Shown here piece by piece: positions 1 through 50,889 of a DNA stretch of 50,889 nucleotides (positions within the stretch are counted from its first letter, which is position 1; the number at the start of each line of letters is the position of its first letter). The stretch covers positions 34,286 through 85,174 of the forward strand of contig MHDC01000004.1 of the NCBI GenBank assembly GCA_001803415.1. Direction: 5' to 3'. Under the pieces are notes generated by a model. The model was not told where the DNA came from. It searched no databases and worked only from the letters and a program-made list of their open reading frames with translations. The translations under genes and the position numbers were made by a program. The DNA comes from Microgenomates group bacterium RBG_16_45_19. Its GTDB lineage: Bacteria > Patescibacteriota > Microgenomatia > UBA1400 > RBG-16-45-19.

Positions 1-303
1 TTTGCCTTTCCCACTCCCTTTGCCCCCTGGGTTTGGTACCAGACTCGGTCTTTACCCACCGTCACCACCGGTTTCCTGGTTACTAACGATCTCACCGACC
101 TTGACTCTCAATTAGAACCGCTCCTTAAAGTTCCCGCCGTCTATGCTCTGGATTACTTGATGGATTTAACCGATCCCCAACAGTTGATCTATACCTGGCT
201 TGATCAGGCTGGTTTTCATCAAGGTTCTGCCCGGTCTTATTCTCAACTCGGTCAAGTCCGCCTGTTTGTCAAAAATGAATCTTTTGCCCGAGATATGCCA
301 TAA
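1..303 (+). CDS. C-terminal part of a CDS truncated by the window start (possible membrane glycosyltransferase-type protein)
   Basis: Frame 1 is open from base 1 to TAA at 301-303 (FAFPTPFAPWVWYQTRSLPTV...FVKNESFARDMP*); not in the ORF track because the start lies outside. Confidence 0.6.
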   Translation, partial: FAFPTPFAPWVWYQTRSLPTVTTGFLVTNDLTDLDSQLEPLLKVPAVYALDYLMDLTDPQQLIYTWLDQAGFHQGSARSYSQLGQVRLFVKNESFARDMP

Positions 304-312
304 TGGCCTAAT

Positions 313-1407
313 ATGCGTCTTGCCCTTGATGTTTCCAGTTTACCGTATGGCACCGGTGTCTCCCGGTATACCCAAAATTTACTCTCGGCCTTAATGGCTT
401 ACTCACCTCAAGATTCTTGGTTAGCTTACGGCAGTTCCCTGCGCCAATTTCGCTCGCTCAAACGGCAAGTCGACAAGTTACCTCCCGCTCTCAAAACCGC
501 CCTCTACCCGCTCCCGCCGCTTCTGGTCGCCAATTTCTTTTACCTGACTAATTTGCCCTTGACTCGTTTGCTTGGGCCCATCGATTTGATCCACGCCTGG
601 GATTGGTACACCCCTAATCCCGGTCGGGCTGCCTTGGTCAGCACCGTTCACGATCTGGCCCTGTTCAAAACTGAGGTCGTAGCTCACTCGCAAATTCGGC
701 GCTATCATCGGCTCAGCTTGGAACGGCTAATTAAGTTTAAAGCCTGGTTTATTACTGTCTCGACTACCACCAAGCAGGATTTAATCGACCTCTTTGCCAT
801 CGACCCTGAGCGCATCACCGTTATCCCCGAAGCTTTACCTAAGGAGCGGCAAGTGACTGTCACCGCCGCCACCGCCACCGCCGTCCTCACCCAATACCGG
901 TTAACCAAACCCTATTTTCTCTTTGTCGGTAGCCTCGAACCCCGGAAAAACCTGACTCGTCAAATCGATGCCTGGAAGCACTTTCAGAAAGACTACGACC
1001 TGGTGATTGTGGGTGCTCAAGGTTGGCAAGCGGTTCCGACCCAACCTGGTCTCCACTACCTTTCGGCTGTTAATGACCACGAGTTAGCTTGCCTCTATCG
1101 CACGGCCCAGTTGTTACTTTATGTTTCCCTTTATGAAGGTTTCGGTTTACCTATTCTCGAAGCCTTCTTTTATCAATTGCCGGTGGTCACCGGCAACTTG
1201 TCCAGTATGCCTGAAGTGGGCGGGGACGCGGTTGTCCTCTGCCAACCCCAGTCTGTCGCTTCCATCATTCAAGGCATTGGCCAAGCCTTACTCCATCGCC
1301 CCGCTCTTATTACCCGCGGCCAAGCTCGACTAGAACTTTTTTCCTGGGACCAAATCGCCGCCCAGACTTACGCAGTCTATCAACAAGCCATGGCCGCAAA
1401 CAATTAA
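313..1407 (+). CDS. Glycosyltransferase family 4 (GT-B)
   Basis: 364 aa; FVGSLEPRKNLTRQIDAW and YVSLYEGFGLPILEAF motifs. Confidence 0.9.
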   Translation: MRLALDVSSLPYGTGVSRYTQNLLSALMAYSPQDSWLAYGSSLRQFRSLKRQVDKLPPALKTALYPLPPLLVANFFYLTNLPLTRLLGPIDLIHAWDWYTPNPGRAALVSTVHDLALFKTEVVAHSQIRRYHRLSLERLIKFKAWFITVSTTTKQDLIDLFAIDPERITVIPEALPKERQVTVTAATATAVLTQYRLTKPYFLFVGSLEPRKNLTRQIDAWKHFQKDYDLVIVGAQGWQAVPTQPGLHYLSAVNDHELACLYRTAQLLLYVSLYEGFGLPILEAFFYQLPVVTGNLSSMPEVGGDAVVLCQPQSVASIIQGIGQALLHRPALITRGQARLELFSWDQIAAQTYAVYQQAMAANN

Positions 1408-1410
1408 TCT

Positions 1411-2532
1411 ATGCTAATCGGGATTGACGGTAATGAAGCCAACGTGCCTCAACGGGTGGGGAGTAATTTCTATGCCTATGAAATTATTCATGCCCTATCC
1501 CGTTTAAATAGCCAGTATCAGTACCTGATTTATCTCAAGCGTCCACCTTTACCCGATTTACCCCCCTCCAATTTAGGGTGGCATTATCGGGTCTTGCGAC
1601 CGGGTCGACTTTGGACTCAGTGGCGCCTGCCCTTGGATCTTTATCTTTATCCGCGCCGACTTCAGCTCTTTTATACACCCGGACATTATGCCCCTCGGTC
1701 GGCCCCGGTTCCCACCTTGGTGACCATTCTCGATTTGGCTTTTCTTCATTATCCGTCCTTGTTTTTAAAAACCAAACGGGGCGTGGCCCAACTTAAAACT
1801 TGGACCGAATACTCGGTCCAACAGGCAGCCTATGTCTTTACTATTTCTCAACATACCCAAACCGATGTCATCACCACTTACCATAAACCTATAAATCAAG
1901 TCGGTGTGGCTTACCCCGGTATCGATTTGGCTCATTTTCGCCCACCTGACGCTGCCGCCGTTAAAACCGTCTGCCGCCGCTATCACCTCCAGCCACCTTA
2001 CTTATTGTCGGTCGGCACCTTGCAACCCCGAAAAAATCTGACTCGACTCCACTCGGCTTTCCTCAGTCTGCCGCCCAAAGGTCGGCGTTTAAACTGGGTC
2101 ATTGTCGGTAAACTGGGTTGGCTGATGGCCGATTTTAATCAAGAGCTGGCCCGTTCTCCTAAAAAAAGTCAGATTCAACGCTTAGGTTACGTTCCCAATC
2201 AAGACTTGCCTGCTTTATATGCCGGCTCCGCCGCCACCCTGGCTGTGGGTATTGATGAGGGTTTTGGTTTACCTCCGGCTGAAGCTTTAGCCTGTGCCGC
2301 TCTGGTGGTCGTCAGTCGCAGTGGCGCTTTGCCGGAAGTGGTTGGGTCGGCCGGTTTTTACGTCGATCCCTATTCTGTTACCAGTATCCGCCACGGTATA
2401 ATGGCGGCAGTCAGTCAATCCCCATCGGCCAAAGCCGCCCGCCATCGATTGGGGATTAACCACGTCAAGAAATTTAATTGGGACCAGACTGCTAAAGTCA
2501 TCGAGGCCAAATTTCATGAACTCACCCTTTAA
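1411..2532 (+). CDS. Glycosyltransferase family 4
   Basis: LLSVGTLQPRKNLTRL and VGIDEGFGLPPAEALAC motifs. Confidence 0.9.
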   Translation: MLIGIDGNEANVPQRVGSNFYAYEIIHALSRLNSQYQYLIYLKRPPLPDLPPSNLGWHYRVLRPGRLWTQWRLPLDLYLYPRRLQLFYTPGHYAPRSAPVPTLVTILDLAFLHYPSLFLKTKRGVAQLKTWTEYSVQQAAYVFTISQHTQTDVITTYHKPINQVGVAYPGIDLAHFRPPDAAAVKTVCRRYHLQPPYLLSVGTLQPRKNLTRLHSAFLSLPPKGRRLNWVIVGKLGWLMADFNQELARSPKKSQIQRLGYVPNQDLPALYAGSAATLAVGIDEGFGLPPAEALACAALVVVSRSGALPEVVGSAGFYVDPYSVTSIRHGIMAAVSQSPSAKAARHRLGINHVKKFNWDQTAKVIEAKFHELTL

Positions 2533-3121
2533 AGACCGCCAAGGCAGACCCCTTTCCTATCCCGCTGCCCTCAGTAGAATTAGCTGTCGCTTAGTTAATT
2601 ATTGGTTGGATTTTAAAGTCTGGTTACTCTGGCTTCTGGGTTATTTTCCCTCTCACTTGGTCCGTCGCGCTCTTTTTACTCTGGCCGGTGTCCGTTTCGG
2701 CCGGCATACCACCATTCACATCGGCGCTCGTTTTTACCAACCCAAAAATATCCAGATCGGTACCGGCACCATCATTGGTGATCACGCCACTTTAGATGGC
2801 CGGGCTCCATTAACTATTGGCAATCATGTCGCCATCGCTTCCCAAGTCATGATTTTTAACTCCCAGCACGACCTTAACTCACCCACTTTTGACCCCATCG
2901 ACCAACCGGTCACTATCGCTGATTACGTCTTTATTGGTCCTCGGGTCATTATTCTGCCCGGAGTCACCATCGGGCGGGGAGCGGTCGTTGCCGCCGGAGC
3001 GGTCGTCACTCAAGACGTCCCGGCCTCAGCCGTGGTCGCTGGCGTCCCAGCTAAACTGATTCAAACACGCTCCTTAACGGATTATCATTATCGCCTGGGT
3101 CGGGCTCGACTCTTCCAATAA
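2516..3121 (+). CDS. Hexapeptide-repeat (left-handed beta-helix) acyltransferase
   Basis: IGTGTIIGDHATLDGRAPLTIGNHVAIAS... and VFIGPRVIILPGVTIGRGAVVAAGAVV. Confidence 0.9.
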   Translation: MNSPFKDRQGRPLSYPAALSRISCRLVNYWLDFKVWLLWLLGYFPSHLVRRALFTLAGVRFGRHTTIHIGARFYQPKNIQIGTGTIIGDHATLDGRAPLTIGNHVAIASQVMIFNSQHDLNSPTFDPIDQPVTIADYVFIGPRVIILPGVTIGRGAVVAAGAVVTQDVPASAVVAGVPAKLIQTRSLTDYHYRLGRARLFQ

Positions 3122-3130
3122 CTCTGATAC

Positions 3131-3170
3131 CAAAAAACCGCCCCCTTGTTGCCAAGAAGGCGGTATTTTT
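3131..3170. terminator. Bidirectional intrinsic terminator between convergent genes
   Basis: AAAAAACCGCC...GGCGGTATTTTT: stem ACCGCC/GGCGGT with A tract on one side and T tract on the other. Confidence 0.75.
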
Positions 3171-3189
3171 ATATCACCACCGACTAATC

Positions 3190-3477
3190 TTAGTGGCTGG
3201 CAAAATTCTCATTACGTGGTTGCTGTGGTCGAGCTTCATTGACGACGATATTCCTCCCGTCAAGATCTTTACCATTGCACATTTCAATGGCTTTTTGCGC
3301 CTCTTCCGGAGTGGACATTTCCACAAAACCGAAACCTTTGGAGCGACCGGTGTTGCGGTCGGTAATTACTTTAGCGGTAGACACCGTTCCGGCTTGAGCG
3401 AAGAAATCGCCCAAAGTCTGATCGGTGGTCGCCCAAGCTAAACTGCCGACAAATAATTTATTGGTCATGTTTTTCAC
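3190..3477 (-). CDS. RRM-domain RNA-binding protein
   Basis: NKLFVGSLAWATTDQTLGDFF (RNP2) and GRSKGFGFVEM (RNP1); SD AAGGGGGGTGA before ATG. Confidence 0.95.
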   Translation of the reverse strand: MKNMTNKLFVGSLAWATTDQTLGDFFAQAGTVSTAKVITDRNTGRSKGFGFVEMSTPEEAQKAIEMCNGKDLDGRNIVVNEARPQQPRNENFASH

Positions 3478-3596
3478 CCCCCTTCATGGCATTATCGGGA
3501 ACATGACCAGGGCAACACGCCACTCTTATCTTTAAGGAAATAATAAGAAGTACAGAACGCACACAGGTTCACGCTCATCCGTTTTTAACTGGTCGT

Positions 3597-3625
3597 ATTA
3601 TACTGCCTCCCCGGAATTGGCACAA
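3597..3625 (-). promoter_or_regulatory. Putative promoter of the RRM gene
   Basis: On minus strand TTGTGC-N17-TATAAT; -10 at 3597-3602, about 120 nt upstream of the start codon. Confidence 0.5.
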
Positions 3626-3643
3626 GATGGTAGACTTTAAGTG

Positions 3644-4540
3644 ATGGACCTCTCGATTATTATCGTTTCTTATAATACCAAAGCCCTCCTGACGGCCTGT
3701 TTAGAGACACTGCTTCTGTCGGCTAAAAGTGCCTCCGGTTTGCGCTGGGAGATCATCGTCATCGACAACGCCTCCGCCGACGGCTCACCGGCGATGGTCC
3801 AACGTCAATTTCCTGAAGTGATCCTGCTTCAGCAAGCGAATAATTTGGGCTTTGGCCGGGCTAATAACGTTGGGGCCGCTCAGGCTCAAGGCCATTATCT
3901 CCTCTTGATCAATTCGGATACCAAGGTACCCAAAAACTTTATTAATCAGTTTTGGCACCAAGCCCTTCAAACTAAAGCCCAGCTTTCCAGCTGCCGCCTG
4001 CTTTATCCCGATGGTCGGCTCCAGCCACAGGGTGGAGCTTTACCTAACCTTTTCAATCTCTTTTTTTGGCAGTTTTTTTTGGATGATTTACCTCTGATTC
4101 AGGTCTATTTCCCCGCTTATCAGCGTCGGTCCTTAAGCTATTTTCAAGCCGACCAAACTCCCGGTTGGGTGAGCGCCACGGCCTTGTTGATTCAGCGTCA
4201 ATTATTCGACCGCTTAAACGGCTTTAATCCGGCGATCTTTCTCTATGGTGAAGATGTCGATCTCTGCTATCGTGCTCGGCAACTGTCAGTCCCGGTTTAT
4301 TATTTTACCACGCCATCCTTGACCCACTTCGCTCACCAAAGCGGCTCCGCCGTTCAGGCAATTATTGGCGAGTACCGCTACCTTAAATATTTCTTTATCC
4401 AATACCGCTCACCCTGGCAGTGGCCTCTGGCTAAAGTCATTTTAAAGAGCGGCGCTCGCTTGCGCCAGGGTTTATTTGGTAAGATACTAAAGCAGTATGC
4501 CAAAGCCGACGCCTATCGCCAAGCTTATCGCCTGGTATGA
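3644..4540 (+). CDS. Glycosyltransferase family 2
   Basis: DLSIIIVSYNTKALLTACL, IIVIDNASADGS, GEDVDLCYR; ATG 3644 preferred over GTG 3641. Confidence 0.9.
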   Translation: MDLSIIIVSYNTKALLTACLETLLLSAKSASGLRWEIIVIDNASADGSPAMVQRQFPEVILLQQANNLGFGRANNVGAAQAQGHYLLLINSDTKVPKNFINQFWHQALQTKAQLSSCRLLYPDGRLQPQGGALPNLFNLFFWQFFLDDLPLIQVYFPAYQRRSLSYFQADQTPGWVSATALLIQRQLFDRLNGFNPAIFLYGEDVDLCYRARQLSVPVYYFTTPSLTHFAHQSGSAVQAIIGEYRYLKYFFIQYRSPWQWPLAKVILKSGARLRQGLFGKILKQYAKADAYRQAYRLV

Positions 4541-6077
4541 CCGCCATTTTTTGGCTTTAATCGCGATCGTCCTGATCATTTTTATCCCCCTTTTTCCTAA
4601 ATTGCCTCTCTTTGACCTTTTACCTGGCTACATTGTCCGAGTCCGGACCGAAGATTTTCTTATTGCATTAGCGATTTTAGTCTGGTTCATCCAATTTTTC
4701 CGGGGTCAAATTAAACTTCACCCTTTAATCACCCGTCTGATTGGACTTTATTTAATCATCGGCTTCCTGTCCTGTCTCTCGGCCATGTTTATCACCAAAA
4801 CCGTACCCTTAGAATGGCTTCATGTCGGCAAGCTTTATCTTCATTATTTGCGTCGGCTGGAATACTTCTCCCTCTTTTTCATTTTCTATTCCGGGATAAA
4901 AACGGCTCTACACGCCAAACTGCTTATCTACTGTTTGGTGGGCGTTATGCTCGGTGTGGCCGTCTATGGTTACGGTCAAAAATATTTTTATTGGCCGGTT
5001 TATTCCACCATGAATCGGGAATTTTCCAAAGGCTGGCGCCTCTATTTAACCGAACATGCTCGAGTCCCGTCAACCTTTGGCGGTCATTATGATGCTGCTG
5101 CCTTTACCCTGATCGCCATCACCATCATTTTGGCTGTCTGTTTGCTCACCCCCAAGCTCTGGTTGCGCCTGGTGAGTGGGGTAGCTTTCTTAGGTGGTCT
5201 TTGGCTTCTCATCCTGACTGCTTCCCGCACCAGTTTCTTAGGTTACCTGGCTAGTCTAACGGTTCTGATGCTTTTCCTTGCCTGGATAAAATCCTGGTGG
5301 TGGGCTTTGGGCCGCTGGTTATTAGTGCTGGGTTTGAGTTTAAGTTTAATGCTGACTTTTGGTGATTTATCGCAACGGTTCAGTCAACTGCTCGGTTTAA
5401 ATCGATTGAAAGAAAAATATGCTCAACTGGCCTTGGCTCCCAAAGTACCCAGCCCCGCCGGTGACTTGGATTTAAGTGTCGCTTCGTTATCAGACCGACC
5501 TCCTCAGCCTTACCCTCGGGGTTTGCCGGCTGACGTTTACGAAGACATCCCCGACAAACAGCTTTTAATTGATGCTGACGGTCGAGCCCAGCTGATTGAT
5601 ATCCCTCGGACTTATTCCGAAAATGCCTATAAGTACGGCTTATCTGCGGCCATTCGTCTGGATGCGCTTTGGCCTCGGGCGGTGGCCGGTTTCTTACGCA
5701 ACCCGCTTTTAGGTTCTGGTTATTCTACCCTCACCAAGGAATCGGTCGGCCAGTTCACCGAAGCCGAATCCACCGACAACGATTATTTGCGCAGTTTGGG
5801 CGAAACCGGTCTCTTAGGTTTTATCAGTTTTTTTGGGGTGATTCTGACCATTCTTTTTCTCCTTCTCAAAGCCTTAAAACAGCTTCAGGAACCGATCTTT
5901 TTAGCCTTTGTTCTCGGCTTTACCGCCGCCAGCCTCGGTCTTTTACTCAATGCCTTTTATATTGATGTCTTTGAAGCTTCCAAGGTGGCCACCATTTATT
6001 GGGCATTGGCCGGCCTGAGTTTGGCCATCTTATCCCTGTCGCTGGCTGACCAGCGTCAACCGCGCCCAAAGTCATGA
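4497..6077 (+). CDS. O-antigen ligase/polymerase-like multi-TM protein
   Basis: 526 aa, many hydrophobic helices; NPLLGSGYSTLT...DNDYLRSLGETGLLGF Wzy/WaaL-like C-terminal motif. Confidence 0.8.
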   Translation: MPKPTPIAKLIAWYDRHFLALIAIVLIIFIPLFPKLPLFDLLPGYIVRVRTEDFLIALAILVWFIQFFRGQIKLHPLITRLIGLYLIIGFLSCLSAMFITKTVPLEWLHVGKLYLHYLRRLEYFSLFFIFYSGIKTALHAKLLIYCLVGVMLGVAVYGYGQKYFYWPVYSTMNREFSKGWRLYLTEHARVPSTFGGHYDAAAFTLIAITIILAVCLLTPKLWLRLVSGVAFLGGLWLLILTASRTSFLGYLASLTVLMLFLAWIKSWWWALGRWLLVLGLSLSLMLTFGDLSQRFSQLLGLNRLKEKYAQLALAPKVPSPAGDLDLSVASLSDRPPQPYPRGLPADVYEDIPDKQLLIDADGRAQLIDIPRTYSENAYKYGLSAAIRLDALWPRAVAGFLRNPLLGSGYSTLTKESVGQFTEAESTDNDYLRSLGETGLLGFISFFGVILTILFLLLKALKQLQEPIFLAFVLGFTAASLGLLLNAFYIDVFEASKVATIYWALAGLSLAILSLSLADQRQPRPKS

Positions 6078-7519
6078 CTCGTCTCGATCGTCGGTATCAT
6101 CAACTCTTGCTCATAATTCTCGGTTTGGCCTTACTCGGTCGGCTTTACCATTTGACTACCCCCTTAGCCGATTGGCATTCTTTCCGTCAAGCCGACACTG
6201 CTTCGGTCGCTCGTGAGTTTCTCAAGCAAGGTTTTGACTTGCGCCTCCCGCGTTATCATGATCTTTCCAGTTTGCAGTCCCGCTTACCCAATCCCCAAGG
6301 TTTACGCCTGGTTGAATTCCCCCTGATTAATGCATTGGTGGCATTAACTTACCCGTCGGTCCAAGCGCTGACTGCTTGGCCACTCCATGTTTGGTATCGT
6401 TTCGTTACCCTTCTCTTTTCTCTTGGTTCGATTATTTTCCTTTACTTGATCGGTCGGCAGCTGTTTAACCTTCGGGTTGGCCTCATCACCGCCGCTTTTA
6501 TGGCTTTTTTGCCCTACAGTCTCTATTATTCCCGGACGATTTTACCGGAAATTCCCAGTGTTTGTTTAGCTTTGGCATGTCTTTACTTCGGCCTGTCCGT
6601 TCTTAAACGACCGCAGGCTTGGCGTTTTGGCCTCATTACCTTTACCGGTGCATTGGCCTTATTGCTTAAACCGACTAGTCTCTTTTTGCTCTTACCCCTG
6701 GCCGTCACGGCTGTCTTTAGTCTCCGCCGTCGCCCTCACTTAACCCCTGCCTGGTTTTTTTGTCTCTTGGCTATCACCTTGCCGCTCTATTTCTGGCGTC
6801 AATGGATCAGCTATTATCCCGAAGGCATACCCTACGCTGTTTGGCTCTATAACGGTAATGGCATCCGTCTGCGGCCGGCCTGGTTCCGTTGGCTTTTTTA
6901 CGAACGGCTAACCAAACTGGTGCTTGGTTCTGGCCTCTTACCCCTGTTTCTCATCGGTCTATGGTCAGGCATCGTGGCTTGGCGCCGCTTACCTTCAGGT
7001 CTTACCTCCTGGTTTAACTTCAGTCTCGGCCTCGGCACGTTAGCTTATTTAATTGTTTTCGCCACCGGTAACGTCCAGCACGATTATTACCAAATTATCA
7101 CTCTCCCGTTTGTCTGTCTGATTTTGGCTCATGGTTTGGACTTTATCCTGTCTACCGGCTCGCGTCCGCTCCGCTGGTTAGCCTTGGTTAGTCTCGGTCT
7201 CGGTTGGTTTCTGTCTTGGCGGTTGGTCAGTGGTTATTATCAGATTAATCATTGGTCCATTGTACATGCCGGCCAGACAGTTGATCGCTTAACCTCACCG
7301 GATGCCTTGGTCATTGCCCCCTATTTTGGTGATACCGCCTTTCTCTACCAAACTAACCGTCGGGGTTGGCCGTTGGGACGATTTATCGATGAAAAAATCA
7401 CTGACGGTGCTGACTATTATGTAACGGTTAATCGTGATGAGGAAGCCAATGACCTCCGCCAACGCTACCCCCTAGTGGCCGAAACCGAAGAGTATCTTAT
7501 TTTGCGTCTGCAACCTTAA
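6074..7519 (+). CDS. GT39/ArnT-like membrane glycosyltransferase
   Basis: DWHSFRQADTASVAREFL and YYSRTILPEIPSVCLAL typical of the Dol-P-Man mannosyltransferase superfamily; multi-TM. Confidence 0.8.
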   Translation: MTRLDRRYHQLLLIILGLALLGRLYHLTTPLADWHSFRQADTASVAREFLKQGFDLRLPRYHDLSSLQSRLPNPQGLRLVEFPLINALVALTYPSVQALTAWPLHVWYRFVTLLFSLGSIIFLYLIGRQLFNLRVGLITAAFMAFLPYSLYYSRTILPEIPSVCLALACLYFGLSVLKRPQAWRFGLITFTGALALLLKPTSLFLLLPLAVTAVFSLRRRPHLTPAWFFCLLAITLPLYFWRQWISYYPEGIPYAVWLYNGNGIRLRPAWFRWLFYERLTKLVLGSGLLPLFLIGLWSGIVAWRRLPSGLTSWFNFSLGLGTLAYLIVFATGNVQHDYYQIITLPFVCLILAHGLDFILSTGSRPLRWLALVSLGLGWFLSWRLVSGYYQINHWSIVHAGQTVDRLTSPDALVIAPYFGDTAFLYQTNRRGWPLGRFIDEKITDGADYYVTVNRDEEANDLRQRYPLVAETEEYLILRLQP

Positions 7520-8507
7520 TTCGCCTGAGGGTTACCTTAAAACTAGTCCCTTGAGGTCTCCGCCGCTTCACCTCCATCACCCCGCCATTAGCTTTAACGA
7601 TTTCCCCGGCGATGGCTAAACCCAAACCGCTGCCTTTGACCCCGGTACTTTGCCGACCGCGATAATACGGCTTAAAGATTAGACTTTGCTCCGCCTGACT
7701 AATTCCCGGTCCCGAATCGTCAACCACCAGGCTGACTTTGGTGGCCATCGGTTCCACTCTCAGTTTAATTAAACCGTGAACCGGGGTGTATTTAACCGCG
7801 TTGTCTAACAGAATCATGATGACCTGGAGTAATTGGTCAAAATTACCGGCCAGTCGCACCGGTTGTTTAAGCATCGGCCATTTAAGTTGTTGGTGTTTAC
7901 TGACCGCTAACGGTTTAATGTATGCCTGGGCTTGATTTAATATTTGGTTCAGCTCAGTCACGGCTTTATCCGGTTTTAATATAGTGGTTTTAATCCTAGT
8001 TAAAATTAACACCTCTTCCACTATCCGGGTCATATGACTAATCTCCACCGAAAAATCATTAAGGAGCTTCGCCCAGGGTTTGGTCAGTGGTTTATGGGTG
8101 CGTTTAAACGCCTCCAATTGCAGTTGCATGGCCGTTAGCGGCGTCCGTAAGCCATGGGAGACATTGGCCGTGAAATCGGCTTGCGTTTGCATCATGGTTT
8201 GGATTGGTTTTAAGGTTTTGCCCGCTAGCCACCAGGCAATAATCCCGGAGCCAATCAATAAGCCGACATCAAAAATCAGGACTCGGTGTTTAAACCGTCG
8301 GTTGAATTCGGCATAAGTATCATTCAGTTCCACCAATTTGCCTTGATCTTGGCTGTAGGACTTCACCACCGTGTAAACCCTGACGTAAGCGGAGTCTTTA
8401 GCCTCGAACGTGAGGTAAGTAAAACCGGTGATTAATCCAGCCAGAATCACCAAGTACCACGCCGTTAACCTCAGCCTGGCTTGGATAAAGGGATCAGTGA
8501 GCGCCAT
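7497..8507 (-). CDS. Sensor histidine kinase (two-TM, HisKA-HATPase_c)
   Basis: DFTANVSHGLRTPLTAM H-box, VDDSGPGIS, GSGLGLAIAGEIV. Confidence 0.9.
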   Translation of the reverse strand: MALTDPFIQARLRLTAWYLVILAGLITGFTYLTFEAKDSAYVRVYTVVKSYSQDQGKLVELNDTYAEFNRRFKHRVLIFDVGLLIGSGIIAWWLAGKTLKPIQTMMQTQADFTANVSHGLRTPLTAMQLQLEAFKRTHKPLTKPWAKLLNDFSVEISHMTRIVEEVLILTRIKTTILKPDKAVTELNQILNQAQAYIKPLAVSKHQQLKWPMLKQPVRLAGNFDQLLQVIMILLDNAVKYTPVHGLIKLRVEPMATKVSLVVDDSGPGISQAEQSLIFKPYYRGRQSTGVKGSGLGLAIAGEIVKANGGVMEVKRRRPQGTSFKVTLRRIKVADAK

Positions 8508-9189
8508 ACTGACTTTTGATTATGCCTAACCGGTAACCTCTCCCCTTAATCGTGTGCAGGAGCGGTGGACTGGATTTGAACGGTTTATCGATTTTGTGGC
8601 GTAAATAGCCAATATACACGTCAACCGTTTTTGATCCGGCCGGCAGCTTTTTGCCCCAGACTGCTTTTCGGACTGCTTCTTTAGTCACCACTTGATCCTG
8701 ATGTTCGGCTAAATATTTGATCAGCTTGTATTCGGTCGCGGTTAAGTTGATTTCTTGACCCTGTCGTTTGACTAACCGGGTTAAAGTATCGATGCTCAAA
8801 TCATCGCAGTAAAATTGGGTAACCACCTGTTGTTGTCGTCTAAAAACGGCTCTAATCCGGGCTAACAATTCTTTGACGGCAAACGGTTTAACCAGATAAT
8901 CATCGGCGCCGGCATCTAAGCCCATGACCCGATCGGTGGTCGTGTCCCGGGCGGTCAGCATAATGATTGGAGTGTCGTTTCCGTCCCGCCGCCACTGCTG
9001 GCATAAAGAAATCCCATCCAACCCTGGTAAAGTTAAATCTAACAGCATCAGGTCAAACAGCCTTTGGTTAGCCTGAGCCAAACCGCTTGGACCATCAAAA
9101 GCTAAAGTGACTTGATAACCTTCATCGACTAAAATAGTTTTTAACGCCTGTGCCAACCTAATTTCATCTTCAATTATCAGGATTTTCAT
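8494..9189 (-). CDS. OmpR-family response regulator
   Basis: MKILIIEDE, LMLLDLTLPGLDG, KPFAVKEL, winged-helix C-terminus IKGRGYRLG. Confidence 0.95.
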   Translation of the reverse strand: MKILIIEDEIRLAQALKTILVDEGYQVTLAFDGPSGLAQANQRLFDLMLLDLTLPGLDGISLCQQWRRDGNDTPIIMLTARDTTTDRVMGLDAGADDYLVKPFAVKELLARIRAVFRRQQQVVTQFYCDDLSIDTLTRLVKRQGQEINLTATEYKLIKYLAEHQDQVVTKEAVRKAVWGKKLPAGSKTVDVYIGYLRHKIDKPFKSSPPLLHTIKGRGYRLGIIKSQYGAH

Positions 9190-9201
9190 AATGATTTTCG
9201 A

Positions 9202-9239
9202 TTTTCACCCCGGGGGTGCAGTGATCTAGACACCTCGGG
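9202..9239 (+). repeat. Left copy of perfect 38-bp inverted repeat flanking the REP transposase
   Basis: TTTTCACCCCGGGGGTGCAGTGATCTAGACACCTCGGG, exact reverse complement of 9970-10007. Confidence 0.97.
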
Positions 9240-9242
9240 AAA

Positions 9243-9920
9243 TTATTGTTCAAAACATAAATGTTTAATGCTTTCTAAAGCTTGTTGGTAACTTGCCTGG
9301 TTTGAACAAAACTCGGCATAAGCTTCTCGGCTTGAAAATTGATCAAGTACAATTGCTGGTGAGACTATTGGCCAGGTCACTTGACCGGTTAAATAATCGC
9401 TTAATGAGGATGGTGGATACTGCTTTAGTTTATCAAAAGTATCAACCACAAAACTCGTCAAAGGATTTAAATGAATATAGCGCGATACATGCAGTAATTG
9501 TTCATTAGTTACAATCCTAACCGCTTTAAATCGGGGTAATAATAACGATCCCTTGCGCCCCTGTCTGATATTGTAATATCGGGTGAAACTGTTTTGAAAA
9601 TTACTTATATATGTTTGAATACCTTGATCGACCATCTGTTCAACTAACAAGTGAAAATGGTTTGGCATTAAACAGAAAGCAATAATTTGGACATGACATG
9701 GTAATTTCTCAATTGACTCAAGTATTGAACGCCTTGTATCGTTATTAAGAGTTAAATATTGGGAGAGACGCATGCCCGGATCTATAAATTTATAGTAGTA
9801 TAAAGTTAATAGGCCTCGATCAATATTCTTTTTATGAGAGAATATTGGAAAATGATCAATCGCTTGATTAAAAACATGGTAAACCTGCCCAGTGACCAAT
9901 GGTTCGGTTCTAACAGGCAT
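9243..9920 (-). CDS. REP-associated tyrosine (Y1/HUH) transposase
   Basis: VYHVFNQ, FCLMPNHFHLLVEQ (HUH), VSRYIHLNPL (candidate catalytic Tyr). Confidence 0.93.
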   Translation of the reverse strand: MPVRTEPLVTGQVYHVFNQAIDHFPIFSHKKNIDRGLLTLYYYKFIDPGMRLSQYLTLNNDTRRSILESIEKLPCHVQIIAFCLMPNHFHLLVEQMVDQGIQTYISNFQNSFTRYYNIRQGRKGSLLLPRFKAVRIVTNEQLLHVSRYIHLNPLTSFVVDTFDKLKQYPPSSLSDYLTGQVTWPIVSPAIVLDQFSSREAYAEFCSNQASYQQALESIKHLCFEQ

Positions 9921-9969
9921 ATAATTACCGATTATGGTCGGTTATTCATATTATGTCCAGTTTCGATAA

Positions 9970-10007
9970 CCCGAGGTGTCTAGATCACTGCACCCCCGGG
10001 GTGAAAA
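9970..10007 (-). repeat. Right copy of perfect 38-bp inverted repeat
   Basis: CCCGAGGTGTCTAGATCACTGCACCCCCGGGGTGAAAA, exact reverse complement of 9202-9239. Confidence 0.97.
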
Positions 10008-10015
10008 AGTAAAAT

Positions 10016-11212
10016 ATGAATATTTTGATGCTCACCCCTTACTTGCCCTACCCCTTGTTATCTGGCGGTCAAATTCGCACCTTTAATTTATTAAAGAACC
10101 TCAAGGATAAACATTCCATTACCCTTTTTTCGCTCATCAAATCGGCCGACCGACCTTACTTGGAGGCTTTAAAACCCTATTGTCATAAACTAAAGGTTTT
10201 TCGCCGCTCCGACAAACCGTTTACGCCTCAGAATATGCTTAAGACCGGTTTATCCACTTACCCGCTGGTGGTGATCCGCAATTTAGTCCCAGAAACCGCC
10301 CAAGCGGTCAAGCAGGAATTGAAGTCGCGGCCGTACGATTTGATTCACGCCGAAACCTTTTATATGATGCCCAATTTACCCCGGACCACTATCCCCATCA
10401 TTTTAGTCGAACAAACCATTGAGTATTTAGGTTATCAATCTTACGCTCAAAACTCTCGACGCTGGTATTTAAAACCGTTTTTTTCCCTGGATATTGCCAA
10501 AATTAAGCATTTGGAAAAGCATTATTGGCGGACTTGCAGTCGTTTAATTACCATGAGTCAAAGCGATCAAGAGTTTATTCAAACCGAGTGTCCCGATATT
10601 AAGCACATTGATGTCGTCGCCAATGGGGTAGATATTCCTTTTTTTACCGCCGTTCCCAAAAAATTACCGGCCGTCCCTACGATCCTCTTTGTCGGCACTT
10701 TTTCCTGGCTGCCCAACCGCCAAGCCACCATCTGGCTAGTAGAACACATCTGGCCACTGGTCAAACAGCGTTTACTTAAAGCTCGCCTTCATATTGTTGG
10801 TTTTAAACCGACGGCTAAAATTTTAGCCTACAATCAATTGCCCGATGTCACCGTCAACGGCAATGTTCAAGATATCCGTCAGGCTTATGCTACCGCCCAT
10901 GTCTTAGTCGCGCCGGTTAACTGGGGTAAAGGGACTCGCTATAAAATTTTGGAATCCATGGCGACTCAAACTCCGGTGGTGGCCACGCCGCTGGCGGTTG
11001 AAGGTATTGCCGGCTTGGTTCCAGGTGAACATGTATTGGTGGCTGACACTACCCAAGCTTTAGCCGCTCAAACCCTTAAAGTCTTAACTCAACCTCATTT
11101 GCAGCAGCGTCTAGCCAAGGCTAGTTATCGCCTGGTGACCCAACACTACGATTGGGCGGCCATCTCTCAGGATCTGGATCGGATTTATCATAAATTAGGT
11201 CAAAACTTATGA
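10016..11212 (+). CDS. Glycosyltransferase family 4
   Basis: MNILMLTPYLPYPLLSGGQIRTFNLLKNL; ILFVGTFSWLPNRQA; GKGTRYKILESMATQTPVVATPLAVEGI. Confidence 0.92.
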   Translation: MNILMLTPYLPYPLLSGGQIRTFNLLKNLKDKHSITLFSLIKSADRPYLEALKPYCHKLKVFRRSDKPFTPQNMLKTGLSTYPLVVIRNLVPETAQAVKQELKSRPYDLIHAETFYMMPNLPRTTIPIILVEQTIEYLGYQSYAQNSRRWYLKPFFSLDIAKIKHLEKHYWRTCSRLITMSQSDQEFIQTECPDIKHIDVVANGVDIPFFTAVPKKLPAVPTILFVGTFSWLPNRQATIWLVEHIWPLVKQRLLKARLHIVGFKPTAKILAYNQLPDVTVNGNVQDIRQAYATAHVLVAPVNWGKGTRYKILESMATQTPVVATPLAVEGIAGLVPGEHVLVADTTQALAAQTLKVLTQPHLQQRLAKASYRLVTQHYDWAAISQDLDRIYHKLGQNL

Positions 11213-12075
11213 CCGTTTCCGTTATCATTCTCTCCTACAACACTAAACTGCTGTTAAAGCAATGCTTAACCTCGCTCCGGGACCGGTTAGACTTCACTAC
11301 CGGTAAACTGGAAATTATCGTCGTCGATAATGCTTCCCGTGACGGCTCAGTTGCCCTGGTTAAACAGAATTTCCCTCAAGTGAAAATCATTAGTTTACCC
11401 CAAAACCTAGGCTTTGCCGCCGGCAACAACCGGGGCTTAGCCGTCGCCACCGGCGACTATGTCTTACTCTTAAACTCCGATACCCAAATTACCGATCCTC
11501 AGCTGATAACGGTTCTCTTAAGGTATCTTCAGGCTCACCCCAAGGTGGCGCTGGTCACTCCCAAAGTCCTTCTACCTGATGGCTCTCTAGATCTGGCTTG
11601 TCACCGCGGTTTACCCACTCCCTGGAATGCGTTAACTTATTTTTCCGGTTTGGCTAAAGTTTTACCCAAGTGTCGTTTGTTGGCTGGTTATCATCAAACT
11701 TATCAGAATCTTAACGTGATTCATCCCATTGCCGCCACTGCCGCCACTGCCGTTTTGGTTCGTCGCCAAGCCATCGACGCTGTCGGCCAACTGGATGAGC
11801 GCTTTTTCCTCTACGGCGAAGATTTGGATTGGTGTAAACGCCTGACTGACGCCGGTTGGCAAATTGTCTATCACCCTCAGGTTTCGATTCTGCATCATAA
11901 AAGTGCTTCTGGTAAACGGCAAGCCGATGACCAGGACACCCAGCGGCAGTCGGTGGCTCATTTTTACCTGACCATGAAGCTGTTTTATGAAAAGCACTAT
12001 CGGGACACTTACCCGCGCTGGCTGCGCCGCTTAGTCTACCTCGGCATTGATCTCAAACAAAGGTGGCACCGATGA
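11209..12075 (+). CDS. Glycosyltransferase family 2 (rhamnosyltransferase-like)
   Basis: VSVIILSYNTKLLLKQCL, IIVVDNASRDGS, LLLNSDTQI, GEDLDWCKR. Confidence 0.92.
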   Translation: MTVSVIILSYNTKLLLKQCLTSLRDRLDFTTGKLEIIVVDNASRDGSVALVKQNFPQVKIISLPQNLGFAAGNNRGLAVATGDYVLLLNSDTQITDPQLITVLLRYLQAHPKVALVTPKVLLPDGSLDLACHRGLPTPWNALTYFSGLAKVLPKCRLLAGYHQTYQNLNVIHPIAATAATAVLVRRQAIDAVGQLDERFFLYGEDLDWCKRLTDAGWQIVYHPQVSILHHKSASGKRQADDQDTQRQSVAHFYLTMKLFYEKHYRDTYPRWLRRLVYLGIDLKQRWHR

Positions 12076-13154
12076 TCCTTACCCTCGACGCTCGTCTCTA
12101 CGGCCTGAAGCACGCCGGTATCGGCCGCTACCTCTTAAACTTAATCCCCGGCTTAGTCGCGGCCGCTCCCGATACTCAATTTCACTTACTGTTACCACCT
12201 CAGGCCGTTTCTCGGTTTTCTCAAGCCAACGTCACTCCGATGGCCACCACCATCAAGCACTATGGTCTTCAAGAACAACTGCTTCTACCCCGACTCTTGG
12301 CCACAACTCGGGCTGATCTCTACCACTTTCCCCATTTCAGTGTTCCCTTAAGTTTTCATCGTCCCTTTGTAGTGACTATTCACGATCTACTTTGGCATGA
12401 GGTTAAAAACCGGCAGGCCACCACCCTCTCACCCCTGGTTTATAGACTTAAATATTTCGGTTATCGAGCCGTCGTTCGCCATGTTGTCACTCAGGCTCGG
12501 GCCATTATCACTCCTAGTCAGTATGTTAAACAGCAAATCCTTAATTTCTATCCGGCCACCCCGCCGGCTAAAATCCACGTCATTTATGAAGGCGTCGATC
12601 CCCACCTGCTCCGTCCGGTTTCTTCTCAACCATCAACCATTAATCAGCGGATCTATTTGCTTTATGTCGGTTCCCTTTATCCCCACAAAAATCTGTCACT
12701 GTTTATTCGAGCCCTCAATGGCTCAATCCCCCTCATCATTGTCTCCGCCCGTTCCGTCTTCCAGGACCAGTTGCGGGCTCAGGTCCAAGCCTGGGGATTA
12801 GCCAAACAGGTCCAATTTACCGGTTATTTGTCTGATCAGCAGTTAGCTTCGGTTATTTCTCGGGCTCAGGCATTAGTCCAACCTTCCCTCTCCGAAGGTT
12901 TTGGCTTAACCGGTTTGGAAGCCATGGCTTTGGGTACTCCGGTGCTTGCTGCCCGGGCTGGAGCCTTACCCGAAGTTTATGGTCAGGCAGCGCTTTGGTT
13001 CGACCCCAAGGTTCCGACCGACTTCAACCGCCAACTTAACCGTCTCCCCCAACAGCGTCAGCGGCTTATCCGCCTCGGCCACCACCAAGCCCAAAAATAT
13101 TCCTGGGTTCAAACCGTCGTCGCCACCTTAAAAGTCTATGATCAAGTTGCCTAA
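12063..13154 (+). CDS. Glycosyltransferase family 4
   Basis: LLYVGSLYPHKNLSLFI; SLSEGFGLTGLEAMALGTPVLAARAGALPEV. Confidence 0.92.
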   Translation: MAPMILTLDARLYGLKHAGIGRYLLNLIPGLVAAAPDTQFHLLLPPQAVSRFSQANVTPMATTIKHYGLQEQLLLPRLLATTRADLYHFPHFSVPLSFHRPFVVTIHDLLWHEVKNRQATTLSPLVYRLKYFGYRAVVRHVVTQARAIITPSQYVKQQILNFYPATPPAKIHVIYEGVDPHLLRPVSSQPSTINQRIYLLYVGSLYPHKNLSLFIRALNGSIPLIIVSARSVFQDQLRAQVQAWGLAKQVQFTGYLSDQQLASVISRAQALVQPSLSEGFGLTGLEAMALGTPVLAARAGALPEVYGQAALWFDPKVPTDFNRQLNRLPQQRQRLIRLGHHQAQKYSWVQTVVATLKVYDQVA

Positions 13155-14262
13155 GATCGCTCTGGTTTATGACCGGGTCAATAAGTTCGGTGGGGCAGAA
13201 CGTGTCCTCGAGGCCTTGCACCAGTTATATCCGTCTGCCCCTCTCTACACTTCAGTCTACGATCCTGACGCCACCCCCTGGACTCACGGTTGGGACGTTC
13301 GCCCCAGTGGTCTTAACCGCTTCCCTCCTTTTCGCCGTCGCCACTCTTGGTTAGCCCCCTTGATGCCTTATGCCTTTGAATCGCTTGATTTGTCCACCTT
13401 CGACCTGGTAATTTCCGTCACTTCGGCCGAAGCTAAAGGCATTCTCACTCAACCACACCAACTCCATCTCTGTTATTTATTAACTCCCACTCGCTATTTA
13501 TGGAGCCACACCTTTAACTATCAGGGAAGGGGAGTCAAACGTTTATTCACCGCTCCTTATATCAGCTCCTTACGTCGCTGGGATTATATTGCTGCCACTC
13601 GTCCCGATGCTTATCTTGCCATTTCTCAGACAGCCGCCGCTCGTTGTCGCCATTACTATCGCCGGCAGCCCCAAGCCGTTATCTACCCACCGGTCGCGAC
13701 GGCTAATTTCCGTCTTAAAACCCGCTCACCCCAAGCCCATCCTTATTATCTAGTTGTCTCTCGCTTAGTACCCTATAAACGGGTTGATCTTGCCGTCAAA
13801 GCCTTTACCCATTTGCCTGATCAACCCCTAGTCATTATTGGTCAAGGTAGTCAATTGAGCTATCTCAAACGTTTAGCCGGCGTCAATATCACTTTTTTAG
13901 GCTCGGTCACCGATGATCAACTCGTGGCGTACTACCAGCATGCCCAGGCTTTAATTTTTCCCGGCGAAGAAGATTTTGGTTTAAGCATCATTGAGGCCCA
14001 AGCCGCCGGTACGCCGGTAATCGCTTATGGCCGCGGTGGCGCCACCGAAACCATTATCCCTGGTATAACTGGCCTCTTTTTTAACCAACCCGAAGTAGCC
14101 AGCCTACGTCGGGTTCTGCTCGAAAGTCAATCAATTACCTGGTATCATCAAGCTTGTCGGCATCAAGCTCAGTCATTTGATCAGCGTCTGTTTAAGTTAA
14201 AATTTAGTCAACAGGTTGACACTTTATGGCAACAGCATCAAAGCCACCGGTCAAAGTCTTAG
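13138..14262 (+). CDS. Glycosyltransferase family 4
   Basis: NKFGGAERVLEALHQLYPSAPLYTSVYD; VVSRLVPYKRVDLAVKAF; GEEDFGLSIIEAQAAGTPVIAYGRGGATETI. Confidence 0.93.
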   Translation: MIKLPKIALVYDRVNKFGGAERVLEALHQLYPSAPLYTSVYDPDATPWTHGWDVRPSGLNRFPPFRRRHSWLAPLMPYAFESLDLSTFDLVISVTSAEAKGILTQPHQLHLCYLLTPTRYLWSHTFNYQGRGVKRLFTAPYISSLRRWDYIAATRPDAYLAISQTAAARCRHYYRRQPQAVIYPPVATANFRLKTRSPQAHPYYLVVSRLVPYKRVDLAVKAFTHLPDQPLVIIGQGSQLSYLKRLAGVNITFLGSVTDDQLVAYYQHAQALIFPGEEDFGLSIIEAQAAGTPVIAYGRGGATETIIPGITGLFFNQPEVASLRRVLLESQSITWYHQACRHQAQSFDQRLFKLKFSQQVDTLWQQHQSHRSKS

Positions 14263-15314
14263 TCATGTGCGGCGGCAAAGGCACCCGTATGTGGCCCATC
14301 AGTAACTTGGGTCACCCCAAACAATTTGAAGCTATCTTAGGCCAAAAGTCCATGTTTCGGGAGACCATCGACCGGGTCCTCAAAGGTTTTGCCGCGCCAG
14401 ATATTTATATTGCCACCAGCGCTGATTATGCCCGCTTTCTTCAGGAGCAAGCCCCGGAAATTCCTCCGGCTAACTTTATTTTAGAACCAGCCATGCGGGA
14501 TAACTTAGGGGCTATCGGGTTAGCTACCGCTGTCATTCACCACCATCATCCCGAGGCAGTCATGATTATTCTCTGGGGAGCCGACCATTTAGTCAAAAAA
14601 GAAACCGAATTTATTGCAGCCCTAAAGGCTGCGGCCGAATTAGCCGCCAATCATGATTACATTGTTCATGTTGATACCCCGCCGGCCTATCCCTCCGTCC
14701 ACAACGGTTGGATCAAAATCGGCCGGCAAATCAAAACCATTCATGGCCGGCCGGTATATGAGTTTGTTAAACAAGTCGAAAAGCCGTCGATGGCTCTTGC
14801 CCAAAAATTCTTTAAAGATAAGAGCTATCTCATCCATGTTGGTTACATGGCTACCAAGCCGGCTCTGCTCCTTAAGTATTACCGCTTGTATGCCCCCGAA
14901 GCCTACTCTATCTTGGCCCGGATTGAACCGGCTATCAGTCAACCCGATTTCCAATCGGTTTTAGCCAGGGAATATCCCCAATTTCCCCAGCAGTCGGTCG
15001 ATTATGGTCTATTTGAGAAATTACCCCCTCGGAGTCAATGGGAGCTGCCCACTAATATGGGTTGGACTGACGTCGGCACTTGGGAACTCTTGTATCACGG
15101 CCTGCCCCAAGATGCTCAGGGTAACGTGGTCATCGGTTCGGCTCAACTGATGGAAACCAACCGCTCTTTAATTATCAGTCAACAATCGCAGCCGGTGGGT
15201 ATCATTGGTCTCAATGAGGTCATCGTGGTCCAAACTCCAGCCGGCCTCTTAGTTTGTGCCTTAAGTCATGCTCCCCAGGTGAAAGACCTTTATCACCAGC
15301 TTCAGTCAGACTAG
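14226..15314 (+). CDS. manC: Mannose-1-phosphate guanylyltransferase
   Basis: VLVMCGGKGTRMWPISNLGHPKQFEAI; WGADHLV; NMGWTDVGTWELL. Confidence 0.88.
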   Translation: MATASKPPVKVLVMCGGKGTRMWPISNLGHPKQFEAILGQKSMFRETIDRVLKGFAAPDIYIATSADYARFLQEQAPEIPPANFILEPAMRDNLGAIGLATAVIHHHHPEAVMIILWGADHLVKKETEFIAALKAAAELAANHDYIVHVDTPPAYPSVHNGWIKIGRQIKTIHGRPVYEFVKQVEKPSMALAQKFFKDKSYLIHVGYMATKPALLLKYYRLYAPEAYSILARIEPAISQPDFQSVLAREYPQFPQQSVDYGLFEKLPPRSQWELPTNMGWTDVGTWELLYHGLPQDAQGNVVIGSAQLMETNRSLIISQQSQPVGIIGLNEVIVVQTPAGLLVCALSHAPQVKDLYHQLQSD

Positions 15315-15331
15315 TTGGTTAGTTCCTAATT

Positions 15332-15949
15332 ATGTATCCCTATTTCAAGCGCCTTATCGATTTTAGCTTAAGTTTAATTCTCTTAGTTCTGTTTTTACCG
15401 ATTTGGCTGATCGTGCCGATCCTGATTAAACTGGATTCCACCGGACCGATTATCTTTAAACACCGCCGGGTCGGCAAAGGCGGTCGCGAGTTTGAAATGT
15501 ATAAATTCCGCTCCATGGTGGACAACGCCCATGATTACCTGCATCATCGGGATCCAGACTTACTTCAGCAATTCAAAGCCTCAGACTGGAAGCTGGCCGA
15601 TGATCCCCGGATTACTCCCATTGGCCGGGTTTTAAGGTCCACGTCAATCGATGAATTCCCCCAAGTTATTAATGTCTTAATGGGGGATATGAGCCTGGTT
15701 GGCCCTCGCGCCTATATGCAACAGGAACTCAAGGAACAGACTCACAAATATCCCCAGACCAAAAAATATATACCGATGATCTACCGCGTCAAGCCAGGCT
15801 TGAGTGGCCCCTGGCAAGTCTCCGGTCGCAACGATGTCCCCTTTGTTAAACGGGTCGAGCTTGATGCCGCCTACGCTCAGACTTTAGGTTTTGCCTCTGA
15901 TCTCAAAATTATGTGCAAAACTCCTCAAGCTATGCTAAGCAAGTGGTAG
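15332..15949 (+). CDS. Undecaprenyl-phosphate sugar transferase (WcaJ/WbaP-type)
   Basis: FKHRRVGKGGREFEMYKFRSMV, RVLRSTSIDEFPQVINVLMGDMSLVGPR, KPGLSGPWQVSGRND. Confidence 0.93.
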   Translation: MYPYFKRLIDFSLSLILLVLFLPIWLIVPILIKLDSTGPIIFKHRRVGKGGREFEMYKFRSMVDNAHDYLHHRDPDLLQQFKASDWKLADDPRITPIGRVLRSTSIDEFPQVINVLMGDMSLVGPRAYMQQELKEQTHKYPQTKKYIPMIYRVKPGLSGPWQVSGRNDVPFVKRVELDAAYAQTLGFASDLKIMCKTPQAMLSKW

Positions 15950-15972
15950 TTTGCTACAATGAATTTTTAGCT

Positions 15973-17868
15973 ATGAATGAGCTACCACCATTCGCCCCAC
16001 CGCCCCACCGCCGCCGCTGGCCTTGGGGTAAAAAACACACCCTGGCCGCTTTACTCGGTGGTTTATTAGCGGTACTGCTCTTGTTTATGGCTGTGAGTGG
16101 TTTTTTTGCCTGGCGTTTATCTCGTCAATTAGCCGCGGTCCAAATGGCCGCGGTTAAAGTTCAAGCCGCTGCCAAAACCCAAGATTTAGTTCAAGCTCAA
16201 GCCAGTCTTGAGGATTTGAAAACCGTCTTAAGTGAAGTCTCTCAAACCTATCAAGGCTTGGCTTTTTGGCGCTTGACCCCTTTGGCTGGTTACTATCGTG
16301 ATGGTCAGCAAGCTTTATTAGCCGCTGCTTCGGGCATTAGCGCCGGGGAAAAACTCATCGGCGCCATTGAACCGTATGCTGATATCCTAGGTTTTCAGGG
16401 GGAGGGGAGTTATACCGGTGGTTCGGCCGAAGACCGGGTAGTTAAAATTATCGAAACCGCCGGCTTAGTCGCTCCGGTTTTGGATGCGGTCGACGCCGAC
16501 TTGGCGGCCATGAGTCAGGCTTTAGCCCAAATCGAACCCGAGCGCTATTCCTTTAAGTTCCAGGGTCAACCGTTAAGTCAATCTATTCTTAAAGCCCAGG
16601 TACAGGGTCAGGCTGCGGCCCAAACTGTGGCTCGCTTTAAACCGGTGCTCAAACAATTGCCCGCGATTACCGGTTTAACCGCCCCTAAAAAGTACCTGGT
16701 TATTTTCCAGAACGATGGTGAACTACGGCCGACTGGCGGCTTTATGACCGCTTATTCAGTCATGAAGGTTGATAAAGGTAAACTCCTTCCCGAAAAGTCT
16801 GACGATATCTATGATCTGGATGGTAAGTTTACCCAAGCGGTGACGCCGCCGGATGTCTTGAAAAAATACCTGCTCACCCTCCGTTGGAATTTGCGGGACA
16901 TGAACCTGTCACCCGATTTTGCCGAGTCCATGCGTCAATTCTTAAGCTATTATGCCAAATTACCGGGTGAAGGTCCGGTCGACGGGGTCATTGCTATTGA
17001 TACTCAATTATTAGCTGATCTGATTAAGATCTTAGGGCCGATTGATGTCCCCGGTTACGGTCGGTTTACGGCTGACCTTGATCCTCGCTGTCAGTGTCCC
17101 AGTATCATCTATGAGTTGGAAGATATTTCCACCCGACCTACTCCCTATTTCCGGAGTGAGCGTAAAGCCATTTTAGGGCCGATGATGGGTGCTATTTTAC
17201 AAAAGGTTTATGCCACTGATAACCAAGCCTGGCCTCAATTGTTCCAAACCATCTGGCGTCACCTGGAAGAAAAACACGTTCTCTTTTATTTTACCGATGA
17301 GTCCGCCCAAAGCGCTGCTGAAGGGCTGGCGGTGGCTGGCCGGGTGGCCTCCCCTTCAGCCGATCTGGATTATTTCATGACGGTTGATGCCAATTTAGGT
17401 GGGGCTAAGTCGAACATTTTTACTTCCCAGGAAGTGACTCAGGAGATTCGCGCCGAACCGAGGCAAACCAGTAAAACCGTTACCCTGGTCTATAAAAATC
17501 CCCAAAAAAGCAGCAATTGTAATCTGGAGGCCGGTCAACTCTGCTTAAACGGCAAGATGCCCAGTTGGGTGAGGGTTTATGTACCTCAGGGCAGCACTTT
17601 AATCGATGCCCAGGGTTTTGAGCCGGACAGTTTGACCACTACCTCAGAATTGGGCTACACCGTTTTCTCCGGTATTTATATTCTCCAGCCTGAATCACTA
17701 GCTAAAATCGTCTTAAATTATACCGTCCTCTACCAGCCTCAGGCCAGTTACCAACTCCAACTCCAAAAACAACCCGGCACCAAAGCCCCTCATTATCAGA
17801 TCACCGTCAACGGTGCCAGTCAAAGCCTGGATCTGATCAAAGATCAAACCTTAACCTTCCCCCTTTAA
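15973..17868 (+). CDS. DUF4012-containing membrane-anchored protein
   Basis: N-terminal TM; PKKYLVIFQNDGELRPTGGFMTAYSVMKVDKGKL; ATG 15973 preferred over 15913. Confidence 0.85.
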   Translation: MNELPPFAPPPHRRRWPWGKKHTLAALLGGLLAVLLLFMAVSGFFAWRLSRQLAAVQMAAVKVQAAAKTQDLVQAQASLEDLKTVLSEVSQTYQGLAFWRLTPLAGYYRDGQQALLAAASGISAGEKLIGAIEPYADILGFQGEGSYTGGSAEDRVVKIIETAGLVAPVLDAVDADLAAMSQALAQIEPERYSFKFQGQPLSQSILKAQVQGQAAAQTVARFKPVLKQLPAITGLTAPKKYLVIFQNDGELRPTGGFMTAYSVMKVDKGKLLPEKSDDIYDLDGKFTQAVTPPDVLKKYLLTLRWNLRDMNLSPDFAESMRQFLSYYAKLPGEGPVDGVIAIDTQLLADLIKILGPIDVPGYGRFTADLDPRCQCPSIIYELEDISTRPTPYFRSERKAILGPMMGAILQKVYATDNQAWPQLFQTIWRHLEEKHVLFYFTDESAQSAAEGLAVAGRVASPSADLDYFMTVDANLGGAKSNIFTSQEVTQEIRAEPRQTSKTVTLVYKNPQKSSNCNLEAGQLCLNGKMPSWVRVYVPQGSTLIDAQGFEPDSLTTTSELGYTVFSGIYILQPESLAKIVLNYTVLYQPQASYQLQLQKQPGTKAPHYQITVNGASQSLDLIKDQTLTFPL

Positions 17869-17871
17869 TTT

Positions 17872-18423
17872 ATGGCTAAAAACTATACCTGTCAGGGTAT
17901 TGTTTTAAAGCGGATTAATTTAGGTGAAGCCGATCGTCTGGTGACTCTTTTTACCCTGGAACAGGGTAAAGTGGTAGCCTTGGCCAAGGGTGTCCGCAAA
18001 CTTACTTCCAGCCGCGCCGGTGCCTCGGAACCGGCCGCCGAAAGTCGTCTTTATCTGGTCAAAGGTCGCACCTGGGATCTCTTAACCCAAGCCCAACTCC
18101 TTGACAGTCATCATCAAGCTCACCTCAATTTGACTCGCATGACCCAAACCCTGCAAATTCTGGAAATTGTCGATCGGCTGACTGTTCCCGAAGCTCCTCA
18201 TCCGGATGTCTATCAACTCTTGCAGCAAACCTTGAACCACTTGGCGGTTAACGGCACTCAAAAAACTTACCTTTTAGAACAAATTCGTTTGATTCTCCAA
18301 GCTTTAGGTTTCACCTATGACAAAGTCTTCACCGAAGCCAAACTTAAAGACTACCTGGAAGACTTAGCCAACCAACCCCTCCGCACCAAAGCCTATTTAA
18401 CCCCGCCTGGGGGTGGGTTATAA
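17872..18423 (+). CDS. recO: DNA repair protein RecO
   Basis: NYTCQGIVLKRINLGEADRLVTLFTLEQGKVVALAKGVRK. Confidence 0.9.
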   Translation: MAKNYTCQGIVLKRINLGEADRLVTLFTLEQGKVVALAKGVRKLTSSRAGASEPAAESRLYLVKGRTWDLLTQAQLLDSHHQAHLNLTRMTQTLQILEIVDRLTVPEAPHPDVYQLLQQTLNHLAVNGTQKTYLLEQIRLILQALGFTYDKVFTEAKLKDYLEDLANQPLRTKAYLTPPGGGL

Positions 18424-18430
18424 TGTGTCG

Positions 18431-19720
18431 ATGAGTCTCACCGCTCTGGCTGATCTTGTCAGTTTATGTAAACGTCGTGGTTTTATTTATCCCGGTTCGG
18501 CCATTTATGGCGGTTATAAAGGTTTTTGGGATTACGGCCCTTTGGGCGTCGCCTTAAAAAGAAATCTCAAAGACGCTTGGTGGCAAACCATGGTCACTGA
18601 TCGAGACGACGTGGTTGGTCTCGATGCCGCTATTATCATGAATCCCGAGGTTTGGCGCGCCTCCGGTCACCTTGATTCCTTTACCGATCCTTTAGTTGAA
18701 TGCAAACACTGCCATCAGCGCTTTCGGGCTGATGAACCGACTCAATTGGCTAAACATGAAGCCACCCACGACCAGCCTCCGGCTTGGACCGAACCCAAAA
18801 AATTCAATCTCCTCACCGAAGTTCTGCTCGGTGCTACCGAACCTAAAAGCAAAGCCTACTTAAGGGGAGAAATTACCCAAGGTGTTTTTGTCAATTTTGC
18901 CCATGTCGTCGCTTCAACCCGGATTAAAATCCCCTTTGGCATCGCCCAAATCGGCAAAGCTTTCCGTAACGAAATTACCCCCGGTAATTTTACTTTCCGG
19001 AGTTTAGAGTTTGAACAAATGGAACTGGAGTATTTTGTCCCCCCCGATGATTCAGCCGCCCCTAAAATCTTTACCCAACTTCAAGCCCAACGCCTGGACT
19101 GGTATGTCAAATTAGGCCTTCAAGCCTCCCATTTACGGTTTCGTGAGCACCAAGCTGATGAACGGGCTCATTATGCCCGGTTGGCCACCGATATCGAGTA
19201 TCACACCAGCTTCGGTTGGAAAGAATGTGAAGGGATTCACCATCGGGGTGACTGGGATCTAAGCCATCACCACTTGACTTACCATGACCCCGAGACTAAT
19301 GCCACCTATACCCCCTATGTCTTAGAGACTTCCGTCGGGGTCGATCGGGCGGCCCTCTTTTTCCTGCTCGATGCCTATGAGTTAACCGCGGACCGGGTGA
19401 TCTTAAAACTTCACCCTCGACTCGCTCCTTACCAAGTGGCCGTTTTTCCCTTGCTCAAAAATAAACCCGAGTTGGTCAAGACAGCCCGACAAGTGAAAGA
19501 CCGACTTAAAGCCAATTTCCGCACCGCCTGGGATGATCGGGGTAATATTGGCAAACGCTACTATGCCCAAGACGAAATTGGGACCCTCTATGGGATTACT
19601 ATCGACTTTACTACCTTACAGGACGAGACTGTTACCGTTCGCCATCGAGACACCACCGCACAGGTCCGCGTCAGCCTGGCCAAATTAGTTGACTACTTAA
19701 ACCATCAATTTAAAGCCTGA
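18431..19720 (+). CDS. glyS: Glycyl-tRNA synthetase (homodimeric type)
   Basis: RRGFIYPGSAIYGGYKGFWDYGPLGVALKRN, FRNEITPGNFTFRSLEFEQMELEYF; ATG 18431 preferred. Confidence 0.95.
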   Translation: MSLTALADLVSLCKRRGFIYPGSAIYGGYKGFWDYGPLGVALKRNLKDAWWQTMVTDRDDVVGLDAAIIMNPEVWRASGHLDSFTDPLVECKHCHQRFRADEPTQLAKHEATHDQPPAWTEPKKFNLLTEVLLGATEPKSKAYLRGEITQGVFVNFAHVVASTRIKIPFGIAQIGKAFRNEITPGNFTFRSLEFEQMELEYFVPPDDSAAPKIFTQLQAQRLDWYVKLGLQASHLRFREHQADERAHYARLATDIEYHTSFGWKECEGIHHRGDWDLSHHHLTYHDPETNATYTPYVLETSVGVDRAALFFLLDAYELTADRVILKLHPRLAPYQVAVFPLLKNKPELVKTARQVKDRLKANFRTAWDDRGNIGKRYYAQDEIGTLYGITIDFTTLQDETVTVRHRDTTAQVRVSLAKLVDYLNHQFKA

Positions 19721-19760
19721 TTCACCTAGTTTTCATACATGCAAGTCATGATGACTGTCT

Positions 19761-20465
19761 ATGCCCTCACGGCCACTAGTGATCCTGCTCGTCGAAGACG
19801 ATGACGGGATTCGTCAAATTGAAAAAGATTACCTCGTCGCCGCCGGTTTTCAGGTGCTTGAAGCCACTGACGGCCAAACGGCTTTGGATCGTTTTGAAAC
19901 CACCCCGGTGGCTTTAGCGATTCTGGATTTAAATTTACCGGTCCTGGATGGCATTACCGTTTGTCGTCAAATTCGTCTAGTGTCGGCCATTCCCATCCTC
20001 ATGATTACCGCCAAAACCAGTGAAATTGATGAATTGGTGGGTTTGGACGTTGGGGCTGATGACTATCTTAAGAAACCCTTCTCCCCTAAAGTCATGGTCG
20101 CCCGAGTTAAAACCTTGCTCAAGCGTCCCGACCTATCCCAGACTCAAGCTCCGCTTAGTTTAGGCGATGTCACCCTGGATATTGAACGTCACCAAATCAC
20201 CAAACGGGGCCGACCGGTCAACCTGACGGCCACCCAATTTAATATGCTGCTCTTAATGGCTAAACATCCCGGTAAGGTTTTTGACCGAGAAACCTTAATG
20301 ACTCAAGGTTATGGCCGGGTACTGCCACCGGATATCTACGACCGCACCATTGACACTCATATCAAAAATATCCGTCAAGCCATCGAAACTCAGCCCCAAA
20401 AACCCAAATTAATTTTAACTGTCCGCGGTTATGGTTATAAAGCCGCCGTTGCCACCCATGTTTAA
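19761..20465 (+). CDS. OmpR-family response regulator
   Basis: ILLVEDDDGIRQIEKDYL, LAILDLNLPVLDG, KKPFSPKVM, TVRGYGYK. Confidence 0.95.
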   Translation: MPSRPLVILLVEDDDGIRQIEKDYLVAAGFQVLEATDGQTALDRFETTPVALAILDLNLPVLDGITVCRQIRLVSAIPILMITAKTSEIDELVGLDVGADDYLKKPFSPKVMVARVKTLLKRPDLSQTQAPLSLGDVTLDIERHQITKRGRPVNLTATQFNMLLLMAKHPGKVFDRETLMTQGYGRVLPPDIYDRTIDTHIKNIRQAIETQPQKPKLILTVRGYGYKAAVATHV

Positions 20466-21558
20466 ATCACTGTTTCAATCCACTTTCAGCCAGATTTTTT
20501 TAGGGGTCACCGTCACTTCGATTATGGCTTTGCTTATTGCCTGGGGTGCCAACTACCTCAGGGTCATTGACGCTTTTGCCCGGTTTGCTTCCCGCCAAGT
20601 CGTCGTCATGCAGGGTGGGGAAGACCTCTATCTCGCCGAAAAATTGGAATTGCCACCCCAAATTCAACCTATTTTCGTCGCCTACAAGCATGTAGTCGCC
20701 CAGCAATTTGTCATTACTCTCTTTATCGGGGTGGGTCTGTCGCTTTTGGCCGGAGCCATCATTTCCGTAAAAATTACCCAACCGTTGGCTCAGTTGCGCC
20801 ATACTATTCATCATGTCACCGCTTCCGGTTACACCATCCGGGCTCCCCAAAAAGGTTCCTTGGAAATGCGGGAGTTGATTGCCTCCTTTAACCGCTTAAT
20901 CGCCGAATTGGCGGAACAGGAGCGGCTCCGCCAAGATTTATTAACCGATATCTCCCACGAATTAAACACCCCGATCACTAAAATTCGAGGCCAAATCGAA
21001 GGCATGTTGGATGGCATCTACCCTAAAGCCGATGAGACTTTAAATCAAGTTAAAGCCAACCTGGCCCAACTGGAATTTTTAATCGATAGCCTCTATGCCG
21101 TCAATCGTCTAACTCCCCAAGAAGTCAAACTAAAAGTTCAAAAATGTCAGCTTCTACCCCTGATTACCGCCGCCACTAGTGGTTTAAGTAGTAAACCAAT
21201 CCGCTTTGTTATCAAAGTTAAACCCAAATTAACTATCCTCGCCGATAAACACCGCCTCACCCAGATCCTGGATAACCTCATCGGCAACGCTTATAAGTAC
21301 ACGGCTCAAGGCCACATCACCATCACGGCCGATCCTAAAGCATTAAGCGTCAGCGATACCGGTATGGGTATTCCCGCCGCGGACTTACCTCGCCTCTTTG
21401 ACCGCTTTTATCGGGTTGATAAATCCCGCCACCCTCAATATGGCGGCTTGGGTTTGGGTCTCTTTATCACCCGCAAATTAGTTGAAATGCACGGTTGGCG
21501 TCTCGAGGTTAACAGCCGTTTGCATCACGGTAGCACTTTGACTATCGTTTGGGGTTAA
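20458..21558 (+). CDS. Sensor histidine kinase (HAMP-HisKA-HATPase_c)
   Basis: DLLTDISHELNTPITKIRG, VSDTGMGIPAADLPRLFDRFYRVDKS, GGLGLGLFITRKL. Confidence 0.95.
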   Translation: MFKSLFQSTFSQIFLGVTVTSIMALLIAWGANYLRVIDAFARFASRQVVVMQGGEDLYLAEKLELPPQIQPIFVAYKHVVAQQFVITLFIGVGLSLLAGAIISVKITQPLAQLRHTIHHVTASGYTIRAPQKGSLEMRELIASFNRLIAELAEQERLRQDLLTDISHELNTPITKIRGQIEGMLDGIYPKADETLNQVKANLAQLEFLIDSLYAVNRLTPQEVKLKVQKCQLLPLITAATSGLSSKPIRFVIKVKPKLTILADKHRLTQILDNLIGNAYKYTAQGHITITADPKALSVSDTGMGIPAADLPRLFDRFYRVDKSRHPQYGGLGLGLFITRKLVEMHGWRLEVNSRLHHGSTLTIVWG

Positions 21559-21638
21559 ATCTTCACCTAATCTCCATCCAATTTTAATTAAAACTTTACT
21601 TTAAGCTGGCATGATGGCTTTGGTTCGAGGTTCACTTA

Positions 21639-21680
21639 AAAACAAATCCCGGTGTTCCCCCCCTCGCCGGGATTTGTTTT
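21639..21680 (+). terminator. Perfect 14-bp hairpin, probable intrinsic terminator
   Basis: AAAACAAATCCCGG (21639-21652), 14-nt loop, CCGGGATTTGTTTT (21667-21680). Confidence 0.75.
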
Positions 21681-21700
21681 GTTCGCTACAATAAGTCTAT

Positions 21701-22522
21701 ATGTCCCGCCAACTCCACCGCCAGCGACTGGGTCTCATTCTCGCTTTGGTTGTGTTAATCGGCGTTGGCTTCATCAGTTGGCGCTGGTTGGCCGGTTCGC
21801 CCCCGTCGTCTGGAGCGGCGCCCACCCCCACGCCAACATTGCCGGTCAACCTCATTCCCATCTCGCAAAGACCGTATCTTAGTCTCCAACCCTTACCTGG
21901 CCGAAACGAACTATCGCTGACTCTTTTTTCGCTGCCGCTTGAGGCTGCTTCAGTCGAAGTGTCTTTGGAATACGACCGCAATCGGGGTGTTTGGGATGCG
22001 GTCTTTAAATCTATCGCTCTGGCTAATTTGCCTTTGGTAGAAAAATTATTTTTAGGTAATAAGTCGGCTGGTGGCCACATTACTTACCATGATGACGTCG
22101 TCGGCGGGACCTTAACCTTAAGTTTTACCGGCGGGGCCGAACCCTATAAACTGGCGGTTCCCTGGCGTTATGACGACTCGGCCAGTAAATACCGTCAGTT
22201 TGCCACTCAAGATGCTAAATTTCAGGCAGAATCACCAATCCCGATTAAAGCCACCAAAGTCATCGTCATGCAAAGCCCCGGCTTACCGGCTCCCCTTGAG
22301 GGTCAGATCTTGGCCGGTCCTTATTTAATCCGTCTTCCCGGCCCTTGGCCTAAAACCAACTTAAATTTAACCATCCGCTTAGCCGAAGTCAGCCCGGCTA
22401 CCCAACTTTACGGCTGGGATGGGTTAAGCTGGCAACATATCGCCAGTCAACTCAACGATAAAACCTTAACCGCTGTTTCCCCGTACTACCAGGCTTGGGT
22501 CGTCGTTAGTCCGTCACCGTAA
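21701..22522 (+). CDS. Membrane-anchored extracytoplasmic protein of unknown function
   Basis: N-terminal TM (LGLILALVVLIGVGFISWRWLAG) followed by Pro/Thr-rich linker. Confidence 0.65.
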   Translation: MSRQLHRQRLGLILALVVLIGVGFISWRWLAGSPPSSGAAPTPTPTLPVNLIPISQRPYLSLQPLPGRNELSLTLFSLPLEAASVEVSLEYDRNRGVWDAVFKSIALANLPLVEKLFLGNKSAGGHITYHDDVVGGTLTLSFTGGAEPYKLAVPWRYDDSASKYRQFATQDAKFQAESPIPIKATKVIVMQSPGLPAPLEGQILAGPYLIRLPGPWPKTNLNLTIRLAEVSPATQLYGWDGLSWQHIASQLNDKTLTAVSPYYQAWVVVSPSP

Positions 22523-22557
22523 GTTTTTTCTTGCTTTTAGTTCGGGTCTTTTTCCCG

Positions 22558-22573
22558 TTGACAGTGATATACT
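22558..22573 (+). promoter_or_regulatory. Promoter elements upstream of mraZ
   Basis: TTGACA at 22558-22563; extended -10 TGA-TATACT ending 22573; alternative -10 TTTACT at 22581-22586, 17 bp from TTGACA. Confidence 0.55.
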
Positions 22574-22590
22574 GGCGCTGTTTACTAGCT

Positions 22591-22612
22591 ATAGTGGTAA
22601 ATAGTGGTAAAC
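22591..22612 (+). promoter_or_regulatory. Putative MraZ operator (tandem 10-bp repeat)
   Basis: ATAGTGGTAA ATAGTGGTAA AC: exact tandem repeat, 10-bp period, GTGG core, just upstream of mraZ. Confidence 0.7.
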
Positions 22613-22649
22613 AAACCGATAGTAATCACTACCATTAGAGGCCCACACC

Positions 22650-23108
22650 ATGAGTCGGACAGGCAGTCCTACAGCGTTTATCGGCCGCTATTACCACGCA
22701 CTTGAACAAAAAGGTCGTCTGTCTATCCCCGCCCTTTTTCGTCCCGCTTTTGGTCCCACCGCGGTCATCACTCGAGGTTTGGACGGTTGCCTCTTCCTTT
22801 TACCTTTAAAGGTATGGGATCAGCTCGTTCAGACCACCAGCCGATTACCGCTGACTCAAAAACGGGCCCGGGCTTGGGTCCGCTTACTGGCCAATCACGC
22901 CTCGCTGGTCTCTTTCGATCGTCTCGGTAGGATTCAGCTTCCCGATTATTTGCGCGAGACTGCCCGGTTGCGCAAACAGGTTACCATTGTTGGTTCCCTG
23001 GATCGTTTGGAAATCTGGGACGCCACTCGTTATCGAGACTATCTGAGAGAGACCGAGGCCCAAGCCGAAACCATTGCCGAGAGTTTGACGGAGGTGCATG
23101 AATCCTGA
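22650..23108 (+). CDS. mraZ: Transcriptional regulator MraZ
   Basis: FIGRYYHALEQKGRLSIPALFR; VSFDRLGRIQLPDYLRETARL; followed by rsmH. Confidence 0.95.
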   Translation: MSRTGSPTAFIGRYYHALEQKGRLSIPALFRPAFGPTAVITRGLDGCLFLLPLKVWDQLVQTTSRLPLTQKRARAWVRLLANHASLVSFDRLGRIQLPDYLRETARLRKQVTIVGSLDRLEIWDATRYRDYLRETEAQAETIAESLTEVHES

Positions 23109-23955
23109 ACATCAACCGGTCCTGCTTGAAGCGGTCATCACCGGTCTAAATGTCACCCCGGGACAGCTTTACCTGGATGCCACGGTTGGTCTTGGCGGTC
23201 ATACCCAAGCTATCTTAAAACGGGGAGCGGCTGTTATCGGTCTTGATCGCGATCCGCAAACTTTAACTCGCCTCGCCGAAGCCCTACCTGATCCGCAATT
23301 AACTCTTATCGAAGGCAATTTTAGCCAGATGTCCGACTTAGTCAGACAGGTTACCTCCCAACCCTTAGCCGGTATCCTGATGGACTTAGGCGTGTCTCGC
23401 TATCAGCTGGCTGAACCCAGCTATGGTCTCAGCTTTCAAGTAGATGCCCCCTTGGATATGCGGCTGGACCCGCACTTAACGGTTAACGCTCGAGACTTAG
23501 TTAATGGCTTGAGCCAGAAAGAGCTAACCCACCTCTTTCGTCTTTATGCCAACGAACCTCAAGCGGCTGCCATGGCTCGGGCGATCGGTTTTAAACGCCG
23601 GTTTGCTCCGATCCAGCGCACCGGTGAATTAGCCGAGTTAATTGCCTCAGTCAATCCCCGTCGGGGTAAACTCCATCCGGCGACCAAGGTTTTTCAAGCC
23701 TTGCGCCTGGCTGTCAATCACGAGTTGGATCACTTAACCGCCGCCTTACCGCAAACCGTCGACCTGTTACAGCCTCATGGTCGTCTCGCCGTCATCAGCT
23801 TTCATGAGGGAGAAGACCGCTTAGTCAAACAATTTATGAAACACGAAAGTCATTTTAATATTTTAACCAAAAAACCGATCATCCCGACTGCGGCCGAGAT
23901 AGCTGCCAATCCACCCAGCCGGAGCGCTAAATTACGTCTGGTCGAAAAATTATGA
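23098..23955 (+). CDS. rsmH: 16S rRNA (cytosine-N4) methyltransferase RsmH
   Basis: HQPVLLEAVI, YLDATVGLGGHTQAIL, GILMDLGVSRYQL, PTKVFQALRLAVNHEL-like. Confidence 0.97.
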   Translation: MNPEHQPVLLEAVITGLNVTPGQLYLDATVGLGGHTQAILKRGAAVIGLDRDPQTLTRLAEALPDPQLTLIEGNFSQMSDLVRQVTSQPLAGILMDLGVSRYQLAEPSYGLSFQVDAPLDMRLDPHLTVNARDLVNGLSQKELTHLFRLYANEPQAAAMARAIGFKRRFAPIQRTGELAELIASVNPRRGKLHPATKVFQALRLAVNHELDHLTAALPQTVDLLQPHGRLAVISFHEGEDRLVKQFMKHESHFNILTKKPIIPTAAEIAANPPSRSAKLRLVEKL

Positions 23956-24272
23956 TGAAGATTCGAACGTCAACTTCCCGCCGACCCCAAGTCTATGCCC
24001 TGATTACTAGTTTGGTGGTAATGGTTTTAATCTTGGTGAATATTTTGGTTTCGGCCCAAGCGGCCGACTGGGGCTACCAATTGAGCCAATTAACTCGGCA
24101 GCAAGCCCATCTCGAAGCCGCCAACCAAATGCTCCGCACCGATCTGGCCAAACAAACCTCATTAACCCGGTTATCCAGCCTGGCACCGACCTTAGGCTAT
24201 CGGGCTGACGTCGCCTTACTGCAACTGACCCCGGTCAGTACGGTGGCTCTCAAGACTTCGGCCCAACCCTAA
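23952..24272 (+). CDS. ftsL: FtsL-like septum protein
   Basis: 106 aa, single TM plus coiled-coil-like segment, between rsmH and PBP. Confidence 0.65.
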   Translation: MMKIRTSTSRRPQVYALITSLVVMVLILVNILVSAQAADWGYQLSQLTRQQAHLEAANQMLRTDLAKQTSLTRLSSLAPTLGYRADVALLQLTPVSTVALKTSAQP

Positions 24273-24273
24273 T

Positions 24274-26007
24274 ATGTTCTCAGCCCGCCTCCGCTGGCTT
24301 TCTTTTGGTTTAACCGCTTCTTTCCTCCTTATCCTGGTGCGCCTTTTTTACTGGCAAATTCTGGCTGGACCTCGTCTCCAAGCTCTGGGCTTACTCCAAT
24401 ATCAGACCCAGCGACGCCAGGAACCAGGTCGCGGTCAAATTCTGAGCGCCGACGATTATCCGCTGGCGATCAATCAGACCGATTATTCCCTTTACGTTTA
24501 TAAACCGGCCTTAACTCTCGATGTCGAACGGTTAAGTGCCCAGTTGGCACCTTATTTTTTGCCTGGGCCATTAATTGCCACCGCCGGTTCAGAGTTGCTA
24601 GCGATGGCTAATGATCAAGCCGCTCAAACATTCCAGCAAGTTTTAACCACTGACAGCACTTGGGTACCCTTGGCACATCATCTTGACGCCAGCCTTAAAG
24701 CCCGCCTCGAAGCTTTGAACCTCCCCGGTCTTAGTTTTGAGGCCAACGCCACTCGACTTTATCCGGAAGCCTCCTTAGCCGCCCAACTGATCGGTTTTGT
24801 CGGCTCAGATGAAGCCGGTTATCCTCGGGGTTATTTCGGTCTGGAAGGTTTCTATCACCGTGCTTTAAGTGGTGTACCGGGTTCCCTTCGTTCCGAGACT
24901 GATCTTTTGGGTCGACCGATTATTTTTGGCGCCTATCAGCAAATTGAAGCCTTAAATGGACGCAGTTTAAAAACCCACTTGGACCGTGGTTTACAGCTTT
25001 TAGTTGAATCCCAATTGCGTCAGGGATTAAGACGCTACGCGGCGGATGCCGGTGAAGTCATCGTCATGGATCCCACCACTGGGGCTATTTTAGCCTTGGC
25101 TGCTTTGCCTAATTTTGATCCTAATCATTATTCCGAGTTTCTCTCGGCTGCCTATCGTCTCCCGGCCATTGCCGAAACCTATGAACCTGGCAGCACTTTT
25201 AAACTGCTAGTCCTGGCCGCTGCCCTAAACGAAGCCGTGGTCACCCCAGAGACGACTTGTGATCAAGCCTGTCAGGGTCCGGTTAAGATCGGTCCCTATA
25301 CCATCAAAACTTGGGACAATCAATATCATCCCGGTCAAACCGTCAGTCAAATTTTAGCCCGTTCGGACAATGTCGGCATGGTCTATCTCGCTCGTTTGTT
25401 AGGCCAAGCTCAACTCAGTCAATATCTCGAAGCCTTTGGCATTGGTCAGCCTAGTGGGGTTGATTTAGAAGGCGAAACGGTCGTTCCCTTACGGCAAAGC
25501 TGGGGTGAGATCGATTTAGCCACCGCTGCTTTTGGCCAAGGGGTAGCCGTTAATTCCTTACAAATGTTGGCGGCGGTTAATGCCATCGCCGCCGCCGGCC
25601 AGCGCTTTCAACCGCAAGTGGTGGCGTCCTTGATTGAGCCGGACGGCAATCAAGTAAATCTCGAACCTCGACCGGTCAATCAAGTCTTAAGGCCCGAAAC
25701 GGCCAAAATCATGACTGAACTGATGGTCGGTGCCGTCGCTCATGGTGAAGCCAAATGGTCGTTGCCTCAAGGTTACCGCTTGGCCGGTAAAACCGGTACG
25801 GCTCAAATCCCCATTAGCGGTCATTATGACCAAGACAAAACCATCGCCTCCTTTATTGGCTTTGCCCCGGCTGATCAACCTCGTTTCGCCATGTTGGTTA
25901 AACTTCGAGAACCACAAACTTCTCCCTGGGCTTCTGAAACCGCGGCTCCGCTCTGGTTTAATTTAGCTCAGGCAATCTTTGTTTATTTAAACATCCCCCC
26001 CTCCTAA
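24274..26007 (+). CDS. ftsI: Class B penicillin-binding protein FtsI-like
   Basis: EPGSTFKLLVL (SxxK), RSDNVGMVYL (SxN), AGKTGTAQIP (KTG). Confidence 0.94.
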   Translation: MFSARLRWLSFGLTASFLLILVRLFYWQILAGPRLQALGLLQYQTQRRQEPGRGQILSADDYPLAINQTDYSLYVYKPALTLDVERLSAQLAPYFLPGPLIATAGSELLAMANDQAAQTFQQVLTTDSTWVPLAHHLDASLKARLEALNLPGLSFEANATRLYPEASLAAQLIGFVGSDEAGYPRGYFGLEGFYHRALSGVPGSLRSETDLLGRPIIFGAYQQIEALNGRSLKTHLDRGLQLLVESQLRQGLRRYAADAGEVIVMDPTTGAILALAALPNFDPNHYSEFLSAAYRLPAIAETYEPGSTFKLLVLAAALNEAVVTPETTCDQACQGPVKIGPYTIKTWDNQYHPGQTVSQILARSDNVGMVYLARLLGQAQLSQYLEAFGIGQPSGVDLEGETVVPLRQSWGEIDLATAAFGQGVAVNSLQMLAAVNAIAAAGQRFQPQVVASLIEPDGNQVNLEPRPVNQVLRPETAKIMTELMVGAVAHGEAKWSLPQGYRLAGKTGTAQIPISGHYDQDKTIASFIGFAPADQPRFAMLVKLREPQTSPWASETAAPLWFNLAQAIFVYLNIPPS

Positions 26008-26032
26008 CGGTCTGATTTGCTATCATACCAGT

Positions 26033-27217
26033 ATGTTGGGCTCGGTTTGGCTGCCGCAATCGCTAAAAAATCTCTATCACGGGTTTGTCGCCCTTTTAGC
26101 TGTCCTGGTTTTTCGCTACCCCGCTCGAACGTTGACTGTCATTGGTATCACTGGTACCGACGGTAAAACTACTACCGCTCATCTGGTTTACCACTTACTC
26201 AAACAGGCCCGAATTAAAGTCGCCTTGCTCTCTACGGTTGGGACCGTTTTGGGGACAAAAGTCACCCCCACCGGTTTGCATGTCACCACTCCCGATCCTT
26301 GGGCTTTGCAGCGCTGGTTAAGGCAAGTTAAAAATCATGGGTTTAGTCATGTAGTCTTGGAAGCGACCTCACACGGCTTGGATCAACATCGACTCTGGGG
26401 GACTCATATTCAGGTAGCCTTAATCACTAACATTACCCCTGAGCATCTTGATTACCACCACCAATTTGCGAAGTATCTTCAGACTAAAGCCAAAATTATG
26501 GGTTCGGCTCGGTTGGTGCTGCTCCACCGGTCTGACCCCCTCTTTAACCGACTGGCGGCGCTAGTGCCGGCCAGGGCTCGCCTGGTGAGTTACTCGCTTC
26601 AAGCTCACTCAGAATTTAGCGAGGTGTTAAAGGCCACTTTTCCTGAACCCTATAATCAACTTAACGCCATGGCCGCTTCAAGTTTGGTGGCGGCTCTTGG
26701 CATCACTCCGGCCCAAATTATTGAGGCTATACCCACTTTCCCGGGTGTCTTTGGCCGCATGACTCCTGTCTCCAATCATCGCGGTTTACGTCTCATCGTT
26801 GACTTTGCCCATACCCCCAATGGTTTACAGCAGGCTCTCCGGGCGTTAAGAACCAGTTGCCAAGGTCATCTAATTGCGGTCTATGGTTCAGCCGGTCAAC
26901 GGGATCGTCAAAAACGTCCCCAACTGGGAGCCATTGGCGCCGATCTGGCTGACGAAGTTATTTTGACGGCCGAAGATCCTCGGGGTGAAGCCGTGCCGGT
27001 CATCATCCACCAAATGCTGGAAGGAGTTAAACACCATCATGGCCATGTCCATGCCATCCAGGATCGCCAGGTAGCTATTAATTTTGCTATTAAATTGGCT
27101 ACCGCCGGTGATACCGTTGCCGTCTTCGGTAAAGGTCATGAATTAAGTCTTAATATAGACGGCCGTCATGAGTCACCCTGGTCAGATTACCAGGCAATCA
27201 AACGGGCTTTAGCATGA
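26033..27217 (+). CDS. Mur ligase, MurE-like, lacking the usual N-terminal domain
   Basis: GITGTDGKTTTAHLVYHLL; TSHGLDQHRLWG; NITPEHLDYHHQF; EDPRGE. Confidence 0.85.
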   Translation: MLGSVWLPQSLKNLYHGFVALLAVLVFRYPARTLTVIGITGTDGKTTTAHLVYHLLKQARIKVALLSTVGTVLGTKVTPTGLHVTTPDPWALQRWLRQVKNHGFSHVVLEATSHGLDQHRLWGTHIQVALITNITPEHLDYHHQFAKYLQTKAKIMGSARLVLLHRSDPLFNRLAALVPARARLVSYSLQAHSEFSEVLKATFPEPYNQLNAMAASSLVAALGITPAQIIEAIPTFPGVFGRMTPVSNHRGLRLIVDFAHTPNGLQQALRALRTSCQGHLIAVYGSAGQRDRQKRPQLGAIGADLADEVILTAEDPRGEAVPVIIHQMLEGVKHHHGHVHAIQDRQVAINFAIKLATAGDTVAVFGKGHELSLNIDGRHESPWSDYQAIKRALA

Positions 27218-28200
27218 ATCTCAAAACGACTCCCAATTTAGTTGTAATCGGTGGCGGTACCGGCACCCATGTGGTCGTTTCCGGCTTAGCTACCTACCCC
27301 GTCAACTTAACCGCGATTGTCTCGGTGTCTGATTCCGGTGGCTCTACCGGTCGCCTCCGTGATGAATTTGGCTTTCCCCCGGTTGGGGATCTCCGTCAAG
27401 CTCTGGCCGCTTTGGCTCAAGATAACCAGCAGCCTTGGATCCGTGATTTACTCCTCTACCGCTTTACTAAAGGTCAAGGCTTAAAAGGTCACAACCTCGG
27501 TAACCTGATTCTTACCGCTCTTCAAGATTTAACCGGTACGACCGCCAAAGCGGTGGCCATTACTTCCCAAATCTTTCGTTTACGGGGTTCGATTTATCCG
27601 GCGACCACTCGGACAGTCGATCTAGTCATTGAATACCAAGATGGCTCCTTTGTTATTGGTGAACACCACTTAAATCCTCATCAGCTAGGGGGTAAAAAAA
27701 TCCGCCGCATCCACCTTTCACCTCAAGCCAGACTTTTTCCTCAAGCCAAAACCGCCATTCAGAAAGCCCACTTGATCATCATCGGACCGGGTGACCTTTA
27801 TGCCAGCCTGATGTCAAATTTAATTGTCACCGGCATGAAAGCGGTCTTACGACAAACCCAGGCAAAATTACTCTATGTCGTCAATTTAATGACCGTTTTC
27901 ACTCAAACTCATGGCTACAGTGCGGCTGATCACGTCCGGGTGATTGAGTCAGCCATTGGCAGACGGCTTGATTACATCTTAATTAATCAAGAAGCCATCC
28001 CGGCTAAGATTTTAAGCGCTTATCGGCAGCAACAGGAGTTTCCCGTCACCGATGATTTACCCCACGAAGCCCGCATCATCCGCGCTCCCCTCATCACTCA
28101 GCGGTTGGTCAAAGCCGAACCGGGCGATACTGTCAGCCGTAGCTTTTTACGTCATAATTCCCGTCGTTTAGCCAATCAAATCATCTCTTTATGTCATTAG
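27214..28200 (+). CDS. yvcK: YvcK/CofD-like protein (gluconeogenesis factor family)
   Basis: VVIGGGTGTHVVVSGL, VSDSGGSTGRLRDEFG, PPVGDLRQAL, GHNLGNLILTAL. Confidence 0.93.
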   Translation: MNLKTTPNLVVIGGGTGTHVVVSGLATYPVNLTAIVSVSDSGGSTGRLRDEFGFPPVGDLRQALAALAQDNQQPWIRDLLLYRFTKGQGLKGHNLGNLILTALQDLTGTTAKAVAITSQIFRLRGSIYPATTRTVDLVIEYQDGSFVIGEHHLNPHQLGGKKIRRIHLSPQARLFPQAKTAIQKAHLIIIGPGDLYASLMSNLIVTGMKAVLRQTQAKLLYVVNLMTVFTQTHGYSAADHVRVIESAIGRRLDYILINQEAIPAKILSAYRQQQEFPVTDDLPHEARIIRAPLITQRLVKAEPGDTVSRSFLRHNSRRLANQIISLCH

Positions 28201-28946
28201 CCACGGCCGCCATTGTTTTAGCTGCCGGTGAAGGTACTCGGATCAAAGCCACCCGTCAGCTCAATAAAGTCGCCTTTCCTCTTGGTGGCCGACCCATGAT
28301 CTGGTACACCGTTCACCACCTCAAGTCGGCTAAAATCTCACCGATTGTGGTGGTGGTTGGTTTTGCCGCGACGTCAGTCAAACAGGCCTTAGGTCAGTCG
28401 GTCCACTATGCCTGGCAACGACAGCGCCTCGGTACCGGCCATGCGGTTAAAGTCGGCCTAAAATTAATTCATCCTCAAGTTACTACTGTCCTAACTATGT
28501 ACGGTGACGATTCGGCTTTTTATCCGCCGCCTTTATTTCACTCGCTTTTAAAGCATCATCGTCAGCATCAGGCGGACATTTCGCTCTTAACCGTCGTCGT
28601 TCCCGATCCCACCGGCTTGGGCCGGATTATTCGGTCTGCCGCTGGTCAACTCCTGGCCATCGTCGAACATAAACATGCCACCCCCGCCCAACGTCAAATT
28701 AAAGAGATTAATACCGGCCTCTTCTGTTTTGATGTCAAATTTTTACACCAAAATCTTCCCCGCTTACATAAAAACCTCTCAGGTGGTGAATACTATTTAA
28801 CCGACTTGGTCGCCGCCGCTGTCTCGCAACATTTGGTCGTAGTCCCCTTTACCTGGCCAGATGCTCAGGTTTGGCAGGGACTCAACACCCAAGTTGAGTA
28901 TCAGCGGCTCTTATCTCGATCAATCCCGCCTGTTAAGCCGGTCTGA
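28191..28946 (+). CDS. GlmU N-terminal-like nucleotidyltransferase
   Basis: AAIVLAAGEGTRI, RLGTGHAVK, EINTGLFCFD; lacks the beta-helix acetyltransferase domain. Confidence 0.82.
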   Translation: MSLATAAIVLAAGEGTRIKATRQLNKVAFPLGGRPMIWYTVHHLKSAKISPIVVVVGFAATSVKQALGQSVHYAWQRQRLGTGHAVKVGLKLIHPQVTTVLTMYGDDSAFYPPPLFHSLLKHHRQHQADISLLTVVVPDPTGLGRIIRSAAGQLLAIVEHKHATPAQRQIKEINTGLFCFDVKFLHQNLPRLHKNLSGGEYYLTDLVAAAVSQHLVVVPFTWPDAQVWQGLNTQVEYQRLLSRSIPPVKPV

Positions 28947-28966
28947 TTCATGAGATAATTAGCCCT

Positions 28967-29692
28967 ATGCCGAAAGTTGCTCTTCACCCGCGTTTGTTGT
29001 TGGCCTATAGTCAGGTAACCGACGGCAACATGGATTTTCGTTTTGGCACGCCTAAGGAAGTCCGTCAGCATCGCCAGCAATTTTTTGCCACTTTGAAGCA
29101 GAATTATCGCGACGCGATTGAGGCCGCCCAAATTCACTTTGATCGGCTCTTAGTCCTCAACAGTGAAAACGGTAAAATGTGGCGTGGCATGAATGTTACC
29201 GGGGTTGATGGTTTTGTCACCACCGAACCCTCGGTCATCATGATGATCCGCACGGCTGACTGTGTCCCCTTAGTTCTTTATGATCCGGCGCATCACGCCA
29301 TGGCTTTACTCCATGCCGGTTGGCGGGGGACCGTTAAAGGCATGGCTACTACCGGCTTAGCCCGTCTGGTTAAAGAATATCAAACCGATCCGAGACAAGT
29401 CTTGGTCTGGTTGGGTCCGGCCGCTCGAGTGTGTCATTTAACTTTCCCGGAAATTCCGTCGGAATTTGAGCATGAGCTGTGGCAGCCTTACCTCAAAATC
29501 AACTTTCAGTCAGTAGCTGTTGATCTCATTGCTTACATTAAAGCCACTCTCCATCAAGCCGGAGTCAAAAAAAGCTCGATGGTTGACAGTCACTTGTGTA
29601 CTGTCGAACTGCCGGAGTTATTTTCTCATCGTCGCTCTCAGGCCGACGGTAGTCCGGCCGGTCGCCTGGCCGTGGTCGCCAAACTCAAGTAA
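28967..29692 (+). CDS. pgeF: PgeF/YfiH polyphenol oxidase (laccase) domain protein
   Basis: RTADCVPLVLYDPAHHAMALLHAGWRGTVKGM. Confidence 0.92.
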   Translation: MPKVALHPRLLLAYSQVTDGNMDFRFGTPKEVRQHRQQFFATLKQNYRDAIEAAQIHFDRLLVLNSENGKMWRGMNVTGVDGFVTTEPSVIMMIRTADCVPLVLYDPAHHAMALLHAGWRGTVKGMATTGLARLVKEYQTDPRQVLVWLGPAARVCHLTFPEIPSEFEHELWQPYLKINFQSVAVDLIAYIKATLHQAGVKKSSMVDSHLCTVELPELFSHRRSQADGSPAGRLAVVAKLK

Positions 29693-29714
29693 ACACCCAA
29701 GGGTTGAAACGGTT

Positions 29715-31133
29715 ATGTCAGCCAGTCAAAATTCACCTTTTGTTGCCGGTCAACGGGTCCACTTGACTGGCATAAAAGGTGTCGGCATGACGGCTCTGGC
29801 CTTGTGTCTCCAGGATCTGGGTTTAATTGTCAGCGGCAGTGATGTCGCCGATGAATATGTGACTCAAGATATCCTGCGTCAGCGGGGGATTGTCCCCCAA
29901 GTCGATTTTTCTGACGCAGTGTTTCAATCACCCCTTGACCTCTTGATTTATACCGGGGCTCACGGTGGTCTGCATAACCCTCAAGTGGTAACCGCTCAAA
30001 AACTAGGTTTGCCGGTTATGTCCCAAGCTCAGGCAGTTGGCGCCCTCATGGTCGGTAAACTGGGCATTTCCGTTTGCGGGGTTGGTGGTAAAACATCGAC
30101 ATCGGCCATGATTGCCACTATTCTTGATTATGCCGGTTTTAAACCCTCTTACTGCATTGGCGTCGGTAAAGTCTTAAATTTACAGTTCCCCGGCCGCCTG
30201 GATAGCGGTCGCCATTTTGTGGCTGAAGCGGACGAATACTTGGTTTCTCCTGGAGCCGATCTCACCCCTCGCTTTATGCATCAGAAACCGTCGGTCATTG
30301 TCTGTACTAATGTGGCTCATGATCACCCCGACGCTTACCCCGATTTAAATGCCACCAAAACCGTCTTTGCCAATTTTTTTGCCAGTCTCCCTCAAGATGG
30401 GCTGCTAGTATTAAACGGTAATAGCGGCCCTTTGCGCCAAATTAAATTAGGCAGCCAATCGACCCTTTGGTATGGTTTGTCTTCACCTCATAACGATTGG
30501 TGGGTGGCCAATAACTTTGTCGGTGAAGGTAAACAGATGGTCCAAATCAACAGCCGCCAATCGGAAACTTATCAATTTACTTTAAGCGTACCCGGTCGCT
30601 TCAACGCTCTCAATGCCCTGGCTGCCTTTATCGTCAGTCGCTATTTAGGCCTCAAGCCCTCAACTATCTTAGAAGCCTTACAGTTGTTTCGCGGCAGCCT
30701 GCGTCGGTTCGAAAAAGTGGGCGAGTGGGGTAGTGTCTTACTCTATGATGATTATGCTCATCATCCCAGTCAGATTTTTGCTACCCTCCAGGCTGCTCGG
30801 CAATGGTTACCCCTCTATAAAATTGTGGTCGTGTTCCAACCCCATACTTACTCGAGAACTAAAATTCTCCTCAATCAATTCGCCAAAAGCTTTACCTATG
30901 CCGATCAGGTGATTATTACCGATATTTATGCTTCAGCCCGGGAAAAACCCGATCCGACTATTTCCGGAGCCGCTTTAGCCGCTGCGGTCGCCCAGCACCA
31001 TCCGGCAACTGTCTATGTGCCGCAACCAGAATTACCTCAGTATTTAAAAGCCCATTTAAAGGATCATGATGCCCTGTTTACCATGGGGGCCGGCGATATT
31101 TACCAGTTACACCAAGCCTTAAAACATGCTTAA
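29715..31133 (+). CDS. murC: UDP-N-acetylmuramate-L-alanine ligase (MurC-like)
   Basis: VHLTGIKGVGMTALALCLQDLGLIVSGSD; VGGKTSTSAM; DDYAHHPSQIFATLQAAR; ATG 29715 preferred over 29520. Confidence 0.9.
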   Translation: MSASQNSPFVAGQRVHLTGIKGVGMTALALCLQDLGLIVSGSDVADEYVTQDILRQRGIVPQVDFSDAVFQSPLDLLIYTGAHGGLHNPQVVTAQKLGLPVMSQAQAVGALMVGKLGISVCGVGGKTSTSAMIATILDYAGFKPSYCIGVGKVLNLQFPGRLDSGRHFVAEADEYLVSPGADLTPRFMHQKPSVIVCTNVAHDHPDAYPDLNATKTVFANFFASLPQDGLLVLNGNSGPLRQIKLGSQSTLWYGLSSPHNDWWVANNFVGEGKQMVQINSRQSETYQFTLSVPGRFNALNALAAFIVSRYLGLKPSTILEALQLFRGSLRRFEKVGEWGSVLLYDDYAHHPSQIFATLQAARQWLPLYKIVVVFQPHTYSRTKILLNQFAKSFTYADQVIITDIYASAREKPDPTISGAALAAAVAQHHPATVYVPQPELPQYLKAHLKDHDALFTMGAGDIYQLHQALKHA

Positions 31134-32064
31134 GTTAAAAGTCCCTTTAGCCCCTTATACATATGCTAAAATTGGCGGCCCGGCCCAGCGGTTAATGGTC
31201 GTCCATTCCGTCTCCGAGCTTAAAGCGGCGGTGAAACTCGCCCAAACCAAAGGTTGGCCGTTAACTGTTCTAGGTTCGGCTTCCAACGTCATTATTGCCG
31301 ATGCCGGTTTAACCGGTTTAGTCATTATTGATCGGGCTCAGGCGGTCAGCCAACCTCAGCCGGGTTTAGTGAGGGTGGCTTCCGGGACTTTAATGAGTCA
31401 GTTAATCCATTTTACGATTCAGCACGGCTTAGCCGGACTCGCCGAATTCCTGGGTATTCCCGGCACTGTCGGCGGGGCGCTTTATAACAATTCCCATCAT
31501 TTAAATCACCTGATTGGCGACCTAGTCACTCAAGTGACCATCATCGATGAGCGGGGTCGGGTCCGTCGTCTGCCTCGGTCAGCCTGTCAGTTTGCCTATG
31601 ATGCCTCCATTTTCCAAAAGCAACCGTGGATTATTCTCTCGGCCACTTTCAATCTTTCTCCCGCCGAGCCACAATCGCTCCAAACCTTGGCTAGAGCCGC
31701 TCTCCAGCGCCGGCGTCAGACTCAGCCATTAAACTTCCCTTCATCCGGATGTATGTTTAAAAACCCAGAGAAGACGGCTAAGCAACGCCTGGAAACCCAA
31801 AAACTCCCACCCTTTGCCGGCTTCTTAATAGATCAATGTGGCTTAAAAGGTGTCACTTCAGGTGGGGCTCAAGTCAGTCCCCTTCATGCCAACTTTATTG
31901 TGAATCTAAACCATGCCTCCGCCCAAGATGTCGTCCGTTTGAGCAACCGGGTTCGCCGCCAAGTCCATGACCGTTTTGGTGTCTGGTTGGAACGGGAAAT
32001 CTTTTTTTTAGGCCACCATCCCCAATTAGATTCAACCCCAAAGGAGTCATTAAACTATGGCTAA
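31126..32064 (+). CDS. murB: UDP-N-acetylenolpyruvoylglucosamine reductase
   Basis: TYAKIGGPAQRLMVV, LGSASNVIIADAGL, GIPGTVGGALYNN, SSGCMFKNP. Confidence 0.95.
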   Translation: MLKLKVPLAPYTYAKIGGPAQRLMVVHSVSELKAAVKLAQTKGWPLTVLGSASNVIIADAGLTGLVIIDRAQAVSQPQPGLVRVASGTLMSQLIHFTIQHGLAGLAEFLGIPGTVGGALYNNSHHLNHLIGDLVTQVTIIDERGRVRRLPRSACQFAYDASIFQKQPWIILSATFNLSPAEPQSLQTLARAALQRRRQTQPLNFPSSGCMFKNPEKTAKQRLETQKLPPFAGFLIDQCGLKGVTSGGAQVSPLHANFIVNLNHASAQDVVRLSNRVRRQVHDRFGVWLEREIFFLGHHPQLDSTPKESLNYG

Positions 32065-33376
32065 ATTTATCATCACCGGTGGTCAACCGTTATATGGCAG
32101 TGTCCGCTTAGGTGGCGCCAAAAATGCCAGCTTTAAACTGATGCTGGCTAGTCTTCTGATGCAGTCCGAAAGTCGGCTCTTAAATTTCTCCCGCATCTCC
32201 GAAGTCAATCTGGTGGCTCAGGCTATCTCCGCCCTCGGCGGTACCATCACTAGAAGAGGGGAGCGGACTTTGTTTATAAATCCCCAAACCCTGAAGACCT
32301 TTAGCTTACCCCAAAAATTCGGGGCGGCTTCCCGGTCGGCCCCCATGTTTTTACCGGTCTTACTCCATCGTTTCGGTCGGGCCGAAGTGCCTTTGCCCGG
32401 CGGTGATCAACTCGGCCAGCGCTCCATCGCCTGGCACCTGGAAGCCTTAGCTCAAATGGGGGCTCATATCAGTCAATCAGGCACAACGTTAAAGGCAGTC
32501 ACTGCCGGATTGCATGGCACCACTTATCGCTTCCCCAAAAATTCCCATACCGGCACTGAAACCGTCATTATGGCGGCCGTCCTGGCTCACGGCCAAACCC
32601 TGATCCAAAACGCGGCTCAAGAACCGGAAGTGGATGATTTAATCAATTTTCTCAACCATGCCGGTGCTCGTATCCGGCGCCTAGTCTCCCGGCAAATTGC
32701 CATCGAGGGGGTGGCTCGGTTGGCCGGCACTATCCACCAGATTATGCCTGATCGGAATGAAGCCGTGTCTTATGCCTGCGCTGCCCTGATTACTCGGGGT
32801 GATATTATTGTTGAAAATGCTCAAAGTCAGCACCTCGAAGCCTTTTTAGCCAAATTAAATGATATCGGTGCTGGTTTTGAACTTGGCTCTTTTGGGATCC
32901 GTTTTTATTATCATCAACCGCTTCAGGCTTGCACTGTTGTCACCGCCCCCCACCCCGGTTTTATGACCGACTGGCAGCCGCTTTGGGCGGTTTTGGCCAC
33001 CCAGCTCCAAGGCACATCGGTGATCCATGAAACTGTCCATGTTGACCGTTTCCAATATTTGGACCATTTAATTAAAATGGGGGCTAAAGTGAAGCCGTTT
33101 TCCCCCAAAATCGCTCAACCTGAAAAATTTTATAACTTTGTTTATACTCAGGCTGGTAAACATAACCCAGCCGCTCGCATTTATGGTCCTACCAGGCTCA
33201 AAGCCGGCAAATTTACCTGTCGTGACCTGCGTCATGGGGCTACTTTAGTCTTGGCGGCCTTGGCGGCTCGTGGTACCTCGATCTTAAGTCAAGTCGACCA
33301 AATCGATCGTGGTTATGAGGAATTTGATCAGCGCTTGGGCAGTTTAGGGGCTAACATCCAGCGGCAAGCCACTTAA
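32057..33376 (+). CDS. murA: UDP-N-acetylglucosamine 1-carboxyvinyltransferase
   Basis: LYGSVRLGGAKNASFKLMLASLL, PLPGGDQLGQRSIAWHL, HPGFMTDWQP, DRGYEEFDQRLGSLGANI; SD AAGGAG upstream. Confidence 0.94.
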   Translation: MAKFIITGGQPLYGSVRLGGAKNASFKLMLASLLMQSESRLLNFSRISEVNLVAQAISALGGTITRRGERTLFINPQTLKTFSLPQKFGAASRSAPMFLPVLLHRFGRAEVPLPGGDQLGQRSIAWHLEALAQMGAHISQSGTTLKAVTAGLHGTTYRFPKNSHTGTETVIMAAVLAHGQTLIQNAAQEPEVDDLINFLNHAGARIRRLVSRQIAIEGVARLAGTIHQIMPDRNEAVSYACAALITRGDIIVENAQSQHLEAFLAKLNDIGAGFELGSFGIRFYYHQPLQACTVVTAPHPGFMTDWQPLWAVLATQLQGTSVIHETVHVDRFQYLDHLIKMGAKVKPFSPKIAQPEKFYNFVYTQAGKHNPAARIYGPTRLKAGKFTCRDLRHGATLVLAALAARGTSILSQVDQIDRGYEEFDQRLGSLGANIQRQAT

Positions 33377-33396
33377 AAATCAACTACAATAAGCCT

Positions 33397-33762
33397 ATGC
33401 GTCGTTTCCACCATATCTCCTTTTATCACGCCTTTCAGGGATTAAAGACGACTTTCCTCTCTCAACCTAATCTGCGCCTGCATCTTTTGGCCGCTGGCAT
33501 AGTCCTCATGGCCGGGATCTACTTTCAACTGACTCGCTGGGAATGGCTCATCCTCATGTTCACCGTCATGTGGGTCCTGGTGACCGAAATGGTTAACACG
33601 GTCATTGAAGCCATTTGCGATTTATTAACCAGTGACTATCACCGGGAGGTGAAAGTGGCCAAAGACGTGGCTTCGGCCATGGTCCTGGTGGGCACCCTGG
33701 GGGCGGTCATGGTCGGTGTCGTCATCTTTTTGCCCTACCTGCTAAACTGGTTTTCCTTATGA
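33397..33762 (+). CDS. dgkA: Diacylglycerol/undecaprenol kinase family protein
   Basis: FYHAFQGLKTTFLSQPNLRLHL; VTEMVNTVIEAICDLL; VKVAKDVASAMVLV. Confidence 0.93.
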   Translation: MRRFHHISFYHAFQGLKTTFLSQPNLRLHLLAAGIVLMAGIYFQLTRWEWLILMFTVMWVLVTEMVNTVIEAICDLLTSDYHREVKVAKDVASAMVLVGTLGAVMVGVVIFLPYLLNWFSL

Positions 33763-34790
33763 TGCTCCAATTGGGTCTCTTACTCTTTGCCTTTATTATT
33801 ACCAGTCTGACCATCGTCCCTTATATCAATTTGCTTTACAAATTAAAGTTCCAACGCCTTAAACAAAAAACTGTTGATGCTTTCGGCCAGCGGACTCCGA
33901 TCTTTGACAGGCTCCATCACCAAAAAGCCGGCACCCCTATCGGCGGTGGTCTCCTAATTCTGATCATTGTTTCCACCGTTTTTGCCCTGCTCATGCCGTT
34001 CTTACAGGTGGCGGGCGTCCCGATTACCCAGATTCACCCCTTAGGTGCCGAAACTCGGATTATCTTTTTTACCTTCATCAGCTTTGGTTTACTCGGCCTC
34101 TATGACGACGTCATGAAGTTTTTTCAGGTTGATCGTCACCGCTTTTTTGGCCTGCGCTTAAGGCATAAATTTCTGATTCAAGCGATCTTAAGTTTTACGG
34201 TTGCTTGGATGCTCTATGCCTGGTTAAAAATTGATATCCTAAACCTCCCTTTTCTGGGGGTGTTTCATTTAGGTTTATGGTCTATCCCCATGAGCGCTTT
34301 GGTCATTCTCTCCTTCACCAACGCCGTTAATATTACCGACGGTTTAGATGGCTTGGCCTCGGGTTTACTCATGATTGTCCTTTTTGCTTTCTGGATCATC
34401 TCCGCTTCTATTCTAGATACTCCCTTATCCGTTTTTCTCTCGGTTTGGCTGGGTGCCTTAATTGCCTTTTTATATTTTAACGTTTACCCGGCTCGCTTCA
34501 TGATGGGTGACGTCGGCGCTTTGGCTTTTGGCGCCACTATTGCCGTCGTCGGCCTGCTTTTGGGCAAGGTGATGGCTTTGATTATTATCGGTGCCCTCTT
34601 TGTCGCCGAACTCACCTCTTCTTTCCTCCAACTTTCCTCCAAACGCTTTTTCCACCGTAAACTCTTTCCGGTCGCTCCTTTGCACCTTTGGCTGCAACAT
34701 AAAGGTTGGGAAGAACCGAAAATCGTCATGAGAGCCTGGTTGGCGGGGATCATGTTGGCCGTCTTCGGGCTCTGGTTAGCCGCTATATGA
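33759..34790 (+). CDS. mraY: Phospho-N-acetylmuramoyl-pentapeptide transferase
   Basis: KAGTPIGGGLLIL, NAVNITDGLDGLASGLL, MGDVGALAFG, PLHLWLQHKGWEEPKIV. Confidence 0.95.
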   Translation: MMLQLGLLLFAFIITSLTIVPYINLLYKLKFQRLKQKTVDAFGQRTPIFDRLHHQKAGTPIGGGLLILIIVSTVFALLMPFLQVAGVPITQIHPLGAETRIIFFTFISFGLLGLYDDVMKFFQVDRHRFFGLRLRHKFLIQAILSFTVAWMLYAWLKIDILNLPFLGVFHLGLWSIPMSALVILSFTNAVNITDGLDGLASGLLMIVLFAFWIISASILDTPLSVFLSVWLGALIAFLYFNVYPARFMMGDVGALAFGATIAVVGLLLGKVMALIIIGALFVAELTSSFLQLSSKRFFHRKLFPVAPLHLWLQHKGWEEPKIVMRAWLAGIMLAVFGLWLAAI

Positions 34791-35890
34791 AACGCTTGCC
34801 TTTAAGCTTGGCCCGGCGCTCGATACTACGAGCCCCGGATTGGGTCACTGGTTTGACCATCTGTATCTGTTGTCTTATCGGGGTGGTCATGATCTTTAAC
34901 GCTTCCCATATTGATGCCTATCTTCAGTTTGGCGATAAATTCCGCTATGCTCGATTGCAGGGCTTATGGTGGCTGACCGGAGTCTTGGCCATGATTCTGA
35001 TCACTTTTGTCCCCTTATCCTGGTTTAAAAAAATCGCTCCCTATTTTCTCGGTCTGGTTATCTGTCTCTTGATGGCGGTATTAATACCTGGTGTCGGGTC
35101 TAAATATCAAGGTGCCCGTCGTTGGTTAACTCTGGGTAATTTAGTCATCCAACCGTCAGAATTGGCCAAATTAGCCTTGGTTATGTACCTTCCGGCTTTA
35201 TTGTACCGACCCCGGTCTTTCCCTCTATTTATAATTATTTTGAGTTTGACTGCCGGGCTAATCATCCTCCAACCCGATTTCGGCACCGCCATGATCATTT
35301 TATTGCTCGGTTTCGGTCTCTATTTTCTGGCTGGCGCCTCGCTGAAAAAGCTTATCCCTGTCGGCCTGCTCGGGGCGGTAATCGCCGTGATTTTGGTCTT
35401 AACCTCACCTTATCGCTGGTCTCGGGTCCAAACATTTTTTAATCCCAATCTGGATCCCGAAGGCACTTCCTATCATTTACGCCAGATCTTGATTGCCCTG
35501 GGTTCCGGTGGCTTTACCGGTACTGGTTTTGGCCGCTCCCGCCAAAAATTCCAATACTTACCTGAAGCCACTACCGATTCAATTTTTGCGGTTATTGCCG
35601 AAGAAACCGGCTTCTTGGGGGCTGCCGCCTTAAGTCTGGTCTTCTTCGCTCTTTTTTGGCGGATGGCTGCCGTGGCCACTCAGCTTCCCAGTCACTATCC
35701 TCAACTCTTAGCTGCCGGGGTCGCCTTATGGTTTATCATTCAAACTTTTATTAACCTTGCGGCCATGGTCTCTCTGATTCCCTTAACTGGCGTCCCGTTA
35801 CCCTTTATTTCCTATGGTGGCTCGGCTTTGTTTACCTCACTCTTGGCAGTCGGCTTTTATCTCAACGCCAGTCACTATCGCCAACATTAA
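34787..35890 (+). CDS. ftsW: SEDS-family glycosyltransferase FtsW
   Basis: RYARLQGLWWL, GARRWLTLGNLVIQPSELAKLALV, LQPDFGTAMI, GVPLPFISYGGSAL; ATGA overlap with mraY stop. Confidence 0.94.
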   Translation: MKRLPLSLARRSILRAPDWVTGLTICICCLIGVVMIFNASHIDAYLQFGDKFRYARLQGLWWLTGVLAMILITFVPLSWFKKIAPYFLGLVICLLMAVLIPGVGSKYQGARRWLTLGNLVIQPSELAKLALVMYLPALLYRPRSFPLFIIILSLTAGLIILQPDFGTAMIILLLGFGLYFLAGASLKKLIPVGLLGAVIAVILVLTSPYRWSRVQTFFNPNLDPEGTSYHLRQILIALGSGGFTGTGFGRSRQKFQYLPEATTDSIFAVIAEETGFLGAAALSLVFFALFWRMAAVATQLPSHYPQLLAAGVALWFIIQTFINLAAMVSLIPLTGVPLPFISYGGSALFTSLLAVGFYLNASHYRQH

Positions 35891-35893
35891 CTT

Positions 35894-36988
35894 ATGAAAC
35901 TCTGTTTAGTTGGCGGCCATTTAACTCCGGCCATAGCCTTAGCCCAAGTGGCCAAACTTCATGGTGACCAGGTCATTTTTATGGGTCGGGTCTTTGGTCG
36001 TTACCGGGCTTTGTCTCCCAGTCATGAAGCTGCAGCCGTAGCCGCTTTAGGCCTTGATTTTTATCCCTTTATGGCCCCCCGCTTTGGTGACCACCCCTGG
36101 CTTAACGGTCTCTTAATTTTGCCCCTCTTAGGCTGGCATTTCATCAAAGCCTTAAAATTATTGCATCAAACCCGACCTCAAGTAGTAGTCGGTTTTGGCA
36201 GCTATTTAGCCTTACCCTTGGGTTTGGCTGCGGTTTGTTTACGCCTACCGTTAGCCATTCACGAACAAACCACCGTTCCTGGCCTGGTTAACCGCCTCTT
36301 AGCTCAGCTGGCTGCCTTTATCGGTCTGGGTTTTGCGGCCGCTAAACCCTATTTCCCCCCCCAAAAATCTGTTTTCATTGGTAATCCCCTTCGTCCCAGT
36401 TTCTTAACCGAGTCGCTCCATCGCCCTGCCTGGTTAAAACCCTTAAACCAACCCTTACTTTATGTCACTGGCGGTAGTCAAGGATCTAGCCAATTGAATC
36501 ACCTGGTTATGGCTCTCTATCCCTCACTCTTAAAGCGCTTTGTCATGGTTCACCAAACCGGTGGTCAGTCAGCCCCATCACTTCAAGTTCAGTCTCACCA
36601 CCAAAAAAACCTCTATCGCCGTCGCTCTTTGACTGAAACCGAAGTTGCCTGGATGATGCGCCATGCCCGCCTCGTCGTTTCCCGAGCTGGGGCGAACACT
36701 CTCACCGAAATTATCATTAGCGCCAAACCTGCCGTTCTCATACCCTTACCCCACGCTCGTTTTGCCGAGCAGTCTCACAACGCGGCGGTCTTAGCCCAAG
36801 CTGGCACGGCTCTGGTCTTAACTACCGACCCGGTCACTCCGCCTCAACTGTTAGCGGCTGTGAATCGGCTCTACCAAAATTATCACACCTATCAATTGGC
36901 GGCGGACCGCCTCTCTCAACCTTGGCCGCGTGATTCGGCCAAGAGGTTCTACCAACATTTAACCCCCCTGGCCCGTCCCTCAACTTGA
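35894..36988 (+). CDS. murG: MurG-like N-acetylglucosaminyltransferase
   Basis: LVGGHLTPAIALAQVAK; YVTGGSQGSSQLN; SRAGANTLTEIIISAKPAVLIPLPHA; EQSHNAAVL. Confidence 0.9.
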   Translation: MKLCLVGGHLTPAIALAQVAKLHGDQVIFMGRVFGRYRALSPSHEAAAVAALGLDFYPFMAPRFGDHPWLNGLLILPLLGWHFIKALKLLHQTRPQVVVGFGSYLALPLGLAAVCLRLPLAIHEQTTVPGLVNRLLAQLAAFIGLGFAAAKPYFPPQKSVFIGNPLRPSFLTESLHRPAWLKPLNQPLLYVTGGSQGSSQLNHLVMALYPSLLKRFVMVHQTGGQSAPSLQVQSHHQKNLYRRRSLTETEVAWMMRHARLVVSRAGANTLTEIIISAKPAVLIPLPHARFAEQSHNAAVLAQAGTALVLTTDPVTPPQLLAAVNRLYQNYHTYQLAADRLSQPWPRDSAKRFYQHLTPLARPST

Positions 36989-37734
36989 AATTATTTATGC
37001 TCTGTCGAGTCTTGACCGTGGCTGCTTTGGTTCTAACTGTCACCTTAGGCTGGTTATTAGAATTTAAGTGGCTGGTCGTCCGCCAAGTTACTTGTTATCT
37101 TGAGGATCAATCACCCTGTTCTACCAAACTTACTGCTGCGCTTTCCCCTTATTCAGGTTTACCCTTATTTTCCCCAGAGCTAAAAAGCTTTAACCAACAA
37201 TTACCGACCCGAACTCAGGGTTACCGTTTGCTGCGGCAGTCTCAAACTTGGTTTGGCCAACTCACCTTTGTCTTTGCCGCCAAACCACCCCTGGTTAGTC
37301 TGGCTAATCCCGGTACCCAAGATTGGCTGCTGATTACCGATGACGGCACCTTTATTAGTCAAACCAATCAACCACCGGCCGGCACCACCAAGGTTACCTA
37401 TGCCGCCTCCTATCAGCCTCAAGCGGCTAACCTGCCTTTACCCTTAACTGCCTTTATTGCCGCCTTGGTTAACCAGCTGCATCTCAAGGGGGTGCCGGTA
37501 GCCACTATGCAAATCTTTCATGATCAAGTTATTGCCGGCAGTTTACCTGATCAGAAAACAGCGCTATTTAGCGCCGCCCAGCCGGTTTCCAGGCAGGTTG
37601 CCTCTTTACAACTAATTTTGACCAAAGCTACAATGGACCCAAACCTACCGGTCATCGATGTTCGGTATGAAAAACCGGTGTTGCGTGCTGCGATACCCGG
37701 ACAAACCAGCTTATCGATTGAAAGCAACCACTAA
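36985..37734 (+). CDS. ftsQ: FtsQ/DivIB-like protein
   Basis: N-terminal TM, extracytoplasmic domain, position between murG and ftsA. Confidence 0.7.
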   Translation: MKLFMLCRVLTVAALVLTVTLGWLLEFKWLVVRQVTCYLEDQSPCSTKLTAALSPYSGLPLFSPELKSFNQQLPTRTQGYRLLRQSQTWFGQLTFVFAAKPPLVSLANPGTQDWLLITDDGTFISQTNQPPAGTTKVTYAASYQPQAANLPLPLTAFIAALVNQLHLKGVPVATMQIFHDQVIAGSLPDQKTALFSAAQPVSRQVASLQLILTKATMDPNLPVIDVRYEKPVLRAAIPGQTSLSIESNH

Positions 37735-37740
37735 TCTATT

Positions 37741-39057
37741 ATGGCCAAAGGTCGTCTCTTGGCAGGTATCGATATCGGCACTGACAAAATTTGCACCGTC
37801 ATTGCCAGTCAGGCTGAAACTAGCGGTTTAACCAACGTTATTGGTGTGGCCACCGCTCAGAGTCAGGGCTTAAGAAAAAGTCAAATCGTTGATTTGGAGG
37901 AAACCATTTCGGCCATCACCGACAGCGTCGAAGCCGCCGAACGCATGGCCGGTTATAACTTGAGTAGTGCCTTTGTCTCAGTTTCCGGAGTTCACATCGA
38001 ATCCCAAAATTCTCAAGGCGTGGTGGCTGTCTCCGAACCTGAGGGTGAAATCACTCCCCAAGACATCGATCGTGTCATCGAAGCCGCTCGCGCCGTGGCT
38101 TTACCGTCCTCCCGTGAAGTCATCCACGTCATTCCTCGGGATTTTACGGTTGATGCCCAAAGCGGCATCAAAGACCCCAAAGGCATGACCGGGGTTCGCT
38201 TGGAAGCCGAAGCCCATATCATCACTGGGGCGGTGACCGCTCTAAAAAATGTCTATAAATGCTTGGATGAACTGGGTATTGCCTTAAGCGGGCCGGTATT
38301 TAGCGGTTTAGCTAGCGCTACTGGTGTCCTTTCCGAAACCGAAAAGGAATTGGGGGTGGCCTGTCTGGATATCGGTGCCGGTACCACCAGTGTCACCGTC
38401 TATGTGGAAGACGCTCTGACTTACTCCGCCGTTATTCCGGTTGGTGCCCGCAATTTGACTAACGATTTAGCCATCGGCATGCGCCTCAGTTTGGCCAGTG
38501 CCGAAAAAATTAAACTATTTTTGAGTCAAACCGAAGCCGATAGTCAGCCGCCACCCAATGCCACCGCTGCCCAGATCGCCAAATTTAAAAAGGAATTTGA
38601 TACCATCGACCTTAAAGCCCTCGGCATTAAAGAAGAAACCACCGTTACCTCTCGCCGGGCGTTAGTCGATGGTATTATTCGACCTCGACTCAAAGAAATT
38701 TTCCAGTTAGTGGGCCAGCACCTCAAAGATGCCGGTTTAATTGATCAAATTCCGGCTGGTTTAGTCATCGCCGGCGGCGGTGCTTTGACTGTTGCTAGTT
38801 TGGATATGACCAAGCGCACTTTATCTTTACCGGCTCGTTTAGGTCAGCCTCAAGGTTTAACTGGTTTAGTTGATGAACTCGGTTCACCCCTTTATGCCAC
38901 CGCCGTCGGCTTAATCCTTTATGCTCAAGAACACGGGGCTTTTCAACCGCTAAGCTCACCTCGCTCACCGTCACTCAAAACCAAAATTAGCCACTTGCCC
39001 CTAAAACAGTCGTACCAAAAACTGGTCGGTTTAGTTAAATCGCTTCTGCCCGGTTAA
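37741..39057 (+). CDS. ftsA: Cell division protein FtsA
   Basis: LLAGIDIGTDKICTVIA, IHVIPRDFTVDAQSGIKDPKGM, DIGAGTTSVTVY, LVIAGGGALT. Confidence 0.97.
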   Translation: MAKGRLLAGIDIGTDKICTVIASQAETSGLTNVIGVATAQSQGLRKSQIVDLEETISAITDSVEAAERMAGYNLSSAFVSVSGVHIESQNSQGVVAVSEPEGEITPQDIDRVIEAARAVALPSSREVIHVIPRDFTVDAQSGIKDPKGMTGVRLEAEAHIITGAVTALKNVYKCLDELGIALSGPVFSGLASATGVLSETEKELGVACLDIGAGTTSVTVYVEDALTYSAVIPVGARNLTNDLAIGMRLSLASAEKIKLFLSQTEADSQPPPNATAAQIAKFKKEFDTIDLKALGIKEETTVTSRRALVDGIIRPRLKEIFQLVGQHLKDAGLIDQIPAGLVIAGGGALTVASLDMTKRTLSLPARLGQPQGLTGLVDELGSPLYATAVGLILYAQEHGAFQPLSSPRSPSLKTKISHLPLKQSYQKLVGLVKSLLPG

Positions 39058-39123
39058 GCTGTCTTTAAGCCTCAAATTTTCATGATACAATCACCCTAAT
39101 CGTTATTGTGTCCAGCATTTTTT

Positions 39124-40299
39124 ATGGCTTTGGTTAAACCGGATATCCAATTATTTGCTAAAATTAAGGTTATCGGCATTGGTGGCGGTGGCGGCAATGC
39201 CATTAGTTCGATGATGAAGGACGCTCGGATTCGCGGGGTCGATTTTGTTTCCATCAACACCGATTCTCAAGCCTTACTAGCTCACCAAGCCAGTACTAAA
39301 CTTCAAATCGGTGAATCCATTACCAAGGGTCTGGGCTCCGGCGCCGATCCGGAGTTGGGACGTCAAGCAGCTGAAGAGTCCCGAGAAAAAATCCACGATT
39401 TAGTTTTTGACACCGATATGGTCTTTATTACCGCCGGCATGGGTGGTGGTACCGGTACTGGTGCCAGTCCCATCATCGCCGAAATTGCTAAAGAAACCGG
39501 CGCTTTAACTGTGGCGGTGGTCACCAAACCCTTTACTTTTGAGGGTACTCGACGCCAGACCATCGCCGAGGAGGGGATTGATAAGCTCAAAGATAAAGTT
39601 GATACCCTTATCGTCATACCCAACCAAAGGCTGATTGATGCCATTGATAAAAAAATGACTCTCTTAGAAGCTTTTCGAGTGGCCGATTCCGTTTTAGGTC
39701 AAGGGGTTCAAGGTATTTCCGATTTAATTACCGTTCCCGGTTTAATCAATGTGGATTTTGCCGATGTTAGAGCCATTATGACCGATGCTGGTTCTGCTTT
39801 GATGGGTATTGGCACCGGTGTCGGTGAGGATCGGGCGATCATTGCCGCTAAGGCGGCAGTGGCTTCACCTCTCCTTGAAGTCTCGATTGAAGGTGCTAAA
39901 GGTATTTTATTTAACATTACCGGTGGTGAAGATTTAACTATGGCCGAAGTTAACGATGCCGCCCAGATAATCTCCCAATCCTCCGATCCTGACGCCAATA
40001 TTATTTTTGGCGCTGCCATTGATAGCAAAATGGCTAATGAAGTCAAAATTTCGGTGATTGCCACCGGCTTTGAAGAAGGTTATGAAGCCGGCGTCTACCG
40101 CCATCGCCCAGCCAACTATTTTGGTATGGCCAACCAAACATTTACACCCAAATCTACCTCCATTTCACCCCCCACTCCAGTTCAAACCACCGCTCCCACC
40201 GATGACGCCGATCACTCTCAACCGCCGCCGGTACTTCCCGAATCCCCCAGTGAACCCCAGGACGAATTCGATATCCCCGCCTTCCTTCGCCAGAAATAA
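39124..40299 (+). CDS. ftsZ: Cell division protein FtsZ
   Basis: [33 protein letters not shown]-terminal [15 protein letters not shown] 39124 preferred over GTG 39106. Confidence 0.98.
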
Positions 40300-40305
40300 A
40301 CTCCT

Positions 40306-40491
40306 ATGACTGAAACTTTTAAACTATCTTGTTTCGAGCGGAGTTTATGGCTTAGCTTTTCCGGCTTTATTGCTATCGCCGTTCTAGCTGAAGGTCACCC
40401 CGAAGGTTTAATCATAACTATTCCTTTTTTACTTATTGCGCTTTCCGATTTATATCCAGCCAACTCAGAAAAACAACCTCCTCAAAATTGA
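40306..40491 (+). CDS. Small hydrophobic protein, possible membrane protein
   Basis: 61 aa ORF between ftsZ and ileS on the same strand; one or two hydrophobic segments. Confidence 0.45.
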   Translation: MTETFKLSCFERSLWLSFSGFIAIAVLAEGHPEGLIITIPFLLIALSDLYPANSEKQPPQN

Positions 40492-40538
40492 TCATAATAA
40501 GCTCTATACTATAGCAGTCATCACCGTCTAGTTTTTCT

Positions 40539-43367
40539 ATGTCTAAAGTGATCTTACCCCTCAAACAATTTGGCCAGCCGCTTGATTATCCTCAAATGGA
40601 ACTGGCGGTTTTAGCCTATTGGGATCAGATCCAGGCTTTTGAGCGCTCGGTCTCCGAGCGGCCTCAAACTAAACAGTTCGTTTTTTACGACGGTCCGCCC
40701 TTTGCCACCGGTTTACCCCATTACGGCCACCTTTTAAGTTCAATCATGAAAGATATTATTCCTCGTTACTGGACCATGAAGGGCTATCGGGTCGAACGAG
40801 TCTGGGGCTGGGATTGTCACGGTCTACCCATCGAAAATATGATCGAACGGGAACTTGGCCTGCACAGTGGCAAGCAGGGGATTGAAGCCTATGGTATCAA
40901 AGCCTTTAACCAAGCTTGTCGCTCAGCCATTTTACGCTTCGATCAAGAATGGGCCAAGGTTATTCGCCGTATTGGCCGCTGGGTCGACATGGAGCACTCC
41001 TATAAAACCATGGATTTGAATTACATGGAATCGGTTTGGTGGGCCTTTAAACAACTTTATGATAAGGGTCTGGTCTATCAAGGCCGGAAAGTTATCCTTT
41101 ATTGTCCCCGCTGTGCTACTCCTTTATCCAATTTCGAGATTGCCATGGACAACAGTTATCGCTCCCTCACCGAAAACTCCACTATTTACAAGTTCCCGGT
41201 CAAAGATCAACCTCAGACTTATCTATTAGCCTGGTCAACTACCCCTTGGAATAAATTGGCCACGCCGGCGTTAGGGGTCAATCCAGCCTTAACCTATGTC
41301 AAAGTTCAACAACAAGCTGAATCTTATATTTTGGCCAAAAGTACTCTTCAGCAGTTAACCGGACCTTACCAGATTATTGACCAAATGAGCGGTCAGGACT
41401 TAGCCAAGCTTCAGTTCGAGCTTTTATACGATTTTTATCCGGATCGAGGCGACGCCCAGGCTGGGGTCATCATCGCTGATGACTTTGTCACCGCTGAAGA
41501 GGGGACTGGCATTGTCACTTTGGCGGTTTATGGTGAAGACGATTACCGAGTCATGCAAAAAAATCATATCCAGTTGATTGAACACGTCGACGATCAGGGT
41601 AAATTAAAAGCTGAAGTTAAACCCTGGGCTGGCTTGGATATCCTGGAAGCTAACCCCTTAATTGGTGCTGACTTGAAGCGTCGCGGCTTGATCTATGCCC
41701 TTAAACCTTACACCCATAGTGTCCCGGTTTGTTATCGCTGTCAGACTCGGCTCTACTATGCCCCCTTACCTGCCTGGTTCATCGATATTCAAAAGATTAA
41801 ACCAAAATTACTTAAAGCCAATGACCAAATTAATTGGTATCCCAAGCATTTAAAGCGTGGTCGCTTTGGCAAAGGTTTACAAACCGCCCCCGATTGGAAT
41901 ATTTCCCGATCCCGTTACTGGGGTACGCCGATGCCCATTTGGATCGGGGATAAAACCGGCACTATCCGGGTGATTGGTTCCTTAGCCGAACTTCAAACTT
42001 GGGCGGTAGACCCTGCCGCTGTAGCCAAACTCAACGATCTCCATCGGGAATCCGTAGATCAACTTAAAGTTTACGTGGATGAGGCCAAATCCGAATCCGG
42101 AACGAAAATACCTGAGGTTTTTGATTGCTGGGTCGAATCCGGCTCCATGCCTTTTGCCGCTCTCCATTACCCCTTTGAACACCAAGCTGACTTTACCAGC
42201 CGTTTCCCGGCTCAATATATTTCCGAGTATATCGCCCAAACCCGAGCCTGGTTTTATACTCTGCACGTCATGTCTGTCTGCCTCTTTGACCAACCAGCTT
42301 TTACCAACGCCCTGACCACCGGCACTATTATGGCAGAAGATGGTTCCAAAATGAGTAAAAGTAAAAAGAACTATCCCGATCCGCTGGCCATCATTGACCA
42401 ATATGGGGTAGATGCCTTACGTTTTTACTTCGCCTCAAGCCCCCTCATGAAAACGGCACAAAACGTTAATTTCAGCCCTGACGCCATTGATGACATCCGT
42501 AAAAAAACCCTCAACCTCATCGTCAATGTCCTCAATTTTTACCACACCTTCGCTCCGGTTAACGTCGCTGACGGTTATCCATCCGAGACCCAAACAGTCT
42601 TGGATAAATGGCTGATTTCCGAGACTCAAGTTTTAATTCAAACCGTTACCCAAGCCATGGATCATTACGATGTCGTCACTGCTTCCCGGGCACTAATGGA
42701 CTATGTTTCCGATCTGTCCCATTGGTATTTGCGCCGTTCCCGCGACCGCTTACGTCATGGTGGCCCAAACGGTTGGCAGGTGTTTCAGACCGCTCTACGG
42801 AATTGGGCTCTATGTGCCGCCCCCTTCACCCCTTTTGTTACCGAATTAATCTATCAAAACTTGCCTGAACCCCAAAGCGATTCAGTCCATTTGGCCGCTT
42901 GGCCTGAAGCTCAGCCTCAGTTAATTCATCCTGAATTAGCCGACAAAATGTTGGAGGTTCGTCGAGTAGCTGAAAGAATCCACGCCCAACGTCAAGCCGC
43001 CGGGATTGCCTTGAAACAACCTCTTCATCAAGTTGCCGTTACCTCACCGAACGAAGCACCAAAAACTAACCTACTTCAGGTATTAGCTGATGAAGTCAAC
43101 GTAAAAACCATTAGTTGGCAAACCGGTCATGAGCTCATAGTCACCTTAGACACCCAGCTGACACCCGAACTCAAAGCCGAAGGTGAAGCTCGAAGCCTGA
43201 TTCGCGCCATTATGGCTCAACGTAAAGCCTTAAGCGTGGCGGTTTCTACGCCGATAATGGTGACTGCTCCCGCTTGGCCAAAAGAACATACGGCTATGAT
43301 TAAAGCCAAAGTCAAGGCTCAACAATTAATTCCTGGTTCAGTCTTGGCAGTCAAACCTGTGTTATAG
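40539..43367 (+). CDS. ileS: Isoleucyl-tRNA synthetase
   Basis: DGPPFATGLPHYGHLLSSIMKDI, WDCHGLPIE, DGSKMSKSKKNYPDP. Confidence 0.97.
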   Translation: MSKVILPLKQFGQPLDYPQMELAVLAYWDQIQAFERSVSERPQTKQFVFYDGPPFATGLPHYGHLLSSIMKDIIPRYWTMKGYRVERVWGWDCHGLPIENMIERELGLHSGKQGIEAYGIKAFNQACRSAILRFDQEWAKVIRRIGRWVDMEHSYKTMDLNYMESVWWAFKQLYDKGLVYQGRKVILYCPRCATPLSNFEIAMDNSYRSLTENSTIYKFPVKDQPQTYLLAWSTTPWNKLATPALGVNPALTYVKVQQQAESYILAKSTLQQLTGPYQIIDQMSGQDLAKLQFELLYDFYPDRGDAQAGVIIADDFVTAEEGTGIVTLAVYGEDDYRVMQKNHIQLIEHVDDQGKLKAEVKPWAGLDILEANPLIGADLKRRGLIYALKPYTHSVPVCYRCQTRLYYAPLPAWFIDIQKIKPKLLKANDQINWYPKHLKRGRFGKGLQTAPDWNISRSRYWGTPMPIWIGDKTGTIRVIGSLAELQTWAVDPAAVAKLNDLHRESVDQLKVYVDEAKSESGTKIPEVFDCWVESGSMPFAALHYPFEHQADFTSRFPAQYISEYIAQTRAWFYTLHVMSVCLFDQPAFTNALTTGTIMAEDGSKMSKSKKNYPDPLAIIDQYGVDALRFYFASSPLMKTAQNVNFSPDAIDDIRKKTLNLIVNVLNFYHTFAPVNVADGYPSETQTVLDKWLISETQVLIQTVTQAMDHYDVVTASRALMDYVSDLSHWYLRRSRDRLRHGGPNGWQVFQTALRNWALCAAPFTPFVTELIYQNLPEPQSDSVHLAAWPEAQPQLIHPELADKMLEVRRVAERIHAQRQAAGIALKQPLHQVAVTSPNEAPKTNLLQVLADEVNVKTISWQTGHELIVTLDTQLTPELKAEGEARSLIRAIMAQRKALSVAVSTPIMVTAPAWPKEHTAMIKAKVKAQQLIPGSVLAVKPVL

Positions 43368-43375
43368 TGGGCGGT

Positions 43376-44461
43376 GTGACCGAGCGGCGGGCAATTACGG
43401 CTCCAGTTTTTATTCTTTTTGGCAGTGCTCTTTTGGTTCTAATTGGCCTCTTAAGCCTGCGTTCCGTTGCTCCCCAAGAGTTCACCACTCAATTTTACTT
43501 TACCCTCTTAACTTTCCTGATTGCCTGGGGTATTAGTCGCCTCGATTATCAACTCTACACCTTCTCTCCCTGGCCGTGGTATGGTTTAGCCTTGGCTTTA
43601 CTTAGCGCTACTTGGCTGTTGGGTGATCCCATTCGCGGGGCTACTCGCTGGCTTAATTTCTTTGGTTTATCGCTGCAAACTTCAGAACTGGTTAAACCCC
43701 TTATGATCTTGTTTCTGGCTACCTATTTAACGGCCTATTATCCGACCGATCTCAAAAAACTCATTCGTTTTCTTCTTCTCCTCCTGGTTCCGATTATTCT
43801 GGTTTTTCTCCAACCTGACTTAGGCACGGCTTTAATTTTAGTTTGTTTTAGTCTGGCTGGTATCATTGCTGCCGGGATCAATTTTAAAATGTTACTGACG
43901 GTCGCCGCTTTCTGTCTTCTGTTTCTCCCCCTTGTATTTCTAGCCTTAAAACCATATCAACTCGAGCGTCTGGCCAGTTTTTTCCAACCTAGTCTCGATC
44001 CTCAAGGCCAAGGTTATAATGCCCTCCAAGCTCAGATCGCCGTCGGCTCCGGTCAAATCTTGGGTCGGGGTTTAGGTCAAGGGACTCAGTCTCATTTACG
44101 TTTTCTGCCCGAGCGTCACACTGACTTTGTCTTTGCCTCGATCGTCGAAGAACTCGGGTTTTTAGGTGGCCTCCTCATCTTGATCGCTGCCAGCTGTCTT
44201 TTGATTGGTTTAAGTCAAGCCGCCAAACAAGCGGCCACCGAGACTGGCAGTATCATTTGTCTGACTACCCTGGCCGCTATTCTCTTCCAATTTTTTATCA
44301 ATATTGGCATGAATATGAGTTTACTACCCATTACTGGGGTGACCCTGCCTCTTGTCTCGGCCGGCGGTAGCTCGACTTTAAGCTTAGGTTTACTGATCGG
44401 CATTTGTCTCTCGGTTGCCTTAAGGCCTCAATCGAGTCACTCAGTTCTCGAAATTCGTTAA
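43376..44461 (+). CDS. rodA: SEDS-family protein RodA-like
   Basis: GATRWLNFFGLSLQTSELVKPLMI, FLQPDLGTALIL, GVTLPLVSAGGSSTLSLGLLIG; GTG 43376 alternative to 43367. Confidence 0.9.
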   Translation: MTERRAITAPVFILFGSALLVLIGLLSLRSVAPQEFTTQFYFTLLTFLIAWGISRLDYQLYTFSPWPWYGLALALLSATWLLGDPIRGATRWLNFFGLSLQTSELVKPLMILFLATYLTAYYPTDLKKLIRFLLLLLVPIILVFLQPDLGTALILVCFSLAGIIAAGINFKMLLTVAAFCLLFLPLVFLALKPYQLERLASFFQPSLDPQGQGYNALQAQIAVGSGQILGRGLGQGTQSHLRFLPERHTDFVFASIVEELGFLGGLLILIAASCLLIGLSQAAKQAATETGSIICLTTLAAILFQFFINIGMNMSLLPITGVTLPLVSAGGSSTLSLGLLIGICLSVALRPQSSHSVLEIR

Positions 44462-44505
44462 GTGGCTGATTGCCAAGCCTCTCATGGCCTGGTACAATCC
44501 CCCCT

Positions 44506-44808
44506 ATGGACTACACCGTTATCGAAACTAATGGGACTCAATATTTGGTTAAGCCCAAAGACACCTTGAATTTACTCGGTCAGCTTGGTGAAGTTGGTAC
44601 CAATCTTAAAGCCAAGACTCTGTTAACGGTATCAGCCGAAAAAGTGGCTCTGGGTACTCCCTATTTAACTTCAGATACTACTATGACCATCACCGGCCTT
44701 AAACCAAGCCCTAAAATTCGAGTGGCCACCTATAAAGCCAAATCGCGCTATCGTAAAGTTAAAGGTCACCGCCAAGCTCTAACCATCGTTCAAGTTGCCG
44801 CCAAATGA
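44506..44808 (+). CDS. rplU: Ribosomal protein bL21
   Basis: YTVIETNGTQYLVKPKDTL; KYKAKSRYRKVKGHRQ-type C-terminus; ATG 44506 preferred. Confidence 0.93.
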   Translation: MDYTVIETNGTQYLVKPKDTLNLLGQLGEVGTNLKAKTLLTVSAEKVALGTPYLTSDTTMTITGLKPSPKIRVATYKAKSRYRKVKGHRQALTIVQVAAK

Positions 44809-45983
44809 AGTCCGCCTTCACCGGTGTTCTCTTAGGTAATTATCCCGATCTGGCATTTCTCGAGGTCTTGACTGTCTTTAAGCGAGCGGGGCTTAATACC
44901 GCTTGGTCTCGACCGTTACCTCACCTGGCTTTAACCACCCCTCCCATCGATTTAACTATCTTTATGCAACTTGGTGGTTCAATTAAGGCTGGCCTGGTAA
45001 CCGCCGTTAGCCCATCTTCCCTGGCTGCTTTTATTACCGCCGACCTGTTGTCTCGCCAACAGACTCAATTTTGTTTGAATCAGTTTACTAATCAATCTGA
45101 CCTTAAATCTCTGGCTCATGAAATTAAGCAACTGTTAGCCTCTCACTCGCTTTCGGGGCGTTTTCGCTTGACTAAGGCTACCGCTACTGCCGGTGTCGGC
45201 TCAACTTGGGCTGATTATTTAATTTTAGTCGGACCTAAAGTTCCCGTTTCAGTCATGATTACCCAGGCGGTTCAAAACCTTCAGTGGTGGTCAACCAAAG
45301 ATTACGGCCGCCCGTCAGTTAATGCTCGCCCCGGCCTATTACCTCCAAAAATCGCTCGGATGTTAGTTAATCTGGCTTTACCTGAGGCTGATCTTAATTA
45401 TCGTCGCTTATTGGATCCCTTTTGTGGTTCGGGCACTATCCTCCAAGAGGCCTTAGATTTAGGTTGTGGTCAAGTTGACGGTTCTGACGTCAGCTTAAGC
45501 CAGGTAAAAGCTGCGACTAGCAATTTGACTTGGTTTCACGGCCAAATTAACTGCCCCGGTCAGCTTCTAATTAGTCAAAGGGATGTCATGACCTACTCTT
45601 CCAAGTTAAAGCTGCAACCTTACGACGCCATTGTCTTTGAGGGTTATTTAGGACCACCGACCCTCCCGGATTCTCGAATCGAGAGCGAGCTTAAAGGCTT
45701 AGGTAAATTTTACCTCGGGGTGTTTAAAAAAATGCTGCCACTGCTTAAACCTTCCGGCCGCTTGGTTGCCGCTCTACCGGCTTATCTCACTCCCGGTGAT
45801 AATTATCGCACCGTGCCTGTTTTCATTGACACCTGTGAAAAGCTTGGGTATACTCTCCTCGTTCCCCCGATGCTTATCGGTCGGCCAAAAGCTCGGATTA
45901 AGCGTCAAATTATTATCCTATGTCCAAAGTCAAACAATCCGGTAAAACTCGCCAGCACGCCAATCGTCCCGGTAAACGCTTAG
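44805..45983 (+). CDS. Trm11-like nucleic acid methyltransferase (predicted tRNA guanosine-N2)
   Basis: [29 protein letters not shown] and [10 protein letters not shown] motifs. Confidence 0.8.
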
Positions 45984-46171
45984 GGGTAAAAAAAGCTGGT
46001 GGCCAAACGGTCAAAACCGGTCAAATTCTGGTCCGGCAACGGGGTACCCGTTTTCACGCCGGTCGCGGGGTGGCTTTGGGTCGGGATCATACCATTTTTG
46101 CCTTAATTAACGGCCGGGTCGCCTTTTCGACTCGACTGGGTAAAAACTACGTTCAAGTTACTCCCGTCTAA
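45920..46171 (+). CDS. rpmA: Ribosomal protein bL27
   Basis: [45 protein letters not shown]. Confidence 0.95.
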
Positions 46172-46175
46172 ATTT

Positions 46176-47018
46176 ATGGCCGATTCGGTTGACTTAATCC
46201 CACTTGATCATCTTCAGCCCAATCCGCTCCAACCTCGTGGTTCTCTCACCCCCGACTCTCTCCAAGACCTGGTCGAATCCATCCGACAACACGGTATCCT
46301 GGAACCTTTAATTGTCGCTCAAACTCCGGCCGGTTTACAGATTATTGCCGGTGAGCGGCGTTGGCGAGCGGCTAAGATTGTCGGCTTAACCCAAGTCCCG
46401 GTGGTCATCAAGCAAACCTCTCCTCAAGGCATGCTGGAAATGGCTATCATCGAGAATGTCCAGCGCACCGATTTAAATCCTCTCGAGCGGGCTAAAGCCT
46501 TTGATCGTCTCCATCTTGAGTTTAATCTCAGCACCAACGACATTGCCCAACGGATTTCCAAATCCCCCTCATATGTCTCCAATACTTTACGGTTACTTAA
46601 ACTCCCTGATGCCTTAAAAGATGGTTTGCTTTCCGGGGTTATCACCGAAGGTCATGCTCGAGCCCTCTCGGCGATTGAGGACCCTCGGGCGATGATCGAA
46701 GCCTACAAAATCGTCATGCGCGAGTCGGCCTCGGTCCGTCGGGCTGAAGAGTTAGCTCGCCGCTTTAAACACGACACCGGCCAAAAGCCAAAAGCTAAAC
46801 ATTTAGCCAGTCAAACTTTGCTCCTGTCTCAAGAATTAGATCGCATGCAAGATGACATTCAAGCCTCTTTGGGTCAGATCTCTCAGGTTAAATTGAAGCA
46901 GTCACAGCGTCAAACCAAACTTTTTATCGTTCTCAAGGGGTCTCCCAAAATCACCGATGATATTTTAAAAAGGATACATCAGGTCTTAATCACTCTCAAA
47001 CCTCAGAATCCGGCGTAA
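46176..47018 (+). CDS. parB: ParB/Spo0J-like partition protein
   Basis: IPLDHLQPNPLQPR, IIAGERRWRAAKIVGL, IIENVQRTDLNPLERAKAF, HTH ISKSPSYVSNTLRLLKL. Confidence 0.95.
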   Translation: MADSVDLIPLDHLQPNPLQPRGSLTPDSLQDLVESIRQHGILEPLIVAQTPAGLQIIAGERRWRAAKIVGLTQVPVVIKQTSPQGMLEMAIIENVQRTDLNPLERAKAFDRLHLEFNLSTNDIAQRISKSPSYVSNTLRLLKLPDALKDGLLSGVITEGHARALSAIEDPRAMIEAYKIVMRESASVRRAEELARRFKHDTGQKPKAKHLASQTLLLSQELDRMQDDIQASLGQISQVKLKQSQRQTKLFIVLKGSPKITDDILKRIHQVLITLKPQNPA

Positions 47019-47587
47019 GTAGTTTTTTCCAATTGTCCAATCCGATTCAGCGGCCAATATCTAAAGAAAACGTGACCGACGATATTACCCATTTCGACTG
47101 GTCCCCAAGTGCGTGAATCGCTGGAATGCGGCCGATTATCACCCAGGACAAAATATTGTCCGGTGGGGATGGTCACCGGTCCATTGGCCATGTAAGCTCC
47201 CGGGCGTGTTTCGATGGCTGCCCCTATATAAGTTTCATCCAACGGTTGGTTATTAACGACGACGTGATTGTTGGTAATCGTGACCGTATCCCCGGGTAAA
47301 CCAATCACTCTTTTGATAAAATCACAACCGGCGCCCTCGGGACATTGAGCTTGTGGGGGTGACCGAAAGACCACTACATCCCCGCGTTTCGGCTGGTTAA
47401 ATTTATAGGAAATTTTATCGGTTAAGAGATATTCACCGTGGTGAAAATTAGGAATCATCGAGTCCCCGTTTACCTGGTGCGGCTGCATTAAAAACAGGTA
47501 AACAATTAAAAAGATCGATAAGGCAATTACCACCGTTTCAATAATGTCTAAGAAGAAACCGCCGATGGTTCTAAACACTGTTGACAT
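47003..47587 (-). CDS. lepB: Signal peptidase I
   Basis: VNGDSMIPNFHHGEYLLTDKISY, RGDVVVFRSP, FIKRVIGLPGDTV, VLGDNRPHSSDSRTWG. Confidence 0.96.
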   Translation of the reverse strand: MSTVFRTIGGFFLDIIETVVIALSIFLIVYLFLMQPHQVNGDSMIPNFHHGEYLLTDKISYKFNQPKRGDVVVFRSPPQAQCPEGAGCDFIKRVIGLPGDTVTITNNHVVVNNQPLDETYIGAAIETRPGAYMANGPVTIPTGQYFVLGDNRPHSSDSRTWGPVEMGNIVGHVFFRYWPLNRIGQLEKTTYAGF

Positions 47588-47672
47588 AGATAAATTGCCC
47601 AAAAACTGCCCGACTGACCGGGCGACCCCATTATTGCTTTATCCGGATTCGCTGGCAAGACCTAGTTTCTCC

Positions 47673-47681
47673 TGGTAGAAT
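47673..47681 (+). promoter_or_regulatory. Extended -10 element upstream of the tRNA cluster
   Basis: TGG-TAGAAT 25 nt before tRNA-Val. Confidence 0.5.
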
Positions 47682-47706
47682 AAGTCAAATCGACCGCCAT
47701 TTACCG

Positions 47707-47779
47707 GACCGCTTAGCTCAGCCGGCAGAGCGCTTCGTTCACATCGAAGAGGTCGCAGGTTCAAATCCTGCAGCGGTCA
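47707..47779 (+). tRNA. tRNA-Val (anticodon CAC)
   Basis: Acceptor GACCGCT/AGCGGTC, anticodon arm CTTCG-TTCACAT-CGAAG, GGTTCAAATCC T arm; no encoded CCA. Confidence 0.95.
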
Positions 47780-47794
47780 CTTAAAAAGAATTTT

Positions 47795-47880
47795 GCCGCG
47801 GTGGCGGAACCGGCAGACGCGTACGCTTCAGGAGCGTATGCCCACTTACGGGCGTGGAGGTTCAAATCCTCTCCGCGGCA
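47795..47880 (+). tRNA. tRNA-Leu (anticodon CAG)
   Basis: Acceptor GCCGCGG/CCGCGGC, anticodon arm TACGC-TTCAGGA-GCGTA, long variable arm. Confidence 0.95.
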
Positions 47881-47903
47881 CGTTAAAATAGTTTGGCTGT
47901 TAA

Positions 47904-47990
47904 GCCGAGGTGGTGAAACTGGCAGACACGCAGCCTTGAGGAGGCTGTGCCCTTTAACAAGGCGTGGAGGTTCAAGTCCTCTCCTCGGCA
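47904..47990 (+). tRNA. tRNA-Leu (anticodon GAG)
   Basis: Acceptor GCCGAGG/CCTCGGC, anticodon arm CAGCC-TTGAGGA-GGCTG, long variable arm. Confidence 0.95.
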
Positions 47991-48000
47991 CTCAATTATA

Positions 48001-48073
48001 GGACTCATAGCTCAGCTGGCAGAGCGCTTCTTTTACACAGAAGAGGTCAGGGGTTCAAATCCTCTTGAGTCCA
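48001..48073 (+). tRNA. tRNA-Val (anticodon TAC)
   Basis: Acceptor GGACTCA/TGAGTCC, anticodon arm CTTCT-TTTACAC-AGAAG; no encoded CCA. Confidence 0.95.
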
Positions 48074-48079
48074 CCCTTA

Positions 48080-48155
48080 GCCAAGCTAGCCAACCTTTCG
48101 ACTTTGCTCAAAGTCATACAGGTGGTAAGTTAGGAGATAATGCCAAGCTAGCCAA
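48080..48155 (+). repeat. Pair of 14-bp direct repeats GCCAAGCTAGCCAA (48080-48093 and 48142-48155)
   Basis: Exact 14-bp match, 62-bp offset, between tRNA-Val and the integrase gene. Confidence 0.85.
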
Positions 48156-48235
48156 GGTGGTCACTTTTCTAGCCTGGAGCCAAAGTGATTATCTAATAGA
48201 TTAATCGAGAAAATCTCCATATCTTGTAACTAGAT

Positions 48236-49231
48236 ATGCTAGTTACACAGATAGATGGGGACAAGTTCCAGCAATTCCTTTACACAGAAAAAGGATTGAG
48301 CCGGAACCCAACTTCCCATAATTCCAATACGGCAAGGTTTCGACTGATCCAAAAGTTCTTGGTGAATTTGGAGTGGGAAAAAGAGAATTTCAGAGATTTA
48401 ATAAGTGGTATGGAGGAACGAGGAAATAAACCCTCAACAATCAATAAAATAATCACCATGGGGAAATATATCGATGAATACCTCGGTTCAGACACAACCA
48501 AGGGGTTCAAATATCGAAGGGAACGAGTAGCTAAAATTGATAATCTATTGACTCCTCAAGAAATCCGTCAACTAGCTGAAATACAAATTGCATACTCAAA
48601 GTTTAGGGGTTACATTAACGATCGCCAGAAGACCTTAATAATGCTTCTCGGTACCACCGGCTGTCGTATCTCCGAGGCCTTAAATCTTACCTGGGATGAA
48701 GTTTACCTGAATCCAAAACCTCATGTAGTTTTCTTACTTACCAAAAATGGTGAAGATAGGAAGGTGCCAATAGGGGATGAGGTTTACCGCCTAGTACAAA
48801 CCCTCCCACACATGGGTAAAAACGTCTTTTTTTCTTGTAGACAGGGCATTTATAACCTGCAACAAAACAACCTTGACCTAAAAAGAAGGGCTAAGTTATG
48901 CCATATTAATAAAAGGATTTATAATCATCTTTTCCGCCACTCCTTCATTTCAACCATGCTGGAGATCGGAACCAGTGAATCAGATGTAATGAAGCTAGTT
49001 GGACACCATGATTATAAAAGCCTGCTTAGGTATAAGAACAGCCAGCTAGATTATTATTCTGGAGTAATTAGATTCCATCCCTTGTTAAATTCAGAAATCA
49101 CCTGGAAAGAACGCACTCATCAATTGTCTGAATTGATCCATAAGATTTACGATACAGATAAATTCCCATTAAGTATTGACTGTAACGAAAGTTTAGTATC
49201 AATCACTATCCGTAATCTTGATTCCCTTTAA
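48236..49231 (+). CDS. Tyrosine recombinase/integrase
   Basis: GTTGCRISEALNLTWDEV, HLFRHSFISTMLEIG, VMKLVGHHDYKSLLRY: R, HxxR, H and Tyr in expected order. Confidence 0.93.
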   Translation: MLVTQIDGDKFQQFLYTEKGLSRNPTSHNSNTARFRLIQKFLVNLEWEKENFRDLISGMEERGNKPSTINKIITMGKYIDEYLGSDTTKGFKYRRERVAKIDNLLTPQEIRQLAEIQIAYSKFRGYINDRQKTLIMLLGTTGCRISEALNLTWDEVYLNPKPHVVFLLTKNGEDRKVPIGDEVYRLVQTLPHMGKNVFFSCRQGIYNLQQNNLDLKRRAKLCHINKRIYNHLFRHSFISTMLEIGTSESDVMKLVGHHDYKSLLRYKNSQLDYYSGVIRFHPLLNSEITWKERTHQLSELIHKIYDTDKFPLSIDCNESLVSITIRNLDSL

Positions 49232-49561
49232 AATATCTGATTATTTTCACCCCAGTATTTTTTAAGAAATGACACCTCACCTGGATCTGCAAAAAAGGTT
49301 AAAGCCTTACAAAACCCGGAATAACCCTGGCGATCGAAGTCGCTTTCCACCCAAATAGATTTTCCCCAAATATCCACGACTTTATGTGGGAGGTACCTGA
49401 TCCTGCATTTATAATGTGCTTCTTCTCTTAGATTGGTCTGGACCTTTTGTATTATTCAGGTATTTTATTTGTTTAATGGACTTTCCCACAACCCGTATAG
49501 ATTTATGATCGTCAATTTGTACCGACACAAAGATTTTGATCCCTAGTGGTCTCTTACTCAT
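49228..49561 (-). pseudogene. Split-frame (frameshifted) gene of about 111 aa, unknown function
   Basis: ATG at 49561 opens MSKRPLGIKIFVSVQIDDHKSIRVVGKSIKQIKYLNNTK in one frame (stop at 49409); a neighbouring frame continues VQTNLREEAHYKCRIRYLPHKVVDIWGKSIWVESDFDRQGYSGFCKALTFFADPGEVSFLKKYWGENNQIF* with no ATG of its own. Confidence 0.65.
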
Positions 49562-49809
49562 GCTTTTTCTCCATCACTGGATATTTTGATACAAGAATCA
49601 AATCCTCTATCTTTCCTCCAACTAATTAGAGCGTCGTGAATACTCACAAAATCTCTATTTAACTCTCGCTTCCGCAGTTGTCTTTCAGAGTTAGGTTTAT
49701 AGCCGCCGTTAAGATCGGCATCAATCAACTTACCAAACTCCTCATCATTTCGAGCTAGATTGGTTAATAGAGAAGATCGTCGGGACATACCTTTCTTCCA
49801 TCTGCCCAT
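49558..49809 (-). CDS. Small basic protein, unknown function
   Basis: 83 aa; start overlaps the helicase gene, ATGA junction with the downstream split-frame gene. Confidence 0.6.
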   Translation of the reverse strand: MGRWKKGMSRRSSLLTNLARNDEEFGKLIDADLNGGYKPNSERQLRKRELNRDFVSIHDALISWRKDRGFDSCIKISSDGEKA

Positions 49810-50525
49810 TGGTTTTGGACAGCAATCACTTTATTATCTGGATCACCTTCTAGTTTGAGAGTGCCGGTGGTTTGGAATTGTCGGTTCTTGGCTACAATAA
49901 CCAAACCGTTATTGGCAAATAACTGTTCGCTATTTACCGCAATCTCCTGTGCATTTTTCTTAAACCTATGAACAAAAATCACACAGTCTGGATCTTGAAA
50001 TAGAGCACTACTATCTTTGAGGTCGTTAAGGGTGGGAATGGCGGAATCGCTGATAAGTTTCCTAGTATGGGCCACGATCACAACCGGTGTTTCAATATCC
50101 CTCGCTAGAGTTTGAAAGTTTCTGATCAAGACTCCAATCTTTGCCTGCATCTGCTCCCCTAAATCAGGAACAAGATAATGGATGTGGTCGATGAAGATTA
50201 TATCTGCCAGGTGTAGGTTGCTTCTGATGTGAGCTTCTATTTCCAGGTAACTGATACCAACATCAGGGGCGACAATCTTTAAGTTCTCAATCTCCTCGTC
50301 GCCATAAATCGAATGGATGGGAGCGGTAATAGCATGGCCTGATTCCAGTGAGTAAATCAGTACTTTTTTGTTTTGTTCAACCGCTATGTTGGCCGCAATG
50401 TTGCCTAAGAAGGTGGTTTTCCCGGAACTGGTTACACCAGCCAGAATGGTGATGGTACCTGGTAAAAACCCCTTAATCATCCTGTCAAGGTAAAAGAAAC
50501 CAGTCTTGGGAGCTGTCTCTGCCAA
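49764..50525 (-). CDS. RecA-fold DnaB/Twinkle-like helicase core domain protein
   Basis: GFLPGTITILAGVTSSGKTTFLGNIAANIA (Walker A), VLIYSLESG, ADIIFIDHIHYLV (Walker B), VIVAHTRKL; apparent TTG start. Confidence 0.8.
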   Translation of the reverse strand: MAETAPKTGFFYLDRMIKGFLPGTITILAGVTSSGKTTFLGNIAANIAVEQNKKVLIYSLESGHAITAPIHSIYGDEEIENLKIVAPDVGISYLEIEAHIRSNLHLADIIFIDHIHYLVPDLGEQMQAKIGVLIRNFQTLARDIETPVVIVAHTRKLISDSAIPTLNDLKDSSALFQDPDCVIFVHRFKKNAQEIAVNSEQLFANNGLVIVAKNRQFQTTGTLKLEGDPDNKVIAVQNQWADGRKVCPDDLLY

Positions 50526-50575
50526 TTTTAAGTTGTCCTGGTATTTTTAAGATGATTCCAAGTAAGAAAACATCT

Positions 50576-50889
50576 TCATACAATCCCCCTTTTCATGGCT
50601 TCTTGGGCGTATGCTTGATCTCCCCATTCACCCTTGTTGGCCATAGCTTTGAGTTCGGCGTCGGGTTTCAAGCTGGCTAAATAGGCGTAATCCTCCACTA
50701 CTAACGCCTGGTCTTTAAGAATCTTGTGGAATAAACCGGGGGGATTAGTAATCTTGGCACCTCTGGCTGTATACTGGCCTACTACTTCACACCATTTCTG
50801 ATAAGTTGAAGTCCATAATTTATTGGAACAAGCATTTGGTTTTTGTATTGGTGGTTTTTCTATAGAAGATATGCTTGTTTCTTTAATTG
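50576..50889 (-). CDS. Partial CDS, C-terminus of a possible replication-initiator-like protein
   Basis: Frame open from window end to TGA at 50576-50578: ...STYQKWCEVVGQYTARGAKITNPPGLFHKILKDQALVVEDYAYLASLKPDAELKAMANKGEWGDQAYAQEAMKRGIV*. Confidence 0.5.
   Translation of the reverse strand, partial: IKETSISSIEKPPIQKPNACSNKLWTSTYQKWCEVVGQYTARGAKITNPPGLFHKILKDQALVVEDYAYLASLKPDAELKAMANKGEWGDQAYAQEAMKRGIV

Follow-up and report, generated by a model that had tools for sequence, protein, structure and literature searches.

Insertion into tRNA genes typically takes place at the 3′ part of the gene, and recombination in the 5′ part is "considerably less frequent" (PMC6563490). In bacterial tRNA genes three regions are used, the anticodon arm, the T arm and the 3′ end (PMC8371274). 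In classic 3′-end islands of the Islander type (PMC4383910) a tyrosine recombinase lies beside the tRNA gene, which is restored by the element. The use of the 5′-distal part of the tRNA as a target, with reversed orientation, is credited to Zhao and Williams (2002) in the account given in PMC6563490, and the archaeal element CalSub-E1, located at a tRNA-Ser gene, also has a 5′-part target (PMC6563490).

The window, that is the whole stretch of 50,889 nucleotides analysed here, comprises bases 34286-85174 of contig C4 of a 1.37 Mb genome assembly (45 contigs, 86.7% complete). The region at its right end, 2.8 kb long, is very probably the left end of a small integrative element of the tyrosine recombinase type, inserted in the 5′ part of a tRNA-Phe gene with the target directly downstream of tRNA-Val(TAC). 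This reading is based on 5′ fragments of tRNA-Phe, the failure to find an intact tRNA-Phe gene, a break in base composition, a recombinase that is intact, and two relatives in which this architecture recurs with a complete distal tRNA-Phe. The locus shares with the reversed-target elements (PMC6563490) the tyrosine recombinase, the tRNA target and a gene fragment on the 5′ side; an intact tRNA at the distal end is seen in the relatives (genomes G172 and G168). It differs from them in its target, tRNA-Phe(GAA), in belonging to a bacterial class with small genomes and in an integrase family without close relative in IMG/VR. Like the classic islands (PMC4383910) it has a tyrosine recombinase beside a tRNA gene that would be restored by the element; unlike in these, the 5′ part is used instead of the 3′ part, and the ends at which fragment and restored gene lie would be exchanged. 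Elements with a 5′-part tRNA target are a known but rare kind and have apparently not been described in this class; literature searches revealed no published description of integrated elements at this site, and integrated elements of small-genome bacteria of this kind are little described.

Results

An intact tyrosine recombinase is located downstream of a tRNA cluster

The features at the left end are:

47707..48075, + strand: tRNA cluster Val(CAC)-Leu(CAG)-Leu(GAG)-Val(TAC) (ARAGORN); intact host DNA, left flank of the probable element
48080..48093, + strand: first tRNA-Phe(GAA) 5′ remnant, 14 nt, GCCAAGCTAGCCAA; direct repeat D1, spacing 62
48142..48163, + strand: second, longer tRNA-Phe(GAA) 5′ remnant, 22 nt, GCCAAGCTAGCCAAGGTGGTCA; acceptor 5′ strand and D-arm, presumed left attachment junction
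48236..49231, + strand: tyrosine recombinase (integrase), 331 aa; PF00589 E=2.6e-21, phrog_1 E=7.4e-30

The last gene of the cluster, tRNA-Val(TAC), is intact (48001-48075, ARAGORN), and the integrase gene starts approximately 160 bp behind it. Its open reading frame is intact and the catalytic residues R144, K170, H231xxR234, H257 and Y266 are conserved in the family alignment. Thus, an intact tyrosine recombinase adjoins the tRNA target, as expected for a tRNA-targeting integrative element. The GC content drops to 40.1% for positions 48164-50889, compared to 49.2% before position 47600, and none of the 449 stretches of the same size (2.7 kb) elsewhere in the window is below 42.7%. The end of the window is also the end of the contig, which stops 2.7 kb into the element.

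The tRNA-Phe(GAA) gene is very probably interrupted

The occupied site can be compared with an empty one in G001, the one further genome of this family in the comparison, though not of the same species. There, the order is Val(CAC)-Leu-Leu-Val(TAC), followed after 35 bp by Phe(GAA) without insert; in G029, a genome of another family, the order is Val(TAC)-Phe(GAA)-Gly. A blastn comparison of the Val-Phe stretch of G001 with the genome of the window matched tRNA-Val and, behind it, a short stretch of tRNA-Phe (48137-48163). The 22-nt remnant is identical to the G001 tRNA-Phe in 21 of 22 positions, a score reached by none of 1000 shuffled sequences; it ends in the D-arm, and the DNA past 48163 is unrelated and foreign. 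The two copies in the window are the only exact matches to the 14-mer GCCAAGCTAGCCAA in the assembly, and the single match with one mismatch is located outside any tRNA. An intact tRNA-Phe was not found in the assembly, neither with blastn nor with a pattern of anticodon and T-arm, an absence that by itself weighs little at 86.7% completeness. The patchy distribution of the helicase and integrase genes together with the empty site in G001 fits a mobile element.

A similarity of 20 nucleotides between the anticodon arm of tRNA-Val and the start of the integrase gene (D2) was judged to be due to chance because it is located inside the integrase gene.

In two of three elements, tRNA-Val and the integrase gene are separated by two tRNA-Phe remnants in a row (window 48080-48163; G168, L147 ~4143-4240). 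These tandem 5′ remnants may be scars of successive insertions.

Related integrases occupy the same site in two other families

Among 374 genomes of the class, the best relatives of the integrase were found in G172 (41% identity in the search, 39% by full-length alignment) and G168 (38 and 37%), which represent two other families of the class; the next relative is encoded in G192 (36%). The remaining 87 genomes of the order yielded only remote Xer-like matches, and no close relative was identified in IMG/VR or in GTDB genome contigs, searches from which the records nearest to the window's own genome were possibly omitted. In one tree the three integrases at the tRNA-Phe site form a group with moderate support (89/81) and G192 as sister (93/92); a second, smaller tree did not resolve the grouping. 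Direct repeats flanking more distant integrase relatives were not found in the stretches examined.

In G172 and G168 the integrase gene also directly follows tRNA-Val(TAC), and a complete tRNA-Phe(GAA) is located further on, on the same strand, at a distance of 4.2 kb in G172 and 10.0 kb in G168. In G168, a decayed, near full-length tRNA-Phe is present at the left junction and agrees almost completely with the intact distal copy over its first 42 nucleotides, so that both borders carry the 5′ half of tRNA-Phe as a direct repeat. The left fragment in G172 consists of 9 nucleotides only and is not significant (56 of 1000 shuffles).

The original prediction had described a tyrosine recombinase just past tRNA-Val(TAC) in AT-rich DNA, which is borne out, and had taken the 3′ end of tRNA-Val as the target, with a direct repeat of this end at the distal border. 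With such a classic insertion the tRNA-Phe pieces would be incidental baggage on the element. The short distance between the intact tRNA-Val and the integrase gene would fit this, as would the related element in G192 (approximately 5.3 kb), which follows the classic 3′-end pattern of the PMC4383910 type: its integrase gene is flanked by two copies of tRNA-Lys(TTT), the 3′ part of which is repeated over 60 bp. However, a second tRNA-Val 3′ end with up to two mismatches is not present in the assembly, where the distal border itself is unassembled. Likewise, a tRNA-Val repeat was found close to the distal border neither in G172 nor in G168, and the repeat in G168 is tRNA-Phe. In addition, attP would have to carry DNA of the Val-Phe junction. 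The broken gene is tRNA-Phe(GAA), and we consider an insertion at the 3′ end of tRNA-Val hardly probable. Since the first tRNA-Phe remnant starts only 5 bp past tRNA-Val and the left limit of the core can be fixed only with attR at hand, a core crossover that spans the Val 3′ end, the spacer and the Phe 5′ end as one attachment site might be considered. It is very improbable, as the end-to-end identity in G168 covers tRNA-Phe but stops short of tRNA-Val.

Could the region be a decayed element next to a tRNA-Phe that was destroyed or moved by rearrangement rather than by site-specific insertion? The two tandem 5′ remnants would be compatible with decay, and lepB has been rearranged beside the tRNA cluster relative to G001. 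In the window, this signal peptidase I gene separates parB from the tRNA cluster (47003-47602, − strand); in G001 it is found downstream of tRNA-Phe on the + strand (L101 6758-7333), a local rearrangement around the same cluster. The intact integrase with its catalytic residues and the same layout in G172 and G168 argue against a dead remnant, which we regard as extremely improbable.

The opposing operon encodes a stand-alone replicative helicase

Beyond the integrase gene, the following features are encoded on the opposite strand:

49228..49377, − strand: small ORF, 49 aa, doubtful; ORF only, no match
49409..49561, − strand: small ORF, 50 aa, with a 4-base overlap with the 83-aa ORF; no family match
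49558..49809, − strand: small ORF, 83 aa; no family match
49764..50525, − strand: stand-alone replicative helicase with DnaB-C/RecA fold, 253 aa; PF03796 (DnaB_C) E=4.4e-31, phrog_19 E=4.8e-30
50576..50889, − strand: C-terminal part (103 aa) of a protein whose reading frame is cut by the end of the contig; leading gene of the helicase operon, no family

The helicase consists of the C-terminal DnaB/RecA-fold domain alone, has neither an N-terminal nor a primase domain and is distinct from the host DnaB encoded on contig C28. With the DnaB-like replicative helicases of phages (PHROG 19 and 243; Mycoplasma and Streptococcus phages) it shares the RecA-fold C-terminal domain, with 26-29% identity over approximately 90% of the protein. 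Unlike these it is only about 253 aa long, is devoid of the N-terminal domain and has no close relative in the collections searched: the remaining 87 genomes of the order gave no match below E=1e-9, and a close relative was found neither in IMG/VR nor in GTDB genome contigs (records nearest to the window's own genome possibly omitted). A replicative helicase, as expected for an autonomously replicating element, is present, and it supports a putative replication module in the element. The helicase operon would then replicate the excised form.

For the cut protein, no credible match was obtained in Pfam, PHROGs, NCBIfam, PDB or with phage tblastn and no close relative in IMG/VR, and the structure model is of low confidence (pLDDT 48). 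Its resemblance to replication initiators, which had been proposed from a NPPGLFHKILKD stretch, is therefore unsupported: all sequence searches were negative and the model is poor. The one argument for calling it an initiator is the gene order. In G168 a phage-type replication initiator (phrog_1408 E=1.5e-19) is followed by a primase-helicase, and in the window the cut protein is followed by the helicase. Of the element with its own replication module that the original prediction had suggested, the integrated element and the helicase thus stand, and the initiator lacks support. The opposing operon with a stand-alone RecA-fold helicase and small proteins without family match (83 and 50 aa) had been described correctly, and the suggested comparison with phage and plasmid families yielded phrog_19 for the helicase and nothing for the cut protein.

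The restored tRNA-Phe is predicted beyond the contig end

We infer a crossover within the 5′ part of tRNA-Phe, the excision to a circular form and the distal junction in this genome. The recombinase would join an attP on the circular element, carrying a copy of the tRNA-Phe(GAA) 5′ part, to the chromosomal tRNA-Phe gene. Recombination inside the 5′ part would leave a dead tRNA-Phe 5′ fragment beside tRNA-Val (attL); at attR, a complete tRNA-Phe would be rebuilt from the 5′ copy of the element and the 3′ part of the host gene. The rebuilt tRNA-Phe would be cut off from the tRNA cluster and would therefore require a promoter, which would be supplied by the element. In G168 and G172 an extended −10 box, TGTTATAAT, is located approximately 35 bp upstream of the presumably rebuilt tRNA-Phe. 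This sequence is missed by a standard promoter scan (spacing of 16-18 nt), and the Val-Phe spacer of G001 also contains TATAAT. Judged from its sequence, TGTTATAAT is thus only suggestive of an element-borne promoter of tRNA-Phe.

In the genome of the window, the restored tRNA-Phe is predicted to be located beyond the contig end. The last 501 bases do not overlap with any contig end, and a survey of 3-kb stretches at the contig ends (89 loci) revealed neither a tRNA-Phe nor an overlap nor a convincing element gene. Contig C40 (L239 1-154) begins at base 2 with tRNA-Gly(TCC), followed by tRNA-Arg(TCT). In G172, tRNA-Gly(TCC) is located 3.3 kb beyond tRNA-Phe. Because tRNA-Gly(TCC) follows tRNA-Phe in G029, C40 may represent the right flank of the element; gene synteny confirming this was not found.

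Elements at this site might form a class-wide family

The tRNA-Val(TAC)/tRNA-Phe(GAA) junction would be a defined hotspot, and the rare 5′-half target together with the recognisable integrase family would make the class searchable, at this junction, for replicons in integrated or circular form and for defence islands. The reversed geometry would place a restored essential tRNA under a promoter of the element, an addiction-like dependence that can be tested. A broader reading, which we hold with slightly more doubt than confidence, is that a class-wide family of small elements might be specialised on the 5′ half of tRNA-Phe(GAA) in CPR-like bacteria. The tRNA would be split from its cluster and driven by an element promoter, the host would come to depend on the element for expression of this tRNA, and the site would be a hotspot of cargo for replication and defence. 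The label CPR-like is based here on the small genomes of the class and on the view expressed in the original prediction.

The cargo differs between the related elements. The G168 element encodes, besides its replication genes, an excisionase-like HTH protein and a second tyrosine recombinase. The G172 element (L146 6121-10361, C20; 4.2 kb) encodes a Mrr-type restriction enzyme, an HNH nuclease and a DUF4145 protein similar to PD-T7-4.

Additional observations

The G172 element resembles a compact defence island at the tRNA-Val/tRNA-Phe junction. The G192 element at tRNA-Lys (C12:780634-785926; L148 16650-18442 with L149) carries an AAA_21 ATPase and DUF4276 pair that resembles the candidate defence system HEC-01. 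In the window, the only other dip in GC content (approximately 38-40% at 9000-10500) coincides with an ORF of 225 aa for a Y1_Tnp transposase (IS200-like/REP-associated; 9243-9920, − strand).
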